In this document: positions 1 to 64,000 of the stretch, in pieces
Position numbering within the stretch: the first letter of the stretch is position 1
How the letters are laid out: every line of letters starts with the position of its first letter
DNA from: Candidatus Zixiibacteriota bacterium
GTDB lineage: Bacteria > Zixibacteria > MSB-5A5 > GN15 > FEB-12
Length of the DNA: 64,000 nt
Assembly: GCA_022571985.1 (NCBI GenBank)
Contig: JACZWU010000006.1
Coordinates: forward strand, 1-64,000
Reading direction: 5' to 3'
Position numbers and translations under genes: made by a program
The notes under the pieces: model-generated
What the model saw: only the letters and a program-made list of their open reading frames with translations
The model's database searches: none
What the model was told of the DNA's origin: nothing

Positions 1-234
1 CACCCCGAGGAATGTAAACGGGAAATCTCACATCTCTCTTCAATGGTAATTTGTTTATATCTTTGTCCCATAACAACACCTTAATAAGGTGTTGCACTTC
101 GTTTGTGAAGTTAGGGAATCCATCTTTCATAATTCTTGTGCGCGGCAGATTCCTTCATCTGCTTCATAGCAACACAAAACGATCCCACCCCGCGAATACA
201 CCGGGACTTTGCCGCAAGCAGTGGGGCACCAGAA
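1..234. other. intergenic, no gene seen
   Basis: No convincing open reading frame is found here. The stretch holds a short palindrome at 76-94 (AACACCTTAATAAGGTGTT) and a degenerate copy of the GGCAGA..TCTGCC hairpin repeat near 146-172. It lies downstream of the minus-strand EamA gene and may act as its 3' region. Confidence 0.5.
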
Positions 235-1125
235 TTATACATCATGCTCCGCTACTTTAACCGCGCCATACTTCTCAGCGATATAAACACCGATAGAAAT
301 CAAAACCGCCCCCACTACTAACCAGATTGTTATGCTCTCACCTATCAAGGCCCAGGCGCCTACAACCGTAATCAGCGGCTCGATGTACAAATAGATGCCA
401 ACTTCGGCCGCTGTCTGCCTCGCTAAGCCTTCGGACCACAACCAGAACGCAATCGCCAGACAGAAAATACCCAAAAACAACAGGCTGATATAAGTATTGT
501 CCTGTAAATTTGTGAAGCGTTCAATCCCGCTCGTCATAAGAGTGTACGGTATAAAAACCAATCCGGCGATGGCGATCATCCAGAAAGTTGCGACGAGCGG
601 ATTAACTTTTTTAGTGATGTCTCGCGTTCCTACTGTGTATATCGCCCAGGTGATGCACGAACCGAGTACGATTATATCCCCGCGGGAGTTTGTCCACTCG
701 AAATTTGCGAAGTCGCCGTTATAGGTCAGAAACCAAACTCCCGAACAGGCCACAAACAAACCTAACCATTGCCAGCCGCTGAATTTTTCTTTTAAGTATA
801 TCCATGACAGAATCGCTATAAAAATCGGGGCGGTGGTCAGAATCCAGGCGGTGTTGGAGGCAGTAGTTTCTTTCATTCCCACCGCCATCACCCAGAAATG
901 CAGAAATATCATAAACGCCGCAAAGACCAGCTTAGCCGGTTCCTGCACCGGCCAAATTTTTAATCCTTTTAGTCTGATTATGAGATAGAGAGTCGGCGCA
1001 GCCAGCAGAAAGCGCACTGATATCATCTCGACCGGTTCAAGTTCTCTCAGGACGACTTTGATAGCAATATACGATATCCCCCAGAAAACAACCGGGAACA
1101 ATAGAAACATTGACGAGCGCCGCAT
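235..1125 (-). CDS. EamA/DMT-family permease
   Basis: The 296-residue protein is almost entirely hydrophobic, with about ten predicted membrane helices arranged as two EamA repeats (roughly residues 5-140 and 150-285). Length and layout match the drug/metabolite transporter superfamily (RhaT/YdcZ/EamA type), inner-membrane carriers that export or import small metabolites. A Pro-Val-Glu-Met-Ile-Ser-Val-Arg segment near residue 32 and a conserved Gly-Glu in helix 9 are typical of the family. The substrate cannot be read from sequence. It stands alone; the next gene upstream (1310-1867) is on the same strand but separated by hairpin repeats, so it is probably its own transcription unit. Confidence 0.9.
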   Translation of the reverse strand: MRRSSMFLLFPVVFWGISYIAIKVVLRELEPVEMISVRFLLAAPTLYLIIRLKGLKIWPVQEPAKLVFAAFMIFLHFWVMAVGMKETTASNTAWILTTAPIFIAILSWIYLKEKFSGWQWLGLFVACSGVWFLTYNGDFANFEWTNSRGDIIVLGSCITWAIYTVGTRDITKKVNPLVATFWMIAIAGLVFIPYTLMTSGIERFTNLQDNTYISLLFLGIFCLAIAFWLWSEGLARQTAAEVGIYLYIEPLITVVGAWALIGESITIWLVVGAVLISIGVYIAEKYGAVKVAEHDV

Positions 1126-1200
1126 GATGCAGGCTAATCAATAGTTATATGGAGCAAAAAACAAGCGAAGAGAATTCTGCTTCTGTGCTTATACTTCTGT

Positions 1201-1226
1201 GCTGTCGGGCGCCCTCGCCCGACAGC
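1201..1226. repeat. intergenic hairpin repeat, CCCT-loop family
   Basis: A near-perfect palindrome with stem CTGTCGGGCG / CGCCCGACAG and loop CCCT. It belongs to a family of intergenic hairpins in this window that share a CCCT/ACCC/TCCC loop but have different stems (see 5348-5409, 24964-24983, 63523-63542, 63674-63693). Confidence 0.75.
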
Positions 1227-1240
1227 TTTCTCTTGAGTAG

Positions 1241-1263
1241 GTCAAAAGCCCTGCGCTTTTGAC
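1241..1263. repeat. second intergenic hairpin, possible terminator
   Basis: GTCAAAAG / CTTTTGAC are separated by CCCTGCG, an 8-bp stem directly beside the preceding hairpin. It lies 3' of the minus-strand gene 1310-1867, but no clean T-run follows on that strand, so terminator function is uncertain. Confidence 0.5.
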
Positions 1264-1309
1264 ACTTTTGTTTGAATGATATTGTCGAAACTACAATGTA
1301 GTCTGACGC

Positions 1310-1867
1310 TCATTTCTCAACAACTTCTACTCGCGTAACGGTGAGCTTAGCGCTTGGGCGTCCTCCAATCCATTGAGCATCGACTTCAAACCATTTTGTT
1401 TGCCCTGCAACTAAGAGATCGTTAACTTTAATCGTTGAAGTCACTCCAGTTTCAATCCCGTCATTTTCAACATACGTTACACTAATCTGGATATTGTGAA
1501 CATTAAACCGGCTTTTATTACCAAGCTGAACTTTATTTATTCTAGTCTGTATTGTAAATATTCCCTTTTCAGTAGTATTTTCTCCCAGTACATGAATAAA
1601 TTCGCTGGGAGATTTGATCAGGGTTTCCTTTTCAGCTTCTTGAGATTGTTTTTCTGCGATCAGCTTTCCAGTATGTTTGGAAATTTTATCAACTGATCCT
1701 GAAAGTCTTGTCAGCTTTTCTGTATTGACATTTATTTCACTCTTCGCTTCGTTTATCTGTGATTCGATTATAATAATTCTTTCTCTAAGGTTTCGTGATT
1801 CGAACCAAAAGAGAAGAATAGCACAGACACCTATTATTAATGCAGAGATTGAAATCCAACGAATCAT
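1310..1867 (-). CDS. single-pass membrane coiled-coil protein, unknown function
   Basis: This 185-residue protein is not recognised. It begins with one hydrophobic helix (about residues 4-24), followed by a charged heptad-like segment (about 25-85, rich in Glu, Lys, Ile, Leu) that should form a coiled coil. A beta-rich C-terminal domain follows (about 90-185), with alternating hydrophobic residues. The topology suggests an inner-membrane-anchored periplasmic protein. It lies 61 nt downstream of the M48 protease gene on the same strand and may be co-transcribed with it. Function is open. Confidence 0.7.
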   Translation of the reverse strand: MIRWISISALIIGVCAILLFWFESRNLRERIIIIESQINEAKSEINVNTEKLTRLSGSVDKISKHTGKLIAEKQSQEAEKETLIKSPSEFIHVLGENTTEKGIFTIQTRINKVQLGNKSRFNVHNIQISVTYVENDGIETGVTSTIKVNDLLVAGQTKWFEVDAQWIGGRPSAKLTVTRVEVVEK

Positions 1868-1928
1868 TCTGATCTCCTTCCACAGTTCAGTTCAATATCC
1901 GAATCCCTTTCATTAAGAAATTTGCCGC

Positions 1929-3479
1929 CTAGCGTTTAGTAAATCCCAAGTATATGGCAACAATTACGGTCTTTGAAGTCATGACCGAATATGAATTATC
2001 AAAAATTAGGTAATACTTGCCGGGTTTCGACAATTTGAAGTCCAAATCGTAAATACTTGTTTTATCAGTATTTAGCAGGTATGTTGATTTGTTGTTACGG
2101 GTCCAATTGACAAAATTAACTTCGTCCATTATGTAGAACTTTACGTCATTATAATCGTTTTGAACATGAGCAAGAAACCTTCCAAAGAAACGACAGTTTC
2201 TATATTTTTGTTCATCGTAGATAAATTCCTTGTGACTATAATGTCCAGCAGAAATGTCAAATGTATCAATCCAAAAAGGGATGACGTATTCAGGAGGTGG
2301 CAATGCAGATAGATATTCTTTTACCCATTGAAATCGATCGCTGTCTTCAATTAAACCATCTGCATCAACGAATGATAATTCTACAGACATACTCTCTTTT
2401 CGCTCTTCTGATCTAGGGTGAGTAGCAAGCCATCCTTCCAAAATACTACTTTCACTTGAACTCAACCTTGAGAATGTTTCGAATAATAAAATCGTTCCTT
2501 TGGGATGAATTCCTGCTTGGTAAAGGTTATAGAAACCTAGTAAGTCTGCCTCACGTTCATCATCCCTACTGAATTTCATTAACCCAAAAAATGCTACAGC
2601 ACCACCAACATCGGTCAAGGCCTTTGCCCAATCGTTCTTGTCCTTGTTGAGAATTCCTCCAGCAAGCTCCAGAATTCCTCCGTAAAGCAATTGTTTTGAT
2701 AATTGCTTGGACGTATGACGACCAATACTATGTCCGATTTCGTGTGCAATAACAGCTGAAAGTTCAGCTTCTGAACCCATATTCTCAATTAGGCCACGGT
2801 ATAGAAAAATTTGTCCACCACCTGTAGTAAAGGCGTTGATGACATTGTCATTGATGACTGTGAACGAGTAGTCAAGTTCCGGCCATTCACTATGCTTTGC
2901 AATATATTTCCCTAGACTATCGATGTAGTTATCGACAAGCGTATCTTCAAGCACATTGCTGCTCTTAGTAATCTCTTCTGCATAAGTTGCCGCCAACTCA
3001 ATTTCTTCGCGTTTACTCAAAAGGTTAAACCCTTTTCCATATTCGAAACGGTCTATATTCAACACTTCTGGATTAAAACATATAAAATTAAGAGAATCTA
3101 AAAATATCTCGACTTCATTTTCTTTTGACGACAAAGGGACAAGTGAAACCTTCTTCTTATCCATTTTTCTGAAAATATATCGAGCCATTCGACCCGCTTC
3201 TAATTCCACGATGTCTCCTTGAGTATCATCAAAATCGCAAGCAAGCAAAGAAACAGAAGTATCAAATTGAATGAATGACAATCGACCGATTTTTATTTTC
3301 TGCTTCTTGTTATTTTGCCTTAATTCAAAATGGAGTTTCTTCTTATCATACTTAAGGAACTCAAACACGCCCTCTTCTCCATTATTGAATCCAATCCTGA
3401 TAAAAGGATTATCTTTTGCCGCAATTAAAGCAGGCAATAGAACCAAGATTATTACTGTAAAAAATCTGTTGAAGCTCAT
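1929..3479 (-). CDS. M48-family zinc metalloprotease, secreted
   Basis: The 516-residue protein starts with a signal peptide (about residues 1-21, cleavage after Ala-Ile-Ala-Ala). The zinc motif HEIGH lies at residues 246-250, within AVIAHEIGHSIGRH. A downstream EREAD near residue 308 supplies the third ligand, as in M48 peptidases (BepA/Oma1/HtpX-like). These enzymes act in periplasmic or outer-membrane protein quality control in other Gram-negatives. The M48 core covers about 160-370. The N-terminal 140 residues and the C-terminal 130 residues are extensions that I do not recognise; the C-terminal one is beta-rich and could be a pre-peptidase-type domain. It lies just downstream of the SRP RNA on the same strand. 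Confidence 0.88.
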   Translation of the reverse strand: MSFNRFFTVIILVLLPALIAAKDNPFIRIGFNNGEEGVFEFLKYDKKKLHFELRQNNKKQKIKIGRLSFIQFDTSVSLLACDFDDTQGDIVELEAGRMARYIFRKMDKKKVSLVPLSSKENEVEIFLDSLNFICFNPEVLNIDRFEYGKGFNLLSKREEIELAATYAEEITKSSNVLEDTLVDNYIDSLGKYIAKHSEWPELDYSFTVINDNVINAFTTGGGQIFLYRGLIENMGSEAELSAVIAHEIGHSIGRHTSKQLSKQLLYGGILELAGGILNKDKNDWAKALTDVGGAVAFFGLMKFSRDDEREADLLGFYNLYQAGIHPKGTILLFETFSRLSSSESSILEGWLATHPRSEERKESMSVELSFVDADGLIEDSDRFQWVKEYLSALPPPEYVIPFWIDTFDISAGHYSHKEFIYDEQKYRNCRFFGRFLAHVQNDYNDVKFYIMDEVNFVNWTRNNKSTYLLNTDKTSIYDLDFKLSKPGKYYLIFDNSYSVMTSKTVIVAIYLGFTKR

Positions 3480-3566
3480 TGAGTAGTCCTCCGAAAAGAA
3501 TTTACCGAATAATAATAATGTCCAAATATTTCATTACCGCAAGCTCAAACACTCCAATTATCAACC

Positions 3567-3850
3567 CCATGTGCACCCACCGTCGAACGGCTGTTTTAGT
3601 GGTCGAAAAGTCAGCCAGCTCCAGCCGGGCGATCCCGCAACACACAGAAAAATCTGTCTACCGCTGCTACCTCCCGGTCCTGACGGGGTTCACAGGTTTC
3701 TGTTGTACAGGACCCAGCCTTCAACACCACTTAACTTACGGCCAGCCAAAACAAGCACTGCCCTCGGGTGGGAGTTCGATCCCGGTAGAGCGGATTCCGG
3801 GCAACAGGGCACCGCTAACTCCCCATCTAGCACACAGGACTAAAGTCTGT
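3567..3850 (-). ncRNA. ffs: signal recognition particle RNA, large (Alu-containing) type
   Basis: Read on the minus strand, the universal SRP core is plain. GTCAGGACCGGGAGGTAGCAGCGGTA occupies roughly 3657-3683 on the plus strand and contains the conserved GCAG/AGCAGC asymmetric loop and GGAGG-type tetraloop region that binds Ffh. The 5' part (about 3765-3840) carries the Alu-type block, with the segments GTGCTAG, GGGGAGTTAGCGGTGCCCTGT and a GAACTCCC return strand, as in Bacillus-type 6S-size SRP RNAs. A GTGCAC near 3571-3576 closes the long stem with a GTGC in the 5' half. Total length of about 280 nt matches the large bacterial class. Ends are approximate to about 10 nt. Open frames overlapping it are spurious. 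Confidence 0.93.
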
Positions 3851-3861
3851 AATTCGTTTTC

Positions 3862-3890
3862 TATATACGATTGGAAAGGACTGCGGGCAA
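3862..3890 (-). promoter_or_regulatory. sigma70-like promoter of the SRP RNA
   Basis: On the minus strand, TTGCCC (plus positions 3885-3890) and TATATA (3862-3867) are separated by 17 nt. This would place the start near 3855, just before the structured SRP RNA. Confidence 0.6.
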
Positions 3891-3923
3891 GTTGCTTTTG
3901 GGGTTAGTTGAATTCGAAGATGG

Positions 3924-3969
3924 ATTCCCGCCTTCCCCGAGGCTTCGCTCGGGACTAAAGCGCGGGAAT
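3924..3969. repeat. ATTCCCGC...GCGGGAAT dispersed inverted repeat
   Basis: Inverted ends ATTCCCGC and GCGGGAAT enclose an inner hairpin CCCGAG-GCTTCG-CTCGGG. Repeats with ATTCCCGC ends are widely scattered between genes in many uncultured bacteria; this one is a single copy in the window. Confidence 0.6.
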
Positions 3970-4011
3970 GACAATAGCTACTGAGATGACAATAAAAAGG
4001 GGAAAGACAAA

Positions 4012-4284
4012 TTACTTTATCGTATCCAGAAACATTACCAAAGGCTCGCCGGTCACGCCTGCCTCTTCACCGACTTTTTCTTGCCCCGGCAGATTCATGA
4101 ATTCCTGGGCTTTGGCGATACTTTCTATCTCAAACATGAAGACCACCATGTTAGGGTCGTTGACATCGCGCATCACCCACTCTACTTTAAGCCCGTAATC
4201 TTCATTTGCTCCCAGCTGGGCATTGAAGACTTCGTACCATTTGTCAAAGTCCTTTACCCCATGTTTGACTAATAAATACGGCAT
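4012..4284 (-). CDS. small dimeric alpha-beta barrel-like protein
   Basis: The 90-residue protein has the short beta-alpha-beta-beta pattern of ferredoxin-like dimeric alpha-beta barrel proteins (antibiotic-biosynthesis-monooxygenase or DUF-type). It opens with PYLLVKHGVKDFDKWYEVF; a central strand VVFMFEIES and a helix AKAQEFMNLP follow. No catalytic residues can be assigned and there is no signal peptide, so it is cytoplasmic. It is a single gene between the SRP RNA and tRNA-Ala. Many homologues of this size are annotated only as hypothetical or cyclase-like. Confidence 0.75.
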   Translation of the reverse strand: MPYLLVKHGVKDFDKWYEVFNAQLGANEDYGLKVEWVMRDVNDPNMVVFMFEIESIAKAQEFMNLPGQEKVGEEAGVTGEPLVMFLDTIK

Positions 4285-4337
4285 AGCATACCTCGCTGTA
4301 AGTGCTTCAAGTGGCCAACTTGCTGAATCCCGTCACC

Positions 4338-4406
4338 CTTCGACTCCGCTCAGGATGACTTTTCTATTTCGAACAAAAAAGTTAGTCATGCTGAGCGGAG
4401 TCGAAG
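4338..4406. repeat. inverted pair of TTCGACTCCGCTCAGGATG repeats
   Basis: Two 22-nt copies face each other (4338-4359 and 4385-4406), complementary at 21 of 22 positions, around an AT-rich centre. The same motif returns in partial or variant form at about 5423-5463, 28456-28476, 63064-63090 and 63609-63657. It is a dispersed intergenic repeat family, here lying between tRNA-Ala and gene 4012-4284. Confidence 0.8.
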
Positions 4407-4425
4407 CAAGCAATTAATATAAAAA

Positions 4426-4498
4426 TGGAGCAGATCGGGATCGAACCGACGACCTCCACGTTGCGAACGTGGCGCTCTCCCAATTGAGCTACTGCCCC
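4426..4498 (-). tRNA. tRNA-Ala(CGC)
   Basis: A full cloverleaf is seen on the minus strand: acceptor GGGGCAG / CTGCTCC, D stem GCTC/GAGC, anticodon stem CCACG/CGTGG with loop TTCGCAA, and T arm GTCGG-TTCGATC-CCGAT. The anticodon is CGC (codon GCG). The third acceptor pair is G.U, the alanine identity element. The discriminator is A73, and CCA is not encoded. Confidence 0.96.
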
Positions 4499-4612
4499 GT
4501 GACGAAGTCACTTTTTCCGCTGCGCGTTGTATTAACAACACAGCTCAAAATTTTCTCAGTTCAACAATAACAAATTCGAAACGCACTGCCAAGACCAATA
4601 AAACGAAATTCT

Positions 4613-5236
4613 CTAAGGAGTTCTAATTCCTACCAGAAAACCGACAGTCTGGGTATCAATAACCAAGTCGGCGGAATCGTACAATTTTTTCCAATCAAAG
4701 CCGTAGTAACCCTCAACCAAAAACCAGCCAACCCCGCCGAGCTTAAATTCCATCCCAGCCCCGATAATACTTCCTGCGATAGGAGATTGGTAATTATTCG
4801 TATAAATTTCAAACCCAACTAATTCCTTGGGACCAACCTTAAAATCAAACCTCGGCCCAATCAGACCATAGAGATTGAAACCGCTCAGTGGAATTTTCAG
4901 TTTGGCCAGGGCCAGAAAAGAAAGATAGGAAAGTCTTGTTGAAATACCGCTGGGATTAGTAACATTACCGGCCCAGCTGAAATAATCAAACTGCTCACCT
5001 TTTTGCAGGTAGCGGATTTCAGTAGTGAACGAAAAAGTACTGACTAACGGAAATTCCAGAAAAAAGGCAAATTCGGCGCCGGTCTTGTTGAGCTTGCCCA
5101 GATCACCGAACTGAGAAAAAGTGAAATCCTGCGAGGTCGTGTTAAAACCTAATTTCACTCCAAAACTGACCGCAAAACTGCTCTGCGCTAATAGCAGAAA
5201 ACAGAAGCAGCAGAAAATTAGTAATGTTTTTTTCAT
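4613..5236 (-). CDS. outer membrane beta-barrel protein
   Basis: The start at 5236 is preferred over an upstream in-frame Met because AAGGAG lies 9 nt before it and it begins a clean signal peptide (residues 1-22). The mature 185 residues show alternating hydrophobic/polar strands with aromatic girdles, beginning FGVKLGFN and ending in a strand VGFLVGIRTP. This is typical of the PorT-like/OMP_b-brl family of small barrels in the FCB group. The repeated Phe/Tyr-Gly pattern agrees with an 8-strand barrel. Ligand and function are unknown. It is monocistronic, immediately upstream of tRNA-Ala on the same strand. Confidence 0.8.
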   Translation of the reverse strand: MKKTLLIFCCFCFLLLAQSSFAVSFGVKLGFNTTSQDFTFSQFGDLGKLNKTGAEFAFFLEFPLVSTFSFTTEIRYLQKGEQFDYFSWAGNVTNPSGISTRLSYLSFLALAKLKIPLSGFNLYGLIGPRFDFKVGPKELVGFEIYTNNYQSPIAGSIIGAGMEFKLGGVGWFLVEGYYGFDWKKLYDSADLVIDTQTVGFLVGIRTP

Positions 5237-5347
5237 ATCGCGTAGCTCCTTAGTATCAGGGGTTGGTATCTGCCTAATCATAGTTTATACGAAAATCGAT
5301 GGCAATTTATAAAAATCACGGCTAATTTGGCGTAATACTGTGGTATA

Positions 5348-5463
5348 GGACGACCCCGTCCGACACCTCTTACGAAATTCAGCAACTGTCGGGTGGGGTC
5401 ACCCGACAGCACCCAGTCTGGTCGTCATGTTGAGCGGACATGGTCTTGTGGGAGTCGAAGCAT
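5348..5463. repeat. cluster of intergenic hairpin repeats
   Basis: Two CCC-loop hairpins are present: GGACG-ACCC-CGTCC at 5348-5361 and an inverted-orientation copy at 5386-5409 with stem CTGTCGGGTG / CACCCGACAG. A degenerate copy of the CTTCGACTCC..TGAC family follows (about 5423-5463). They fill the gap between the divergent beta-barrel and dnaX genes. Confidence 0.7.
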
Positions 5464-5526
5464 GTTCTGGCAAATCCCCAAAGAATATGATTCCGGTCTC
5501 CGGATTTTTTACTTATACTTAGGTTT

Positions 5527-7212
5527 ATGAGTTATCTCGTATTTGCCCGAAAATACCGGCCTCAGCAGTTTGAAGATCTGGTGGCTCAGGAGCATGTCTC
5601 CAGAACCCTGGTTAACAGCATCAAAAACGACCGGGTCGGCTCGGCCTACTTATTTTGCGGACCGCGAGGCACCGGCAAAACGACAACCGCCCGGATTCTG
5701 GCCAAATGCTTAAACTGCGAAAAAGGCCCTACCCCGACTCCCTGCGGCCAGTGCGACGCCTGTAAAGATATTACTGCCGGCTCATCTCTGGATGTTCTGG
5801 AAATCGACGCTGCTTCCAATACCGGTGTAGACGATATCAGGGTTCTGCGGGAGAACGTCCGTTATATGGCCACCGGCGGGCACAAAAGAATTTATATTAT
5901 CGACGAAGTGCACCGGCTTTCGGGGGCAGCTTTTGATGCACTCTTAAAAACACTTGAAGAACCTCCCTCTCATGTTGTCTTTATTTGTGCAACGACCGAC
6001 CCGCTCAAAGTACCCGATACAATTTTATCAAGAACGCAACGTTTCGATTTTAAGCGAATTTCCCCGACAGATATTTCGAATCATCTCAAAAAAATAGCCA
6101 ACTTGGAAAAAATCGAAATAGATGAAGAAGCCCTGCGCATTCTGTCCCGAAAAGCAGACGGCTCTATTCGTGACGCTTTGTCGCTGCTGGACCAGATAAC
6201 TGCTTTTGCGGGTGACAAGATCAGAGCAGCTGATGTTGTCGATGCTCTGGGACTGGTTGACAAGGCTCTACTGTTCGATTTCACTAATGCCATCGCCTCC
6301 CATGACAGTAAGGAGGCACTTAAGATAATCGGACGGGTGGTTGAGGCCGGCACCGATGTACTGGATTTTACCAGCGAACTTATGGAACATTTCAGGATTC
6401 TGATGATCCTCACAGCCGACCAAAGCGCTGCCGATGAACTTGGCTTTACAATCGAAGAAACTACTCAATACAAAGAGCAGGCTGGCTGTTTTTCTTTGGG
6501 AGATGTTATCCGCCTGATAAAAATGGCCGGCGAACTTAACGCAGATATTAAATTTGGCTTAAACGAGAGGATGGTGCTTGAAGTTACTGCTGTCCGCATG
6601 GCTGAGATGGAAGCTACTGTAAAATTTGAAGAAGTTTTAGAGCAGCTAAAAGAGATAGGCCCGCAGGTGTCCGGCAATCTTTTTGGTTTGACCGAAAAAA
6701 AAAACAGTAACGACCTGAATAAACCAATCAGCCGGCTGTCAATAATCCAAAGCCCGGAAACAATAACAGAGCCTGCCTCACCATCCCCAAAAAGCTTTAA
6801 CCGCACCGTCAACCTGCCTATGGTCCAGAAAGACTGGAGTGAATACTTAAATCATCTGCGCTCCAAAAGCGCCATGCTTTCGTCGCAGATTCGGATGGGC
6901 AGTATAAGGGACGTAAAAGAGAATATTATTACCATTGCCTTTGCGAAATCGGCGGCAAATTCCAGAGAGATACTAGAGCGACCTGATAATTTTAGATTGA
7001 TTACCGAAGATTTGAGAACTTTCTTCGATAGCAACGTCAGTTTGAAACTGGAGATTGATGACAGCTCAGGCGCAGCACCAGCTGCTATGCCGGAAAAAAA
7101 GAAAGGCATTACCCGGGAAGAAGTTGAAAAACTGGTCAGCAATTCGCCCAGATTAAAAAAGTTGATTGAAGATGTAGATGGCGAGATTATTGGCGTTAAG
7201 AAATTGGATTAG
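5527..7212 (+). CDS. dnaX: DNA polymerase III clamp-loader subunit tau/gamma
   Basis: The 561-residue protein is the AAA+ motor of the replicative clamp loader. Walker A GPRGTGKT is at 45-52 and Walker B IIDEVH at about 124-129. The zinc site is C64, C73, C76 and C79. The sensor region is ILSRTQRF near 156-163, where the usual SRC reads SRT. Domains I-III span about 1-365. A Ser/Pro-rich linker (about 390-435) is followed by a C-terminal region (about 440-561) that corresponds to the tau part contacting polymerase and helicase. It heads the dnaX-ybaB-recR operon, 31 nt before ybaB. A run of ten A at 6695-6704 falls exactly at the end of domain III and is a candidate site for making a short gamma form. 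Confidence 0.97.
   Translation: MSYLVFARKYRPQQFEDLVAQEHVSRTLVNSIKNDRVGSAYLFCGPRGTGKTTTARILAKCLNCEKGPTPTPCGQCDACKDITAGSSLDVLEIDAASNTGVDDIRVLRENVRYMATGGHKRIYIIDEVHRLSGAAFDALLKTLEEPPSHVVFICATTDPLKVPDTILSRTQRFDFKRISPTDISNHLKKIANLEKIEIDEEALRILSRKADGSIRDALSLLDQITAFAGDKIRAADVVDALGLVDKALLFDFTNAIASHDSKEALKIIGRVVEAGTDVLDFTSELMEHFRILMILTADQSAADELGFTIEETTQYKEQAGCFSLGDVIRLIKMAGELNADIKFGLNERMVLEVTAVRMAEMEATVKFEEVLEQLKEIGPQVSGNLFGLTEKKNSNDLNKPISRLSIIQSPETITEPASPSPKSFNRTVNLPMVQKDWSEYLNHLRSKSAMLSSQIRMGSIRDVKENIITIAFAKSAANSREILERPDNFRLITEDLRTFFDSNVSLKLEIDDSSGAAPAAMPEKKKGITREEVEKLVSNSPRLKKLIEDVDGEIIGVKKLD
6695..6704 (+). promoter_or_regulatory. A10 slippage/frameshift site inside dnaX
   Basis: Ten consecutive A are read gAA AAA AAA AAc in the zero frame. 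A -1 shift, or transcriptional gain of one A, gives Lys-Lys-Lys-Gln-stop (TAA at 6708-6710), a 394-residue gamma-like product. Loss of one A gives a stop within five codons (TGA). Comparable slippery runs make gamma in Escherichia coli and Thermus. Confidence 0.6.
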
Positions 7213-7243
7213 AATTTTATATTACAATAAAAGGAGAATATAG

Positions 7244-7570
7244 ATGAGCAAAGGAAATATAGGACAGATGCTTAAACAGATGCAGCAGCTTCAGTCAAAA
7301 ATGCAGGAAGTTCAGACCGAACTTGAGAGCAGCGAAGTTGAAGGCTCATCGGGCGGAGGTATGGTCAAAGTAGTTGCCAACGGCAAAAACGAAATCGTAT
7401 CGGTTGTGATTGACCCCGAAGTTGTTGACAAAGATGATGTCGAAATGCTTCAGGACTTGATTGTTGCCGCAGTCAATCAAGCTCGTGAAAAAGTTCAGGA
7501 GATGCAGTCTGAAAAAATGTCCGGCCTGACGGGTGGTATGAATATACCGGGACTTAATCTGCCTTTCTAA
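7244..7570 (+). CDS. ybaB: YbaB/EbfC nucleoid-associated protein
   Basis: The 108-residue protein matches the YbaB/EbfC family in length and pattern. It has a Met/Gln-rich N-terminal helix (MLKQMQQLQSKMQEVQTEL), the GMVKVVANGKNEIVSVVIDPEV core, and a C-terminal helix NQAREKVQEMQSEKM followed by a Gly-rich tail. Family members are small homodimers that bind DNA with tweezer-like helices and affect nucleoid structure and expression. AAAGGAG lies 8 nt before the ATG. Its place between dnaX and recR is the conserved one found in many bacteria. Confidence 0.95.
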   Translation: MSKGNIGQMLKQMQQLQSKMQEVQTELESSEVEGSSGGGMVKVVANGKNEIVSVVIDPEVVDKDDVEMLQDLIVAAVNQAREKVQEMQSEKMSGLTGGMNIPGLNLPF

Positions 7571-7579
7571 GTACAAACT

Positions 7580-8176
7580 ATGTTTAAATCAGCAGCATCA
7601 GTAGAACGTTTAGCCAATCAGCTGGCCCGCCTGCCGGGTATCGGGCGCAAGTCTGCTTCGCGTTTGACATTTCATATTTTGAAAATGTCAAAAGACGAAG
7701 CCAATGATATCGCTGAAGCGATTAGAGAGGTCAAAGAAAAAGTCGGCTTCTGCACCACCTGTTACAATATTTCTGAATCCGACCCCTGTTCTATCTGCAG
7801 CGACACCAGGCGCAACAAAGAAATAATCTGCGTGGTCGAAGATTCTTCGGACGCCGCTGCCATGGATAGAGCCGAAGGATTTAGCGGCATGTTCCATGTC
7901 CTGGGCGGCTGTCTATCGCCTCTGGATGGAATCGGACCGGACGATTTAAAAATCAAAGAACTGATTACAAGACTGAAAGACGATATAAAAGAAGTTATTA
8001 TCGCCACCAATCCTAATGTCGAAGGTGAGGCAACCGCTGTCTATCTCTCAAAACTTATCAAGCCGCTGAATATCAAAGTCACCCGTATTGCCAGAGGCCT
8101 GCCGGTCGGCTCGGACCTTGAGTACGCCGACTCTGCCACTCTCTCAAGAGCGCTCGAGGGGCGTCAGGAGTTTTAA
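7580..8176 (+). CDS. recR: recombination mediator RecR
   Basis: The 198-residue protein has the usual RecR layout. A helix-hairpin-helix segment (LPGIGRKSASRLTFHIL, about 18-34) is followed by a four-cysteine zinc finger (C58, C61, C70, C73) and a Toprim domain with ICVVEDSSD near 83-91. A C-terminal LPVGSDLEYADSATLSRAL segment completes it. RecR works with RecO/RecF to load RecA on gapped DNA in the cytoplasm. It starts 9 nt after ybaB and ends 11 nt before the next gene, so it is translated from the same operon. Confidence 0.97.
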   Translation: MFKSAASVERLANQLARLPGIGRKSASRLTFHILKMSKDEANDIAEAIREVKEKVGFCTTCYNISESDPCSICSDTRRNKEIICVVEDSSDAAAMDRAEGFSGMFHVLGGCLSPLDGIGPDDLKIKELITRLKDDIKEVIIATNPNVEGEATAVYLSKLIKPLNIKVTRIARGLPVGSDLEYADSATLSRALEGRQEF

Positions 8177-8187
8177 GCGGAAGCTCT

Positions 8188-10218
8188 ATGACTGCGGCCG
8201 GCTCCAACAGAAGCGAACTGATTGTAGTATTCTTAATTGCTCTGCTTTTTATTTCTGCCAGAATATTCGGAAGTGGTTTTTTCGGTGACAGCTGGTCTCT
8301 TGAGCAGTGGAGATTCCTGCCGATATGGTACAGCCTGGGCTGGCTGCTGTTTTTTGTAACGGCCACATCGCTGGTGTTTTTAAAAAGCGACCAGATTGCT
8401 TCATTTTTCAATTCCCGTCTGAAGATTATCTCAGGCCTGCTGTCTGTTATCTTAATAATAGTCTTGATGCAGTTTGATTCGGTGGTTCATGCCGGCGGCA
8501 ATCTGACTATTGCTCAATTCTCTCAGACTGAACACGTCATTCACAGATGGTATGAGTTCGGCAGCTCGGTTATAATTTTTCAGCTCTATCATCTCTATGA
8601 TTTCCTGGGAATGCAGGCCAACGAAGCCAGCTTTTACGCTCTCAAGACTTTCTTATTTATAACAGTAATCGTTTCCATGATTGGCACGCTGCTTTTGACA
8701 GCTGAACTCTCAAGCAGAGCCACACACCGCTTCTGGTATTTTTTAATAATATTTTTTGGTCCGCAATCGCTGGCCTTTTTCGGGCTGATAGGCAGCGAAC
8801 TTATAGTAATACCGGCAACAATCTGGTTCGGATTGTTTGCGGTCAGGACGTTCCGGCAAAGAAGTATTACGGCACTTGTCTCTGTCTGGATGATTTTTAT
8901 TGTCAGCGCAATACTTCACTATTCGGCAGCTATCCTTTTCCCGGCGGCTGTCTATGTTACGTTGAGACATTTTTTGCGTCCCACCAAATTTTCGAAGCTG
9001 TCTCTGTCGATATCGCTGCTGGCGACTTTTATGCTGGTGTTTTTTTATTACCTGTATGCCAGCTATGATTATGAGCTATCTTTCAAACTGCTGCATTTAA
9101 AAGGCACCAATCCATTTCTTTTTTACGGTCTGTTTTCACAAAGACATCTTGGCGATATGATGCAGATGTTGTTTTTGTTTTTCCCGCAAATCCTGCTGCT
9201 GATATTTTTAGGACTGAAAGCGAAAAGAGAAGGTAACAATGCTTTTGCCTTTGCTTTTTCCGGCGTAATTTTTCTGAGCGGTTTGATATTCGTGTTTATA
9301 GCCAACCCCTCAAATTCCGTACTAATGGAGCTGCCGGCATTTGCTGTATATTTTATGGCCGGCTCAATCTGGGCCTGCACAGCTCTTAAGACATCGGATG
9401 AAAAGCAGACCAACCCCACCCGGCTCCTGGCCTTAGTCGCTGTCTTGTCGATAGCTTTCTTGTTTTCATATTTGCCTGTCTATTCTAAGATTACTTTATC
9501 GGACAAATTCAGCTCCAGCTATTTTGATAAATTCCCCGCCTATTATACCAAGACAGGTCTGGCTTTCAGGGACGCTTACTTTCTAAAGAAAGACTTAGAT
9601 AATGCCAATAAGTGGGATATTGGCATGCGTATAAAATCGGCAGATTACTTAGCCTTCAGCGGCGCCAATAATCTGGTAGAAAAAGGAGAGTTCACACCTG
9701 CCCTGGAAGAACTATTCCGCCTGAAAACAAAGTATCCCACTTGGACTGAGCCAAGAATTTTAATTTCGGCAATATTGCAGCGACTGGGACAGTATAAGGA
9801 AGCCAAGGCGGAGATCGATACATTGCTGTTGCTACAGCCTTACAACAAAAATCACTATCATACTCTCTTTAATTATTTTTACAGTCAGCGTAATTATCTT
9901 CAGGCACTTGAGACCGCCGATAAGTCCCTGAAAATATTTCCTGAAGACAAGAAACTGCTGGTCGACAAAATGACCGCCTTATTCTATACCAGAGACGATA
10001 CAGTCGCCGACTCATTAGCCAGGGAAATTATCAGAATTGACTCACTGCTGCCCTACCCTTATATGTTCAGAGGACTTATAATGGAACAAAGAAAAAACTT
10101 TGCGGGGGCTAAAAGAAATTATCAGAAGTTTATAAAATTGTTGCCGGACAGCCCTGATACGCCTGCCATTCGTAAGAAGCTAAACGATCTTATCTTAAAG
10201 GAAAATGAGACAGAATAA
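8188..10218 (+). CDS. polytopic membrane protein with C-terminal TPR domain
   Basis: The 676-residue protein has roughly 11-12 hydrophobic helices in its first 425 residues. A soluble region (about 440-676) contains three or four TPR-like repeats (for example EPRILISAILQRLGQYKEAKAEIDTLL and YPYMFRGLIMEQRKNFAGAKRNYQKFI). The membrane half resembles polytopic GT-C or O-antigen-ligase-like proteins in general layout, but I find no diagnostic Asp motif, so no reaction is assigned. It is the last gene of the dnaX transcript, 11 nt after recR. Gene 44132-46030 has the same membrane-plus-TPR design and may be a distant functional analogue. Confidence 0.8.
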   Translation: MTAAGSNRSELIVVFLIALLFISARIFGSGFFGDSWSLEQWRFLPIWYSLGWLLFFVTATSLVFLKSDQIASFFNSRLKIISGLLSVILIIVLMQFDSVVHAGGNLTIAQFSQTEHVIHRWYEFGSSVIIFQLYHLYDFLGMQANEASFYALKTFLFITVIVSMIGTLLLTAELSSRATHRFWYFLIIFFGPQSLAFFGLIGSELIVIPATIWFGLFAVRTFRQRSITALVSVWMIFIVSAILHYSAAILFPAAVYVTLRHFLRPTKFSKLSLSISLLATFMLVFFYYLYASYDYELSFKLLHLKGTNPFLFYGLFSQRHLGDMMQMLFLFFPQILLLIFLGLKAKREGNNAFAFAFSGVIFLSGLIFVFIANPSNSVLMELPAFAVYFMAGSIWACTALKTSDEKQTNPTRLLALVAVLSIAFLFSYLPVYSKITLSDKFSSSYFDKFPAYYTKTGLAFRDAYFLKKDLDNANKWDIGMRIKSADYLAFSGANNLVEKGEFTPALEELFRLKTKYPTWTEPRILISAILQRLGQYKEAKAEIDTLLLLQPYNKNHYHTLFNYFYSQRNYLQALETADKSLKIFPEDKKLLVDKMTALFYTRDDTVADSLAREIIRIDSLLPYPYMFRGLIMEQRKNFAGAKRNYQKFIKLLPDSPDTPAIRKKLNDLILKENETE

Positions 10219-10225
10219 AACTGTG

Positions 10226-11284
10226 TTAAAGTCTCTCTCTCCAGGGCTCTTCTGCCAGTTCTTCTCTTTCTTCGGTCGGTTCTTTTAGGCGGACGATATT
10301 TGAATCAATCTCCCGGAGTTCAAGGCGGGCTTTGCCTAAGCTGGCCACAAGGTTTCGTACCGAGCCGTCCATTCGTTCATGGCTGCGGGAAAGTTTGATA
10401 ACTGATTCCGAAATGTTATTAACACACGACGACAGCTGCCTGCCCTGATTTACCAGACCGATCTCCAAATAGACAGACAATAGTGCTGCCAAAAACGCAT
10501 AGAGATGACCGGGAGAACTTGGTATTACTTTTTTCGAAAGTGCGTAATCAAAAACTGTCTGCTCGGCCGAAATAAACTGATAATAAATTGCTTCGGCAGG
10601 AATATACATTACCGCAATTTCCAGAGTTTCTTCTTCAGGCCTTATGTAGCGTGAACTGATATCATCAACATGTTTTTTCAGCGATTTACTGAACTCTTTG
10701 TGATACGATTCATTGTCGGGATTATCCATATGCCTGTTAAATGATTCCAGCGGAAATTTTGAATCTATGGCCAGAAGTTTTGAACCAATCTTTATGACGG
10801 CATCAACTGTCTGACCTGATGGAAACTTATGCTGTAAATTAAAATGTGCCCGGGGTAAAATCTGAGTCAGAATGTTTTCTAAAAATGTTTCACCAAGCTG
10901 CCCTCTTAGTTTTGGCGGCTTCAAAAGATCAGAGAGCGACTGGATATTCTGGCCTATGCTTTCGATATTTTTTGCCTGAATTTCCAGCTCGCCTAATTTT
11001 GTCTTTATCTCGCCGAATACCGCAACTTTCTGGTCCAGTGAACGATTCCCCTCGGCCAGCCGCTCATTTACTATCTTATTGGCCTGGTCAATCGAATTTC
11101 TAAGTGTAAGCATGCCTTCCATCTGCTTGGCGACCAGCTCGGCTGAGAGAGTCTGAAAAGCCTGTTTTAATTCAGACTCAGATGACTTCTTGCTGCTGAC
11201 AGCCTGAAAAATCAGCCAGATGACCACAGCTGCCAAAAAAGTGCCTGCGATGACTAAGACTATGAGTAAGCCGTTTGATTCCAA
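10226..11284 (-). CDS. rmuC: DNA recombination protein RmuC homologue
   Basis: The 352-residue protein has an N-terminal membrane helix (about residues 6-27), a coiled coil (about 33-110), then the RmuC nuclease-like domain. In that domain, GQTVDAVIKIGSKLLAIDSKFPLE (about 152-175) supplies the DAVI...DSK motif of the PD-(D/E)xK fold. The family limits recombination between inverted repeats; here it would be anchored at the inner membrane. It is shorter than E. coli RmuC (about 475) because the coiled coil is short. It converges with the dnaX operon (7 nt apart) and lies 15 nt downstream of the peptidase gene on its own strand. Confidence 0.9.
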   Translation of the reverse strand: MESNGLLIVLVIAGTFLAAVVIWLIFQAVSSKKSSESELKQAFQTLSAELVAKQMEGMLTLRNSIDQANKIVNERLAEGNRSLDQKVAVFGEIKTKLGELEIQAKNIESIGQNIQSLSDLLKPPKLRGQLGETFLENILTQILPRAHFNLQHKFPSGQTVDAVIKIGSKLLAIDSKFPLESFNRHMDNPDNESYHKEFSKSLKKHVDDISSRYIRPEEETLEIAVMYIPAEAIYYQFISAEQTVFDYALSKKVIPSSPGHLYAFLAALLSVYLEIGLVNQGRQLSSCVNNISESVIKLSRSHERMDGSVRNLVASLGKARLELREIDSNIVRLKEPTEEREELAEEPWRERL

Positions 11285-11299
11285 GTTTAGTTCTTTCTG

Positions 11300-12883
11300 C
11301 TATTGAGCAATAAATTTATAATCATTATTTGAAGGAAAGACCCCGTTGGTCAAGCTTTTTTTGAAACGGAAAGCCAGCTTGTGATTTTCCTCATTATAGT
11401 AATCAGGAGATGGTGTCAGGCTGTTGATAATTTTCCCCAGCAGATGGCTGGTAGCATAGTCATATACACCAGCTTCATTAGTATCGAAACGTATGGCATA
11501 GCGATAGTCGCCCAATTTTTCGCCATCCGGAAAATGTTGTGAAAACATGACCGAAGCAGCTTCTTTCAATTTCTCATCCCGCCCAAAAAATATGGTTCCT
11601 GTGCTGCCAGCTTTCCTGGTGTCGATTTCAAAAATTAGCCAGTCATCAGTTTCTTTAACTTCAATTCCATTGGCCGATACGATAACGCTGCCGGATTCGA
11701 CAGTCCCCGGGCGCCCCAGCTGGTGCTTGAGCTGCAGCTCTGATATATATTCGTCAAAGATTTTATCAAATTTGTCCCAGTCGCTGATATGAAGCACTCT
11801 CAGCACTCTGGCTTTGACTGAATCAACCGGCATAGCTGAAACTTGCTCAAAACTCCCCGACATTTTTCGATATAAAGCAAGGTAGCGGGTATAACCAATC
11901 CTTTCGATAAGAAACCGTGTAAAAATTCCTGCCAGAGGATAAGCCAGGTCGGACTCGGCATTGCTCTTAAAACTGCTATAGGCCAGAAGTGAATCCAGCG
12001 TAGTAATGCCCTCCTTATATAGAAAAATACCCAGAGGAGACAATGCCGCCGTAGATTTCCCCCAGCGCCCGCCCATATACACCGCCAGGCCTTCTTCGTA
12101 AAGAGGATGTACAAAAAGCGGTAGATTGCGCAGCTTGTAGTCTGTCAGCAGGTGAACAATCTCATGATAGTGCGGGAAAAAGGCACTTATTATATCGCTT
12201 GAAGCTTTATCATAGAGCCCTTTGGTTCTGCGCCCGGTTATAGTTTTAACAGTTTCATCGGAGTCGCAGTAGAAATATTCTATTTTGACAGATTGCAGAT
12301 GCCGAATATCGTAGTCGCCAAATCCCAGCGAGTCTATCATTCTCTCCACAAATTTATCCGCTTCTTCCAGATTGATCGGATTGATATATTTTTGAATGTC
12401 AGGATGAACATGTATTCTAAGATATTCGGTTTCCAATACCGGCCAGTCCTTAGAATAAATATCCTGAGGATAAGTCAGCCAGTAGTTGCGTCCGTCAAAT
12501 TCGGCATAATAGGTATATTCAATTTTTTTTCCTTCGACGATTGCAGAATATTTGAGTGTTTGATAAGCTCCATCAAACAAGTCTTCGTAACTCTTAACCG
12601 GAGGCTGCAGATAATGACGCATCAGTTCCAGATTCTGAACGATTGGAGAAGCAGCATCTGATTTCAAGGGGATATCAGCATACTTAATTCCAAAACGGGT
12701 AGATCTTTCCTGTGCCGCCTGGGTCCAGATTAAACCGGCCGACTCATTGTTTCCGGTCACCAGCAGTTCAAAATAGGCTGTAATAGTTGGTATGCCGGAG
12801 CTGACCTGGGCCTCAGCAGCTGACCCTATCAGAATTGAAAAACAGAAAGTTACTAGAAAACGCCTATGCCTGCCAAATATCAT
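11300..12883 (-). CDS. secreted gluzincin-like metallopeptidase (peptidase MA-like)
   Basis: The 527-residue protein starts with a signal peptide (about 1-25, ending AEAQ). HEIVH at residues 240-244, preceded by FFPHY, is an HExxH zinc motif. A YEEGLAVYMGG about 23 residues later supplies the third ligand Glu in the pattern of MA-like gluzincins. N-terminal 160 residues form a separate domain and the last 130 are beta-rich. It probably acts in the periplasm or outside; substrate is unknown. It is 15 nt upstream of rmuC on the same strand, so the two may share a transcript although no functional link is obvious. Confidence 0.75.
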   Translation of the reverse strand: MIFGRHRRFLVTFCFSILIGSAAEAQVSSGIPTITAYFELLVTGNNESAGLIWTQAAQERSTRFGIKYADIPLKSDAASPIVQNLELMRHYLQPPVKSYEDLFDGAYQTLKYSAIVEGKKIEYTYYAEFDGRNYWLTYPQDIYSKDWPVLETEYLRIHVHPDIQKYINPINLEEADKFVERMIDSLGFGDYDIRHLQSVKIEYFYCDSDETVKTITGRRTKGLYDKASSDIISAFFPHYHEIVHLLTDYKLRNLPLFVHPLYEEGLAVYMGGRWGKSTAALSPLGIFLYKEGITTLDSLLAYSSFKSNAESDLAYPLAGIFTRFLIERIGYTRYLALYRKMSGSFEQVSAMPVDSVKARVLRVLHISDWDKFDKIFDEYISELQLKHQLGRPGTVESGSVIVSANGIEVKETDDWLIFEIDTRKAGSTGTIFFGRDEKLKEAASVMFSQHFPDGEKLGDYRYAIRFDTNEAGVYDYATSHLLGKIINSLTPSPDYYNEENHKLAFRFKKSLTNGVFPSNNDYKFIAQ

Positions 12884-12953
12884 TTAAATTCTCCGGTTTA
12901 AATTTCATGGGATAATATATATTCTATTTTACATTTAATGTCTACTAATGGCC

Positions 12954-12982
12954 AAAAAAAAGGCCGCTAATGCGGCCTTTTT
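12954..12982 (-). terminator. intrinsic terminator of the first outer-membrane module
   Basis: A perfect 11-bp stem AAAAAGGCCGC / GCGGCCTTTTT with loop TAAT is followed on the minus strand by eight T. It closes the operon 19431-13006. The flanking A and T runs could also work on the plus strand. Confidence 0.9.
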
Positions 12983-13005
12983 GAAGTCAATACAGATAGT
13001 TTTTA

Positions 13006-14007
13006 TTAAAAAGTGAAGCCTACAGAAAAGCGGTGAGTAGACTGCAATCTTCCAAAATCCTGCCAGGCATAATCTATGATAATTTTGGTATCGTTTGAGA
13101 TGTTAGTAGTCATGCCGCCGCCGAAAGTTAAGCCCTGTTCCTCATAATTTATCTTGTAGCCGGAGCGCAGGAAGAACTTGTCGGCATAAGCATACTCAAA
13201 ACCCATGGCGCCTTGCTGCGAAAAATCGTTGGGATGTTTTAGCTCCGTTGCTACGGTGAGAATGCTGTTATCCCCAAAATCAAAATCATAAGCCGCACCA
13301 AAACGGAAAGTTAAGGGAAGGTCATAAGGCGTAGTTTTCAGTTCCGCCCCTACCTCGTTATTGGCGCCGCTGCCGTCAAGCGGGTCGTAGCCGACAGTTA
13401 AGTCCGGGCCTGTAAATTTAAGCTCCGGTCCCATATTGGTAATACTCATGCCCAGGCGGAAGCTCTTGAAGCCGGTATAAAGCAGTGTTCCAAAATCAAA
13501 GGCAAAGCCCTGCGAGCTTTCGTTATATATTCTTTCACCAATATACTTGGCCGTCACCCCGAACGAAAACCTGGTGGTCAAATGTTTGGCAAAGGTAATT
13601 CCAACGGCATATGATGAAGCTGAAAATGTTTCACCGGTACCGCCCTGTTCGGCAAAGGTAGTAACTTCCTGGTCGCCCATCGACAGCATAGTCGCAGAAA
13701 TTCCGAATACTCCCACGTCTTCAAAATTTTTGGCGAAAGCAAAATAATTCAATTTGATATCCAGCAACCAGTCAACATTCGTAAAGCTGATTGACGATTG
13801 CTCGATCTCGCTGAGCCCGGCCGGATTCCAGTACATACTGTAAACATCGTTTACTACGGCCGTAGAGGCTTCACCAAGCCCCTGATAACGGGAGCCAACA
13901 CCAATCTTCAGGAACTGGGCACCGCTGGCGCCAATTCGCGCATCGCTGGCGGCTGCACTCATGGCAAGCATTATGACAACAACAATTATGACAAGCAGGC
14001 GTTTCAC
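13006..14007 (-). CDS. PorV/PorQ-family outer membrane barrel, module 1
   Basis: The GTG at 14007 is taken as start because GAGG lies 6 nt upstream; a TTG six bases earlier would have no spacing. A signal peptide (about 1-22) is followed by GAQFLKIGVGSRYQGLGEASTAVVNDVYSMYWNPAGL. That is the hallmark N-terminus of the PorV/PorQ (UPF0164) group, FadL-like 14-strand barrels. In Bacteroidetes PorV shuttles type IX secretion cargo at the outer membrane. Here it is the third gene after a TonB-dependent receptor and a surface protein with a sorting domain, 9 nt after the latter. Its counterpart in module 2 is 43042-44037. Confidence 0.9.
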   Translation of the reverse strand: MKRLLVIIVVVIMLAMSAAASDARIGASGAQFLKIGVGSRYQGLGEASTAVVNDVYSMYWNPAGLSEIEQSSISFTNVDWLLDIKLNYFAFAKNFEDVGVFGISATMLSMGDQEVTTFAEQGGTGETFSASSYAVGITFAKHLTTRFSFGVTAKYIGERIYNESSQGFAFDFGTLLYTGFKSFRLGMSITNMGPELKFTGPDLTVGYDPLDGSGANNEVGAELKTTPYDLPLTFRFGAAYDFDFGDNSILTVATELKHPNDFSQQGAMGFEYAYADKFFLRSGYKINYEEQGLTFGGGMTTNISNDTKIIIDYAWQDFGRLQSTHRFSVGFTF

Positions 14008-14016
14008 TTTCAACCT

Positions 14017-16743
14017 CTACTTAATTATGGCAAACCGGCCCATATGTTCTCCGAAAGGAGACTCTACATGGAATATGTAAGTCCCGGAAGCTATCTGCTG
14101 ACGGCTGGTAGACATCAAATTCCATCTCTCCGAGCCGGTGTTATCGTTATGTACCAGAGTTTGTACTAAGCCCCCCGACAAATTGTAAATGCGGATAGTG
14201 CACTCTTCCGGTAAATTCTGAAACTCAAGTACAGACTCGCCTTCAGCTATCTCAACCATGGCCGAGTACTGGGCTATGTACGGATTAGGAACTACTCTGA
14301 TATCATCCAATTCATTGGCAGCGGCGGCGGCATTAATTCCGTCGGCTACAAAAGTGAAATTATCTGATGAGTTATTCAGCGGTGCTCCCTGTATTTCAAA
14401 GACATCGCCAACCGAAGGATTATACAATGTATCATCAAAGGCAAACAACCAGCCGTAATTATTCGGGAAGGCAAACGAAGTCACCGATGTAACCGAATCA
14501 TAGGGATAGTTTACAATCGCAAGCAAGTCATATGGGTCCCAGATTCCGTTGTCATCAAAATCATATACCGCCAAAGAGATTCTTTCGTTGCTGGTTGTAT
14601 TCCAGGCTTCAAAAGTCACCCAGAAAACTGAGTCACTACCGAAAAAGCCATCCAATACCCAGTTGGCTCTGGTAGAATCACCTGTATATCTTAATTCAAA
14701 GGTTGAGCTGAAATGCTGATTGCCAAAAATATCATTGTCATCACCGGTAAAGGCCGGCAGGGTTGGTCCGTAAAACGCTCCCATGACCAAATTGGTGTCG
14801 GTACCACCCAGTAAAGTTTGTCCCCAGCCACGTGGGTTATGGTCGCCGTCACGTACTACAACTCTCATTCCCTCGGCAACCTCATAAAGTCCGGGATCGC
14901 CGGTTGTCTTCGTTTGATTGGCTAAAACGGTATCGTTAGTGGTCATGTTTATCAGATGCCAGTAAGTCTTTTCGGGTCTGTCTTCGAATACAACCTGATA
15001 TTCTGAACCGCTAAGAGCGTCAATATCAAAAATAAGAGGTGAGACAGAACCATCGGAAGGCAGACCCGTTCCGCTATAGTTGTGTTCCACAGTACTGACA
15101 GCATCAAAGAATCCAGCCGGGTCGGTAGTTGGCGTAACACTGATAACATTCAGATTAATTTCCGGCTGGCCAAAACCAGACTGCAGCGGATCAACGCCGG
15201 TGACAGTATCCCCCTCGTCAAAGGCAGCTAAGCAGTACCAGTATTCGACACCGTTAAAAAGACCTGTATCTATGTATGAATGCTGTATGGGGTCGCCGGG
15301 ATTTAAGACAGTGTACATAGAGAGCGGTGAATAATCCAAAGTAAGGCAGCTGTTGCCGGTATTATAATTAGTAACTCCCCAGGTTTTGCCCTGATTATCA
15401 CTTCTATAAAGCTTATAGCCGACAAAATCCTGAATTCCGGTCAGCGGATCAGTGCTAACTTCGGCTGTGTCATTCCAGAACAGATAAATTTTTTCATCGC
15501 CAGCACGAGCGCTGATAAGCGGCGTAGCAGGTGGTTGCGGTCCGATAAAGTTGGCGTCATATAAGGACTGTGCCAGCGAAGCATTATCCCTGAAATCTGC
15601 TTCGTCTGCACCGGCGATAATGGCATAGACTACCCGTACGGTTTGTCCCGGGGTCATCGAAATACCGTTTACACACTGGATATAAAACTGATCTGTCGGC
15701 GGCAGCGAAACATCAAACTGCGTGCTGTTTATCATGGCATAACGACCGGGGTCGCTATTCGGCAGAAAAGCCCAGTCATCAGTACGAAATGCTGTCATGC
15801 CGATATTATTGGGAGTCTCCAGAAGCTTTGTACCTAAAATGCCTGTCTGGGTAGTTGGTCCCCAGCCGGGATCGACACCTATGTTGTCATAAATCCAAGC
15901 CAAATTTTCCAGCGAATCAAAGGCTACCAAATCCTCAAGCCTGCCGTTTTCTCCGCTTCCGTCCGGTCCGCCTACATCTATGTCAATATAAAGCCCAAAA
16001 GCCAGGCTGTCGTAAGTCGTTGATGAAGTGTTTGTAATTTCCAAAAGTACAAACATGAAATCTTCGTTATAACAGTAGTTCCACTGCAGTATGGTATGAG
16101 TCAGTTCAAGTCCGAGTACCGAAATTCCGCTGGCAGCATCACCCAGCCGGTAATGAGAATCCTGAAGTGAAGTTGGCCCACCCGGGAAAAAACTCGCTGA
16201 AAGGGAATTATAAACTGTGTTGTAAACATAACTGTTCGAGTCGGCATCCCAGATTCTCCAGCCGCTGGCAGGATTGCCAAAGCCAAAACCGACTGTATCT
16301 GACGGATCATAAGACAAATAACGACTGGTATCTGTTGACAGGAGAATTTGATAGGGATTGGCAGCTGTCGAATCTGTCTCAAGAGCCTGAAAATCATCAT
16401 ATGAGTTTGCTACAATTGTGTCACCAGCTAAGTTAACTCCACCGATCCAATAGCGTACTTCGGCTAGATAGTCATGCCCGGAACCACGCGGCCATTCCCC
16501 AGAAGGCAGACCAAAAAACATATAGCCGCCAATATAACCCCAATTATCAACTGTGGTGGCAATGTTACCAACATTATGTATTATCTGGTCAACAGTCGAG
16601 GGCTGAGGAGCCAGCTGCGGACCGTTGCTTCCAGTTGGAGGATCCGGCTGATAGATCGGTCTGGAGAAAGCTGCTGTGCCCAGTGCCAGAACTAACACTA
16701 AACTTATTTGAAAAATTCTGATATTTTTTCCTGTCTGTAGCAT
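14017..16743 (-). CDS. large surface protein with Por/FlgD-like C-terminal sorting domain, module 1
   Basis: About 908 residues. The ATG at 16743 has GGAG 9 nt upstream and begins a signal peptide; an earlier TTG is less likely. The body is rich in Asp, Asn, Gly, Thr and Tyr, with beta-sandwich segments including an FN3-like block near residues 400-520 (PPATPLISARAGDEKIYLFW). The last 95 residues (VVPNPY..., then RIYNLSGGLVQTL, W-N-L..., IASGTYIFHVES) are a type IX/FlgD-Ig-like C-terminal sorting domain. It is probably exported to the surface. It sits 15 nt after the TonB receptor and before a PorV-like barrel. The ligand is unknown. Module 2 has an analogue at 39784-43023. Confidence 0.85.
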   Translation of the reverse strand: MLQTGKNIRIFQISLVLVLALGTAAFSRPIYQPDPPTGSNGPQLAPQPSTVDQIIHNVGNIATTVDNWGYIGGYMFFGLPSGEWPRGSGHDYLAEVRYWIGGVNLAGDTIVANSYDDFQALETDSTAANPYQILLSTDTSRYLSYDPSDTVGFGFGNPASGWRIWDADSNSYVYNTVYNSLSASFFPGGPTSLQDSHYRLGDAASGISVLGLELTHTILQWNYCYNEDFMFVLLEITNTSSTTYDSLAFGLYIDIDVGGPDGSGENGRLEDLVAFDSLENLAWIYDNIGVDPGWGPTTQTGILGTKLLETPNNIGMTAFRTDDWAFLPNSDPGRYAMINSTQFDVSLPPTDQFYIQCVNGISMTPGQTVRVVYAIIAGADEADFRDNASLAQSLYDANFIGPQPPATPLISARAGDEKIYLFWNDTAEVSTDPLTGIQDFVGYKLYRSDNQGKTWGVTNYNTGNSCLTLDYSPLSMYTVLNPGDPIQHSYIDTGLFNGVEYWYCLAAFDEGDTVTGVDPLQSGFGQPEINLNVISVTPTTDPAGFFDAVSTVEHNYSGTGLPSDGSVSPLIFDIDALSGSEYQVVFEDRPEKTYWHLINMTTNDTVLANQTKTTGDPGLYEVAEGMRVVVRDGDHNPRGWGQTLLGGTDTNLVMGAFYGPTLPAFTGDDNDIFGNQHFSSTFELRYTGDSTRANWVLDGFFGSDSVFWVTFEAWNTTSNERISLAVYDFDDNGIWDPYDLLAIVNYPYDSVTSVTSFAFPNNYGWLFAFDDTLYNPSVGDVFEIQGAPLNNSSDNFTFVADGINAAAAANELDDIRVVPNPYIAQYSAMVEIAEGESVLEFQNLPEECTIRIYNLSGGLVQTLVHNDNTGSERWNLMSTSRQQIASGTYIFHVESPFGEHMGRFAIIK

Positions 16744-16758
16744 CTGCTTTAACTCCAA

Positions 16759-19431
16759 TTAAAAACTAAACTCAATACCGGTTCTAATAGTCCGTGGGGG
16801 TGAAAAATTCTGCGGGTCATGGTCGTATAAACTGTCATAAAAACTGATTTCATTGGCATCCAGAGCCAACCCGGCACCGATGGAATTGCCGTCGTTATCC
16901 GGCCGGCCGGTATTGGTATAAACACCCAGGATATTTCTCTTGTTAAACAGATTGTCTACTTCGACAAAGAAACTCATACGCCGCGAATTGGGCCCGCCAA
17001 AGGCGAAGTCTTTGTTAAACCTCATATCAACCCTGTAATTCGAAGGCAGTCTGGCTTCGTTACGTTCACCAAGTCTCGAACCCTTATTGTCAGTTGAAGT
17101 GTATGGCAGACCAGAACCATAACTTCCGACAAAGCTAACATTCCAGGCGCCGGGAATTTGCATACCAAGAAACTTAGCGTCCCAGTTAGCTGGAGCCCGA
17201 AATGACATAAGCGCGGTAAATGTATGACGCTGGTCAAAATCCAAGGGATATTCGGAAACCGGTGCCAGGGTATCAGTTACTGAAGTGATATAGGTATAAT
17301 ATGGTTCAAGTGCCGTGGAGCCGATACCGGTGGCAATCATATAGCTATAAGAGATAGAACCGCTCAAATAACCACTGCCCGGAAACTTTTCAATAGCCAA
17401 GTCGATACCTTTGACCGAACCGTAATCATCATTGTCAAAGTGAGTGACCGGTAAACCTGCTACTTGGAATGAAGAACGGGTAGTTACCAGATCATTGATA
17501 TCTTTGAAATAGGTAACTACCTTCAGCCTCGTAGTTTTGTCTATCAAATGGTCAAGACCCAGCTCGTATGAAGTTGTCTGCTCGGGATTGAGATCAGGAT
17601 TACCCAATAGCGGAAAACCTGTTGAAACATCCCCTTCCAAATTGGTATAAAGATATCTGAAACTCGGCTCCTGATAAAACAGCCCGTAGTTAAAATGCAT
17701 TTTAGATCTTGAGGATATCGGGAACGAAATTCCAAGACGCGGAGCCCAGCGTGTTTTGGAATCAGCCTGTTTATAAACCGGGGTAAAGCCGCCGGGATTC
17801 ACATTATAAGAAATATCAGCATCACGATAATCAACACGCAGGCCCAGGTTGATGATGAATTCTTTATATTCCATTTTATCCTGCACAAATCCAGAGATAT
17901 AGCTGGGTCTGCTGTTATACTTTTCGCCATACGGATTATTATTAAAAAATAGCTTGTAATCCCAGTCTATCTTGTACTTTCTCCACTCAAAACCGGCTTT
18001 TAGCTGATGGGTCTTGTCGACCTGACCGACGACATTAAATTTATAGGCGCTGTAGATTGACTCCCGCCATCTGAATGTAGGTTTAAAATCGTCTCCAACT
18101 GTAAAGCCCGTGGCCTGACGGACATCAGAGTAATCTCTGCTGCCGGCATAATTGTCATCATCAATTGTGCCATCATAGTTTCCTGAAGAATCTAAAGAAT
18201 AGCCTGGCCATTGATCCCAGTATAAATCAAAAAGAGCGCCGGGAGCTGATTTGTAATTGGTCATGAAATAGTTGAAAGAGTTTGTTATAATCAATCTTTC
18301 ACTAACTGAATATAAACCGCTAATACCGGCCAGAAATGAGTTCTTTTTGTATGAAGGAAGTCCGTCAAGATTGAGATCATAAGAGATGCCGTTAACGTCG
18401 CGGTGAATATATTCTTCGCCTGATTCATCATGATAGGTGAAATTTGCTTTTATATTAAATCTCTGGCTGGGCTGCAGCGAGAGTTTGGTCGTACCTGTAT
18501 AAGAGACCGAGCCGTTATGAGGCAAATATGAGGGGTCATGCAAATATTCACCGGCCACAAAAAAAGTGTTGCGCGAAAAACCTGCGCCAGGAATCGGACC
18601 TGACAGGTTAAAACTTGTCGAACGATTTCCGACTCTGTTTAGGCCGGCCCATTCTCCACTTAGTACATTATAAGGATGAGTCATGCCTTCATACATTCTG
18701 ATTCCGCCGTGATAAGACTCGCCGCCCTCGCGGGTAATCGCGCTGACAACACCGGAAAGAGCCTCACCATACTCAGCCGTATATCCACCGGAAGTCAAAG
18801 ACAGCTGTTCTAATGAACTGGGCATGATTTTTATTCCCGACTGAGATATAAATGGGTCCTGCACATTAAAACCGTCAAAATAATAGGATATCTGTCCGGC
18901 GCGACCGCCTCTTACGTGCAGATCGTTTTCACGATCGACTACTACGCCGGGATAATTGGTCAAAACTGATTTTACTGTAATAATATTTGGAAGGTATCTT
19001 AAATGATCAGCCGTAAAAATTACTTTAGAAGCTGTCAAGTCTTTTTGAATTACCGGATTCTCTGCCGTTACAACTACTTCTTCCTGCAACCTGAGAGTAG
19101 ATTGATTGATTGAGAAATTGACAGGAGTGGTAAGATCTATTAGAACCCGAACATTCTTATGAACTATTGTTTTATAACCGACGCTGCTGACAGAAATATC
19201 GTATTTTCCTACCGGCAGACTTATAACAAAAAATTCCCCGTCAATATCGGTTTTAGTCACAAGCGAAGTTCCGTTGATTCTTACTGTTGCTCCGACTATT
19301 GGTTTTCCGGTCTCGCTATCTTTAACTAATCCAGAAATTTTTCCAACAACTCCCGCCTGGACTACTGCAGCGCTGAAAACAAATACTATTAATGAAATCA
19401 GCAGTAATATTTTTTTATTCAAACGACCCAA
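16759..19431 (-). CDS. TonB-dependent receptor with carboxypeptidase-like N-domain, module 1
   Basis: 890 residues, starting with TTG; GAGGGG lies 6 nt before it. After the signal peptide (1-26) comes a carboxypeptidase-regulatory-like beta-sandwich (about 28-112, GKISGLVKDSETGKPIVGATVRI). The plug domain (about 120-235, with VRGGRAGQISYYFDGFNVQDPF and SGGYTAEYGEALSGVVSAITREGG) and the 22-strand barrel follow, ending in a terminal aromatic strand RTGIEFSF. Such receptors import large or scarce ligands across the outer membrane using TonB energy. No iron-specific feature is seen. It opens a three-gene operon with 14017-16743 and 13006-14007. Confidence 0.93.
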   Translation of the reverse strand: MGRLNKKILLLISLIVFVFSAAVVQAGVVGKISGLVKDSETGKPIVGATVRINGTSLVTKTDIDGEFFVISLPVGKYDISVSSVGYKTIVHKNVRVLIDLTTPVNFSINQSTLRLQEEVVVTAENPVIQKDLTASKVIFTADHLRYLPNIITVKSVLTNYPGVVVDRENDLHVRGGRAGQISYYFDGFNVQDPFISQSGIKIMPSSLEQLSLTSGGYTAEYGEALSGVVSAITREGGESYHGGIRMYEGMTHPYNVLSGEWAGLNRVGNRSTSFNLSGPIPGAGFSRNTFFVAGEYLHDPSYLPHNGSVSYTGTTKLSLQPSQRFNIKANFTYHDESGEEYIHRDVNGISYDLNLDGLPSYKKNSFLAGISGLYSVSERLIITNSFNYFMTNYKSAPGALFDLYWDQWPGYSLDSSGNYDGTIDDDNYAGSRDYSDVRQATGFTVGDDFKPTFRWRESIYSAYKFNVVGQVDKTHQLKAGFEWRKYKIDWDYKLFFNNNPYGEKYNSRPSYISGFVQDKMEYKEFIINLGLRVDYRDADISYNVNPGGFTPVYKQADSKTRWAPRLGISFPISSRSKMHFNYGLFYQEPSFRYLYTNLEGDVSTGFPLLGNPDLNPEQTTSYELGLDHLIDKTTRLKVVTYFKDINDLVTTRSSFQVAGLPVTHFDNDDYGSVKGIDLAIEKFPGSGYLSGSISYSYMIATGIGSTALEPYYTYITSVTDTLAPVSEYPLDFDQRHTFTALMSFRAPANWDAKFLGMQIPGAWNVSFVGSYGSGLPYTSTDNKGSRLGERNEARLPSNYRVDMRFNKDFAFGGPNSRRMSFFVEVDNLFNKRNILGVYTNTGRPDNDGNSIGAGLALDANEISFYDSLYDHDPQNFSPPRTIRTGIEFSF

Positions 19432-19752
19432 AGAAAACCCCTCTTGAAAAGACCTGTCTCTATTATGTGTGACTTTTCATTAGTCATAGATTTGTTTATC
19501 GGCATTTAGTACAGTCCTTTAAGCAAGTGTCTGATTATTTATCGGAGTCACTGAGAAAAACTTGACTCTTAGATAGGTTTGAAACGGAATTATTTTCCCG
19601 ACCCGGATAAGAGGAACATCCCTAATCTCAAGAATTATCAAGGTTTTCCGATATCCAAGTAATACGCAGGGCTACCAGTCTGCCTGCAGACTTAGCATTG
19701 GGGCTGAATATGGGTTAAGCAGAAGGAAAAAATAAGAATCAACATTGCTGAC
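19432..19752. other. divergent intergenic region
   Basis: This 321-bp gap lies between the divergently transcribed receptor operon and the sensor operon, so it must hold both promoters. I see no confident -35/-10 pair. A small hairpin AGTCTG-CCTG-CAGACT is present at about 19677-19692, upstream of the substrate-binding protein. No open reading frame is credible. Confidence 0.5.
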
Positions 19753-20727
19753 ATGAAAATTTGGATGAACAGGACAATATTTCTCTTAATTAGTTGGGCT
19801 ATAATTACGCTTATTTTCCTTTCTCCGGAGCATGTTTATTCACAGAGCAGCCGAACCAGAATTGCAATTTTTGTAAGCGACAGCCTTACTTCTACTGCCA
19901 GGACCTTAAGTGGCGCCAAGAACATTATCAAGCGGGAACACCCCGATGCTCAGTTTCATAAATACGTTATCAAACATGGCATTCTCAAAGATACTGCGGT
20001 CGTCAACAGTTGTCTGGCCAACAAAATTAACATCATACTGACCGTAGGCTCATCGGCGACAGAGTTTGCCAAAAGAAACTTTAAGAAAATTCCCATTGTA
20101 TTTTCGAGCGTAAAATATCCGGCGCTTTCAGGCTTTGTTAACAGTTCATCGGGCACCGGCAATAATATTACCGGCGCTTCACTGGATATCCCTATAAATG
20201 TTCAATTCTCATATTTCAAACAGATATTACCTAAGTTAGAAAAAATCGGTGTCCTCTATACGAAAAGTACCGCCCCGCTTATTCCTTCGGCAAAAATCGT
20301 GGCGCGCGAACTTGGCCTGACCCTGGTGCCGGTATTAATTAGAGAACCGAAGGATCTCCCCAAAGCGCTCGATTCACTGGCGAAAATTACTCAGGGACTT
20401 TGGTCAGTTGCTGATCCGGAACTTTTTAGTCCGCAGTCAACCAGGTATATTTTAAAAACAACTTTACACAAAATGATTCCGTTTATGGGATTCTCCCGCC
20501 ACGTGGTAAAGTCTGGTGCCTTGTTCGCTCTGGACTTTGATTACAAAGCGATAGGATTTCAAGCGGGAGAAATCGTAAATAAGCTGATAGATGGAGCCGA
20601 CGCTTCGGAAATCAGAGTGACTTCAAGCGATGTAATCTATTTTCACTATAACGAAAAGACTGCCAAATATATAAAAATCAAAATCCCGCCTGAACTGATA
20701 GCAGTAGCCAGGGAGGTTTACAGATGA
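19753..20727 (+). CDS. periplasmic ABC-type substrate-binding protein (TrpX/ABC_sub_bind type)
   Basis: 324 residues with a signal peptide (about 1-31). The mature part has the two-lobe pattern of the ABC_sub_bind (DUF534/TrpX) family: RIAIFVSDSLTSTARTLSGAKNII, ILTVGSSATEFAKRNFKKIPIVFSSVKYP, and LPKLEKIGVLYTKSTAPL, with a second-lobe end EIVNKLIDGADASEIRV. Family members bind small metabolites in the periplasm. Here no permease or ATPase is nearby. Instead the stop codon overlaps the ATG of a histidine kinase (ATGA), so it probably serves as ligand-sensing partner of that kinase rather than as an importer. This is an inference from gene order. Confidence 0.85.
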   Translation: MKIWMNRTIFLLISWAIITLIFLSPEHVYSQSSRTRIAIFVSDSLTSTARTLSGAKNIIKREHPDAQFHKYVIKHGILKDTAVVNSCLANKINIILTVGSSATEFAKRNFKKIPIVFSSVKYPALSGFVNSSSGTGNNITGASLDIPINVQFSYFKQILPKLEKIGVLYTKSTAPLIPSAKIVARELGLTLVPVLIREPKDLPKALDSLAKITQGLWSVADPELFSPQSTRYILKTTLHKMIPFMGFSRHVVKSGALFALDFDYKAIGFQAGEIVNKLIDGADASEIRVTSSDVIYFHYNEKTAKYIKIKIPPELIAVAREVYR

Positions 20728-22403
20728 ACCTCCGTAAATGGTTTTACAACCTCAAGCTGCGTACCAAAGTGCTGGTTCCAATTGTGGTCATTCTCTTAAT
20801 CAGCAGCCTGGTTACCAGTACTTATATGATCAAGAGACAAGCACACGGCATCAGACGCGAACTGGAAACTGCCGGCGAAACAATGATTAGAATGCTGGCT
20901 GTCAATGCCGAAACCGGAGTAATTCTGGAATCGCAATATGAACTCGATGAAATGCTGACACTTTTGCATGGATTTAATGTAGTACGCTATGCTGCTATTT
21001 ACTCAATTGATAACAGGCTTCTGTCAGAAATAGGTGAATGGAATAATAAAGCTATTGCCTACAGCGAGAGAATTAAGACGGCCTTTACAGATAATCTGAC
21101 GCATCATGATTACCAGGTGAGGTTAAATAATGGCGATGAATTCATTGTTCTCAATCATCCGATTACAACCCGTAGAGAATCGCTGGACAGAGAGCTGCTT
21201 GGAATGACCGCTGGCTATGACAAAGCAGATAGGGATGATATAATAGTCGAAAAAGTCGGATCAATAAAACTGGTACTGTCATTAGCTAATGTTAATAAGG
21301 CCATAATAGAAGCTCAAAAAGCGGCCTTGCTGGTAACAGCTGCGATCCTGCTTTTTGGTATATTGACTATAGCCTTTCTGGTACGATTTGTAACCAGACC
21401 GATACGGGTGCTGCTTACTGCAACGGACCGGATAAGCCGCGGTGATCTGACGCAGAGCGTTGATATTCATTCGGGCGATGAAATAGGACATCTGGCTGTT
21501 ACTTTTAACAAGATGGTCGACTCCTTGAGGCAGTCCCGAAATGAAATTGAAGAATATAACAGAAATCTTGAGCACAAGATTGTGCAAAGGACCATGGAAC
21601 TGGAAGAAACTCAGGCACAGCTGCTGCAATCTGAAAAAATGGGTGCAATAGGTCAGCTGGCAGCCGGAGTGGCCCACGAGCTTAACAATCCTCTCGGCGG
21701 CATTCTCGGTTATTCACAAATTGCCCTGGAGAAAATGAACAAAGCCGGAGCTACTGAGATTGATGAAAAACAGCATCAGGATTACCTGCGTTATCTGTCA
21801 GAAATAGAAAAGCAGGCACGTCGCTGTAAGAATATTGTACAGAATTTGTTGAAATTCTCACGATTACCCGAGAAAATAGAATTTGAGGAAATCAGCATTA
21901 ATCACATTATCAAAGATACTGTGACGTTTATCGAGCATCAGCTCAATATGCACCAGATTGAACTTAAACTTGAATTAAATGAAAGTGTCCCCGAAATTAG
22001 TGGAAACGCCGGACAGCTGCAGCAGGTATTTACGAATCTGTTAATAAACGCAATGCATGCATCCGAAGCTGGCAGCTGTATAACGATAAAAACTCAGTCA
22101 AGCCCGGCTCTTGGTGATTTTGGCGGAGCTATCGAAATTATGTTTATTGATAACGGCTGTGGAATTCCTTCTGAGAATATAAAGAAAATATTCGAGCCGT
22201 TCTTTACCACCAAAGAGCTGGGCAAGGGCACCGGCCTGGGATTATCCGTAAGTTATGGTATAATAAGAAATCACGGCGGAGAGATTAAAGTGACTTCTGA
22301 ACAAGAAAAAGGAACTACTTTCATTGTTGTTTTGCCTCTTCAGAAACCGACCGCTGAAGCCGATAAACAAAATAAGCAGAAAGTCTCCGACTTTCCTGGC
22401 TAG
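20724..22403 (+). CDS. membrane sensor histidine kinase
   Basis: 559 residues. A first membrane helix (about 15-36), a periplasmic sensor domain (about 37-190) and a second helix (about 197-218) are followed by a HAMP domain (about 219-272, [18 protein letters not shown]). A coiled coil leads to a HisKA domain with the phosphoacceptor H318 in [12 protein letters not shown], and then to a HATPase_c domain with N box (LLINAMHAS), G1 (DNGCGIP), F box (FEPFFTTK) and G2 ([14 protein letters not shown]). The H-box type resembles NtrB/HK4-type kinases. It overlaps the binding-protein gene and precedes a response regulator by 21 nt, forming a three-gene signalling operon. Confidence 0.93.
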
Positions 22404-22424
22404 ACAATAAGGAAAATATGCAAG

Positions 22425-22802
22425 ATGGATAAGAAAACCGTTTTAGTTGTAGATGACGAAGAAATAATCAGAGACTTTTTGTTTGAAGTCTTAAATGATG
22501 ATTTTGAAGTCAGCACCGCTAGCGACGGTGACGAGGCTATTGACAAGCTTAAAGAGAAAAGCTACGACCTGGTTATAACGGACCTTAAAATGCCGCGTGT
22601 TTCCGGCGACGAAGTTGTCAGATTCGCCAAACAATCAGACCCCGAAGCCAAAGTCATTGTTATTACAGGCTACTCGAGTTTGTACTCAGTAAGCAAATCA
22701 GCCAACCACGGCGCCAGCGCTTTTTTGTCTAAGCCTTTCAGCATTAAAGAACTCATGCAGACAGTATCAAACTGCCTGAGCGACACTAAAGCCTCTCAGT
22801 GA
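22425..22802 (+). CDS. single-domain response regulator
   Basis: 125 residues form one CheY-like receiver. Acidic pair D10/D11, phosphoacceptor D53 (VITDLKMP), T81 (VITGYSS) and K103 (LSKPF) are all present, so it should be phosphorylatable. No output domain is attached; it must act by protein contact or pass phosphate onward. It follows the kinase and is its likely partner. The end overlaps pyrE on the other strand by 7 nt. Confidence 0.93.
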   Translation: MDKKTVLVVDDEEIIRDFLFEVLNDDFEVSTASDGDEAIDKLKEKSYDLVITDLKMPRVSGDEVVRFAKQSDPEAKVIVITGYSSLYSVSKSANHGASAFLSKPFSIKELMQTVSNCLSDTKASQ

Positions 22803-23368
22803 ACTCTGCTGCCTCTTTGAGTGAGAGGCTCATCTTTTTTGCACATCGGACATTCTTCCGGCGACCACGAAACTGCATTGATTGAACCTACTGAAAACTG
22901 CGGATAATCAAACTTTATCTGCCCACCCGAGCGGTCCAGCATCAAGCCTATGCCGCAAATATCAGCTTCTCTGGAATTACAAAGTTCAATCATTTCTTTA
23001 AGCGACCGGCCAGTAGTCAGAATATCATCTACGATTAAAACTTTTTCACCAGGGCTTATTTCAAAACCGCGCTTGAGAGTCCTGCCGGTCTCCCCCGGTT
23101 CAGAATAGACTGCTTCAATTCCCAGATACCGGGCAACTTCGTAAGCTATAATCACTCCCCCCAAAGTAGGACCTATTATTGTCCGGATATTCTTGCCGCT
23201 AAACTCATCAGCTATCATTTTACAGATTTTTGTGCAGACCTGTGGGTTTTTGAGCAGCGTGAATTTTTCATAGTAAATGTCGGAGTGCCTGCCCGAGGTC
23301 AGCTTGAAATGCCCGCGCAAAAGCGCCCCGGAATCTTCAAATATCTTCAATATTTCAGAGTTATTCAT
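22796..23368 (-). CDS. pyrE: orotate phosphoribosyltransferase
   Basis: 190 residues, the usual PyrE length. The PRPP-binding motif VLIVDDILTTGRS lies near 108-120. The region TSGRHSDIYYEKFTLLKNP near the N-terminus and GPTLGGVIIAYEVARYLG are family hallmarks. The catalytic-loop segment reads SEPGETGRTLKRGF rather than the more common Lys-rich version, which is seen in some shorter OPRTs. The enzyme joins orotate and PRPP to OMP in pyrimidine synthesis. Its ATG overlaps the acpS stop (ATGA), so it is translationally coupled to it. The C-terminal part contains a Cys pair (CPMCKK), possibly metal-binding. Confidence 0.93.
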   Translation of the reverse strand: MNNSEILKIFEDSGALLRGHFKLTSGRHSDIYYEKFTLLKNPQVCTKICKMIADEFSGKNIRTIIGPTLGGVIIAYEVARYLGIEAVYSEPGETGRTLKRGFEISPGEKVLIVDDILTTGRSLKEMIELCNSREADICGIGLMLDRSGGQIKFDYPQFSVGSINAVSWSPEECPMCKKDEPLTQRGSRVH

Positions 23369-23739
23369 TTTCCCGCCGTAATTATCGCTACCGCTGTAGC
23401 ATAATGTTTCTCATGACTGATAGAAATAAGACACTTTTTGTGACTGAGTTTTTCTTCGGCCAGACCATTAAAATCCAGACATGGATTTCCTGTCTTGTCG
23501 TTTATGATTTCCAAGCTGCTGTAAGCCGGACGGTTTGTCAAAAACCGGCCAAGACATTTAATCACTGCTTCTTTGGCAGCGAATCTGCCGGCCAGAAAAT
23601 TAACCTTGTCGCCTCTTTGAGCGTATGTTACTAATTCTCTTTGGCCAAGTATGCGATTTGCGAATCTGGCGCCATGTTTTTTCAGAATTTTCCTGATTCT
23701 GTCTGTTTCAACCAGGTCAATTCCGACTGACTCAGTCAA
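23365..23739 (-). CDS. acpS: holo-[acyl-carrier-protein] synthase
   Basis: 124 residues, the standard AcpS size. The magnesium motif GIDLVETDRIRKI (Asp at about 8) and FLAGRFAAKEAVIKCLG (Glu at about 57) are present. A C-terminal strand HKKCLISISHEKHYATAVAII follows the family pattern. The enzyme moves 4'-phosphopantetheine from CoA onto acyl carrier protein. It overlaps pyrE by 4 nt as the first gene of a two-gene operon. Pairing with pyrE is unusual; in many genomes acpS neighbours are fatty-acid or alr/nnrD genes. Confidence 0.94.
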   Translation of the reverse strand: MTESVGIDLVETDRIRKILKKHGARFANRILGQRELVTYAQRGDKVNFLAGRFAAKEAVIKCLGRFLTNRPAYSSLEIINDKTGNPCLDFNGLAEEKLSHKKCLISISHEKHYATAVAIITAGK

Positions 23740-23817
23740 TTTCTGCCTCCTGACAAATATTCATAACCGGCTGATAATAAGCAATTCCCGGCTTTACGGC
23801 AACAGAGCCAAAAACTA

Positions 23818-23845
23818 TTGCCAATAGCATTTAATCAGTTATCTT
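23818..23845 (+). promoter_or_regulatory. promoter of structured RNA
   Basis: TTGCCA (23818-23823), a 16-nt spacer and TATCTT (23840-23845) precede the first structured element by about 15-20 nt. The spacing agrees with other promoters seen in this window. Confidence 0.55.
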
Positions 23846-23851
23846 TAGAAG

Positions 23852-24086
23852 CGATAACAGAAAAAAGTGTTAGGGCGGGGACGCCATTTGAAAATCTCTA
23901 ACACTTAACTAATGAAGGTTATTTCTTATCTGCTGAGCTTTCGCCGTGACTCGTCTTTATTGACGATAGCGATATCAACATGCAGTGAGCGGTTGTAAAA
24001 ACCCTTTACCGTATGCGTTACGGAGTTAATTCAAATTGCAACCCCGCTCCATTAAATAATCCCGCGACCCAGCGGGGTTTTTTATG
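23852..24086 (+). ncRNA. candidate structured non-coding RNA
   Basis: Between divergent acpS and a convergent gene there is no ORF but a series of helices. P1 is AGTGTTAG/CTAACACT (23866-23873 with 23898-23905), enclosing GGCG-GGGA-CGCC, a GNRA tetraloop only on this strand. P2 is CTGC/GCAG, TCGC/GCGA and TCGTC/GACGA (23930-23985). P3 is GGTTGTAA/TTGCAACC (23991-23998 with 24036-24043), which needs a G.U pair valid only on the plus strand, enclosing CCGTA/TACGG. An intrinsic terminator follows. A promoter-like element lies just upstream. It does not fit tmRNA, RNase P, 6S or a known riboswitch as far as I can judge. Ends are estimates. Confidence 0.55.
24040..24084 (+). terminator. intrinsic terminator of the structured RNA
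   Basis: AACCCCGCT (24040-24048) pairs with AGCGGGGTT (24071-24079), and a T-run extends to 24083. Four nucleotides of the 5' arm (AACC) are shared with helix P3 of the RNA, so the two helices compete at their edge. There is no T-run on the minus strand. Confidence 0.85.
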
Positions 24087-24126
24087 GAATTTGAACTTTT
24101 TTTAGACAGAAATACTGCGAGCTTCT

Positions 24127-24771
24127 TTAGCCCAGCGGACTTGGATCTATTAAATCTTTAAATATCTTTTCGAAATTGGTCTGTTCTTCTTTCTTTACTG
24201 TAATAGCAAAGGCAAAAGAAAACCCTGAAGAAATAAAATATAAGCGGTCTTTTTTGATTTCAACAACTCCGATTTCACGTTTAACCTCTGCCCCCGGCAG
24301 CCTCATAAACATTTCTATCAGGTCGGTCAGCCCTTTGAACAAAGACGGAAAGTATTTTTTGAAATTGAAAGCGTCCTCGTCATTTTCAAACTCCCCGCCC
24401 TTATTCAAAAAGAAAACTTTCTCAACCCCGGCAATTGCCATTAGCTCACTCTGAAAAGTTGGCTCGGTCAGTACCCTAATTCTCTGAGTCTGAGTACTTG
24501 CTACTTGTTTTGGTTTTTGATCCTTGATAAGAAGCATCACCTGGGAATGCTGGTGTTTGATGATTTCTTCCATCGCAGCCTGTTCTTCAGGAGAATCAAC
24601 ACACCTCTCAAGTTTCTTTTCTACTTTATGGAGAACTCTGCCCCCGTCTAAGATGGTAGTCGTCACCCGGGGGTACGGCCGGTAGGCGTATTCGGTCTGT
24701 ATCTGCAGAGAAGTCCCGTTTCTGTTGACCAGCGAGGTCCTTCCGCAGGGAATGAATTCTGTCGTAGACAT
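24127..24771 (-). CDS. uncharacterised protein with possible roadblock/LC7-like domain
   Basis: The 214-residue protein is not firmly recognised. The N-terminal 80 residues are mixed beta/charged (FIPCGRTSLVNRNGTSLQIQTEYAYRP). The C-terminal part (about 115-214) runs AIAGVEKVFFLN..., a long helix LFKGLTDLIEMFMRLP and strands GVVEIKKDRLYFISSGFSFAFAI. This alternation is what small profilin-like roadblock/LC7 domains show, which regulate GTPases or polarity in bacteria. I treat that as a hypothesis. No signal peptide is present, so it is cytoplasmic. It is a single gene flanked by repeats and the structured RNA. Confidence 0.65.
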   Translation of the reverse strand: MSTTEFIPCGRTSLVNRNGTSLQIQTEYAYRPYPRVTTTILDGGRVLHKVEKKLERCVDSPEEQAAMEEIIKHQHSQVMLLIKDQKPKQVASTQTQRIRVLTEPTFQSELMAIAGVEKVFFLNKGGEFENDEDAFNFKKYFPSLFKGLTDLIEMFMRLPGAEVKREIGVVEIKKDRLYFISSGFSFAFAITVKKEEQTNFEKIFKDLIDPSPLG

Positions 24772-24871
24772 ATCTTATTTATGGTCCAAAATAATGGTTT
24801 ATCTTGTTTATATCGACAGAAACGACAGTTGGAATAGTTCGATAGAATTGCTGTTTAGTAAGTTCTTGTAG

Positions 24872-25083
24872 GTCAGAACCTCACGTACTCGTGATGGTCC
24901 TGACGATTCTTACCCCTATAATAAGCAGCAGGACTTTGCCATGCATTGTCTGCCACTGTGGGCGGCAGACGCCCTCGTCTGCCCCTCTAATTTACTTGCC
25001 CATTAAACATTTGGCGTGTTCCTGACGATTCTGTCATTGCGAACTCCATGAAATGGGGTGTGGCAATCTCGTCTTTTTCATGG
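24872..25083. repeat. cluster of dispersed intergenic repeats
   Basis: Within the 370-bp gap 24772-25141 are three elements. A long imperfect hairpin (24872-24904) has arms GTCAGAACC..CACG and CGTG..GGTCCTGAC. A perfect CCC-loop hairpin with stem GGCAGACG and loop CCCT lies at 24964-24983. A GTCATTGCGAACTCC...GGCAATCTC repeat spans about 25032-25071, a motif widespread in uncultured bacteria. Nothing coding is seen. Confidence 0.7.
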
Positions 25084-25141
25084 GCGACCGCCGCGACGTG
25101 TCCCGGAATCCAGCCGCTAATACGAACAGAAAGATAAAAAC

Positions 25142-28100
25142 TTAAGAAAAAGCAATTACATCCTTTTCAACTTCAGGATATAGCTTATCAATCTCTTTTT
25201 GAATTTCAATCGTCTCTTTTAATGCTGTAACGATATTGCAGTAATGCTTTATATCTTCCAAAGAGAGCTTTCTCTTTTTTCTGTCTTTTAGCCATTTATG
25301 GCAAACCTGATATCCGCCTATCTGATACTCCCATACCTCATTTGCAACACTATCAAAATACTGCTCATTGTTGATATAAACGCGCTCTTCTTTCTCTTCA
25401 TACTTCAACTTTTCAACTAAGGCGTCACCCTTGATAGGAAATTTGGAGATTGGTCTTGAGACCAATTTTAACAAATGCAGATTGACAAGAGTCTTGCCTA
25501 ACTCAGACATTTTGAGAAATAGTTCATAATTCTTTGTAAATGGAACCCTCGGAAAATCTATCTTGAGAAACCCTGAGTATTTAGTGCGATAAGTATTTGA
25601 GTACAAGACTGAGTAAACATAGTACAATATTTGCTCGGGCTTCGGAGCTTTCTTAAATTGCTTCTTTAGGCCAACTACAACTTTGGGGCTTAGGTTAGTC
25701 TGTTTCTTTTGTTTATTTTCTTTCGAGCTGAATAAATCATGTTTATCAGAATCTGGGTAGATGTAAAGTGGGAAAAGCAATTCTCCACCTCGATAGAATA
25801 GATTCAAATCTACAATATTCTCAGATACATAGACGACATTCCAAGGCTTTTGGCCACCGACTACTTGCCCAGCTCTACCAATACATAATCCTACGTTTTT
25901 CTTCAACATATGGCGCATTATGTTAAAACGAGGCCTGCAATGGAAACCTCGAGATCGTCCTGTATAGTAGGTATACTTGACATCAAATGGACGATAGAGA
26001 ATAGGAACAATCATTTTCTTATCCAAACCACTATCGGATAAATCTTTTTGAGCCAAGACCACTTTCCAATCTTTAACATCTTTGCCCAATCCAAAGCTTA
26101 AACGCGCTAACTCAACATCCATTTTGGCAAAGCTTGACGTTGTAAGCCAAGTTTCTTCCTTTGTCCAGCCAATTGTCAATTTATCTCTAGCTGTAAATAG
26201 CCCAATATTGTTCGAAGAAAAGACATCAATTACATTCAGAAACTTCTCATATAACTTGAATAGCCTATCATCGCGCGGAACAAAAAGATAAGCATTGGAT
26301 TTCGGAATAATTTTTTTCCATTCAGTCGTTCCTTTGTCTTTCTTTTCTAGCCAGTCATATTTAGCATCCCTTAAACCCCAAACATCAGAGTGATATACTT
26401 TACAACCAGCTTTGGAGTTCTGCCTTCTTATAAACAGAACGATGGCTACACCTTGCCTTATATCAAATACGTTTTTGTCATCACTTCCATCCGGGCATTC
26501 TTCTTTTTTTAGACTATTTCCATGCAAATCCAAAATATAAATTTCATCAAAACTTTTCATTAGGGATTGTCGCATTCCGCGAAAAGTCGGGTTATCTAGG
26601 TAACTATGGTTGGTGATCAACCCTATTACTCCCTCTCCTGCTTCATCAACTTTCCATTGGGCAAATCGTATAAACTTGACGTAATCGTCTTGTAGCCACT
26701 TGGGGTTTTTCTCTCCAAGGGGCTTACCGTCTATCTGAAAATACTCTTTAATCTCTTTGGAAATCCACTCTCCTACATTGGATGAATGACCTGAATACGG
26801 CGGGTTCCCAAGTATGACCAGGATTGGTTGATCTTTTTTAACCTTGCCCGCCAAACGAGACTCTTCAGACAATGAGGCCATGCCGGGTAATTCGGTTTGG
26901 GTCAACTCTTCCATTTCCAATGTATTAGTCAAGTATAGTTTGAAGCGGTCATCTTTTGTTAGCTTGTAACCCAATTCTTCAAGCAGAAAACCCATTTTCA
27001 GATGACCAATAGCATATGGCGCCATCATTAGTTCAAAGGCATAAAAGTTTTTTAAGATATGCTCTTTGATGAGCTTCTGCTTGCCGCCCTCACCATATTT
27101 CTCAACAAACTCTTTTACCGCAAGTTTGGCCGCCTCCGCTAAAAACGTCAGCGTGCCCGCCGCCGGGTCCAGCACGGTTACAGAATTATCTGCAAAGCCG
27201 TCCTTACGTCCGAATTCGTCTTTGAGAATCTTGTGTAGTGATCGAACGATATACGATACAACTGGCTCAGGTGTGTAATAAACACCACGCCTCTCTCTGG
27301 TCTTCGGGTCAAATTCCGCCAAAAAAGTCTCGTAGAAATGAATGATAGGATCTTTCCCTTTTCCTTCTTCGTAAAATTTGTGCAGGATTTCGTTAACCTT
27401 AGTTTTTGCCAGAACTTCAGAAATGTCGTCAATTATCCACTCCATTTTCTCAGGCAAATCCTCTTGCGAAATAAAGCGGAAAACATCTTTTAAAATTCCA
27501 ATGGTTCGTGGAATATTGTCATACGCCAACTTCCTGTTAAAACCATTGGTTGACCGAGTTCTGGCTGCGAATAGACCGTAAGTGACGGTCTGTGAGTACA
27601 GGTCTGCAAAATCCGCTTCCGTCAAGCCGCTTATCAGATACTGATGAAAGGCGTTGTAGAATCCGCGAAGTTTACTCTTATCAGCTTTTAATTCCTCCGC
27701 GATTACTTCATCGCGCAAGAATCGTGTCCTTTTAGCTAATTCTATTGCCAAAGATTTGGCGTTTGTAGTTGAAGGCAAAACAAATTCAGAAAACTTTTCA
27801 AGCAGCTTAAAAAATTCCTCTGCTTTTTCAACCGGAGGCGTAGTCTTCAGCTTCTTTGCAATACTATGTCGCCCAATTAGAACTTGGTCAATTAGAGTAC
27901 CATGACGATAAAGGCGAAACTCGTAAAAATTGGTCAAAATCAGATTCGGGAATGTTCCGAGATACCGCTTAAGCTGTTCGCTTGTTTCGATTTGATCCAG
28001 ATGCTCATTTGACGGGGCTTTGGCTTCTATATAGCCCATTATCTCCGCTTTCCCGTCCCAAATACGGAAATCCGGGTTTCCCGCTTCAGTTTTCTTAGGT

Positions 28101-28243
28101 TGCGCTGTAACTGCCGCTTTCTTCTTCCCGATAGAAATGAGATAGCTCTCAAAAAGTTCAGTTAAGGCAGGGTAAAAACTTTCTTCCCTGGCATCTCCCC
28201 TTTGGCCGACCTTAAATATTTTCTTTAAATATGACTCTAACAT
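25142..28243 (-). CDS. single-chain restriction-modification enzyme (type IIG-like)
   Basis: 1033 residues. An N-terminal PD-(D/E)xK nuclease is suggested by N56-P-D58 and E73-x-K75 (YIEAKAP). A helical connector (about 150-330) leads to an adenine-N6 methyltransferase, with motif I VLDPAAGTLTFL near 356 and catalytic NPPY near 480. The remaining about 450 residues should hold target recognition, including the YRPFDVKYTYYTGRSRGF segment common in these proteins. No helicase domain is present, so it is not a type I or ISP enzyme with a motor. It would both methylate and cleave one DNA sequence. It stands alone with no separate specificity subunit. This is a probable phage-defence gene acquired horizontally. 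Confidence 0.9.
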   Translation of the reverse strand: MLESYLKKIFKVGQRGDAREESFYPALTELFESYLISIGKKKAAVTAQPKKTEAGNPDFRIWDGKAEIMGYIEAKAPSNEHLDQIETSEQLKRYLGTFPNLILTNFYEFRLYRHGTLIDQVLIGRHSIAKKLKTTPPVEKAEEFFKLLEKFSEFVLPSTTNAKSLAIELAKRTRFLRDEVIAEELKADKSKLRGFYNAFHQYLISGLTEADFADLYSQTVTYGLFAARTRSTNGFNRKLAYDNIPRTIGILKDVFRFISQEDLPEKMEWIIDDISEVLAKTKVNEILHKFYEEGKGKDPIIHFYETFLAEFDPKTRERRGVYYTPEPVVSYIVRSLHKILKDEFGRKDGFADNSVTVLDPAAGTLTFLAEAAKLAVKEFVEKYGEGGKQKLIKEHILKNFYAFELMMAPYAIGHLKMGFLLEELGYKLTKDDRFKLYLTNTLEMEELTQTELPGMASLSEESRLAGKVKKDQPILVILGNPPYSGHSSNVGEWISKEIKEYFQIDGKPLGEKNPKWLQDDYVKFIRFAQWKVDEAGEGVIGLITNHSYLDNPTFRGMRQSLMKSFDEIYILDLHGNSLKKEECPDGSDDKNVFDIRQGVAIVLFIRRQNSKAGCKVYHSDVWGLRDAKYDWLEKKDKGTTEWKKIIPKSNAYLFVPRDDRLFKLYEKFLNVIDVFSSNNIGLFTARDKLTIGWTKEETWLTTSSFAKMDVELARLSFGLGKDVKDWKVVLAQKDLSDSGLDKKMIVPILYRPFDVKYTYYTGRSRGFHCRPRFNIMRHMLKKNVGLCIGRAGQVVGGQKPWNVVYVSENIVDLNLFYRGGELLFPLYIYPDSDKHDLFSSKENKQKKQTNLSPKVVVGLKKQFKKAPKPEQILYYVYSVLYSNTYRTKYSGFLKIDFPRVPFTKNYELFLKMSELGKTLVNLHLLKLVSRPISKFPIKGDALVEKLKYEEKEERVYINNEQYFDSVANEVWEYQIGGYQVCHKWLKDRKKRKLSLEDIKHYCNIVTALKETIEIQKEIDKLYPEVEKDVIAFS

Positions 28244-28568
28244 AGAAACTGAGTATAATCTTAGCCCTAACGCATAAGAAAATCAACATGCAAATGTTGA
28301 CTCACTCGTACCCGCAAATTCGCCTCCAAATTCCTTCAAAATACTTTGCTCCGTCTTAATTATGAAGCAATCATCTTCGGAACAAAAAACATATAGAAAA
28401 TAATAGGAGAAAAGTAAAATATGACAAAACGAACCCATTTTTATGTAGCCCCACCCTTCGACAGGCTCAGGATGACGGCTTTGAATCTCCCCCTACTCTG
28501 CCGGTCGGATGGATTACACCGCACCTTCGTTTAGGGTGACGTTATTCATGGTCTGCATTGCAGCGACT
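28244..28568. other. intergenic region with repeat
   Basis: The 325-bp gap contains a palindrome CAACAT-GCAA-ATGTTG (about 28288-28303) upstream of the restriction enzyme gene. It also has one copy of the CTTCGACAGGCTCAGGATGA repeat at 28456-28476. A frame of 119 codons crossing 28509-28868 lies antisense to the deacetylase gene and is not credible. Confidence 0.55.
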
Positions 28569-29471
28569 TTACTCTGCGGGCAGATGGTCGGGGTCGCTCT
28601 CCAAAATCATATCAAGAAAACCGACACCCCGGGCGCCATAGTAGGCTTCGGCGCGGCCATACAATTTATCTTTGAGCGCGCGCTCAAGCGTCACAAACTT
28701 GTAATCAAGATTCTCTATGGCAGTCAGAATCTCCTCAAGAAATACTGCATTAATACGGTTGGCCCGAAACTGCAAAATCTGCCGGCAGCTGCGGCCGAGT
28801 ACCTGTTTCGATTTCAGCTCTGCATCCTGTATTTGAAGAGTAATATGCTCGATGTATTCATAACGTAGCTGCCTGAGTGAATTTGAATCGGGAACTTTAC
28901 CTAACTTTTCCATCGTCAGATTATAAAGATAATCATCCACTACTATTGTAGCATGAACAGTGATTATATCCTGATCTTCTAAATAAATATTAACTGCTTC
29001 TTTGGTTTTCAGCTTGGTTCCATAATGCAGGTAGGGGAAACGGAAATACTGTTTTTTCTGGCCAAAGCCCGAGAGCATCGGCTCCAGAATGTTATAGCCT
29101 TTGGCAATATCGGAAATGAAACTTTTTATATCAATCTGGTGGTAATCCTGATTGGAATTTGTCAAATTCCCCAGAGTGTGCCCCTCGTTTAGCCACTGCC
29201 CCAAAATATCAAAGTTCCCTTCAATATAGTTGCCCACCACAAACCCGGCCGCTTTGATCTCGTGATTTCTTAAACCCTGCAAAATAAGATAATTGAGAGC
29301 CTCAGCATCGACCTCCCCAAAGGACCGGCTGGCTGGCAATTCATCAAAAGTAACGCACATTTCTTTCGTTTTTTTCTTTGACTGCGTCCAACAAACGGGA
29401 GCTATGAAGAATGAAAGAAGAGCCAATCCCAGCATCAGGGTCATAAGATTTCTTAGGGCTGTGAGATTCAC
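28569..29471 (-). CDS. polysaccharide-deacetylase-like protein with lost metal ligands
   Basis: 300 residues with a signal peptide (about 1-28). The overall pattern is that of periplasmic NodB-fold proteins: MCVTFDELP, then GFVVGNYIEGN, GHTLGNLTNSNQDYHQI and YFRFPYLHYGT. In active NodB enzymes the second block reads NHTxSH, with both His binding the metal, and the first block reads TFDD. Here those His are Leu and Asn, and the second Asp is Glu. Metal binding and hydrolysis are therefore doubtful. It may be a carbohydrate-binding pseudoenzyme. It is monocistronic. Confidence 0.8.
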   Translation of the reverse strand: MNLTALRNLMTLMLGLALLSFFIAPVCWTQSKKKTKEMCVTFDELPASRSFGEVDAEALNYLILQGLRNHEIKAAGFVVGNYIEGNFDILGQWLNEGHTLGNLTNSNQDYHQIDIKSFISDIAKGYNILEPMLSGFGQKKQYFRFPYLHYGTKLKTKEAVNIYLEDQDIITVHATIVVDDYLYNLTMEKLGKVPDSNSLRQLRYEYIEHITLQIQDAELKSKQVLGRSCRQILQFRANRINAVFLEEILTAIENLDYKFVTLERALKDKLYGRAEAYYGARGVGFLDMILESDPDHLPAE

Positions 29472-29676
29472 ATCTGGCCTCGCAGTTAGCTGAATTTCGA
29501 AAGAATAGTTCTGATTTTAGACTTTTTAGCTTCAATCTCAGCTGAAATCAACCAAAAAGGCTGAACAGACCTTTCTTTATAAGCCTTAAACAAGGGCAGA
29601 ATAATGTTTAGTTATTGAATAACAACAAGTTAAGCAGATACTTGGGTTATTTCTCGAAAATATTTGAATCTCTCCT

Positions 29677-29704
29677 TTGAAAATCGCGTAAAATATACTA
29701 TATT
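29677..29704 (+). promoter_or_regulatory. promoter of the atypical receiver gene
   Basis: TTGAAA (29677-29682), a 16-nt spacer and TATATT (29699-29704). The predicted start at about 29711 falls at the base of the leader hairpin described next. Confidence 0.65.
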
Positions 29705-29706
29705 GA

Positions 29707-29743
29707 CTAAGTATGGAAGCGGCTGGGCTTGCCGCTAACTTAG
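29707..29743 (+). promoter_or_regulatory. 5' leader hairpin with asymmetric internal loop
   Basis: CTAAGT (29707-29712) pairs with ACTTAG (29738-29743). After an asymmetric loop (ATGGA against A), AGCGGC (29718-29723) pairs with GCCGCT (29731-29736). It starts at or near the predicted transcription start and lies about 30 nt before the receiver gene. It could stabilise the mRNA or act as a control element. Confidence 0.5.
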
Positions 29744-29776
29744 TAGAAGGCATAAAGTTAGAACAGGATGGGAAAA

Positions 29777-30145
29777 ATGAACAGGAAAGTGTTAATTGCT
29801 GCTAACAACATGATTTTCACTTCCAAGATTATGACTATCCTTGATGGCATGGAGGCTGAAGGCATCAAGGCTATTCGATCTGACGAAATTTTTGTAAAGG
29901 CTCAGGAATTGAGCCCGGACTTGATAATTATCGACTTAAATCTTAACGGCATAGAAGCACCCTCGCTCATTAATAAACTTCGCTCCTACGGCTCGACCAA
30001 GCAGATTCCGATCGTCTGCTATTCGCCCAAGACGTTAAAAGACCAGATGGATGCGGCCAGGATGGCCGGAGCAAACGAAGTTTATTCCAACTCACGGATG
30101 TCATCCCGGATGAACAAGATTCTGGGCAAGTACGTTCATCACTAA
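29777..30145 (+). CDS. atypical single-domain receiver protein
   Basis: 122 residues from the ATG at 29777, favoured over 29768 because AGGA lies 8 nt before it. The fold follows CheY receivers, and the phosphoacceptor Asp is present (IIIDLNLNG, D53). But the acidic pair that binds magnesium is Asn-Asn (residues 10-11), and the conserved Lys near the C-terminus is replaced (VYSNSRM). Normal phosphotransfer is therefore doubtful. It may be a constitutive or protein-binding receiver. No kinase gene is adjacent. It is preceded by its own promoter and a leader hairpin. Confidence 0.85.
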   Translation: MNRKVLIAANNMIFTSKIMTILDGMEAEGIKAIRSDEIFVKAQELSPDLIIIDLNLNGIEAPSLINKLRSYGSTKQIPIVCYSPKTLKDQMDAARMAGANEVYSNSRMSSRMNKILGKYVHH

Positions 30146-30171
30146 ATTTCGTTTTAAGTAAAGCGTCACTC

Positions 30172-30188
30172 CCAAGCCTCAGGCTTGG
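30172..30188. repeat. CCAAGCC-TCA-GGCTTGG hairpin
   Basis: A 7-bp perfect stem with a three-base loop sits 27 nt after the receiver gene. It lacks a T-run, so it is either a rho-dependent-type 3' hairpin or another dispersed palindrome. Confidence 0.5.
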
Positions 30189-30286
30189 ACCAAATCAGTC
30201 TGAATTCATTCACCGCGCTTTAGTCTGTTTTTTTGGGAAATACTTTTTGAGTGGGCATTTCCAATTCACCTCTGTATAATGTAGAG

Positions 30287-31864
30287 ATGACCAGGCGCCT
30301 TTCATTAATCTTTTCTCTCATATTATTTCTATCAGCAAACGCTCAGGCAGTCGATATAGATTCTCTCTTTATCGAATCAGTCGGCGGACAAAAAGCATAT
30401 GAGAGACTCAAGAAACTGAAATCTTTCAAAGTTGAAGGCCGGATAAACTGGAATGGAATCGACGGCGACTACACAGCCTTTTATTTAGCGCCGGATAAGA
30501 TTTTGACAACTTCCGATTTTGAGCAGTTCGAACTGACTCAAGGCTATGACGGCAATACCGCCTGGCAGATAGATATGCACGGACGAGTTTCTGAGCTGAC
30601 CGGCTATGAAAAAAACGATCTGATTAATAATCTATATCTTCTCTCTTTTGACTATCTTCTTAACCAAAATCCAAGCCGTAATTGCGAGCATATTGAAGCT
30701 ATTAGCGCTGATGACAGCGGCTTCCATCATATAATTTGCTTTGCCATAGAAAACGATACGCTCAAGTTTGCCTTCCGGAAAGACAATTCCCGCTTAGAGA
30801 TATTTGCAAGTACAGTCGACAATCTTCAAATCAATACTTCCATGTACAATTACCAGAAATTTGAAGGCGTATATTTTCCGACTGAGACAATCACTACCAG
30901 CCCCGAGGCGCCTATTCGAGCTGAAATCAATATTGAAAATGTCAGATTCGACCTGGATTTGGAACCCGGCCTGTTCTCTATGCCTGAGCTGAAGTTCAGC
31001 GATTATAATTTCCCCAAAGACTCAGTTTCTATAACAGTCCCTTTCAAATACAGCCGCGGCCATATCCTGGTCCGCTTAAAAGTCAACGGCAGCAAGTTCG
31101 GCTGGTTCATTCTTGATACCGGTGCCTCAGCCAGTTTTTATGACAAAAAATTCGTCGCAGAAATGAAGTTAGACCGATTTGGAGAACTTCCGGCTATGGG
31201 TCTCGGTGGTTTCCAGAGCCTTGAGCTGACAAAGTTTGATTCTATCTCCGTTGGTCCGGTGACTATATATAACCAGACTGCCGGGGTTATGCCGCTGGAT
31301 GGACTGGCCAGACTTATTCCGAGTAAAATGACTTTTGGGGGACTTTTGGGCTATGACTTTTTTGTCAGGTTTCCTCTACTTATTAATTTCAGGCGCCAGA
31401 CTCTTACCATATTTAATCCTGAAAAATTTGAGATTGAAAATTCTAAGTATTCAGTTCCTTTCCAATTGACTATGAAAATACCAACTGTCAGGGCCACGGT
31501 TAATGGTGTTCGGGGTGATTTCCTGATTGATCTGGGCAATGCCTTTGGTCTGATCATTCATCAGAATTTTGGCCGGAAACTGGCCAGCGCCGGGCAGCTT
31601 AATATTGACAGCTCTTTGAGTACCTTTTTGGGAGGAGTCGGCAAGGGAGCTGCCGTCAGCAAAATTTCTATAGCAAAGCTTATGTTAGAAAATCTTGAAA
31701 TAGAAGTATCGGAAGGACTGTTGGCAGATTCCGGTTCAGGCATAATCGGGTCGAAGTATATTTCAGGAAATATCGGCACTATGATACTTGAGAATTACCA
31801 AATCCTCTTTGATTACGCTAATAGCCGGTTATTTCTATTTGAGCCGGGCAGTTCACCATTTTAA
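30287..31864 (+). CDS. secreted retropepsin-like aspartyl protease family protein
   Basis: 525 residues from the ATG at 30287, which begins a signal peptide ending near Ala-Gln-Ala. The N-terminal half (about 20-235) resembles the lipoprotein-localisation-like beta fold often attached to these proteins. The C-terminal half has an aspartyl protease lobe with catalytic-type D277-T-G (FILDTGASASFYDKKF), followed by a hydrophobic-hydrophobic-Gly (LGYDFFVRF). A second lobe has D415-L-G (FLIDLGNAFG), where the Thr is replaced by Leu. This two-lobe DTG/DLG arrangement is common in secreted proteins of this type. The second lobe may be impaired. Substrate is unknown. Confidence 0.85.
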   Translation: MTRRLSLIFSLILFLSANAQAVDIDSLFIESVGGQKAYERLKKLKSFKVEGRINWNGIDGDYTAFYLAPDKILTTSDFEQFELTQGYDGNTAWQIDMHGRVSELTGYEKNDLINNLYLLSFDYLLNQNPSRNCEHIEAISADDSGFHHIICFAIENDTLKFAFRKDNSRLEIFASTVDNLQINTSMYNYQKFEGVYFPTETITTSPEAPIRAEINIENVRFDLDLEPGLFSMPELKFSDYNFPKDSVSITVPFKYSRGHILVRLKVNGSKFGWFILDTGASASFYDKKFVAEMKLDRFGELPAMGLGGFQSLELTKFDSISVGPVTIYNQTAGVMPLDGLARLIPSKMTFGGLLGYDFFVRFPLLINFRRQTLTIFNPEKFEIENSKYSVPFQLTMKIPTVRATVNGVRGDFLIDLGNAFGLIIHQNFGRKLASAGQLNIDSSLSTFLGGVGKGAAVSKISIAKLMLENLEIEVSEGLLADSGSGIIGSKYISGNIGTMILENYQILFDYANSRLFLFEPGSSPF

Positions 31865-31889
31865 GCCCGTTAATTGCCAAAAGAGGGTA

Positions 31890-31917
31890 TTGACAGTTTT
31901 CGGTTTGCAGGTATATT
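31890..31917 (+). promoter_or_regulatory. strong promoter before outer membrane barrel gene
   Basis: A consensus TTGACA (31890-31895), a 16-nt spacer and TATATT (31912-31917) lie 35 nt upstream of the start codon. Confidence 0.75.
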
Positions 31918-31952
31918 GGAGGATACAACTTGTTGACTAATAGGGGATTATG

Positions 31953-32672
31953 ATGTTTAAAAGAATTGTCCTGCTGCTCTTGGCTTTGATTATTGGCACT
32001 GCCAGTGTCTGGAGTCAAACCGGTGAAACCGACTTGCTTGACCGCTTCTTTAAGAGCCACCAAATCGGAGTTCGAATGGGCGTCTGGTCTAATATGGGTG
32101 ATATTCCGCCCAGTCTGATGTTTGACCAAAACAGCAATACAACTCTGGCCAGCAAAATAGCCAATTCTAATTTTTATTTCGAAGGGTATTTTGCTTATCG
32201 CATCAGCCCTCTTATAATGATGGAACTCTCTTTTGGAATGTCAAACAGAGGCTCTGTCACCTTGACCGAATCCGGAACAACGAATGTCGGCAATCTCATA
32301 CTTTACCCTTTGCTGGTTCAGGCAAAATTTTATCCTTTCTCAATAATTCACAGCCGTTTCCAGCCGTACATAACCGGCGGCGGCGGCATGTACTACGGCC
32401 GAAGGAGCACCCAGATTTCTACTACCAGATTTCTGGTCACACGCGACGAATCGAGTACAGACTTTTACTATTCAATAGGCGGCGGCATTGATATTCCACT
32501 GGCGAATTCTTTGGGGCTGGAGCTCAACGCCAAGTATATGCCTATAAATTTTTCTAAATCACTAATCACAATTGAAAAATATGATGGTCTCAGTATTACT
32601 ATTGGACTCAAATATTTATACAACAAAGATGGCAAAACACGGAAAGGTCGTCATCGTGAAAATAGGTATTAA
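31953..32672 (+). CDS. outer membrane beta-barrel (porin-like) protein
   Basis: About 239 residues. GGGG six nt upstream favours ATG 31953 over the adjacent in-frame ATG 31950. A signal peptide (about 1-21, ending SVWSQ) precedes a barrel of alternating strands (IGVRMGVWSN, FYFEGYFAYRI, MMELSFGMSNRG, FQPYITGGGGMYYG, LGLELNAKYMPI, SITIGLKYLYN). It belongs to the OmpW/OMP_b-brl type of small barrels. The 3' end overlaps the likely start of gap by 17 nt. It has its own consensus promoter, which probably also feeds the glycolytic operon. Confidence 0.82.
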   Translation: MFKRIVLLLLALIIGTASVWSQTGETDLLDRFFKSHQIGVRMGVWSNMGDIPPSLMFDQNSNTTLASKIANSNFYFEGYFAYRISPLIMMELSFGMSNRGSVTLTESGTTNVGNLILYPLLVQAKFYPFSIIHSRFQPYITGGGGMYYGRRSTQISTTRFLVTRDESSTDFYYSIGGGIDIPLANSLGLELNAKYMPINFSKSLITIEKYDGLSITIGLKYLYNKDGKTRKGRHRENRY

Positions 32673-33639
32673 CGGATTTGGACGTATCGGCAGACTTGCA
32701 CTAAGAGCAGCATTAAAAGAAAACATGGAAGTTGTCGGGATAAACGACATTACCGACTCTGAAACACTGGCCTACTTGCTCAAGTATGACTCCATTCACG
32801 GTCGCTTTGACGGCGAAGTAATTTCCGATGGCAGCTCTCTGTCGGTTAACGGTAAGAAGATCCCGGTCAGCTCAGAAAGAGACCCGGCAAAACTGGACTG
32901 GGGTAAGCTTGGCGCCGAAGTGGTACTGGAGTGTACCGGGCTGTTTCGCACCAAAGCAGAGGCCTCAAAACATATAGCAGCCGGCGCCAAAAAAGTTTTA
33001 ATCTCAGCCCCGGCCAAAGACCACGACGGCACTTTTATACCGGGCATCAACAGCGATAAATATGACAGCGCCAATCATCATGTAATCTCAATCGGTTCCT
33101 GCACCACCAACTGCCTGGCGCCGCTGGTAAAAGTCCTCCTGGAAAACTTTGGCATGGTACAGGGATATATGACAACTATTCATGCTTATACTTCGGATCA
33201 AAGGCTGCAGGATACGCCTCACAAAGATTTGCGCCGCGCCAGAGCTGCCGCAGTTTCAATGATACCGACTACTACCGGTGCGGCCAAGGCTATCAGCGAG
33301 ATTTTTCCTGAACTAAAAGGCAGAATGGACGGTATCGCTGTACGGGTACCTACAATTTGCGGCTCACTGGTTGACCTCTCGGCGATAGTGGAAAAGGAAG
33401 TAACGACCGCAGAAGTTAACGAAGCTTTCAAAATCGCGGCGGCAGACCCGAATCTTTCGGCGGCGCTTGAATACTGCCAGGACCCGATTGTATCAGTTGA
33501 CATTCTGGGCAACCCCCATGGCTCTATTCTTGATTCTAAAATGACCTGGGCCAACGGAAAAATGGTAAAGCTTTTCAGCTGGTATGACAACGAGTGGGGC
33601 TTCAGCAGCCGCATGATTGATATGCTGAAAATTATGTAA
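32656..33639 (+). CDS. gap: glyceraldehyde-3-phosphate dehydrogenase, type I
   Basis: 327 residues from the GTG at 32656, which starts VKIGINGFGRIGR in the usual register and has GGAAAGG 9 nt upstream. An ATG at 32629 would add an unusual nine-residue extension. The NAD-binding Rossmann N-domain is followed by the catalytic Cys in SIGSCTTNCLAP and the His motif MTTIHAYTSDQ. The ending SWYDNEWGFSSRM is diagnostic. It oxidises glyceraldehyde-3-phosphate to 1,3-bisphosphoglycerate. It heads gap-pgk-tpiA-secG and is 24 nt before pgk. Confidence 0.96.
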   Translation: MKIGINGFGRIGRLALRAALKENMEVVGINDITDSETLAYLLKYDSIHGRFDGEVISDGSSLSVNGKKIPVSSERDPAKLDWGKLGAEVVLECTGLFRTKAEASKHIAAGAKKVLISAPAKDHDGTFIPGINSDKYDSANHHVISIGSCTTNCLAPLVKVLLENFGMVQGYMTTIHAYTSDQRLQDTPHKDLRRARAAAVSMIPTTTGAAKAISEIFPELKGRMDGIAVRVPTICGSLVDLSAIVEKEVTTAEVNEAFKIAAADPNLSAALEYCQDPIVSVDILGNPHGSILDSKMTWANGKMVKLFSWYDNEWGFSSRMIDMLKIM

Positions 33640-33663
33640 GTTTTTTGAAAGTTAACAATATCA

Positions 33664-34878
33664 ATGCAAAAAATTTCAGTTTCAGATATTAATTTCCGCG
33701 GACGGAAAGTTCTCTTAAGAGTTGATTTCAATGTTCCGATTGATAAGACAGGTAAAATTACCGACGAGCACCGCCTCACCAGCACTCTGCCTACTATAAA
33801 CAAAATCATAGACGATGGCGGCACAGTTATCATCTGCTCTCATATGGGACGTCCACAGGGAAAAGCAGTCAAAGAGTTATCACTGAAGCCGATTGCAAAA
33901 AGATTATCAGAACTTCTGGGCAAAAATGTTCTCTTTGCAGAAGATTGTATCGGGCCCGAAGCCTCCAATCTGACCGGCAAACTATCAGCAGGCGACTGTC
34001 TGCTGCTTGAAAATCTTCGATTTCACATTGAAGAAGAAAATAATGACGAGGACTTCGCCCAAAAACTATCAACCCTGGCAGACATCTATGTCAATGATGC
34101 TTTCGGCGCAGCTCATCGCGCCCATGCTTCAACAACAGCCGTCACCAAATTTTTCCCGCAAGCGGTGGCTGGTCTATTGATGGAAAAAGAACTTCGCTTT
34201 TTGGGGCAGGCGCTAAACAGCCCCGACCGTCCCCTGGCAGCTATTATCGGCGGAGCTAAAGTATCTGATAAGATTGACATAATTGATAATCTGTTGGGCA
34301 AAGTCGACCTGCTTTTGATTGGCGGCGGCATGGTCTTTACTTTTGCCAAAGCCATGGGTTACAGTATCGGAGAATCACTTCTGGAAGAAAACAAGATAGA
34401 TCTTGCCAGAAAATTAATAGAAGAATTTAAGAGCTCTGAGACTACCGTAGTTTTTCCGACCGATACGATTGTAGCTGCAGAAATCTCTGACTCGGCTAAA
34501 ACAGAAGTCGTCTCGATTGAAGCTGTTCCGGACGGTTCAATAGGACTTGATATCGGCCCTGAGTCGGTCAGGCTTTTTAAGAATTCCCTCAAAGACGCCC
34601 GAACTATCATATGGAACGGACCTATGGGAGTATTCGAATATAAGCCGTTTGAAACAGGTACCTTTGAAATCGCCAGAGAACTGGCAGTGCTGACATCAAG
34701 CGGAACAAAAACAATTGTTTCCGGTGGTGACACCGGTGCCGCCATAGCCAGATTAAGCCTCGAAAATAAATTCACCCATATTTCTACCGGCGGTGGAGCG
34801 ACGCTTGAATTCTTAGAAGGAAAAAACCTGCCCGGTATTGAAGTCCTAACTGATAAACCAAAAGTTCAAGCAGTCTGA
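33664..34878 (+). CDS. pgk: phosphoglycerate kinase
   Basis: 404 residues. The substrate-binding motif RVDFNVP near residue 21, the hinge, and the nucleotide motifs GGAKVSDKI and GGGMVFTFAKAMG are present. The C-terminal VSGGDTGAAI and ISTGGGATLEFLEG complete the family pattern. It makes ATP from 1,3-bisphosphoglycerate in the cytoplasm. Its last base is the first base of the tpiA ATG (TGATG), so the two are translationally coupled. Confidence 0.97.
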   Translation: MQKISVSDINFRGRKVLLRVDFNVPIDKTGKITDEHRLTSTLPTINKIIDDGGTVIICSHMGRPQGKAVKELSLKPIAKRLSELLGKNVLFAEDCIGPEASNLTGKLSAGDCLLLENLRFHIEEENNDEDFAQKLSTLADIYVNDAFGAAHRAHASTTAVTKFFPQAVAGLLMEKELRFLGQALNSPDRPLAAIIGGAKVSDKIDIIDNLLGKVDLLLIGGGMVFTFAKAMGYSIGESLLEENKIDLARKLIEEFKSSETTVVFPTDTIVAAEISDSAKTEVVSIEAVPDGSIGLDIGPESVRLFKNSLKDARTIIWNGPMGVFEYKPFETGTFEIARELAVLTSSGTKTIVSGGDTGAAIARLSLENKFTHISTGGGATLEFLEGKNLPGIEVLTDKPKVQAV

Positions 34879-35630
34879 TGTCCCGGCCAAAAATCATTGC
34901 CGGCAACTGGAAAATGAACTGCACTCCGGCCGAAACTAAAGAGCTCATCACCAGCTTAATTGCCAGCGAAAAATCTGAATCTGAGATTGTTACAATTGTC
35001 TGTCCTCCATTTACTTCTTTGTCGGTGGCATCTGAACTTTTATCAGAGAGCAGCATTAAACTCGGCGCTCAGAATCTTTCTGAGCATGAATCCGGAGCCT
35101 ATACCGCCGAAATTTCGGCTGGAATGCTAATTGCTGCCGGTGTTAAATATGTAATAATCGGGCATTCCGAACGGCGTCAATATTATCATGAAAATGACAG
35201 TCTGATTAACGCAAAGCTGAAAGCAGCCCTTAATAACGGCCTTCTGCCCATATTTTGTGTCGGTGAATCCCTTAAAGAAAGAGAAGCCGGCAAAAGTCAA
35301 AAAGTGGTTTCCGGGCAATTGTTAAACGGCATGGATGGCCTGAGTCTAGAAAATATGAGAAATCTTACTGTCGCCTATGAGCCGGTTTGGGCTATTGGAT
35401 CAGGTAAAACGGCAACTCCTAAAATGGCCCAGGATATGCATAAGTATATACGAGAGAATTTGGCCAAAATTGAACCAGCTATTGCAAGTTCGACGCCTAT
35501 TTTGTATGGTGGATCGGTTAAGGCGGATAACGCTGTCGGACTATTTAGCCAGCCTGACATAGATGGGGCTCTGGTTGGCGGAGCGTCGCTTAGCGCCGAT
35601 AGCTTTATGAAGATAATAGAAGCAGCTTGA
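34878..35630 (+). CDS. tpiA: triosephosphate isomerase
   Basis: 250 residues with the full set of TIM motifs: AGNWKMN near residue 8, the His region IIGHSERRQYY near 93-103, and the catalytic Glu in VAYEPVWAIGSGKTATP near 165. The phosphate-binding ends LYGGSVKADN and ALVGGASL are also present. It interconverts dihydroxyacetone phosphate and glyceraldehyde-3-phosphate. It overlaps pgk by one base and is followed after 22 nt by secG. An operon of these three enzymes with secG is common in bacteria. Confidence 0.97.
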   Translation: MSRPKIIAGNWKMNCTPAETKELITSLIASEKSESEIVTIVCPPFTSLSVASELLSESSIKLGAQNLSEHESGAYTAEISAGMLIAAGVKYVIIGHSERRQYYHENDSLINAKLKAALNNGLLPIFCVGESLKEREAGKSQKVVSGQLLNGMDGLSLENMRNLTVAYEPVWAIGSGKTATPKMAQDMHKYIRENLAKIEPAIASSTPILYGGSVKADNAVGLFSQPDIDGALVGGASLSADSFMKIIEAA

Positions 35631-35652
35631 GTTTTAAATAAGGAGAATAATT

Positions 35653-36078
35653 TTGTTTGCAATTTTAGTAGTTACTCACATTCTCATTTCGTTTTCTTTG
35701 ATACTTGTAGTTTTGATGCAGTCAAGTAAAGGCGAGGGTCTGGCCGGTTCTGCCTTTGGCGGCGGCGGCGTTTCCGGAGCAGTTTTTGGCGGTCGCGGGG
35801 CGGCCTCGTTTTTGTCCAAGTCAACCTCTGTCCTGGCAGCCCTGTTCATGCTCAACAGCGGTGCCCTGGCGCTTATTTCAAGCGGCGGACCAACTGGCTC
35901 GAACCCTGGCGGACAACCGGGTGAATCAGTTGTAACACGCCAGGCCCAGCAGGAAAGAGAGCAATCCTTGCGACAACAACAGCAGCAACAGACAACTTTC
36001 AGTGAAAGCCTTCAGATAACACCGATTGAAATAAAAACGACAACCAGTGATCAGTCCGGTGATACATCTGGAAATTAA
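35653..36078 (+). CDS. secG: preprotein translocase subunit SecG
   Basis: 141 residues, starting at TTG 35653 with AAGGAGA 9-10 nt upstream. Two membrane helices (about 4-22 and 58-76) flank the cytoplasmic loop QSSKGEGLAGSAFGGG, the family signature. The C-terminal tail is Gly/Gln/Thr-rich (QQEREQSLRQQQQQQ) and longer than the 110-residue E. coli protein. SecG supports the SecYE channel at the inner membrane. It ends the glycolytic operon and is followed 27 nt later by tRNA-Leu(GAG), the same neighbour as in E. coli (secG-leuU). Confidence 0.94.
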   Translation: MFAILVVTHILISFSLILVVLMQSSKGEGLAGSAFGGGGVSGAVFGGRGAASFLSKSTSVLAALFMLNSGALALISSGGPTGSNPGGQPGESVVTRQAQQEREQSLRQQQQQQTTFSESLQITPIEIKTTTSDQSGDTSGN

Positions 36079-36105
36079 TTTAGGAACGTGACTTCAGGAA
36101 AATCA

Positions 36106-36187
36106 GCGGATGTGGTGAAATTGGTATACACGCTATCTTGAGGGGGTAGTGGAGCAATCCGTGCCGGTTCGAGTCCGGCCATCCGCA
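36106..36187 (+). tRNA. tRNA-Leu(GAG)
   Basis: Acceptor GCGGATG / CATCCGC with discriminator A, D stem GTG/CAC, and anticodon stem CTATC/GGTAG. The loop TTGAGGG gives anticodon GAG (codons CUC/CUU). A long variable arm follows, as in all leucine tRNAs, and the T arm is GCCGG-TTCGAGT-CCGGC. Length is 82 nt, and CCA is not encoded. Confidence 0.95.
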
Positions 36188-36197
36188 TTTAGCATGA

Positions 36198-36231
36198 GAC
36201 CGCCAATCTGATGGTTGGCGGTCATTTTTTT
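36198..36231 (+). terminator. intrinsic terminator after tRNA-Leu
   Basis: GACCGCCAA (36198-36206) pairs with TTGGCGGTC (36215-36223), and a seven-T run follows. It closes the gap-pgk-tpiA-secG-tRNA unit. Confidence 0.9.
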
Positions 36232-36792
36232 GAAAAAATCCAACCACTTAAATATAAAAAAGATTTTATTTTATATTTTTTTTGCTTCGAATTAAACAAT
36301 TCGGTCTGCAAGATCGTCTCTGATTTGCGAATAACCTGTTTGAGCAAAACTGACCTTTGACAGATCACACAGAAGCTAAAGAGTTATCAACATTACCCGC
36401 CCTCTGCACACGTGCCACCGCACAGCCTAAGCTCTTGCTTAACAACGCCTTGCTCTTCGGGGGCAATCGCAGGATGAAGGTATGAGGCGATGAACCTGTT
36501 TATCTAAGAATTTTGTGACCAAATAGTTACCGACTAAAGCCCTAAATCTCTTTGGAGTAAACGACCAAAAATTCAAGCAATTTTCAGCGAATTAAGGTCA
36601 AAAAAATAATCAGTAATAATCTGTTTTTGTTGACTGTTTTCGGGCTTTTAGAGAGCTTTCGACTAAGTTTTGCGGTCAAATCAGATGACGAAAAAAAGGC
36701 TTGGCTAGCTGAAACTTTTAGAATAGCTTTTCTCATTGAAGATATGACGAACAAAACAGTTGCGAAATAATACAACATTACAAGGAGGAGTA
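36232..36792. other. long intergenic region before outer-membrane module 2
   Basis: The 560-bp stretch is AT-rich and contains no credible gene; a 64-codon minus frame at 36584-36778 has no family match or ribosome site. A TTGACT at about 36629 and an AT-rich block near 36250-36290 are visible, but I cannot name a firm promoter. It should contain the control region of the receptor operon that starts at 36793 with AAGGAGG. Confidence 0.5.
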
Positions 36793-39759
36793 ATGAAATC
36801 TAAATTACTCGTAGTACTCACGGTTTTTGTCTGCCTTGTTTCAGGCACCGTACTTTCAGCGGTATCAGGCCGCATCACGGGTGTCATAACAAGCTCAGAA
36901 ACAGGCGACGTAGTACCTGGCGCCAATGTGGCTGTGGTAGGCACATCGCTTGGAGGTATTACTGATGCAAATGGTAAGTATTCCATTTTGAACGTTCCGG
37001 TTGGCACTTATACAATACGTGTAAGTTCAGTCGGCTTTACAACACTTGAAGTTAGTAATGTATCGGTCTCTGTTGACCTGGCATCGTTTCAGGATCATAC
37101 GGTCGCTCCGACGACTGAAGAGCTGGGTGATGTGATTCGCGTTACGGCAGAAACGCCGATGGTTATCAGAGACAAAGTAGCCTCGATAAGCATTGTCAAA
37201 CGCGATGAGCTTTTGGCATTACCGACACGAGGTTTTGCAGACGTTGTGGGAATTCAGACAGGTGTAGTAAGAGTCACACCAAACCTCGGACCAAGAGGTC
37301 TCAGGGGAGCGCGTGAAGCTACCAACACTCCTGAATTAAATATCAGAGGCGGTCGACCCAGCGAGGTCGCCTATTATGTAGACGGCTTCTCACAGCAGGA
37401 CCCGCTTTCCGGTACATCGACTACTAATATCAGCAACAACGCCATCAAGGAAATATCGATTACTTCCGGCGGATTCCCGGCCGAATACGGTCACGTTGCG
37501 TCGGGTATCGTAAATGTAACTACTCTGTCCGGCGGAAATGAATACCACGGTAACGCCGAGGTCGTCACAGACAATTGGGGTGACAGCTTCAAGCACACTT
37601 ATGACCAGAACTGGTATTCGCTCGACCTGGGCGGACCGATCCCGGGAGTCGAAAACGGATATTTCTTTGGCTCTGTCGAGCGTCGCTACCATGGAGACAG
37701 AATGCCCTCAGCAATTGCTGATGATGTGCTGCCTTCAGGTTCTGTCAGACTTCCTAATAACAGCCTTGACGGCTGGTCCTATCAGGGAAAGATTGACTAT
37801 AAGTTTTCTGATAACCTGAAGTTACAGCTTTCCGGAACCGGTTCAAATGATGAGTGGCGTGGATATACTCATTCATATCTCTTTAATGCCGAACATATGC
37901 CATACTACAAAGATGATAATTTGAGCTTTAACGCCAAGCTGACACACACCATGAGTGCCAGTACTTTCTGGACTTTTAGCGGAACATATTTTGTAACCGA
38001 GAGATTCCGTGGTGATGGAATTTACCGTGAAGACATCTGGGCCTATGGGCGTCCCGGCGGCAATCCCAGAAATGATGTTGAAAACCTCTTCAGATCATTT
38101 GATAATATAGAAATCGATTCTATAACCGGTGACCGCATTTTTACGCCAGTCACTTTCGTGACTATTTCCGGTGACTCTCTCGGCACTCCTGATGGTCTCG
38201 ACAGAACCTTCGTCGCTGATGGTGACGAAGCACACGTCTGGGATGATTATCTCAGGAGAAAGTCGGCCTACATCGGCTTCAAGGGACAGATTACCAGCGA
38301 AATAACATCAGAGCATACCATCAAAGGTGGCTTTGAATTTAATCGCCATACGCTTCGATTCTATCAGCATTTCTTCCCGGTATCCGTATATAAAGGTGTT
38401 GGCACTGGTGGCTTCCAGGATGTCAACCGTTATGGCTACGACGTATTTGGTGAAGAGTCTGACGATGAAGACTGGCGAAATGAAACCAAGCACCCCATTG
38501 ATATTGGTTTCTTCCTGCAGGACCGCCTGGAATATGAAGGCTTGATTATTACTGGAGGCCTGAGATTTGACTACTTTGATTACAAAGCGCTCCGGCTGCG
38601 CGACCCGGCATTGCCTTTAAATCCTGATTCATTAGGATTCGCTGGCAATCCACCACTTGACAGCCTCGCCTCAGTTCTCGATTTGGGCGACACCGAAGAT
38701 AGCGAGAAATTCACCAGACTTTCTCCACGCTTAGGTGTGGCTTTCCCGATTTCAGATAAGACTCAGATGAGACTATCCTACGGCCAGTTTTACCAACGAC
38801 CGGAGCTGCAAAATCTGTATGTAGGCTATGACTTCCTGGACTTCAAAATCAATACCGGAGGTTACTATGTTTCTTTCGGTAGTCCGAATCTGAAGCCCCC
38901 GAAAACAACCGCTTATGAGATTGGTATAACCCGTCAGATGGGAGACAATACCTCCTTTGACATAAACATTTTCTACAAAGATATTTCTGATCTCATTCAA
39001 GTCTTTAATCAACCCTCGCAGCCTACTTCGTTTGCCACTTATCGCAATTCGGACTACGGCACGGTTAAAGGTCTTGAATTCCGTCTCACCACCAGAAGAA
39101 CCAACCAGATAGCATTGGATTTCAAATATACCCTTTCGTTTGCTACAGGTACCGGTTCTTATTCGAATTCACAGGGTAACGTTGCCTGGGTAAACGCTAA
39201 TGCGCCCAGACAAACTGCCCCGCTTTCGTTTGACCAGACTCACAAGTTTGTCGGTAACTTTGACCTCAGATACAGCGCACAGGAAGGACCGCGTTTGGGC
39301 GATATGTATCCGCTCGAAAACTTTGGCGTCAATGTGTTGCTGATAGCATCCAGTGGTCTTCCTTATACCCCTGTCCAGATATTAAACGAAGCAACTCTTG
39401 GTGCTTTCGCTCCGATTGCTTTGGATACGCGAAATTCCGAGACAGGACCCTGGACATTATCGATAGACTTGAAAGCCGAGAAGTCATTTAATGTGGGCAA
39501 CTTTAAGCTTGCTCCGTATTTATGGATAAAGAATCTCCTTGACAGAGACAATGTTGTTCAGGTTTGGGAAGGCAGCGGCCGCGCGAATTCAACCGGCTGG
39601 CTGGAGACTCTTGAAGGTCAGACTTTCGTAAATAATACCAGTGACGTTGACGATGCCACCGGCTTAACGGGTGAAGAGAAATACGAAATTGCTCAGAACC
39701 ACCCTCTAAACTATGCTAATCCGCGGCAGATATACTTTGGATTAAGGGCATCATTTTAA
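36793..39759 (+). CDS. TonB-dependent receptor with carboxypeptidase-like N-domain, module 2
   Basis: 988 residues from ATG 36793, which has AAGGAGG 6 nt upstream. A signal peptide (about 1-23) is followed by a carboxypeptidase-regulatory-like domain (about 24-110, GRITGVITSSETGDVVPGAN). The plug (about 118-260) contains LNIRGGRPSEVAYYVDGFSQQDPL and ITSGGFPAEYGHVASGIVNV. A long barrel ends in the terminal strand QIYFGLRASF. It shares domain order and many motifs with 16759-19431 but is about 100 residues longer. It should bind and import a ligand across the outer membrane with TonB. It leads an operon with 39784-43023 and 43042-44037. Confidence 0.93.
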   Translation: MKSKLLVVLTVFVCLVSGTVLSAVSGRITGVITSSETGDVVPGANVAVVGTSLGGITDANGKYSILNVPVGTYTIRVSSVGFTTLEVSNVSVSVDLASFQDHTVAPTTEELGDVIRVTAETPMVIRDKVASISIVKRDELLALPTRGFADVVGIQTGVVRVTPNLGPRGLRGAREATNTPELNIRGGRPSEVAYYVDGFSQQDPLSGTSTTNISNNAIKEISITSGGFPAEYGHVASGIVNVTTLSGGNEYHGNAEVVTDNWGDSFKHTYDQNWYSLDLGGPIPGVENGYFFGSVERRYHGDRMPSAIADDVLPSGSVRLPNNSLDGWSYQGKIDYKFSDNLKLQLSGTGSNDEWRGYTHSYLFNAEHMPYYKDDNLSFNAKLTHTMSASTFWTFSGTYFVTERFRGDGIYREDIWAYGRPGGNPRNDVENLFRSFDNIEIDSITGDRIFTPVTFVTISGDSLGTPDGLDRTFVADGDEAHVWDDYLRRKSAYIGFKGQITSEITSEHTIKGGFEFNRHTLRFYQHFFPVSVYKGVGTGGFQDVNRYGYDVFGEESDDEDWRNETKHPIDIGFFLQDRLEYEGLIITGGLRFDYFDYKALRLRDPALPLNPDSLGFAGNPPLDSLASVLDLGDTEDSEKFTRLSPRLGVAFPISDKTQMRLSYGQFYQRPELQNLYVGYDFLDFKINTGGYYVSFGSPNLKPPKTTAYEIGITRQMGDNTSFDINIFYKDISDLIQVFNQPSQPTSFATYRNSDYGTVKGLEFRLTTRRTNQIALDFKYTLSFATGTGSYSNSQGNVAWVNANAPRQTAPLSFDQTHKFVGNFDLRYSAQEGPRLGDMYPLENFGVNVLLIASSGLPYTPVQILNEATLGAFAPIALDTRNSETGPWTLSIDLKAEKSFNVGNFKLAPYLWIKNLLDRDNVVQVWEGSGRANSTGWLETLEGQTFVNNTSDVDDATGLTGEEKYEIAQNHPLNYANPRQIYFGLRASF

Positions 39760-39783
39760 GATAAAACGATGAGGAAAATCAAA

Positions 39784-42700
39784 ATGAAACAAAAAGCAAT
39801 TATAGTATTGAGCTTGCTTGCCTTGGCGGTGTCAGCCTTTGCGTTGGCGCCACTGGGCGGCAAATTCAGTCAGAAGGATTCTCTTATTAGAGACACCGGT
39901 ACCTGGATTGATGCAAACCAGATATTGATGTTTGTAACCAACAAGGGATCTTTCGCATACGATCAGGGTGGCTTGCTGGGCAAGAACGACGGGCTTTATT
40001 TCCCGTTCTCGAGCTTGGATGACATTGCAGATCAATCGAATAATACTTCTGTGATATTTGCAGCGGGTATCTGGGTGGGAGCGGTAGATGCTGCTACCGG
40101 CGATACCCTGGTAACTATTGCAGAATACGCCGACGATTGGTATCCCGGCCCGATGATCGGCACTTCTTTCGATCCCGGTTCTGATACCGACCCGGCTGAT
40201 AGAGTTTACAAGCTGCATGCCGACTCGCTGGCAAGTAATCCCAATACCGATTACACAGAATGGCCGGTAGCTGACGGCGCTCCGGTTGATTCCCTCGGTG
40301 CCCCGGCGATACTGGGTGACCAGATGCTCTGGTCCGTCTATAATGACGCCAACCCGGCGCCGCATACAAACGATGCTTCAAGTGCGATTGGTATGGGGCT
40401 GGAAATTCGCCAGACTACTTTCGCATTTGATCGAACTGATGCCCTGGCAAACATCGTTTTTGTTAAATACCAAATCTACAATAATGGTGGTTTGACTTTA
40501 ACAGATATGTTTGTTTCACTTTGGGCTGATCCGGATTTAGGCAACGCCGGTGATGACCTTGTTGGATCTGATACTGTTCTATCGCTCGGTTATTGCTATA
40601 ATGAAGGAAACGACAGTGATTACGGCAGTGATCCCCCGGCAGTCGGATTTGACTTCTTCCAGGGTCCCCTGATTTTTACAGGTGATAACGCAGATACTGC
40701 CAAAATGTGGGACACTACTTTTGTCGGTTATCTGAATATGGGCATGACTTCATTTAACAAATATATCAACGGCACTGACCCGCAAAACTTAGTCTGGACC
40801 TACCAGTATATGAACGGCCTGGACGCTTCTCTGAATGGAGCACCGCTCCCCAATGGCACTAAGTTCTTTGCTCCCGGTGACCCGACGACTGGCGTAGGCG
40901 ACCTTGATTTTGCCTCCTCAGATAGAAGATACATGCTTACTACCGGGCCATTTGATTTTGCACCCGGAGACAGCACCGAAATTCTCGCGGCCATAATAGT
41001 GGGACAAGGCGGCGACCGCTTGTCATCAATTTCGGTATTGAAGTTTAATGATAAGTTTGCACAACAGGCTTATGATATCAATTTCAATCTATTGCAGGTT
41101 CCGGCAGCTCCTGAGGTCATAGTTCACCCGCTGGACGGCAGTGTAGCCATGGAATGGACTGACACTTCAGAAGTCGACCCAGGTGATTACCCGTTCCAGG
41201 GTTATTCGATTTTTCAAGGAGAATCTCCTAACGGACCATGGACTCGTATCGCTAATTTTGATGTTATCGATGGGGCTGCAATTATCATTGATGAAGTGTT
41301 GGATCCTTTAACTGGCGTTATTGAACAGCGAGCTATTAAATTTGGCTCTGATAATGGCATTCGACATTTTTTCAGCACTAATGCAGACATCATCAGTGGA
41401 GGCTTGTTAGTAAATAATACTGAATACTTCTTCCGGGTAGAAGCATACTCCTATAACAGCAGTCCTGTAGCAACTCCTAAGACCCTTACATCAGCTACCG
41501 TTATCAGAGGTATTCCCCAGGGTCCGGTAGTGGATTTTGAATACCCGTTTACTTTTGGTGACACACTTGGTATTTCGCACGTAGGCGTATCAGGCGGAAC
41601 TGTTACACCGATTGTTGTGGGCCCGGATTCTCTAACCGGAGATACTTATCGGGTCATATTCTTTGATACTATATTAGTTACAGTAATAGATACTGGCATG
41701 GGACCAGAAACAACTTTTACAGATGCAGTCTATTGGAATCTGGATAATGTAACACAAGGTACATCAGTCCTTACCAAGCAGTTTAACCAGACGGGTGATG
41801 ATACCTATCCGGTGACGGACGGATTCGTGGTGAAAGTAGCCGGTCCTGCCCCGGGCTTCCTCAGCTTTGAAGTTGTTGCCAATGGCTCCGGTCCGGTTGT
41901 CCCGCCGGGAGCTGCTGCTTTGAACTTCCAGGGCTTTCCTACTCCGAATGATGAAAACCCGGGTGACGGTGCAGACACGCAGCCCGGCCAATGGGCGATC
42001 CATACCGGCGACACGCAGCCCAATGGCTCTCGCGGCAGCTACTCAGCTTTCCTGAGTCGCGTGTTCCGGCTTTCAAATAATGATGGTGCGAACCTGGGCG
42101 CCTACGACCTTGAATGGCGCTTTACTGGCTCAAACAGTAACCCCGGAGTGGACGGAGGCTATGCCTGGGATCCATTTGACCAGGGCGTCGCTATTTGGGT
42201 GCCGTTTGAGCAATGGAGAATCGGAATAGGCACACCGAATGACCCCAGCGATGACGTACGCATGATGCCATGGATGATTGACAATACCAGAAGCGGCACA
42301 TTCGATTTAGAATCATGGGGCGACGCTGCAACTGCCCCTCCGGGCTTTGTAGTTGGAGATCCCTCCACAGAACACTCCGGTTCCGGTGGCAGCAATGATC
42401 CGTTTACAGATTGGGTATATTGGTTCATGCCGGGTGACGATTCGCCGGGCGAGGCTGGATACCAGGAATTTGAAGACTCAATTCTTGCTGATCCCGCTGG
42501 ATACTCGGGCGGCGCCACTAGCGTTGAATACCTTGCAAGAACGGTTTTGATAAGTTGGAATGGTGGTACAGCACCACCATTCGCTCAAGATATGCCTGAG
42601 ATTGGTACAGTATTCCGGATGGTAACTGCCATTCCAAACGGGCCAGTTGACACCTTCACCTTTACGCCCCCTGCGCCGGCTGCAGTGACCGGAGGTGCAG

Positions 42701-43023
42701 AGCTTCTCGAGAATGTCAAAGTAGTTCCGAACCCGTACTACCTATTTTCAAGCTATGACCCGAGCCGAACTAATCGCGTTCTAAAATTCATCAATCTTCC
42801 GGCAACATGTAATATTTCGATTTACAACCTCGCCGGGGACTTTGTTATAGAAATCGTAAAAGACGATCCCTCTACAGCTGAGGCAACGTGGAACGTTACC
42901 AACGATTTTAATGTGCCGGTTGCATCTGGCATTTATATTTACGTTGTGGATGCTCCGGGATTCGGTCAGAAAATCGGCAAGATGGCCATATTTACTGAAA
43001 TTGAAATTTTAGGTCAATACTAA
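39784..43023 (+). CDS. large surface protein with C-terminal sorting domain, module 2
   Basis: About 1079 residues from ATG 39784 (GAGG about 9 nt upstream); a start at 39769 is possible. After a signal peptide (about 1-20) comes a long Asp/Gly/Asn/Thr-rich region with beta-sandwich segments, including an FN3-like block near residues 435-560. The C-terminus carries NVKVVPNPYYLFSSYDPS, then ISIYNLAGDFVIEIV and VASGIYIYVVDAPGFGQKIGKMAIF, a FlgD/Por-type sorting domain. It is 24 nt after the receptor and 18 nt before a PorV-like gene, which agrees with export and surface attachment. Its ligand is unknown. The architecture matches 14017-16743 though sequence identity appears modest. Confidence 0.85.
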   Translation: MKQKAIIVLSLLALAVSAFALAPLGGKFSQKDSLIRDTGTWIDANQILMFVTNKGSFAYDQGGLLGKNDGLYFPFSSLDDIADQSNNTSVIFAAGIWVGAVDAATGDTLVTIAEYADDWYPGPMIGTSFDPGSDTDPADRVYKLHADSLASNPNTDYTEWPVADGAPVDSLGAPAILGDQMLWSVYNDANPAPHTNDASSAIGMGLEIRQTTFAFDRTDALANIVFVKYQIYNNGGLTLTDMFVSLWADPDLGNAGDDLVGSDTVLSLGYCYNEGNDSDYGSDPPAVGFDFFQGPLIFTGDNADTAKMWDTTFVGYLNMGMTSFNKYINGTDPQNLVWTYQYMNGLDASLNGAPLPNGTKFFAPGDPTTGVGDLDFASSDRRYMLTTGPFDFAPGDSTEILAAIIVGQGGDRLSSISVLKFNDKFAQQAYDINFNLLQVPAAPEVIVHPLDGSVAMEWTDTSEVDPGDYPFQGYSIFQGESPNGPWTRIANFDVIDGAAIIIDEVLDPLTGVIEQRAIKFGSDNGIRHFFSTNADIISGGLLVNNTEYFFRVEAYSYNSSPVATPKTLTSATVIRGIPQGPVVDFEYPFTFGDTLGISHVGVSGGTVTPIVVGPDSLTGDTYRVIFFDTILVTVIDTGMGPETTFTDAVYWNLDNVTQGTSVLTKQFNQTGDDTYPVTDGFVVKVAGPAPGFLSFEVVANGSGPVVPPGAAALNFQGFPTPNDENPGDGADTQPGQWAIHTGDTQPNGSRGSYSAFLSRVFRLSNNDGANLGAYDLEWRFTGSNSNPGVDGGYAWDPFDQGVAIWVPFEQWRIGIGTPNDPSDDVRMMPWMIDNTRSGTFDLESWGDAATAPPGFVVGDPSTEHSGSGGSNDPFTDWVYWFMPGDDSPGEAGYQEFEDSILADPAGYSGGATSVEYLARTVLISWNGGTAPPFAQDMPEIGTVFRMVTAIPNGPVDTFTFTPPAPAAVTGGAELLENVKVVPNPYYLFSSYDPSRTNRVLKFINLPATCNISIYNLAGDFVIEIVKDDPSTAEATWNVTNDFNVPVASGIYIYVVDAPGFGQKIGKMAIFTEIEILGQY

Positions 43024-43041
43024 TTAAAGAGGATAGATAAA

Positions 43042-44037
43042 ATGAGAAACAAAACATTTTTGCTTATAATTGCTCTGCTCTTATTGACCTTTCAGTCAAT
43101 AATGGCAGGCAACGAAAACCGTATTGGTACGGCGGGTGCGGCCGAGCTTTTGATATCGGTCGGCTCCCGTGGTACAGCCATGGGAGGAGCAGTAGTTGCC
43201 AACTCCTATGGCATTGACGCTATATACTGGAATCCCGCCGGCCTGGCCTGGCTGGAAGGCACCGAAGCCATGGCCTCTCTCCTGCCCTATATAGCTGATA
43301 TAGATGTTACATATTTTGCTATTGGCCAACAGATTGAGGATTTTGGTGCTCTGGCACTTTCTGTAAAAATTGTTAGTGCAGGCAAAATCGAAGAGACAAC
43401 AGAGGCATTTCCTGATGGTACCGGCAGCATTTTCGAGCCGACCATGGCAGTGATCGGCTTGACCTTTGCCAAAGCAGTAAGTACTCAGGTCAATTTTGGT
43501 ATTACCGGACGCTATATCCGCGAAGATATTTTCGAAGTATCAGCTAGCGGACTGTCATTTGACTTCGGATTTACCTATGAGCCCAGAATTTATGGACTGA
43601 CCCTCGGACTGGCAATCCGAAATTATGGTCCTGACATTAAGTTTTCGGGCAGTGGATTTGAGAGATTAGATGCTAACAATCGTCCGGTAGCTTCAAGCGA
43701 TGCGGGTGCAGAACTGCCAACATCGATTGACCTGGGTCTGGCCTATAATTTCATGAATGAAGGACTCAACTCGGCTACTTTATCAACAAACTTCCGCTCC
43801 AATAACCTTTCCAATGACAATTGGAACAGCGGTGTGGAATACGTTTATGACGAAAGTTATTCGCTCAGAGCCGGCTACAATTATTCAGCCCAGGATAATT
43901 ACCTGTATGGCTTCTCGCTGGGTGCCGGAGTTTCTGTCGACCTTGGCGAAGATGCCAGACTTACATTTGAATACTCCTGGACCGATACCGAAGTATTCAG
44001 TAGTAACCAGTACTTTACCATGAAAGCCAGCTTCTAA
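43042..44037 (+). CDS. PorV/PorQ-family outer membrane barrel, module 2
   Basis: 331 residues with a signal peptide (about 1-22). The N-terminal GAAELLISVGSRGTAMGGAVVANSYGIDAIYWNPAGL signature and a C-terminal aromatic strand (QYFTMKASF) mark the PorV/PorQ group. AAAGAGG precedes the ATG. It completes the three-gene operon and is followed by a strong terminator. The sequence is clearly related to 13006-14007 (shared GSRGTAMG/GSRYQGLG, WNPAGL), supporting duplication of the whole module. Confidence 0.9.
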   Translation: MRNKTFLLIIALLLLTFQSIMAGNENRIGTAGAAELLISVGSRGTAMGGAVVANSYGIDAIYWNPAGLAWLEGTEAMASLLPYIADIDVTYFAIGQQIEDFGALALSVKIVSAGKIEETTEAFPDGTGSIFEPTMAVIGLTFAKAVSTQVNFGITGRYIREDIFEVSASGLSFDFGFTYEPRIYGLTLGLAIRNYGPDIKFSGSGFERLDANNRPVASSDAGAELPTSIDLGLAYNFMNEGLNSATLSTNFRSNNLSNDNWNSGVEYVYDESYSLRAGYNYSAQDNYLYGFSLGAGVSVDLGEDARLTFEYSWTDTEVFSSNQYFTMKASF

Positions 44038-44061
44038 GAGCTAGCATAGTAATAGAGCACA

Positions 44062-44099
44062 AAAGCCGGGTGACTACTTAAAGTCCCCGGCTTTTTTTT
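44062..44099 (+). terminator. intrinsic terminator of outer-membrane module 2
   Basis: AAAGCCGGG (44062-44070) pairs with CCCGGCTTT around 44085-44094, followed by T8. It ends the 36793-44037 operon and separates it from the convergent gene 44132-46030. Confidence 0.9.
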
Positions 44100-44131
44100 A
44101 TGCGTTGGATTTAGGTAGCTCTAAGGTTGAT

Positions 44132-46030
44132 TCAGGGTTTGCGTTTAGATTTGCGCTGGCTTTGCCCGTATTCAACTACAGCTTTTATCTCCGGCCAGTA
44201 CCAGGGAACAAGCTTTTCTAACCATCTTTGATGAATAGCGCCTTTTGCTGAATCATTCTTATGAAACGAAAATACATATAAGTCCCTGTGGGCAAAAACG
44301 TACAACGAGTCGTTTTCTATAATTTGGTCGAATATTTTTTGTGAGGCATCAATCCGATTCAGCTTACCGAGACAAAACCCGATTTCATACATGAGAAAAG
44401 GGCTGTGAGGTTTCTGAGAAACTGCCAGAGCTGAATCAAAATACTTGAGAGCTTTGGCATAGTCGTAGTCAAGATACTGTTCCATTCCCAATTTGAAGTA
44501 TTCAACATATTGTAAATCATAGATAGTCTCAAAATCTCTTACAATCGGCCTTACTTTTTTGAAAGCAATTTCGATAATTCCCATCAGTTGATTTGGGTCT
44601 TTCTTTTTCGACCAGGGAAAAGGCACATACGACTGGAAAAAGGACGGATACAAAAACAATGCCTTTTCTGCAGGGGCGGAAGGCTTGAAACCTGTGGCAA
44701 AAACAATATAATCCGGAGCCTTTTTTAGCAAATAAGGAATGTTATATTTGCGCTCTTTCCAGGTTGTCTCTAACCCCTCAATATTGGCGTCGCTGTGACG
44801 GGCGATAGTAGAATCGGTCAGTCCGATTATATCAATGACTTCATGACCAACCAATTCATAACCCAGCTTACCAATAGTAGAGATAGCCACAGAGAAATTT
44901 GTCGAATCGGTCTCTTTCATTTTATTAGAGATGAATTCCATTTTTGAGACAAATATTTTTTCGTTGGCATTATAGTAGGTGACAAAATCAAGCGGCAGCC
45001 GGTAAGTAAGCCACAAAAGAGGAATTGCTGCCACCAGCAGCAGTAAATATCTGCTTTTAGCACTAAACGGTTCAAGAATTAGCCTGACCGAAACTGCGGC
45101 AAGCATAGCAGTAATCCCGAAGACAGGCAGAAAAAACCTGTGAACTTTGAGAACATCTCCGCCCACCAGAATTATATAGAGAATATATACAAATGAAAAA
45201 AGCCAGAGAACTTTGACCGAATATGACAGCTTCTTAAAGTTTAAGGCCGTGATCAAAAAGCCAATGCCAAAAAATCCATATTCCAGAAAGAACCTGCCGG
45301 CATATTCAAGACCGCTTGTTAGCTGTTCAAAATCAAAACTTGTTTTGGCATAGAACGAATTGGGTAAAATTGAGCCGTAATAGGCAACTTTAAAAATCAA
45401 AAACGGGATTGAAATCACAAAGGCAATCGCACCGACAGTTATTGCAAATTTAGGCAGTCGTTTTTCTAAAAGCGCTTCTATGAAAACAAAAATTATTGCC
45501 AGCAGAACACCTTCAGGCCTGACCCAGACAGCCAGAGCCAGCGTGGCTGCTAATAGACAGCTTCGTTTCAGATACAACCTGATTGACAGCAATGTCAGCA
45601 AGGTAAAGGCAGCTGTTTCCAGCCCCGCCGGCGACCAATAGGCGAATGAAAAGTTAAGCGCTACCAAAAACAGAGCCAACAGCGAAAACCAGCGGTCATT
45701 CTGACTGAAAAGATCCCGCGCTATTACGAAAATCAAGAATAACGACAATCCCCCGAATATCAAGCCACTGTAAGCTGCAATCGCTATGTAGTCAAATCCT
45801 AAACTCCCCCACAATAAGAGATAAATTGTCCAGCCAAAATTGGTAAAGCCTTCTATTCTCTCGCCTATGTTGAATACCAGGCCGTCTCCATTTAAATAGT
45901 TGGCCACATATCTGAAAGTTATATAGGCATCGTCCTGAATAAATTTCAAATAGTCCGCGAGATAAGCATAAAGGCCAAGAGCAGGAATAATCGGCCAGAA
46001 GTTTATAGCTTTTTTAAAATTCAGGATCAT
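44132..46030 (-). CDS. GT-C-like membrane protein with C-terminal TPR
   Basis: 632 residues with about ten to twelve membrane helices in the first 345. The segment IQDDAYITFRYVANYLNGDGLVFNIGERIEGFTNFGW (about 31-66) matches the DD-AY-x-(S/T)-FRYA...GLVFNPGE..EGYTN pattern of AftB-like GT-C arabinofuranosyl/mannosyl-type transferases. There the Asp pair (D33/D34) sits in the first periplasmic loop and is expected to be catalytic. A soluble middle and a C-terminal TPR-like region (about 520-610) follow. It probably transfers a sugar from a lipid donor in the periplasm. The acceptor is unknown. It stands alone after an operon terminator. Confidence 0.8.
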   Translation of the reverse strand: MILNFKKAINFWPIIPALGLYAYLADYLKFIQDDAYITFRYVANYLNGDGLVFNIGERIEGFTNFGWTIYLLLWGSLGFDYIAIAAYSGLIFGGLSLFLIFVIARDLFSQNDRWFSLLALFLVALNFSFAYWSPAGLETAAFTLLTLLSIRLYLKRSCLLAATLALAVWVRPEGVLLAIIFVFIEALLEKRLPKFAITVGAIAFVISIPFLIFKVAYYGSILPNSFYAKTSFDFEQLTSGLEYAGRFFLEYGFFGIGFLITALNFKKLSYSVKVLWLFSFVYILYIILVGGDVLKVHRFFLPVFGITAMLAAVSVRLILEPFSAKSRYLLLLVAAIPLLWLTYRLPLDFVTYYNANEKIFVSKMEFISNKMKETDSTNFSVAISTIGKLGYELVGHEVIDIIGLTDSTIARHSDANIEGLETTWKERKYNIPYLLKKAPDYIVFATGFKPSAPAEKALFLYPSFFQSYVPFPWSKKKDPNQLMGIIEIAFKKVRPIVRDFETIYDLQYVEYFKLGMEQYLDYDYAKALKYFDSALAVSQKPHSPFLMYEIGFCLGKLNRIDASQKIFDQIIENDSLYVFAHRDLYVFSFHKNDSAKGAIHQRWLEKLVPWYWPEIKAVVEYGQSQRKSKRKP

Positions 46031-46157
46031 TTTTCAGCTTTCGATTTTGTAGATTAAGAATGTAGCTGCTATATTATGGCATAGCAAATGAAGATTGCAA
46101 GCTGAATTTTTTTATAATTATGCGCGATTACCCTGAAAACCGCGCAGTTACGAAAGG

Positions 46158-47504
46158 CTAACTTTCGCTGGCACTCTTTTTAATAACCAACTCTTCCCGT
46201 CGCATCTGCAGCTTATCGTAGCTCTCCGACGAAATCACGTAGTACCAGTCGGCAAATCTATTGTTTAGTTCCACAGAAAGTTTTATGCCGTTATCTATTT
46301 CAGACTGCCAGATCGTTCTCTGGCTGGCCAGCTGTCTGTTCATTGTATCAGAATTTGTTAACAAGCTGTCTGCTTTTGTCCGCCATTCATCGTTAGATGG
46401 CTTGGCAGGCTCAGGAAAAGATGACGAGTCAAACACGGCCGAGATAAACAGGTAGCGGTTTTCAATTGTTTTTCCCTCGCCTCCCGATATTTCACTGCCG
46501 GCTATTTCTCCAAAGCGCAGAGTATATTTAATGCCGTCATCGGTATATATAAGCATCTCACCTTCGTTAGAAAGCAGCTGCCCGCCTTGCGTAAAATAAA
46601 ACCCTTTTGACTGCAGAGAAAATCTGTCCTGCGAACTTATTCTTTTTCCGTCAGATGATACGCTTTTTAAGCTCTGCGACAACCCCGGCGGTTTGGGGCG
46701 AACGTCGACAATTTTTAAGTCGACCAGCGAATTCAGCAGTTCGCGCATTCTGGCGTCGTCCACCTTCTGGGAAGATTTCATTTTATCAGCGCTCCAGGTA
46801 TCGTTATCTCCTCTTGAAAGTGCCAGATCGTCTCGTCTTTCCACCGACAGAGTTCGCTCGTTTATAGTGTAGTCGTTAATCACGACTCTTTCTATTTTTG
46901 CGGTGGTAACTTTCAGAAGGTCAGCTTCAATCCAGTCTTCGAACTTTGTCGATACCTCAATATCGGTCCTGGCAGCATATACCCGCGATTGCTCAGGTGA
47001 GCGGACGTACTTAAATCCGTTTTTCTTTTCAACTTCCCGGCCGATTATCAGATCAGCCAGCACCGAGCCGCCGCGTCCCTTGATAGTTATGCGCTGACCT
47101 TTGCCTTTTAAGGAAGCATCGTCACTCAAGGGATCTATCACTGAAAATTGCTCGTGGTCGGTAATTATCGAAGAACGGTAGTCATCTTTTTTTATCTGTA
47201 TCATGGCGGCCGCAGTATTGGCCAGACGCTCGGCGCCATCTGCCGGATAATTATAATGTGAAGGGATAGTCCACTTGCCATTTTCAAAAGTTACCTTAAA
47301 CGGAACTGCTTCGCCTGTTTCCTGATTGTAGTCAATTACTTCCAGCGTCGTAGCTTCATTGGGATCTTCAAAATCGGGGAAAAACGCCTGACCCTGTTCT
47401 ATAAAAGCATCGGGAGTGATTCTTTCGGGAGAGACGATAACCGCCAGTGCCAGCAGCACCACCGCAGTCAGAACAAACCATAATGTTTTTCTATTTTCAT
47501 CCAT
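46158..47504 (-). CDS. DUF4340-family protein of the GldA/GldFG operon
   Basis: 448 residues. One membrane helix (about 8-25) leads to a periplasmic beta-rich region with repeats of the form YNQETGEAVPFKVTFENGKWTI and IKGRGGSVLADLIIGREVEKKNGFKYVRSPEQSRVYAA. These are the signature of DUF4340 proteins. The family is nearly always found next to GldG-like ABC auxiliary genes, as here, 8 nt after 47513-50185. Its role is unknown; association with the ABC complex and gliding/surface processes is inferred from conserved order. It is the last gene of the operon. Confidence 0.9.
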   Translation of the reverse strand: MDENRKTLWFVLTAVVLLALAVIVSPERITPDAFIEQGQAFFPDFEDPNEATTLEVIDYNQETGEAVPFKVTFENGKWTIPSHYNYPADGAERLANTAAAMIQIKKDDYRSSIITDHEQFSVIDPLSDDASLKGKGQRITIKGRGGSVLADLIIGREVEKKNGFKYVRSPEQSRVYAARTDIEVSTKFEDWIEADLLKVTTAKIERVVINDYTINERTLSVERRDDLALSRGDNDTWSADKMKSSQKVDDARMRELLNSLVDLKIVDVRPKPPGLSQSLKSVSSDGKRISSQDRFSLQSKGFYFTQGGQLLSNEGEMLIYTDDGIKYTLRFGEIAGSEISGGEGKTIENRYLFISAVFDSSSFPEPAKPSNDEWRTKADSLLTNSDTMNRQLASQRTIWQSEIDNGIKLSVELNNRFADWYYVISSESYDKLQMRREELVIKKSASES

Positions 47505-47512
47505 ATAGAGAA

Positions 47513-50185
47513 CTAACTCCTCAACCTTCGTTCAATGGCGGCTCCGGCCAGCTCTTTTTTGCGGCGCTTAAAAAATATTATAATACCGACAATTAAAACC
47601 GGTATTGGCGGAAGCGATACCGCCAGAGTTTTAATACGAGACTGGATACTCCTGATCGAAGTTTCCATTTTTTCTTTACTGCTTAAAATAGTTGCATTCT
47701 TTTTAGCTTCGATATTCGCCTGAAGGGCCTCAAATCTGCGATTTTCAACTTCCTGAAGATTCTGAGTCATAATCTTTTTGGTCTGGGCGTCGAGGTCCGT
47801 GCGGTTGCTGACCAGCGCCACTTTTTCATTCAGTCTTTGTTGAGCTTGAGCCAGTGCCGTCTGCGCTTCGTTTTCGGCTTCTTTTTCTTCTTTTAAGCGC
47901 TGCTCTACAAATTCTCTGATGCGGTCTTCGACAGATGCCAGGGCCCGGTGTTTAAGGCGTTTTTTGCGCAAGTCAATGAAAGAATAATCTTCCATGAGAA
48001 GATCTATGCAATTTAGAAAAAATGAGACATTGTCGAAATTTAAGTTAGCCAGTCCCTGCTGCCTGATCTGAAAAAACTGCTCTCCGATAAAATCAATATC
48101 TGCAACCACAATCGCATTAACCTTTTCTGGTTGTTCTTCTGCTGATGCTGCCGGCTGATTGCCCCAGATTCTGGCCGCGATGGTATAGATCTCGCCGTTC
48201 GGAATCCGCCGAACGTTTCTGTTGATGCTCAAACCCATTCCAAAAAATCCGCGCTTAACTAACTGAGGAAACTGATGAACCCCTGAGACACGTCCGGATT
48301 TTAAGAGCGGCTGAAAATCGTATTTGCTTTCAAAAGCTTTGTTAAGATAACCGCTGTAAATTATGGCCATTTCCTGCAGACCGGCGCTGGCGTCGTTAAG
48401 CGGGTTAAATCCTTCGGTGGTCTGATTACTGGCTGTCACAAAAATTACTTCGGGTGGCAGCTGCAAAAATTCCGGGTGAGGATTGTAATTGTCCCAGATA
48501 ATCTGCTGGGTGTTCCAGGTCACTCCCATACTGGACATCAGTTTATTGATATCCCCTTTGGCTTCCGGCGGCGGCTGGTTTTGCGCAAACGGACTTCTCT
48601 GAGCATCGGCAGGTAAAACCGGCGACAGAGCCATATTAAAAGCAGGCAGGGGGTCGACCAATAGCATGGTCGGTTTGCCTGAAACAATATACTGCTTTAG
48701 ATTATCAAGCTGCGGTTGCGTCAGCGATGACGGCAGAACTACCAGCAGCGCCTGAATATCTTCTTCAATGGCAACATCCGGTGAAATGTGAACTACTTCA
48801 TACTGCTTGCTTAGCTCAAGTACTATCGACCAGGGCGGATTGTTGGCCATAGTCTGGAAGTCCATGCCGCCAAAAACTTTTGCTCCGGTATTAAGAACGC
48901 CGACTTTTTTACGTTTGGAGCGGGCCACCACCCGGATGCTTCGGAGCAGTTCGTATTCAACCGGCAGGCCTCTGTCAAAAAACGGAATAATTTCCTCCGC
49001 CACACCACTGGTAAAAGCCAGGCCGAGAAAAATTTGCGAAGTGCTGGCTCTGGCCGAGCCGGTGCTCAGAACTTCTCTGGGAACGATGCCAAACTTTTCA
49101 CGGGCTTCACGGGCCTGGTCGCTAAACGGTTCAGTGTCGTTTATCAGAATTTGCACCTTGCCGCCCGAGAGCGATGCTATTTCGTCGAGCTTGCTCAGCA
49201 GATTGGCTCTGGTTTCGACAAAGCTCTGCGGCACCTCGGGACTTATATAGGCCTGAACCAAAATAGGCCGGTCATCCGGCAGTTCGTCCAGCAGTTCTTT
49301 GGTTTGACTTGAAAGAGAATGTAATTGTTCGGCGGTAGCGTCGAATCTTATACCGGCGTATGACATCACCACGTTAAAACTTATGACTGCTATGATAAGT
49401 GCTGCAATCCTGATCAGCTGGTGTATCAGGTAGTTTCTTTGTCCGGACTCTACCGGCCAGTGCCTGCGACCAAGTATAATTATATTCAGGTAAAGCATCA
49501 GGGCGACAATTGATATAAAATAAATAAGTCCATGCAAACTAATGACACCGCGCGAAAATTCCGAAAATGCGCTTTGAATACTGACAATCCTGAAAAGGCT
49601 TTCCAGTCCCTGCCCGACAATCACTCCGGCTGAGGAAGAATAAACGAACAATGAGCAGAATAGCGCGCCAAGTACAAAGGCGATGGTAACATTGGCAGTC
49701 AAAAGTGATGCCAGCATGCCGACTGACAAAAGTGCAGAGCCGATCAGCCAGTAACCGAGATAATTTGAGAACATCAGTCCGATATCCGGCTGTCCCAGCC
49801 AGAACAGAACCATGACATGGCTCAAAGATAAAATCAAAGCGGCAGAATAAATTCCGAGTACGGCCAGATACTTGCCCAGAACAATTTCCAGATCCGTGGC
49901 CGGTAGAGTTAAGAGCAGTTCATCGGTACCGCTTTTCCTTTCATCTGCCCAGACCGACATTGTCAGCGCCGGAATGAAAAACAAAAGCAGGTAAGGGAAA
50001 AACTCATTGAGCTGGTCAAGATTGGCTAAGTTGTTGGCAAAAAACCTGGTCTGCCAGAAAGCAGCAGCGGCGCTCAGGAAAATAAAGAGTGTTACAAAAA
50101 CATAGCCGGTCGGACTGGAAAAATATGAAAACAGATTACGACGGCTGATGGCCAGAATCAGTTTTTTATTCAGCTCAAACTTCAT
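47513..50185 (-). CDS. fused ABC-2 permease and GldG-like auxiliary protein
   Basis: About 890 residues, taken from ATG 50185, which starts [29 protein letters not shown] as in GldF-type permeases. Residues about 15-245 form six membrane helices of an ABC-2 permease. Residues about 255-720 form the periplasmic ABC_transp_aux/GldG region ([49 protein letters not shown]). A coiled coil (about 760-860) and a final membrane helix with basic tail follow. In Flavobacterium GldF and GldG are separate proteins; here one chain holds both. It overlaps the ATPase gene by 11 nt and precedes DUF4340. Confidence 0.9.
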
Positions 50186-50945
50186 TATTCTCGCTCTCAT
50201 CTGAGCTTTGCTGTTTATATGAGCCGGTCAGCCGGTAAAAAGTGTCTTCTAAGGTACCGCCGGACTTGAGTTCCTCCGGGGTGCCGTCAAAAACTAATTT
50301 GCCGCGGTCCACAAACAAAACCCGGTCGGCGACTGCTTCAACTTCCTGCAAAATATGAGTTGATATCAAAATTGTCTTGGAGCGGCCAAGTTTACTGATG
50401 TTTAACCTGAACTCTTTGATCTGGTTGGGGTCAAGTCCGGCTGTTGGCTCATCCATTATAAGCACTTCCGGATCGTGAAGCAGCGCCTGGGCCAGACCCA
50501 CCCGCTGACGATAGCCCTTAGATAGCTTGCCTATCGGCTTTTCCAGAACTTCTTCTAAGGCACAGAGATTACTTACTTCTTCAATGCGGCTGCTGAGCTT
50601 CTTTTTTTCAATACCCCGGGCGTTCCCGAAAAACATCAGCAGTTCTAACGGGGTCATGTCATCGTAGAGCGGCCCGTTTTCAGGCAGATAGCCCAGCCTG
50701 CGGGCAGCTTCGATCCTCTGTCCATAGACGTCAAATCCGGCTATGCTGGCGCTGCCTTCGCTGGCCGCCAGAAAACCGGACAAAATTTTCATGGTTGTGG
50801 ATTTACCCGCCCCGTTGGGACCCAAAAAGGCCACAATCTGCCCTTTGGGAATTGAAAATGAAATATCCTGAATGGCCACAAAAGAGCCGTAAAATTTGCT
50901 CAAATGTGAGGCCTGAATCATGGCACCGTTTAATTTATCTGACAT
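50175..50945 (-). CDS. ABC transporter ATP-binding protein (GldA-like)
   Basis: 256 residues with Walker [10 protein letters not shown] (42-50), signature [19 protein letters not shown], Walker [13 protein letters not shown] near 156 and H-loop ISTHI. The downstream end [17 protein letters not shown] is typical of GldA/NatA-type ATPases that drive ABC-2 permeases. It is the first gene of the operon with the fused permease and DUF4340 protein. Function in Bacteroidetes relatives involves gliding or surface-protein processes, but GldA homologues are also found in non-gliding bacteria, so the cargo is not known here. Confidence 0.93.
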
Positions 50946-51141
50946 TCAGCTGTTTTCAATATCTTTATTCTATTATTTCAAATTGCACTAAGATGCCAAA
51001 TCGGCTTCTTAGAATCTTGCAAAAGTATGAACTTCTATCCTAACTGTCAAGACCGGTCAGCTGAGCATTTTAGCAGTCTGCCTTTATTTACTTACAACTA
51101 AGCTTATATTTCTATGGTGTTCAACAGTTCCAAAAATTTTC

Positions 51142-51171
51142 AAGAAAAAGCTGCCTCAACTGAGGCAGCTT
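51142..51171 (-). terminator. intrinsic terminator of the first choice-of-anchor-B gene
   Basis: On the minus strand, AAGCTGCCTCA and TGAGGCAGCTT form an 11-bp perfect stem followed by TTTTTC. A matching element ends the paralogous gene at 57464-57493. Confidence 0.9.
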
Positions 51172-51198
51172 GAATTTTAGTAATATTACGCAATCAGA

Positions 51199-53643
51199 CT
51201 ACGGGCAGGTGCCAGCCGGGGCTCCGCCCCTGAAAATGAAATCTACCGCAAACGTTAAATCAAGGATATTGGGTCCATCACCGTCACTATTCAAATCTGC
51301 TTCCTCGGGACAAACTCCCGGGTCACCGCTGCCACGGAAAATGTAGTCAACAATGAATGTCAAATCCAGAATATTATGATCGACGCCGTCGCCGTTTATA
51401 TCTCCTCTACTACCGAAACAGCAGCCGAATACAACTGTCGGCTCCAGGCAGGTGCAATCGACTGGAATTGCCCCGCCAAGTAAAAAGATTTCAATCGCAG
51501 CAACATCTTCGGCATCTATAATGCAGTCACCGTTAAAGTCGCCATTGGCCAGTGGAATGGGAGCTGGCCCTCCAAATGCTATAAAATCCAGCAAGAACTG
51601 CTCATCAATTATAGTTATAGAACCGTCACCGTTGGCATCACCCGGTAATTGTATCAGGCAACTGTCGGGCTCACTCAATTCTACGACATACAATCCACTC
51701 TGTATATCAGATAATAGTATCTTCCCTGACGGCAGATAAGGATAAACATTCCAATTACCTTCATAACCAAAACCTGATTCTAAATAAGTATCATAATGTC
51801 CGATTTTGACCGGGCTGGCAGGATTAGAGACATCATAAATCTGCAAGCCTTCGGTATAGTGGGCGATGTATAAAATGCCATTCTTCTCATAACAATTATG
51901 AGCCGAGGCAAGTGGGTTGACGATGATATCTGCAACTTTGGTGACACTTCCAAGATTCTGTACGTCAAATATGCGAGTATGTTGCCCGGTGCCAATTTCG
52001 TCTCCTATTGCAACATATCTGCCGCTGTCAAGTACTGCCACATTGTGTGCACCTGAACCGGTGTAGTTAAAAGTAGTAATAAGCGAAGGTGCTGCCTTGT
52101 TAGATATATCCAGCACATCAATACCAATACCGAAAATTGATGCCGCGTACAATGTGTCATTATAGATATCAATGTCATGGTAATAGTACGGTTCAAAAGA
52201 CGAAACAAACATTGGAGAGGAGGGTGTTGAAATATCGTATATCAAAAGTCCGCCGATATTGTGGTCACCCATGATATAGAGATAGTCACCTTCTACTTTA
52301 CAGTTATGAGCGCCCGAACCGAAATCGTGGGCAATCGTTGAAACCTGAACCGGAGCTGTTACATCAGAAATATCAAATATCTGGGTACTCTCTCCTTCGC
52401 TTATGACAATCGCATAGTTCTTGTAGATTTTGACATCTTTATGGTCTCTTCCGGGAACTATCGGATTCAAAAACCCGACTTCGCTGATTGGATTTGTGCT
52501 CAAATCAATGATACTGACACCTTCGTTGCGGGCGCAAATAAGTGCATATTCATTGCCGGCTGTATCAGTGTAGCCCCAGCAGTCACCATAAGTATCGCGA
52601 CCATTCCAAAAATCGAGCAGATTCATATTACTGGAGACAACTCGCGCTATGACACTAAATTCTTTGCTGGTTGTCACGATTTGCATAACTGAATCATCGG
52701 CTTCAATCCTATAAAAATAAGTTAGCGCTGTCGTCAAACCGGAATGAGTGTAACGAGTTGTGGTCGCATCAACGTGTGCCAACAAAGTGGTCGGCGGTGA
52801 CGAATTATCACCATAAATGTAGAAACCATCTATTGCCAATCCTCCTATATATTCCCATCCCAGAATTATCTCAGTTCCGTTGGGTATACCGCGTAGATTA
52901 CCGATATAAAGGGGCGTGATTGTCAGAGTACACGGTTCGCTTTCAAAAAAAGTGTGCCCTGCCGCCACAACCGGCCACCAGCCATAGAGAATGTCCAATG
53001 TTGGGGCGTTGTCCCTAAAATTAATTCCCGCATAAGTCAGGCCGCTGCTGTCGTAGTCGCTTTTCATCACCTGCAAGAATTCACGGCTGTCTGGATCGGT
53101 AGTGGGATCCCACTGCAGGTTAACGTTTCCAAACGGCGACCTTTCCGCAAAACAGAGATTCAGCCTGCGGGGATTAAGTGGGTCAGAAACATCCCAGGCC
53201 GAACCGGGAAATGTACCTACTCCGGCAGCATCCCAACCGAGGTCTACCCGAAATGTCTGACAAAGAGTCTGTTTGGAAGTGTCGGATTCGAATATTATCT
53301 CTACTTTAACAATGTCCGCAGGGCTAAGATTACTCCCAAAAAGATCCTCTGCAAGAGCAAGACTTGCGCCGAAAGCCTCTCCACCTCCGTCATTCCCCGT
53401 CAACCACGGAGTCGGGCAGGTCATGAACGCCTCAATCGCCGGAAAATCGTGGGAACTTGATTTCTCACCTCCCGACTGCTTGGAAGAATTTTGTGCCCGG
53501 TCTGGCCGCTCCCACATCAGGGGCAGAGTCGGATTATCTACCCGGTCTGAGCCGGCATTAAGCTTGGGGTCAGTTGCTGCAGTTGACGCTAAGAGCGCGC
53601 CAAAAATAATGATAATACTGTTAAATTTAAGAGTCCTGAGCAT
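51199..53643 (-). CDS. secreted choice-of-anchor-B / LVIVD-repeat protein with dockerin tail (copy A)
   Basis: About 814 residues from ATG 53643, which has GGAGGAGG close upstream and begins a signal peptide ending STAATD. After a low-complexity region comes an FN3-like domain (about 245-330). Next is a propeller-like choice-of-anchor-B region (about 340-660, [26 protein letters not shown]; repeats of IYDISTPSSPMFV type). The end (about 670-814) holds dockerin-type calcium motifs: [58 protein letters not shown] and ADLNSDG. It is predicted to be exported and perhaps assembled via cohesin partners. It is a tandem paralogue of 57530-59962. Confidence 0.85.
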   Translation of the reverse strand: MLRTLKFNSIIIIFGALLASTAATDPKLNAGSDRVDNPTLPLMWERPDRAQNSSKQSGGEKSSSHDFPAIEAFMTCPTPWLTGNDGGGEAFGASLALAEDLFGSNLSPADIVKVEIIFESDTSKQTLCQTFRVDLGWDAAGVGTFPGSAWDVSDPLNPRRLNLCFAERSPFGNVNLQWDPTTDPDSREFLQVMKSDYDSSGLTYAGINFRDNAPTLDILYGWWPVVAAGHTFFESEPCTLTITPLYIGNLRGIPNGTEIILGWEYIGGLAIDGFYIYGDNSSPPTTLLAHVDATTTRYTHSGLTTALTYFYRIEADDSVMQIVTTSKEFSVIARVVSSNMNLLDFWNGRDTYGDCWGYTDTAGNEYALICARNEGVSIIDLSTNPISEVGFLNPIVPGRDHKDVKIYKNYAIVISEGESTQIFDISDVTAPVQVSTIAHDFGSGAHNCKVEGDYLYIMGDHNIGGLLIYDISTPSSPMFVSSFEPYYYHDIDIYNDTLYAASIFGIGIDVLDISNKAAPSLITTFNYTGSGAHNVAVLDSGRYVAIGDEIGTGQHTRIFDVQNLGSVTKVADIIVNPLASAHNCYEKNGILYIAHYTEGLQIYDVSNPASPVKIGHYDTYLESGFGYEGNWNVYPYLPSGKILLSDIQSGLYVVELSEPDSCLIQLPGDANGDGSITIIDEQFLLDFIAFGGPAPIPLANGDFNGDCIIDAEDVAAIEIFLLGGAIPVDCTCLEPTVVFGCCFGSRGDINGDGVDHNILDLTFIVDYIFRGSGDPGVCPEEADLNSDGDGPNILDLTFAVDFIFRGGAPAGTCP

Positions 53644-53809
53644 AGCCTCCTCCTGCAATAATGAATTAACCTAAATCAAATTATTTACTGACATCATTTG
53701 TAATTTTTCATACTGCCTCTAAAGTGGCAGCCCGTGAGTGTAAATTTCGGAGTCGACCCAATTGATATCTCAGCAACAAAATATACTATGTTATCTGACA
53801 TATTGGCAA

Positions 53810-53817
53810 CATTTTTT
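53810..53817. repeat. target-site duplication, left copy
   Basis: CATTTTTT immediately flanks the left inverted repeat of the IS1-like element and is repeated at 57334-57341. This is the 8-9 bp duplication length expected of IS1-family insertion. Confidence 0.75.
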
Positions 53818-53835
53818 GGTAGTGGCTCAGTTTGA
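53818..53835 (+). repeat. left terminal inverted repeat
   Basis: GGTAGTGGCTCAGTTTGA, identical to the complement of 57316-57333. The stop codon of the transposase (53827-53829 on the minus strand) lies inside it. Confidence 0.88.
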
Positions 53836-54666
53836 TTCTTTTGCCTCAATCAGACTAATTATATCTTCTAAGCTCCACAGCCGGTCAGTAACGCCTGCTT
53901 CCATTGCAGGAGTAACCCTCAATGTTATATGAATCCGCACAAAGTTATAGTACATAAAATGCAAAGCGACTGAGTGCTCAAGGTTATCTATCTTCTTGCT
54001 GAATCCATTGGTCAGTCGAGTAAAGCGCCGGATATTCATACGCATAGTCAGATTTTGACGTTCTACCATAGAAGTTGAAATATCTTTCTTGTCCGGCCGA
54101 CCTGTTATCTTGCGCCTACGGCAACCAATACACTTGGGCGGACTGTATCGAGCTTCACCGGCTGTCTCAGCGCCATACAGCTTCACAAGCATTGCATAAT
54201 CTACGTTATTGCCAAAGGCTTCCTCTACTGCTTCGATATATACCTTGTGGCCATCAGAAGTGATCTGGACTCGATTAGACAGGCGTTTAGCAACATCTTT
54301 CATAAAAGTATTTGCCCAATTAGCATTGCGTAAGCCTACAAGCCAAGATACTACTAACTTAGAATCAGGGTCTAAAGCTACCCACGTCCAGACATCACCA
54401 AAGCCAAATTGATTCTTTTTGTCTTTTGGGACATTGGCCTGTTTAGCATAGCAAAACGACCAAATCTCATCACATTGAATCTTATTGCAGGTCAGGTTCC
54501 TAAGTGCCTTATCCTGATACTCTGCGCAAGCCATACCAGCGTCAACTAACAGCTTCGTGACTGAGTTTCTGGCAGCTCCGGTCATACGTGAAGTTGAGCG
54601 GATAGAGTTTCCCTCTACTAATGAGGCTAAAACCTGAACCCTTTTTTCTTTGTTTAGCTTATTCAT
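53827..54666 (-). CDS. IS1-family transposase, single-frame type
   Basis: 279 residues. An N-terminal helix-turn-helix (EKRVQVLASLVEGNSIRSTSRMTGAARNSVTKLL, about 6-39) is followed by the DDE catalytic core. First Asp is in CDEIWSFCYAKQ (about 71), second Asp in ITSDGHKVYIEAVEEAF (about 150) and Glu in MVERQNLTMRMNIRRF (about 210). A CIGCRRR Cys pair lies between them. Unlike E. coli IS1 (two frames joined by frameshift) one frame is used, as in the ISMhu11 group. It catalyses movement of the element. AGGT lies 5 nt before the ATG. It ends inside the left inverted repeat. Confidence 0.92.
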   Translation of the reverse strand: MNKLNKEKRVQVLASLVEGNSIRSTSRMTGAARNSVTKLLVDAGMACAEYQDKALRNLTCNKIQCDEIWSFCYAKQANVPKDKKNQFGFGDVWTWVALDPDSKLVVSWLVGLRNANWANTFMKDVAKRLSNRVQITSDGHKVYIEAVEEAFGNNVDYAMLVKLYGAETAGEARYSPPKCIGCRRRKITGRPDKKDISTSMVERQNLTMRMNIRRFTRLTNGFSKKIDNLEHSVALHFMYYNFVRIHITLRVTPAMEAGVTDRLWSLEDIISLIEAKESN

Positions 54667-54743
54667 ACTGACCTAATATGCTTGAGCGTTTATTATTTGT
54701 CAAGAGAAAAATTACCCTTTTACCGAAAAAAGGTATTTACTTA

Positions 54744-55079
54744 ATGGAACAAATCAGCTATACTTCCGTTATAATGGATGTAGAGTTTAATCACTCCGAC
54801 TTGAGACAGCTTGCTTGCGATGGGGCTTTTGTGGGTGGCTACCAACCCGGTGTGGTGAGAAAATACAGAAAAATTATAACTGAAATGCAAGCCGTGGAGA
54901 ACAGGCTGTCCCTTTATGAATGGAAGGCCTTACACTTCGAAAAACTCAAAGGAGACCGAAAGGGTCAATATTCTGTAAAAATAAATGACCAATATCGGAT
55001 AATTTTTTTGATTAGCAAAAATAAGGACGAGAAAACAGAAACGATTGTAATATTGGAGATAGGGGATTATCACAAATGA
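54744..55079 (+). CDS. higB: HigB-like mRNA-cleaving toxin
   Basis: About 111 residues from ATG 54744, which has AAAAAAGG about 10 nt upstream; a start at 54774 is possible and would give the more usual HigB length. The RelE/ParE-fold pattern is present: VVRKYRKIITEMQAVENRLSLYEWKALHFEKLKGDRKGQYSVKINDQYRIIFLI, ending in a strand IVILEIGDYHK. HigB toxins cut mRNA on the ribosome. The stop overlaps the antitoxin ATG (ATGA), the usual toxin-first order of higBA. A short inverted repeat TACC..GGTA just upstream could be the operator. Confidence 0.9.
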   Translation: MEQISYTSVIMDVEFNHSDLRQLACDGAFVGGYQPGVVRKYRKIITEMQAVENRLSLYEWKALHFEKLKGDRKGQYSVKINDQYRIIFLISKNKDEKTETIVILEIGDYHK

Positions 55080-56221
55080 CTAAAAACATAGTGGCCGAAC
55101 CTTTTCCGCCGGGTGAATTTATTCAAGATGAACTTGAAGCCCGAAACTGGAAACAAGTCGATTTAGCAAAGATTATGGGCGTGACCAATAAGGTGGTCAA
55201 CCAGCTCGTGCAAAACAAAATTCGAGTTACCACAAAAAGGGCACAACAATTGGCCGTCGCCTTTAGTAGCAAGCCCGAAGAGTGGTTGAAGCTCCAAATG
55301 CTGTATGATTTGGCTATTTCGCAACTCCCGCCAGATGAAAAAGGTGAAAGAAAATCTCGTTTATGGCGGTTCGCCCCTGTTTCAGATATGATGAAGAGGG
55401 GTTGGTTGGCAGAGACAGAAAACATTGATTTTTTGGAAGCACAGGTTAAACAGTTTTTTGGGAACAAAGATGTAAGCACTTCTACACCCGTTCCATTTGC
55501 GGCACGTAAGTCAACAGATGGCACAGAGCTTACAAAAGAACAAAAAACTTGGTTCCAAAGATCGTTTCACCTCGCAAAATCAATGCACATTGATACAGCA
55601 TATTCGAGAGGACAAACTACTTGGAACAGTCTATTCGAAGACTTGAGTAATTTACTTTGTGAGCCCGAAGAAATTAGGCATATTCCCAACGTATTGATGA
55701 AATATGGCATAAGATTTCTTGTGGTTGAACATCTTCCCGGTTCAAAAATAGATGGGATATCCTTTTGGTTAAACAAGAGAGCACCAGTTGTAGTCTTGTC
55801 GCTAAGGTATAATCGCATTGATTGGTTTTGGTTTACACTCTGCCACGAGCTCGCTCACATTTATTATGGGGACGGAAAAGTGGGAGAAGTAAACTTAGAT
55901 GTAGAATTAGTTGGCAGGGGAGCACAAGCGACAAAAGATAAGAATAATGAAGAACAGCGAGCAGACGAATTTGCAGGTAATTTCTTAGTCGACCCCAATT
56001 CGTTAGAGGACTTTTGTCTTCGCAAGAGAAGAATAATGTCAAATGCTGATATTGTGAATTTTGCCCGCAGGATAGAAGTTCATCCGGGAATAGTAGTAGG
56101 TCAATTACAACATAAGAACAAGATTTCTTGGAGTCAGGGAAGACAAATGTTAGTAAAAATACGAAACTTTATAACTGAAACTGCCCTAACTGATGGTTGG
56201 GGTCAAATCCTAACGATTTAG
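55076..56221 (+). CDS. higA: HigA antitoxin fused to an ImmA/IrrE-type metallopeptidase
   Basis: 381 residues. A helix-turn-helix of the XRE/HigA type (about 18-66, PPGEFIQDELEARNWKQVDLAKIMGVTNKVVNQLVQNK) is followed by a connector. An ImmA/IrrE (M78-like) domain with HELAH (257-261) in the segment TLCHELAHIYYGDG and a Glu/Asp-rich NNEEQRADEFAGNFLVDP near 294 completes the protein. The N-part should neutralise HigB and repress the operon. The metallopeptidase part could respond to a signal by cleaving the antitoxin, as ImmA does for ImmR. It overlaps HigB by four bases and precedes the third gene closely. Confidence 0.92.
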   Translation: MTKNIVAEPFPPGEFIQDELEARNWKQVDLAKIMGVTNKVVNQLVQNKIRVTTKRAQQLAVAFSSKPEEWLKLQMLYDLAISQLPPDEKGERKSRLWRFAPVSDMMKRGWLAETENIDFLEAQVKQFFGNKDVSTSTPVPFAARKSTDGTELTKEQKTWFQRSFHLAKSMHIDTAYSRGQTTWNSLFEDLSNLLCEPEEIRHIPNVLMKYGIRFLVVEHLPGSKIDGISFWLNKRAPVVVLSLRYNRIDWFWFTLCHELAHIYYGDGKVGEVNLDVELVGRGAQATKDKNNEEQRADEFAGNFLVDPNSLEDFCLRKRRIMSNADIVNFARRIEVHPGIVVGQLQHKNKISWSQGRQMLVKIRNFITETALTDGWGQILTI

Positions 56222-56233
56222 GAGGACTTGTTA

Positions 56234-56773
56234 GTGAACTACACAAAACAGATGCAAAGAATAATTGGCCGCTATGAAAGAGCGACTGGCAAAACCTCGT
56301 ATACTTCAAATGAGGTTGCAAGATGGGCGATTGATAACGGTGAATGGGAAGCTCCGCCAGAAGTAATAATTAGAAGATGTTCGGAAGACGTCTCGAAAGC
56401 TCTAAGAGAAGAATACGAAACAGACCCTCAGGGTAGAAGAGCCAGAGTAAAACACGCTGCGCTAATTAAACCAGAGGGGGAGCAACTCAAGATTTCGATT
56501 TGGTTCGATAGTCGTAGAGCCACACGAAAACAAATGGAGCTTTCTTTTCAGCAACGGCGAAAAGGGGTTGTCAGCGATTGCAAGCAACTCAAAACAGACG
56601 TTGACAGCTATAACGATAACTATAATCAGGAAGAGTCAATTCAAATCGTTTTCAATTTTACTGCAGATGTAGAAGAAGCCGAATTGGCAACCCCTAAGAA
56701 GAAGACTTCCGCCAACGTGCCTCCGCAGCCTTCTCGGCAATTTTCCGACGTTGTTCGGCGGTCAGCTTCTTAG
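56234..56773 (+). CDS. third gene of the passenger operon, unknown function
   Basis: About 179 residues, starting at GTG 56234 with GGAGG 8 nt upstream; a TTG at 56228 has too little spacing. It lies 12 nt after the antitoxin. It contains an N-terminal helical part (QMQRIIGRYERATGKTSYTSNEVARWAI), a DPQGRRARVKHAAL segment and a long conserved-looking block (WFDSRRATRKQMELSFQQRRKGVVSDCKQLKTDVDSYNDN). I do not recognise a named domain; proteins with DPQGRR..KHA and QRR..GDC.QLKTDVDSYN patterns seem to occur beside such antitoxins, from memory. Its 3' end overlaps the opposite-strand gene 56694-56945 by 80 nt. Confidence 0.8.
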   Translation: MNYTKQMQRIIGRYERATGKTSYTSNEVARWAIDNGEWEAPPEVIIRRCSEDVSKALREEYETDPQGRRARVKHAALIKPEGEQLKISIWFDSRRATRKQMELSFQQRRKGVVSDCKQLKTDVDSYNDNYNQEESIQIVFNFTADVEEAELATPKKKTSANVPPQPSRQFSDVVRRSAS

Positions 56774-56945
56774 CACGTGCCTTACCGCCCTTAAGGCCAC
56801 CTAATCGCCCTGCTTTTACGGCTTTGGGGTCTTTATCGGGGTCAATATCTTCTGGTGCTTCCTCACCAGTAGCTTGGTCAACTATGTCTTTTGCAAGGAC
56901 GTTGCTATCCTTTTTGCCTTTCCTTTTGCTTGAGCGCTTAGGCAT
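56694..56945 (-). CDS. small basic Lys/Ala/Gly-rich protein
   Basis: 83 residues. The tail GRLGGLKGGKARAKKLTAEQRRKIAEKAAEARWRK is the hallmark of a widespread family of small basic proteins often found beside mobile elements and antitoxins, whose function is unknown. The strong positive charge suggests nucleic-acid binding. It reads against and overlaps the 3' end of 56234-56773. Convergent overlap would produce antisense transcript, which could dampen the other gene. Start chosen by ORF limit; no better start is evident. Confidence 0.7.
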   Translation of the reverse strand: MPKRSSKRKGKKDSNVLAKDIVDQATGEEAPEDIDPDKDPKAVKAGRLGGLKGGKARAKKLTAEQRRKIAEKAAEARWRKSSS

Positions 56946-56984
56946 ACACTAATATATATAACAACTTCAAATTGTCAAAAGAAA

Positions 56985-57012
56985 TTGCAAAAAAGGAAGT
57001 TTTACCTATATT
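56985..57012 (+). promoter_or_regulatory. promoter of the passenger lipoprotein gene
   Basis: TTGCAA (56985-56990), a 16-nt spacer and TATATT (57007-57012). The predicted transcription start falls on or next to the ATG at 57018, so the mRNA may be leaderless. Confidence 0.55.
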
Positions 57013-57017
57013 AAGAT

Positions 57018-57293
57018 ATGATGAGATTCGGATTTATGCTCTGTTTGCTGGCCTTATTGGCCTGCTCGGACGATAAATCAACCGAACCAGGAATTACCCG
57101 TGAGATATTTCTATCTTCAGACTACATTGATGGTTGCCTGCCCTGCGATGATGCAAATGTTCAGATTAAGGCTGACGGGATTTGTATTGATGCGGGCTAT
57201 GATTACGCCGTGAGCTTCAGGTGCAGCGAACGCTGCCCCAGAACGAGTGCACTTTTATTCAGCGTAGAGTATGTCACTTGTTTCAAGCGATAG
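57018..57293 (+). CDS. small lipoprotein at the right end of the IS1-like element
   Basis: 91 residues; the ATG at 57018 is followed by a second in-frame ATG at 57021. A short hydrophobic helix ends in the lipobox LLALLAC, then SDDKSTEPG. The mature part contains six Cys (CLPC, GIC, RCSERC, TC), likely disulfide-bonded. No domain is recognised. It ends 23 nt before the right inverted repeat and so lies inside the element, which makes it part of the cargo or a gene captured from the host, where similar CSDDK..EP lipoproteins are common. Confidence 0.55.
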   Translation: MMRFGFMLCLLALLACSDDKSTEPGITREIFLSSDYIDGCLPCDDANVQIKADGICIDAGYDYAVSFRCSERCPRTSALLFSVEYVTCFKR

Positions 57294-57315
57294 ACTTACT
57301 CTTCCTTAAATAATT

Positions 57316-57333
57316 TCAAACTGAGCCACTACC
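57316..57333 (-). repeat. right terminal inverted repeat
   Basis: Complement of GGTAGTGGCTCAGTTTGA, identical to the left repeat over 18 bp. Confidence 0.88.
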
Positions 57334-57341
57334 CATTTTTT
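57334..57341. repeat. target-site duplication, right copy
   Basis: CATTTTTT, equal to 53810-53817. The surrounding T-run makes the exact border uncertain by about one base. Confidence 0.75.
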
Positions 57342-57463
57342 TGCCATTTTGCCCCTAAGATGCTGATAATGGAGACAATTTCAGCAGACTTTGACGTAAT
57401 TGACTCTTTTCAGCTTCAAGACAGAAATTAAATACAAAGCGAGTCAGTAAGTTTTTAATTTTC

Positions 57464-57493
57464 AAGAAAAAGCTGCCTCAGTTGAGACAGCTT
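57464..57493 (-). terminator. intrinsic terminator of the second choice-of-anchor-B gene
   Basis: On the minus strand AAGCTGTCTCA pairs with TGAGGCAGCTT (one G.U, which pairs only on this strand), followed by TTTTTC. It is a close relative of the terminator at 51142-51171. Confidence 0.85.
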
Positions 57494-57529
57494 TAATTTT
57501 GGTAATTTGGTAATAATAGCGCGAATAAT

Positions 57530-59962
57530 CTACGGACAAGGGCCGGCCGCAGGTCCACCCCTGAAAATGCGGTCAACGACAAAGGTCAAGTCCAACACGT
57601 TCGGACCTTTGCCGTCGCTGTTGAAATCCGCTTCTTCGGGACAAGAGCCCGGGTCACCACTGCCACGGAATATGAAATCAACAATGAAAGTCAAATCGAG
57701 GACATTAAGATCATCGCCGTCGCCGTTTATATCTCCTCTACTGCCAATACAGCAATAAAATTCAACTGTCGGCTCTAGACAAGTGCAATCGACTGGAATT
57801 CCCCCGCCAATAATATAATCTAAATCATACTTATTAATAATGCAGTCACCGTTAAAGTCGCCGTTTGCCAGTGGGTTCGGAGCGGGTCCACCACGCGATA
57901 AAAAATCTGTCAAGAATTGCAAATCAAGTATATTTATAGTACCGCTACCATCGGCATCACCCGGATTTTGAATCAGGCAACTGTCCGGCTCACTCAGTTC
58001 TACGACGAACAATCCACTCTGCATATCAGATAAAAGTATCTTCCCGGAAGGCAGATAAGGATAAACACTCCAGTTACCACGGTAACCATAACCGGTGCCC
58101 AAAAAAGTGTCATAGTAGCCGATCTGCAGAGGTCGGGTCGGGTTGGCCACACTATACAATTGTAAACCTTCGGTATAATGAGCTATATAAAGGATGTTGT
58201 TCTTTTCATAGCAATTATGAGTCGAAGCGCTGGGGTCGACGATGATATCGGCAACTTTCGTGACACTTCCAAGATTTTGAACATCAAAAATTCTGGTGTG
58301 CTGCCCGCTGCCAATTTCGTCACCGATTGCTACAAATCTGCCGCTGTCAAGTACCGCGACATTATGTGCGCCCGAACCGGAATAATTGAAAGTGGTGATG
58401 TACGACGGAACAGCTTTATTAGTAATATCCAGAACATCTATCCCCTGACCAAAGATGGCCGCGGCATACAGCGTATCATTATAAATATCAATGTCATGGT
58501 AATAGTATGGTTCAAAGCTGCTGACGAAACTTGGTGAAGTTGGATTCGAAATATCATATATCAAAAGTCCGCCGGTAGCGTGGTCACCCATGATATAGAG
58601 ATAGTCGCCTTCTACTTTACAGTTATGAGCGCCGGAGCTATTATCGTGAATTATCGTTGATACCTGTACCGGATTTGTAACATCAGAGATGTCGAAAATC
58701 TGAGTCCTTTCATACTCATTGACCAATATTGCAAAATTCTTGTATATCTTTATATCCTTAGCATCGTTTCCAATTACTAAAGAAGGTAGAAAACCAACTT
58801 CTGATATAGGACTTGTACTTAAATCTATAATACTGACTCCTTCACTTCTTGCGCAAATAAGGCCGTACTCGTTGCCCAAAGTATCGGTGTAACCCCAGCA
58901 ATCTCCATATCGAGAGCGTCCGTTCCAAAAATCTATCAGATTTACGTTACTGGAGACCACCTGCGCGGTAACACTCAATTCTTGACTGCTGGCAACAACT
59001 TCCAAAACAGAATCAATAGCTTCAACCCGATAATAATAGGTCTCTCCTGTCGTCAGAGACAAATGAGTGTAACGGGTTGTAGCCGGGGAAAGTATGGTCA
59101 GCAAAGTGGTCGGCGGTGACACAGTATCACAATAGATATAGAAGCCATCAAACGTCAATCCACCGAGATATTTCCAGTCCAGAATTATCTCAGTTTCGCT
59201 GGGTACGCCGATAAAATTCCCGATATAATATGGCGTTATGGTCAAAGTACAGGGTTCACTTTCAAAAAAAGTGTGTCCCGCCGTCAGAACCGGCCACCAG
59301 CCGTATAAAATGTCAAGAGTGTAAGCTTCGGAAAAGATATTGACAGAATTATAAGTATCTCCGGTACTGTCATAGTCGCTGTTCATCACATACAAATATT
59401 CGCGGCTGTTCGATGAAGTCGTAGGGTCCCACTGCAAATTAACATTACCACCCGGTGAGTATTCCACAAAACAGAGATTAAGCCTGCGCGGATTAAGTGT
59501 ATCAGAGATATCCCAGGCTGAACCGGGGAAAGTACCAACTCCTGCTGCAATGTAACCAAGATCACGCCGAAATGTCTGACAAAGAGTCTGTTTTGACATA
59601 TCACTTTCAAATATGATCTGAACTTTAACTAAATCAGTACTGGCAAGATTACTCCCAAAAAAGTCCTCTCCGACAGACAAACCTCCGCCAAATGCCTCTG
59701 CTCCCCAGTTTACACTGGTCATCCATTGGGTAGGACCGGTCCAGACTGCACCAATTTGGGGAAAACCCGGGAAACTTGACCTCTCACCTCCGGACTGCTT
59801 AAAAGAATTTTGCGGCCGGTCGAGACGTTCCCACATCTGAGGAAGCTGAGTATTATCAATTTGGCCAGAGCCAAAATTTGACCCGGATGCTGAATTTACG
59901 GTTGATACCAGTACCAGTGCCAGAATCAGGGCCAGGACACTAAAATTGGATTTTCTGATCAT
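57530..59962 (-). CDS. secreted choice-of-anchor-B / LVIVD-repeat protein with dockerin tail (copy B)
   Basis: About 810 residues from ATG 59962 (GAGG 9 nt upstream); a start at 59986 would weaken the signal peptide. Signal peptide (about 1-25, ending NSASG), FN3-like domain (about 245-330), choice-of-anchor-B region (about 340-660) and two dockerin-type pairs near the C-terminus: [41 protein letters not shown] and [19 protein letters not shown]. It is closely similar to 51199-53643 from end to end, including its terminator. The pair therefore arose by tandem duplication, before the IS1-like element landed between them. Confidence 0.85.
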
Positions 59963-60191
59963 AACCGGATACCTCTTATTTCTCATCTAATTTTTTTCCT
60001 AATGTCTTTCGGTCTCGCCTATAGACTATTGCCCATCGACTATTATTGTGGCGGTCAAAAAAGGTAGCTGCCGGAGTAAGAATTTCACAATTCCCAATCA
60101 ATATATCAGATGTCGCAATTTTGGCAAGATTTTTGGCTGCTTACCCTTGAATTTACTTTTGATAATAGCTTTTAAGAGCTAATTTCTGCGT

Positions 60192-61856
60192 ATGGGAATT
60201 GATTTCTCTTCAATCATTTCTAAACAGGATAATCTCTGCCGCTCATTCTTTCTTTCGGCCATGAAGTTCGGTGACAAGATAGCCTATAAGGCCGATGGCG
60301 GACTGGGTAAATCTTACAGTTACAGAGAGGCTCTGGAAATCGTAAGCGGTTTCGGTGCTGGCCTCAAGGATAAATGCAATGGCGAAACAGAGATCGGGCT
60401 TCTTTCTGAAAACAGACCCGAATGGCCGATTTCTTATCTGGCAATTTTAAATTCAGGTAAGACCGTGGTGCCAATTGATGCCAACCTGAAACCATCTGAA
60501 AAGAAAAACATAATCGATAACGCCCGGCTGAAGACCGTTATAGTTTCTGATTCTCAGAAAGATACGATTTCTGATTTCAGCAGTGACTTAAAATTGATAT
60601 TGATTTCTGACGACACTAAAAACGGCTGGCACAACTATTTTCAGTCACCAAAAGAGCAGATAAAAATTCCTGCGGATAAAACCGCGGCGCTGATTTATAC
60701 ATCCGGCACTACCGGCAACCCCAAAGCAGTCATGCTGACCCACTCAAATTTGCTGCACAATTTAAGCAGTATCGGTAGTTGTTGTCAATGTAGCGAAACA
60801 GATATTTTTCTGTCGGTTCTTCCTTTACACCACACTCTGGAATGTACCTGCGGCTTTCTTACGCCGTTTTATTGCGGGGCACAGGTAGTTTTCGCCCGCT
60901 CGCTTAAGTCAAAAGAGATTGTCGAAGATATCAAGCGCAGCCAGGCGACCATGATGATTGGCGTGCCGCTGTTGTTTGAAAAAATGTACGACTCCATAGC
61001 CCGAAAGATTAAAGCGGCGCCACTCGTCCGGCGAATTCTTTTTAAGATTCTGTTTAGTCTGTCATGGCTTGGCTGGAAATTTGGTCTCAGGCTGGGGCAG
61101 GGTCTGTTTAAGAGCATGCGCGAGAGGGCCGGACTCTCTTCGATCAGGATTTTTGTCAGCGGCGGGGCGCCCCTCCCCAAAAAAATTGCCGTCTTCTTTA
61201 ATTTAATCGGCTTTACCTTATTAGAAGGTTACGGCCTGACAGAAACCTCGCCGGTTCTGACAGCCAACCGGCTTGATGATATAAAATTTGGCTCGGTTGG
61301 AAGAGCAGTGCCGGGCGTAGAAATTAAAATCGATAAACCCGACAAAAACGGCATCGGCGAAATAATCGCCCGCGGCGGTAATATCACCCCCGGCTACAAA
61401 GACAACCCGGAGGCAACCGCCGAACTTATCCGCGATGGCTGGCTTTATACCGGTGATTTGGGGAAACTTGAGAACGGCTACCTTTACATCACCGGCCGGG
61501 CTAAAAACCTGATTGTATCAGCCGCCGGTAAAAATATCTATCCTGAAGAAATCGAAGAACATCTGCTGGCTTCGCCTTATATTTTAGAAGCCGTGGTCTT
61601 CGGTCGTAAAAAACAGGATAAACAGGGCGAAGATGTCTTAGCCGTGATAGTACCCGACCTTGACCAGATAGCAATAGATTTTGCTATCTCTCCCGACTCA
61701 CCTGATATGACCGAACTGAAAAAAGTGATGGATAAAATCGTAGCCGAAGTGAACAGTTCAATGTCAGGTTATAAGCGCATCAACAGTTTTGAAATCCAAC
61801 TCGAAGAACTCGAAAAAACCTCGACCAAAAAAGTTAAGAGGTTTGTGTATGGGTAG
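60192..61856 (+). CDS. AMP-forming acyl-CoA synthetase
   Basis: 554 residues of the ANL superfamily. Phosphate-binding motif LIYTSGTTGNPKAVMLTH (about 166-183), the GYGLTETSPVL motif (about 340-350), the DGWLYTGDLG motif (about 414-423) and a C-terminal Lys-rich end (TSTKKVKRFVYG) support a long-chain acyl-CoA ligase of the FadD type. It is a little shorter than E. coli FadD (561). It activates fatty acids to acyl-CoA with ATP. Substrate chain length cannot be told. It stands alone; the following gene is 54 nt downstream on the same strand but looks unrelated. Confidence 0.9.
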   Translation: MGIDFSSIISKQDNLCRSFFLSAMKFGDKIAYKADGGLGKSYSYREALEIVSGFGAGLKDKCNGETEIGLLSENRPEWPISYLAILNSGKTVVPIDANLKPSEKKNIIDNARLKTVIVSDSQKDTISDFSSDLKLILISDDTKNGWHNYFQSPKEQIKIPADKTAALIYTSGTTGNPKAVMLTHSNLLHNLSSIGSCCQCSETDIFLSVLPLHHTLECTCGFLTPFYCGAQVVFARSLKSKEIVEDIKRSQATMMIGVPLLFEKMYDSIARKIKAAPLVRRILFKILFSLSWLGWKFGLRLGQGLFKSMRERAGLSSIRIFVSGGAPLPKKIAVFFNLIGFTLLEGYGLTETSPVLTANRLDDIKFGSVGRAVPGVEIKIDKPDKNGIGEIIARGGNITPGYKDNPEATAELIRDGWLYTGDLGKLENGYLYITGRAKNLIVSAAGKNIYPEEIEEHLLASPYILEAVVFGRKKQDKQGEDVLAVIVPDLDQIAIDFAISPDSPDMTELKKVMDKIVAEVNSSMSGYKRINSFEIQLEELEKTSTKKVKRFVYG

Positions 61857-61910
61857 AAGACAACTATATTTGGAAAAAGGCGCGCTAACATACGTACGGT
61901 ACAGAAAATT

Positions 61911-63047
61911 ATGAATTTGGAGACATTAGTAGATAAAAGAATTTGGGAAAGTATTGAGCAGTCGTATAAAGCTGGAAGTTATTCCAGTGCTATTAAGGAT
62001 GCAATGCATTTCTTGAGCGACTTAATTCGTGAAAAAAGTGGGTTAGAGGGCGATGGTGTAGCACTAATAGGTAACGCCTTTGGAGGCAAATCGCCAAAGC
62101 TTAAGGTAAACAAGATGCAAACTGAATCAGAGCAAAATGTTCAAAAAGGCATTGAACAGCTATTGAGAGGACTCTATCAAGCGATTAGAAACCCTAGAAG
62201 CCACGGGAAAACGAAAGACCCCAAGTCAGATGCTGATGCTATTATCCTATTTATCAACTACTTAATTACTATAATAGGAGCATCAAGGGGGGTATTCTCT
62301 CCCGAAGACTTTCTTCTGCGCGTTTTTGACCCTGACTTCTACGCAAATAAAAAATATGGTCAGTTACTGACAAAAGAAATTCCGACCAAAAAGAGATTCG
62401 ATATTTTTGTAACGGCACTTAGAAAAAAATCTGATGGTGATCCAGCGAAATTATATTATTTTTTCAGTACCCTCTATGCCAAATTGTCTGACGACGAACA
62501 AAATGAAATTCGTCAAATAATTTCCGACGATCTAAAAATCGCAACATCTGATGAAGAGATAATAGCAATGATAAGAATTCTGCCAGTATCATGTTGGCAA
62601 TTGTACGACGAAGTAGCTAGATTAAGGATTGAAAATAAACTGTTAATGTCCATAAAGGAAGGCAAATACCATCCAAGTTATGATTCTTGCTACGGCGGTC
62701 TTTTGGGCACCTGCACAGTTCATATTTTGAGCTCTTTTTCTATGATGAGTGAACTTGAATTAATGATTTTGGAAAAGCTGTATTCATCAAACGAGAGTGA
62801 AGAGGAATACATTCTTCGATATTTTTTTGATTATATGCCAGAAATTATTTCAGAACCTTCAGGCTCATTTGAAGTGTTTGTTAATCAAAGACTTGAGGAT
62901 GGAGACGTACGATATCGAGATGCATTATTTAGGTTGCAAGATAAAGGATTCATGAAATGGGTAGACGTTTTTGGTCCCACTTTGGCAGTTTTTAAGGAAC
63001 TATTACCAGGCACCCCAAGTCAAGATAGTGACGACTTGCCTTTTTAG
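61911..63047 (+). CDS. TIGR02391/Hypoth_Ymh family protein with HEPN-type motif
   Basis: 378 residues. The N-terminal half (about 1-125) matches the TIGR02391 pattern: IEQSYKAGSYSSAIKDAMHFLSDLIREKSG, then NVQKGIEQLLRGLYQAIRNPRSH. The motif R93-N-P-R-S-H98 fits the HEPN RxxxxH signature, so an RNase role is possible. The C-terminal 250 residues are helical with repeats of charged residues and unrecognised. Proteins of this kind are found in abortive-infection settings. AT-rich and unlike its neighbours in composition, it may have been acquired horizontally. No second component is next to it. Confidence 0.75.
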   Translation: MNLETLVDKRIWESIEQSYKAGSYSSAIKDAMHFLSDLIREKSGLEGDGVALIGNAFGGKSPKLKVNKMQTESEQNVQKGIEQLLRGLYQAIRNPRSHGKTKDPKSDADAIILFINYLITIIGASRGVFSPEDFLLRVFDPDFYANKKYGQLLTKEIPTKKRFDIFVTALRKKSDGDPAKLYYFFSTLYAKLSDDEQNEIRQIISDDLKIATSDEEIIAMIRILPVSCWQLYDEVARLRIENKLLMSIKEGKYHPSYDSCYGGLLGTCTVHILSSFSMMSELELMILEKLYSSNESEEEYILRYFFDYMPEIISEPSGSFEVFVNQRLEDGDVRYRDALFRLQDKGFMKWVDVFGPTLAVFKELLPGTPSQDSDDLPF

Positions 63048-63063
63048 AATCTCAGTTGGATGG

Positions 63064-63123
63064 CTCACCCCTCGACTCCCACGGGACTTCGTACGCTCGG
63101 GACGATGCCATTCATGGTGGGTT
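63064..63123. repeat. dispersed repeat cluster after the HEPN gene
   Basis: A degenerate copy of the CTCGACTCC...GACGAT family is followed by CATTCATGGTGGG, which recurs at about 63573-63586. These lie between the HEPN gene and the TonB remnant. Confidence 0.55.
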
Positions 63124-63183
63124 CCAGTCTAGTCCCATCTAACTAATCTCCCATTAAACAAAACCTCTGCCTCAATCGTCTTC

Positions 63184-63513
63184 TTGTTGCAGGAAGAAAC
63201 GAGCAATTATTTTGTAGTCCATAAAAAACCTATAGAACTCTTATTCAAATTTGAACCGATCTCAATTAAGAGAACACCACTGCCAACTACCGCTGTTAAA
63301 CCACCTGAGAGACCAAATATAGAAGTCGGAATTCTGGTGCCGGTGCCGGACGAAGAATACTTCGAAGATGAAATCGAAATGGAAACAACCGATTCGTTTT
63401 ACTCCGATAACGAAATCGAGTCTGGCCCGTTCGATAACGGCACTGGTTTCGGAGATGGTTTAGAAGGGAACTACAATGGCCAAGGCGATATGCCCGGGGT
63501 CAATAAGTTCGTT
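63184..63513 (+). pseudogene. TonB energy-transducer remnant
   Basis: An open frame runs from a doubtful Met at 63184. The readable part (VVHKKPIELLFKFEPISIKRTPLP; VKPPERPNIEVGILVPVPDEEYFEDEIEM; GQGDMPGVNKF) resembles the Pro/Glu-rich linker of TonB proteins in this group. The N-terminal membrane anchor and C-terminal TonB domain are absent. Beyond 63513 the frame runs straight into the GGCAGACG hairpin repeat, whose translation (VGGRRPRLP) is not protein-like. I read it as a fragment broken by repeat insertion. It could instead be a real small protein ending before the repeat. Confidence 0.4.
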
Positions 63514-63522
63514 CTTGTGGGC

Positions 63523-63542
63523 GGCAGACGCCCTCGTCTGCC
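63523..63542. repeat. CCC-loop hairpin repeat (inside TonB remnant)
   Basis: GGCAGACG-CCCT-CGTCTGCC, identical to 24964-24983. Located where the TonB-like frame loses protein character. Confidence 0.85.
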
Positions 63543-63608
63543 CCTCTTGCCTATGACTACGGCCGGGTGGCCCGCCATTCATGGTGGGTTCCTGTGTGAC
63601 CGAATTAA

Positions 63609-63693
63609 CCACCCTTCGACTCCCTCGAGTACACGGGACCTTGTCCGCTCAGAGTGACTTTGTTTTCGTGGGCGGCAGATGTCCCCATCTGCC
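63609..63693. repeat. dispersed repeat cluster upstream of the lipoprotein
   Basis: A degenerate CTTCGACTCCCTC...GAGTGAC copy is followed by the hairpin GGCAGATG-TCCC-CATCTGCC (63674-63693), in which two paired bases differ from the 63523 copy in a compensating way (C.G to T.A). Confidence 0.7.
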
Positions 63694-63810
63694 CCATAAT
63701 CGATTTTGTATATGGTTGATGTCTAGCCCTTTATTTACCCACCCACTTGATTCCTTTCAGCAATTCTGCCATATTCTCACATTCAGTTTTTTTAAAGGGT
63801 TGCATACGTT

Positions 63811-64000
63811 ATGAAATCGAGACTACTAACAACTTGCTTGCTAATAATTGTCTGTCTGATAATGGCATCATGCGGTTCATTGGATCCGAATCCTACATCG
63901 AATTCAATAGCCTTTTTCCCCCCGAGGGTAACGGGCATGTGGAAAACAAGTGAAACTGGCCCCACTCCGCTCGGCTCCTGGGGTAAACCAAAAAGTGACC
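63811..64000 (+). CDS. lipoprotein, partial (window ends)
   Basis: The first 63 codons of a gene cut by the window edge. MKSRLL begins a hydrophobic signal, with a lipobox ending IMASC, then GSLDPNPTSN. No stop occurs before the edge. The rest is unknown. It is a probable cell-envelope lipoprotein; no domain can be named from this fragment. Confidence 0.7.
   Translation, partial: MKSRLLTTCLLIIVCLIMASCGSLDPNPTSNSIAFFPPRVTGMWKTSETGPTPLGSWGKPKSD

Follow-up and report, generated by a model that had tools for sequence, protein, structure and literature searches.

A single-copy structured RNA of Zixibacteria and related phyla, a probable functional counterpart of 6S RNA

6S RNA and an RNA gene of Zixibacteria

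Bacterial RNA polymerase is shut down by 6S RNA, which imitates an open promoter; in the sigma-70 open complex the bubble measures 13-14 nt. 6S RNA is regarded as almost universal, and yet whole phyla appear to be without it. The molecule forms a rod, about 200 nt long, whose central bubble mimics the open promoter (PMC12005410). Synthesis of its product RNA begins within the 5′ bubble strand, beside a conserved A, which lies just upstream of the start site in 6S RNAs (PMC8414754), and the product of B. subtilis 6S-1 begins GUUCGG (PMC12005410). There is also a precedent for a divergent, lineage-specific 6S RNA that the general model misses, namely 6S-Flavo (RF01685) of Bacteroidetes (PMC2864571).

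Here we examined an intergenic locus in a window of 64,000 nt (the whole stretch of DNA analysed) from a Candidatus Zixiibacteriota genome. It holds a gene of roughly 200 bases whose RNA, with a conserved part of about 185 nt, probably works like 6S RNA and fills its role in Zixibacteria and several related phyla; we put this at roughly 0.7. Since covariance models link the two families in neither direction, the proposal concerns function and not membership in RF00013, and the RNA may either descend from 6S RNA, with changes too great for recognition, or have converged on it. It is a testable candidate for the 6S RNA missing from at least four phyla. Should it not be a 6S RNA, it would still be a phylum-wide structured RNA that Rfam 15 lacks.

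The gene, its neighbours and its distribution

The 235-nt stretch from 23852 to 24086 is intergenic and, as an earlier note on this DNA had held, non-coding. It lies between acpS-pyrE on the left (22796-23739) and a 214-aa gene on the right (24127-24771), both on the minus strand. No gene lies downstream on the plus strand, which agrees with the same note's view that this is not an mRNA leader. The promoter and the terminator proposed there were both recovered as sequence elements flanking the conserved RNA:

23818 to 23845, plus strand: promoter-like site of sigma-70 type, with TTGCCA (23818-23823), a 16-nt spacer and TATCTT (23840-23845)
23870 to 24052, plus strand: conserved RNA, with a covariance-model match across all 186 positions
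24058 to 24083, plus strand: intrinsic terminator-like site, CCCGC...GCGGG followed by U6

From the position of the promoter-like site, transcription would be expected to start near 23852. Both ends recur in the family: 97 of 118 copies have a TTGC element no more than 70 nt before the RNA (20.7 in shuffles), and 100 of 118 have a terminator hairpin or U-run directly 3′ of the closing helix P1 (8.6 in shuffles).

About 16-20 of 25 loci keep the order acpS/pyrE, RNA, RomY-like gene with minus-strand genes on both flanks; in other phyla the gene neighbours differ. We take the RNA as an independent gene and not a leader. The 214-aa protein (minus strand) resembles RomY weakly at its N-terminus (E 3e-6, below the cut-off). 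In about 20 of 25 loci its gene is the neighbour of the RNA, and in most of these another conserved gene comes next, apparently encoding a ribonucleotide reductase C-terminus as judged by eye. Several inverted repeats occur in the spacer at 24800-25140, among them GGCAGACGCCCTCGTCTGCC (24964-24983), together with a TCATTGCGA...GTGGCAATCTCGTC segment resembling a dispersed repeat, to which just one further, loose match was found in the window.

The RNA gene is new to the Rfam 15 catalogue, as the earlier note had suspected. No family was matched by cmscan at the locus, either at gathering cut-offs or with E up to 10, nor by 20 diverse copies of the RNA, RF00013 and RF01685 included; 6S-Flavo was likewise without a covariance-model match in the window. 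The best weak match at the locus was Trp_leader (22.2 bits, cut-off 41), an identity that we rejected because the score is below the cut-off and is driven by the terminator. Identification as tmRNA, RNase P RNA or SRP RNA was also rejected, as all three are located elsewhere in the host genome and the locus matches none of them. Across the whole window, cmscan found SRP RNA and two tRNAs only; the SRP RNA, of the large bacterial type, lies at 3569-3835 on the minus strand (186 bits, full length).

Of 60 relatives ranging from the same genus to the same order, 52 had the element in a DNA search, each at a single place (in one of the 52 the match was split into two pieces). With a first covariance model built from these 52 copies, the RNA was detected as a single copy in 118 of 132 genomes of Candidatus Zixiibacteriota, in one class, with E-values reaching about 1e-12 for the most distant full-length copies. 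In a pattern scan for the conserved blocks, almost all of the named records that had them belonged to this phylum. A second model, built from 98 copies, detected full-length copies outside the phylum in three of 119 other genomes sampled, and searches of the phyla of those three genomes returned the RNA in 15 of 17, 4 of 4 and 1 of 1 genomes. The RNA is kept as a single copy in Zixibacteria and at least three further phyla. Thirteen members of the phylum, some of them draft genomes, gave no match even with laxer filters; since two of these (G124 and G125) are rated 100% complete, true absence or strong divergence is possible there. The RNA also occurs on record DYGG01000002.1, titled Ignavibacterium sp., a title that is probably mislabelled. 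One family of another phylum carries a 141-nt version (L170:1501-1641, L171:1501-1642), which keeps both arms, the bubble and helix P3 and is without the kink-turn and the terminal stem.

The conserved fold

The plus strand folds at -75.9 kcal/mol (z -5.0 against shuffles), whereas the minus strand folds more poorly, at -65.2 (z -3.0). The conserved fold is one long rod in which a central bubble separates the closing arm from an apical arm that has a kink-turn motif:

23873 to 23880 / 24042 to 24049, plus strand: P1, closing helix, 8 bp
23886 to 23898 / 24023 to 24036, plus strand: P2, closing arm, about 12 bp, conserved fold with covariation
23899 to 23912, plus strand: central bubble, 5′ strand, UAACACUUAACUAA
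24009 to 24022, plus strand: central bubble, 3′ strand, 13-17 nt in all 118 copies
23913 to 23918 (UGAAGG) / 24003 to 24008 (CCUUUA), plus strand: P3, the most conserved helix, nearly invariant
23921 to 23928 / 23986 to 23993 and 23930 to 23933 / 23982 to 23985, plus strand: P4-P5, conserved fold with covariation
23942 to 23971, plus strand: apical kink-turn motif, with CGC (23942-23944), a CGU bulge, GA (23948-23949) opposite UA (23967-23968), and GCG (23969-23971)
23952 to 23965, plus strand: P7, terminal stem-loop, with double changes in all four pairs

This rod is proven by covariation, which is higher than in any of 500 shuffles or any slid control. When 98 copies were aligned by the model structure, an alignment that is fitted to the structure being tested, 93.0% of the cells were paired (46-52% in slid controls), 37 of 46 pairs had double changes with 691 double-change cells (222 in shuffles), and the covariation score was 0.428 (0.180 in shuffles). 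Because of that fitting, the stronger test is provided by 20 copies from other phyla, for which the structure had been fixed beforehand from Zixibacteria, although the copies were nonetheless aligned to the model: 93.3% of the cells were paired (46-49% in slid controls), with double changes in 35 of 46 pairs. P1 in these copies was 98.8% paired, with double changes in all eight pairs and two to four pair types per position. The first MAFFT alignment, fitted to no structure, likewise had 89.9% paired cells against 44-54% in slid controls; RNAalifold returned an incomplete fold from it because MAFFT had misplaced P1 and P2, and the structure-aware model was used instead. Over the conserved pairs of 118 copies, 446 G.U cells against 109 A.C cells settle the plus strand.

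The earlier note had thus rightly described a structured plus-strand RNA. However, its three local helices are a different matter: the hairpin GGCG-GGGA-CGCC (23874-23885), the pairing AGUGUUAG:CUAACACU (23866-23873/23898-23905) and the hairpin CCGUA-UGCGU-UACGG (24009-24023) can all be formed in the window, but they are confined to members of its genus (L001-L003) and absent from the other 49 aligned relatives, and the long-range rod uses their bases in different pairings. The GGGA tetraloop hairpin and its partners were accordingly rejected as the family fold. The strand that the note had read from the GNRA loop and a G.U pair was correct even though the helices underlying that argument are genus-only, and compensatory changes, which it had proposed to look for among relatives, occur in the rod.

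The 5′ strand of the bubble measures 14 nt in 96 of the 118 copies, the others lying within 13-16 nt, and most copies have (U)AACA at its start. P3 is nearly invariant, but compensated replacements of its A-U pairs by U-A or G-C occur in one Zixibacterial cell and, over two pairs, in seven outgroup cells; between P3 and P4-P5 lies an asymmetric loop with UGUAAAAAC on its 3′ side. As a candidate for the hairpin that 6S RNA has opposite its 5′ bubble strand, GUAAA-AACCC-UUUAC can form in most Zixibacteria, but it competes with P3 and is not kept in other phyla; we rejected it as the main fold since the compensated changes support P3 instead. The apical motif shares with kink-turns of the Kt-7/Kt-23 type a three-nucleotide bulge, G.A then A.N pairs and flanking helices, a likeness of sequence signature alone. 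The bulged-strand GA is present in 111 of 114 copies and the opposite-strand NA in 113 of 114, and at position 2n most Zixibacteria have U or C, whereas G prevails in the copies from other phyla.

Comparison with 6S RNA and rival explanations

In its anatomy the RNA agrees with 6S RNA (RF00013) in being a single rod of nearly 200 nt with both ends together in a closing arm, an unpaired central bubble between two imperfect arms, and an apical arm; like 6S RNA it has one gene per genome with its own promoter. The bubble, 14 × ~14 nt in nearly all of the 118 copies, is close in size to that of the sigma-70 open complex, and (A)AC|A stands at its edge, where the 6S product RNA starts. The putative template-strand edge reads (C)UAAC|A in this RNA and GAGCCAAC|A, at the same place, in 6S RNAs of neighbouring phyla, and the junction of closing arm and bubble reads CUCUAACA and GAGCCAACA, respectively. 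The AACA motif is short, however, which tells against the 6S reading. The closing arm is about 10 nt shorter than that of 6S RNA, the bubble is followed by the covarying helix UGAAGG/CCUUUA, and the apical arm has the kink-turn signature; we know of no 6S counterpart for the nearly invariant P3 or the kink-turn. Canonical 6S RNAs of neighbouring phyla have CCCUG/CGGGG closing ends and a 3′ ACCUG..CAGGU hairpin, whereas the Zixibacterial RNA is without both. The GAGCCAACA block is strong in canonical 6S RNAs of other phyla (L177-L188), and in several of these genomes the score stays under the Rfam cut-off.

Covariance models keep the two families apart. RF00013 gave no match to the RNA at a useful score in the window, in 20 copies or in carrier genomes; a model of 11 6S RNAs from neighbouring phyla, which detects E. 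coli 6S at 6e-13, did not match it; and in the reverse search the model of the Zixibacterial RNA matched no 6S RNAs. Although the sequence lies outside the 6S models, the earlier note's remark that the RNA fits no common small RNA is probably mistaken where function is concerned, since its conserved anatomy matches that of 6S RNA.

The distributions of the two RNAs are complementary. The host genome has RNase P, tmRNA and SRP RNA and no match to 6S RNA. RF00013 was found in none of the 60 relatives, searched with strict filters, nor in any of 14 non-Zixibacterial carriers of the RNA, and it is present in 16 of 26 genomes without the RNA. The Fisher p for this exclusion is 1e-4 by genome and 0.037 when each phylum is counted once, which is the fairer figure. 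The exclusion is not absolute, as the other 10 of the 26 are also without detectable 6S RNA. Among the open-access papers searched, none names both 6S RNA and Zixibacteria.

The alternative to a 6S-like role that carries most weight is a housekeeping RNA of a new class with no connection to RNA polymerase, such as an RNP scaffold with a kink-turn that binds an L7Ae-type protein; its bubble would then be an internal loop for binding a protein or a ligand. The lack of a covariance-model link to 6S would be expected of such an RNA, and the kink-turn signature points to specific recognition, as do the AAUGAAGG/CCUUUA and CGC..GA/GCG blocks, which hardly vary. We nevertheless think it rather unlikely, given the constant 14-nt bubble with AAC|A at its edge, the complementary distribution with 6S, and the 141-nt version in L170 and L171, in which the apical kink-turn region has been lost while the arms and the bubble remain. 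A broader proposition, tentative but somewhat less so, is that the RNA represents a class universal to a group of related phyla and without homology to 6S RNA, being either an independently evolved promoter-mimicking regulator of the polymerase or a kink-turn housekeeping RNP.

Other explanations fare worse. Base-pairing small RNAs are usually narrow in distribution. A trans-acting RNA of this kind could well be an independent transcription unit with an intrinsic terminator, but nearly every base here lies in a conserved helix or a loop of fixed size and the fold is kept over four phyla, so that we regard this as improbable. A cis-acting leader, attenuator or riboswitch would account for the 3′ terminator and the sub-threshold Trp_leader match; it is largely refuted by orientation, since about 20 of 25 loci have their downstream genes on the other strand, and other phyla show a different gene context, leaving it highly implausible. 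Chance folding of an ordinary intergenic spacer is refuted by the covariation described above, and its probability is negligible.

If the RNA does act as a 6S RNA, it would be transcribed from its own promoter of the primary-sigma type, and the rod with its 14-nt bubble would imitate an open promoter and, probably during stationary phase, sit in the active site of the housekeeping polymerase. Release would follow when the polymerase takes the 5′ bubble strand as template, with a predicted start opposite C23902 and a putative product RNA 5′-GUUAGAGAUUUUCAAAU, beginning 5′-GUUAGAGAUUUUC. With the C of AAC|A as +1, the bubble would extend from -10 to +4 and P3 would run from -11. A 6S-like role would mean that RNA polymerase accepts a wider range of shapes as a promoter mimic, and would point to the essential features, namely a bubble of some 14 nt that has AAC|A at its edge. 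The 5′ leader AGUGUUAG (23866-23873) is, in the genus of the window alone, exactly complementary to CUAACACU (23898-23905), which holds the proposed template start, and pairing between the two could mask that site.
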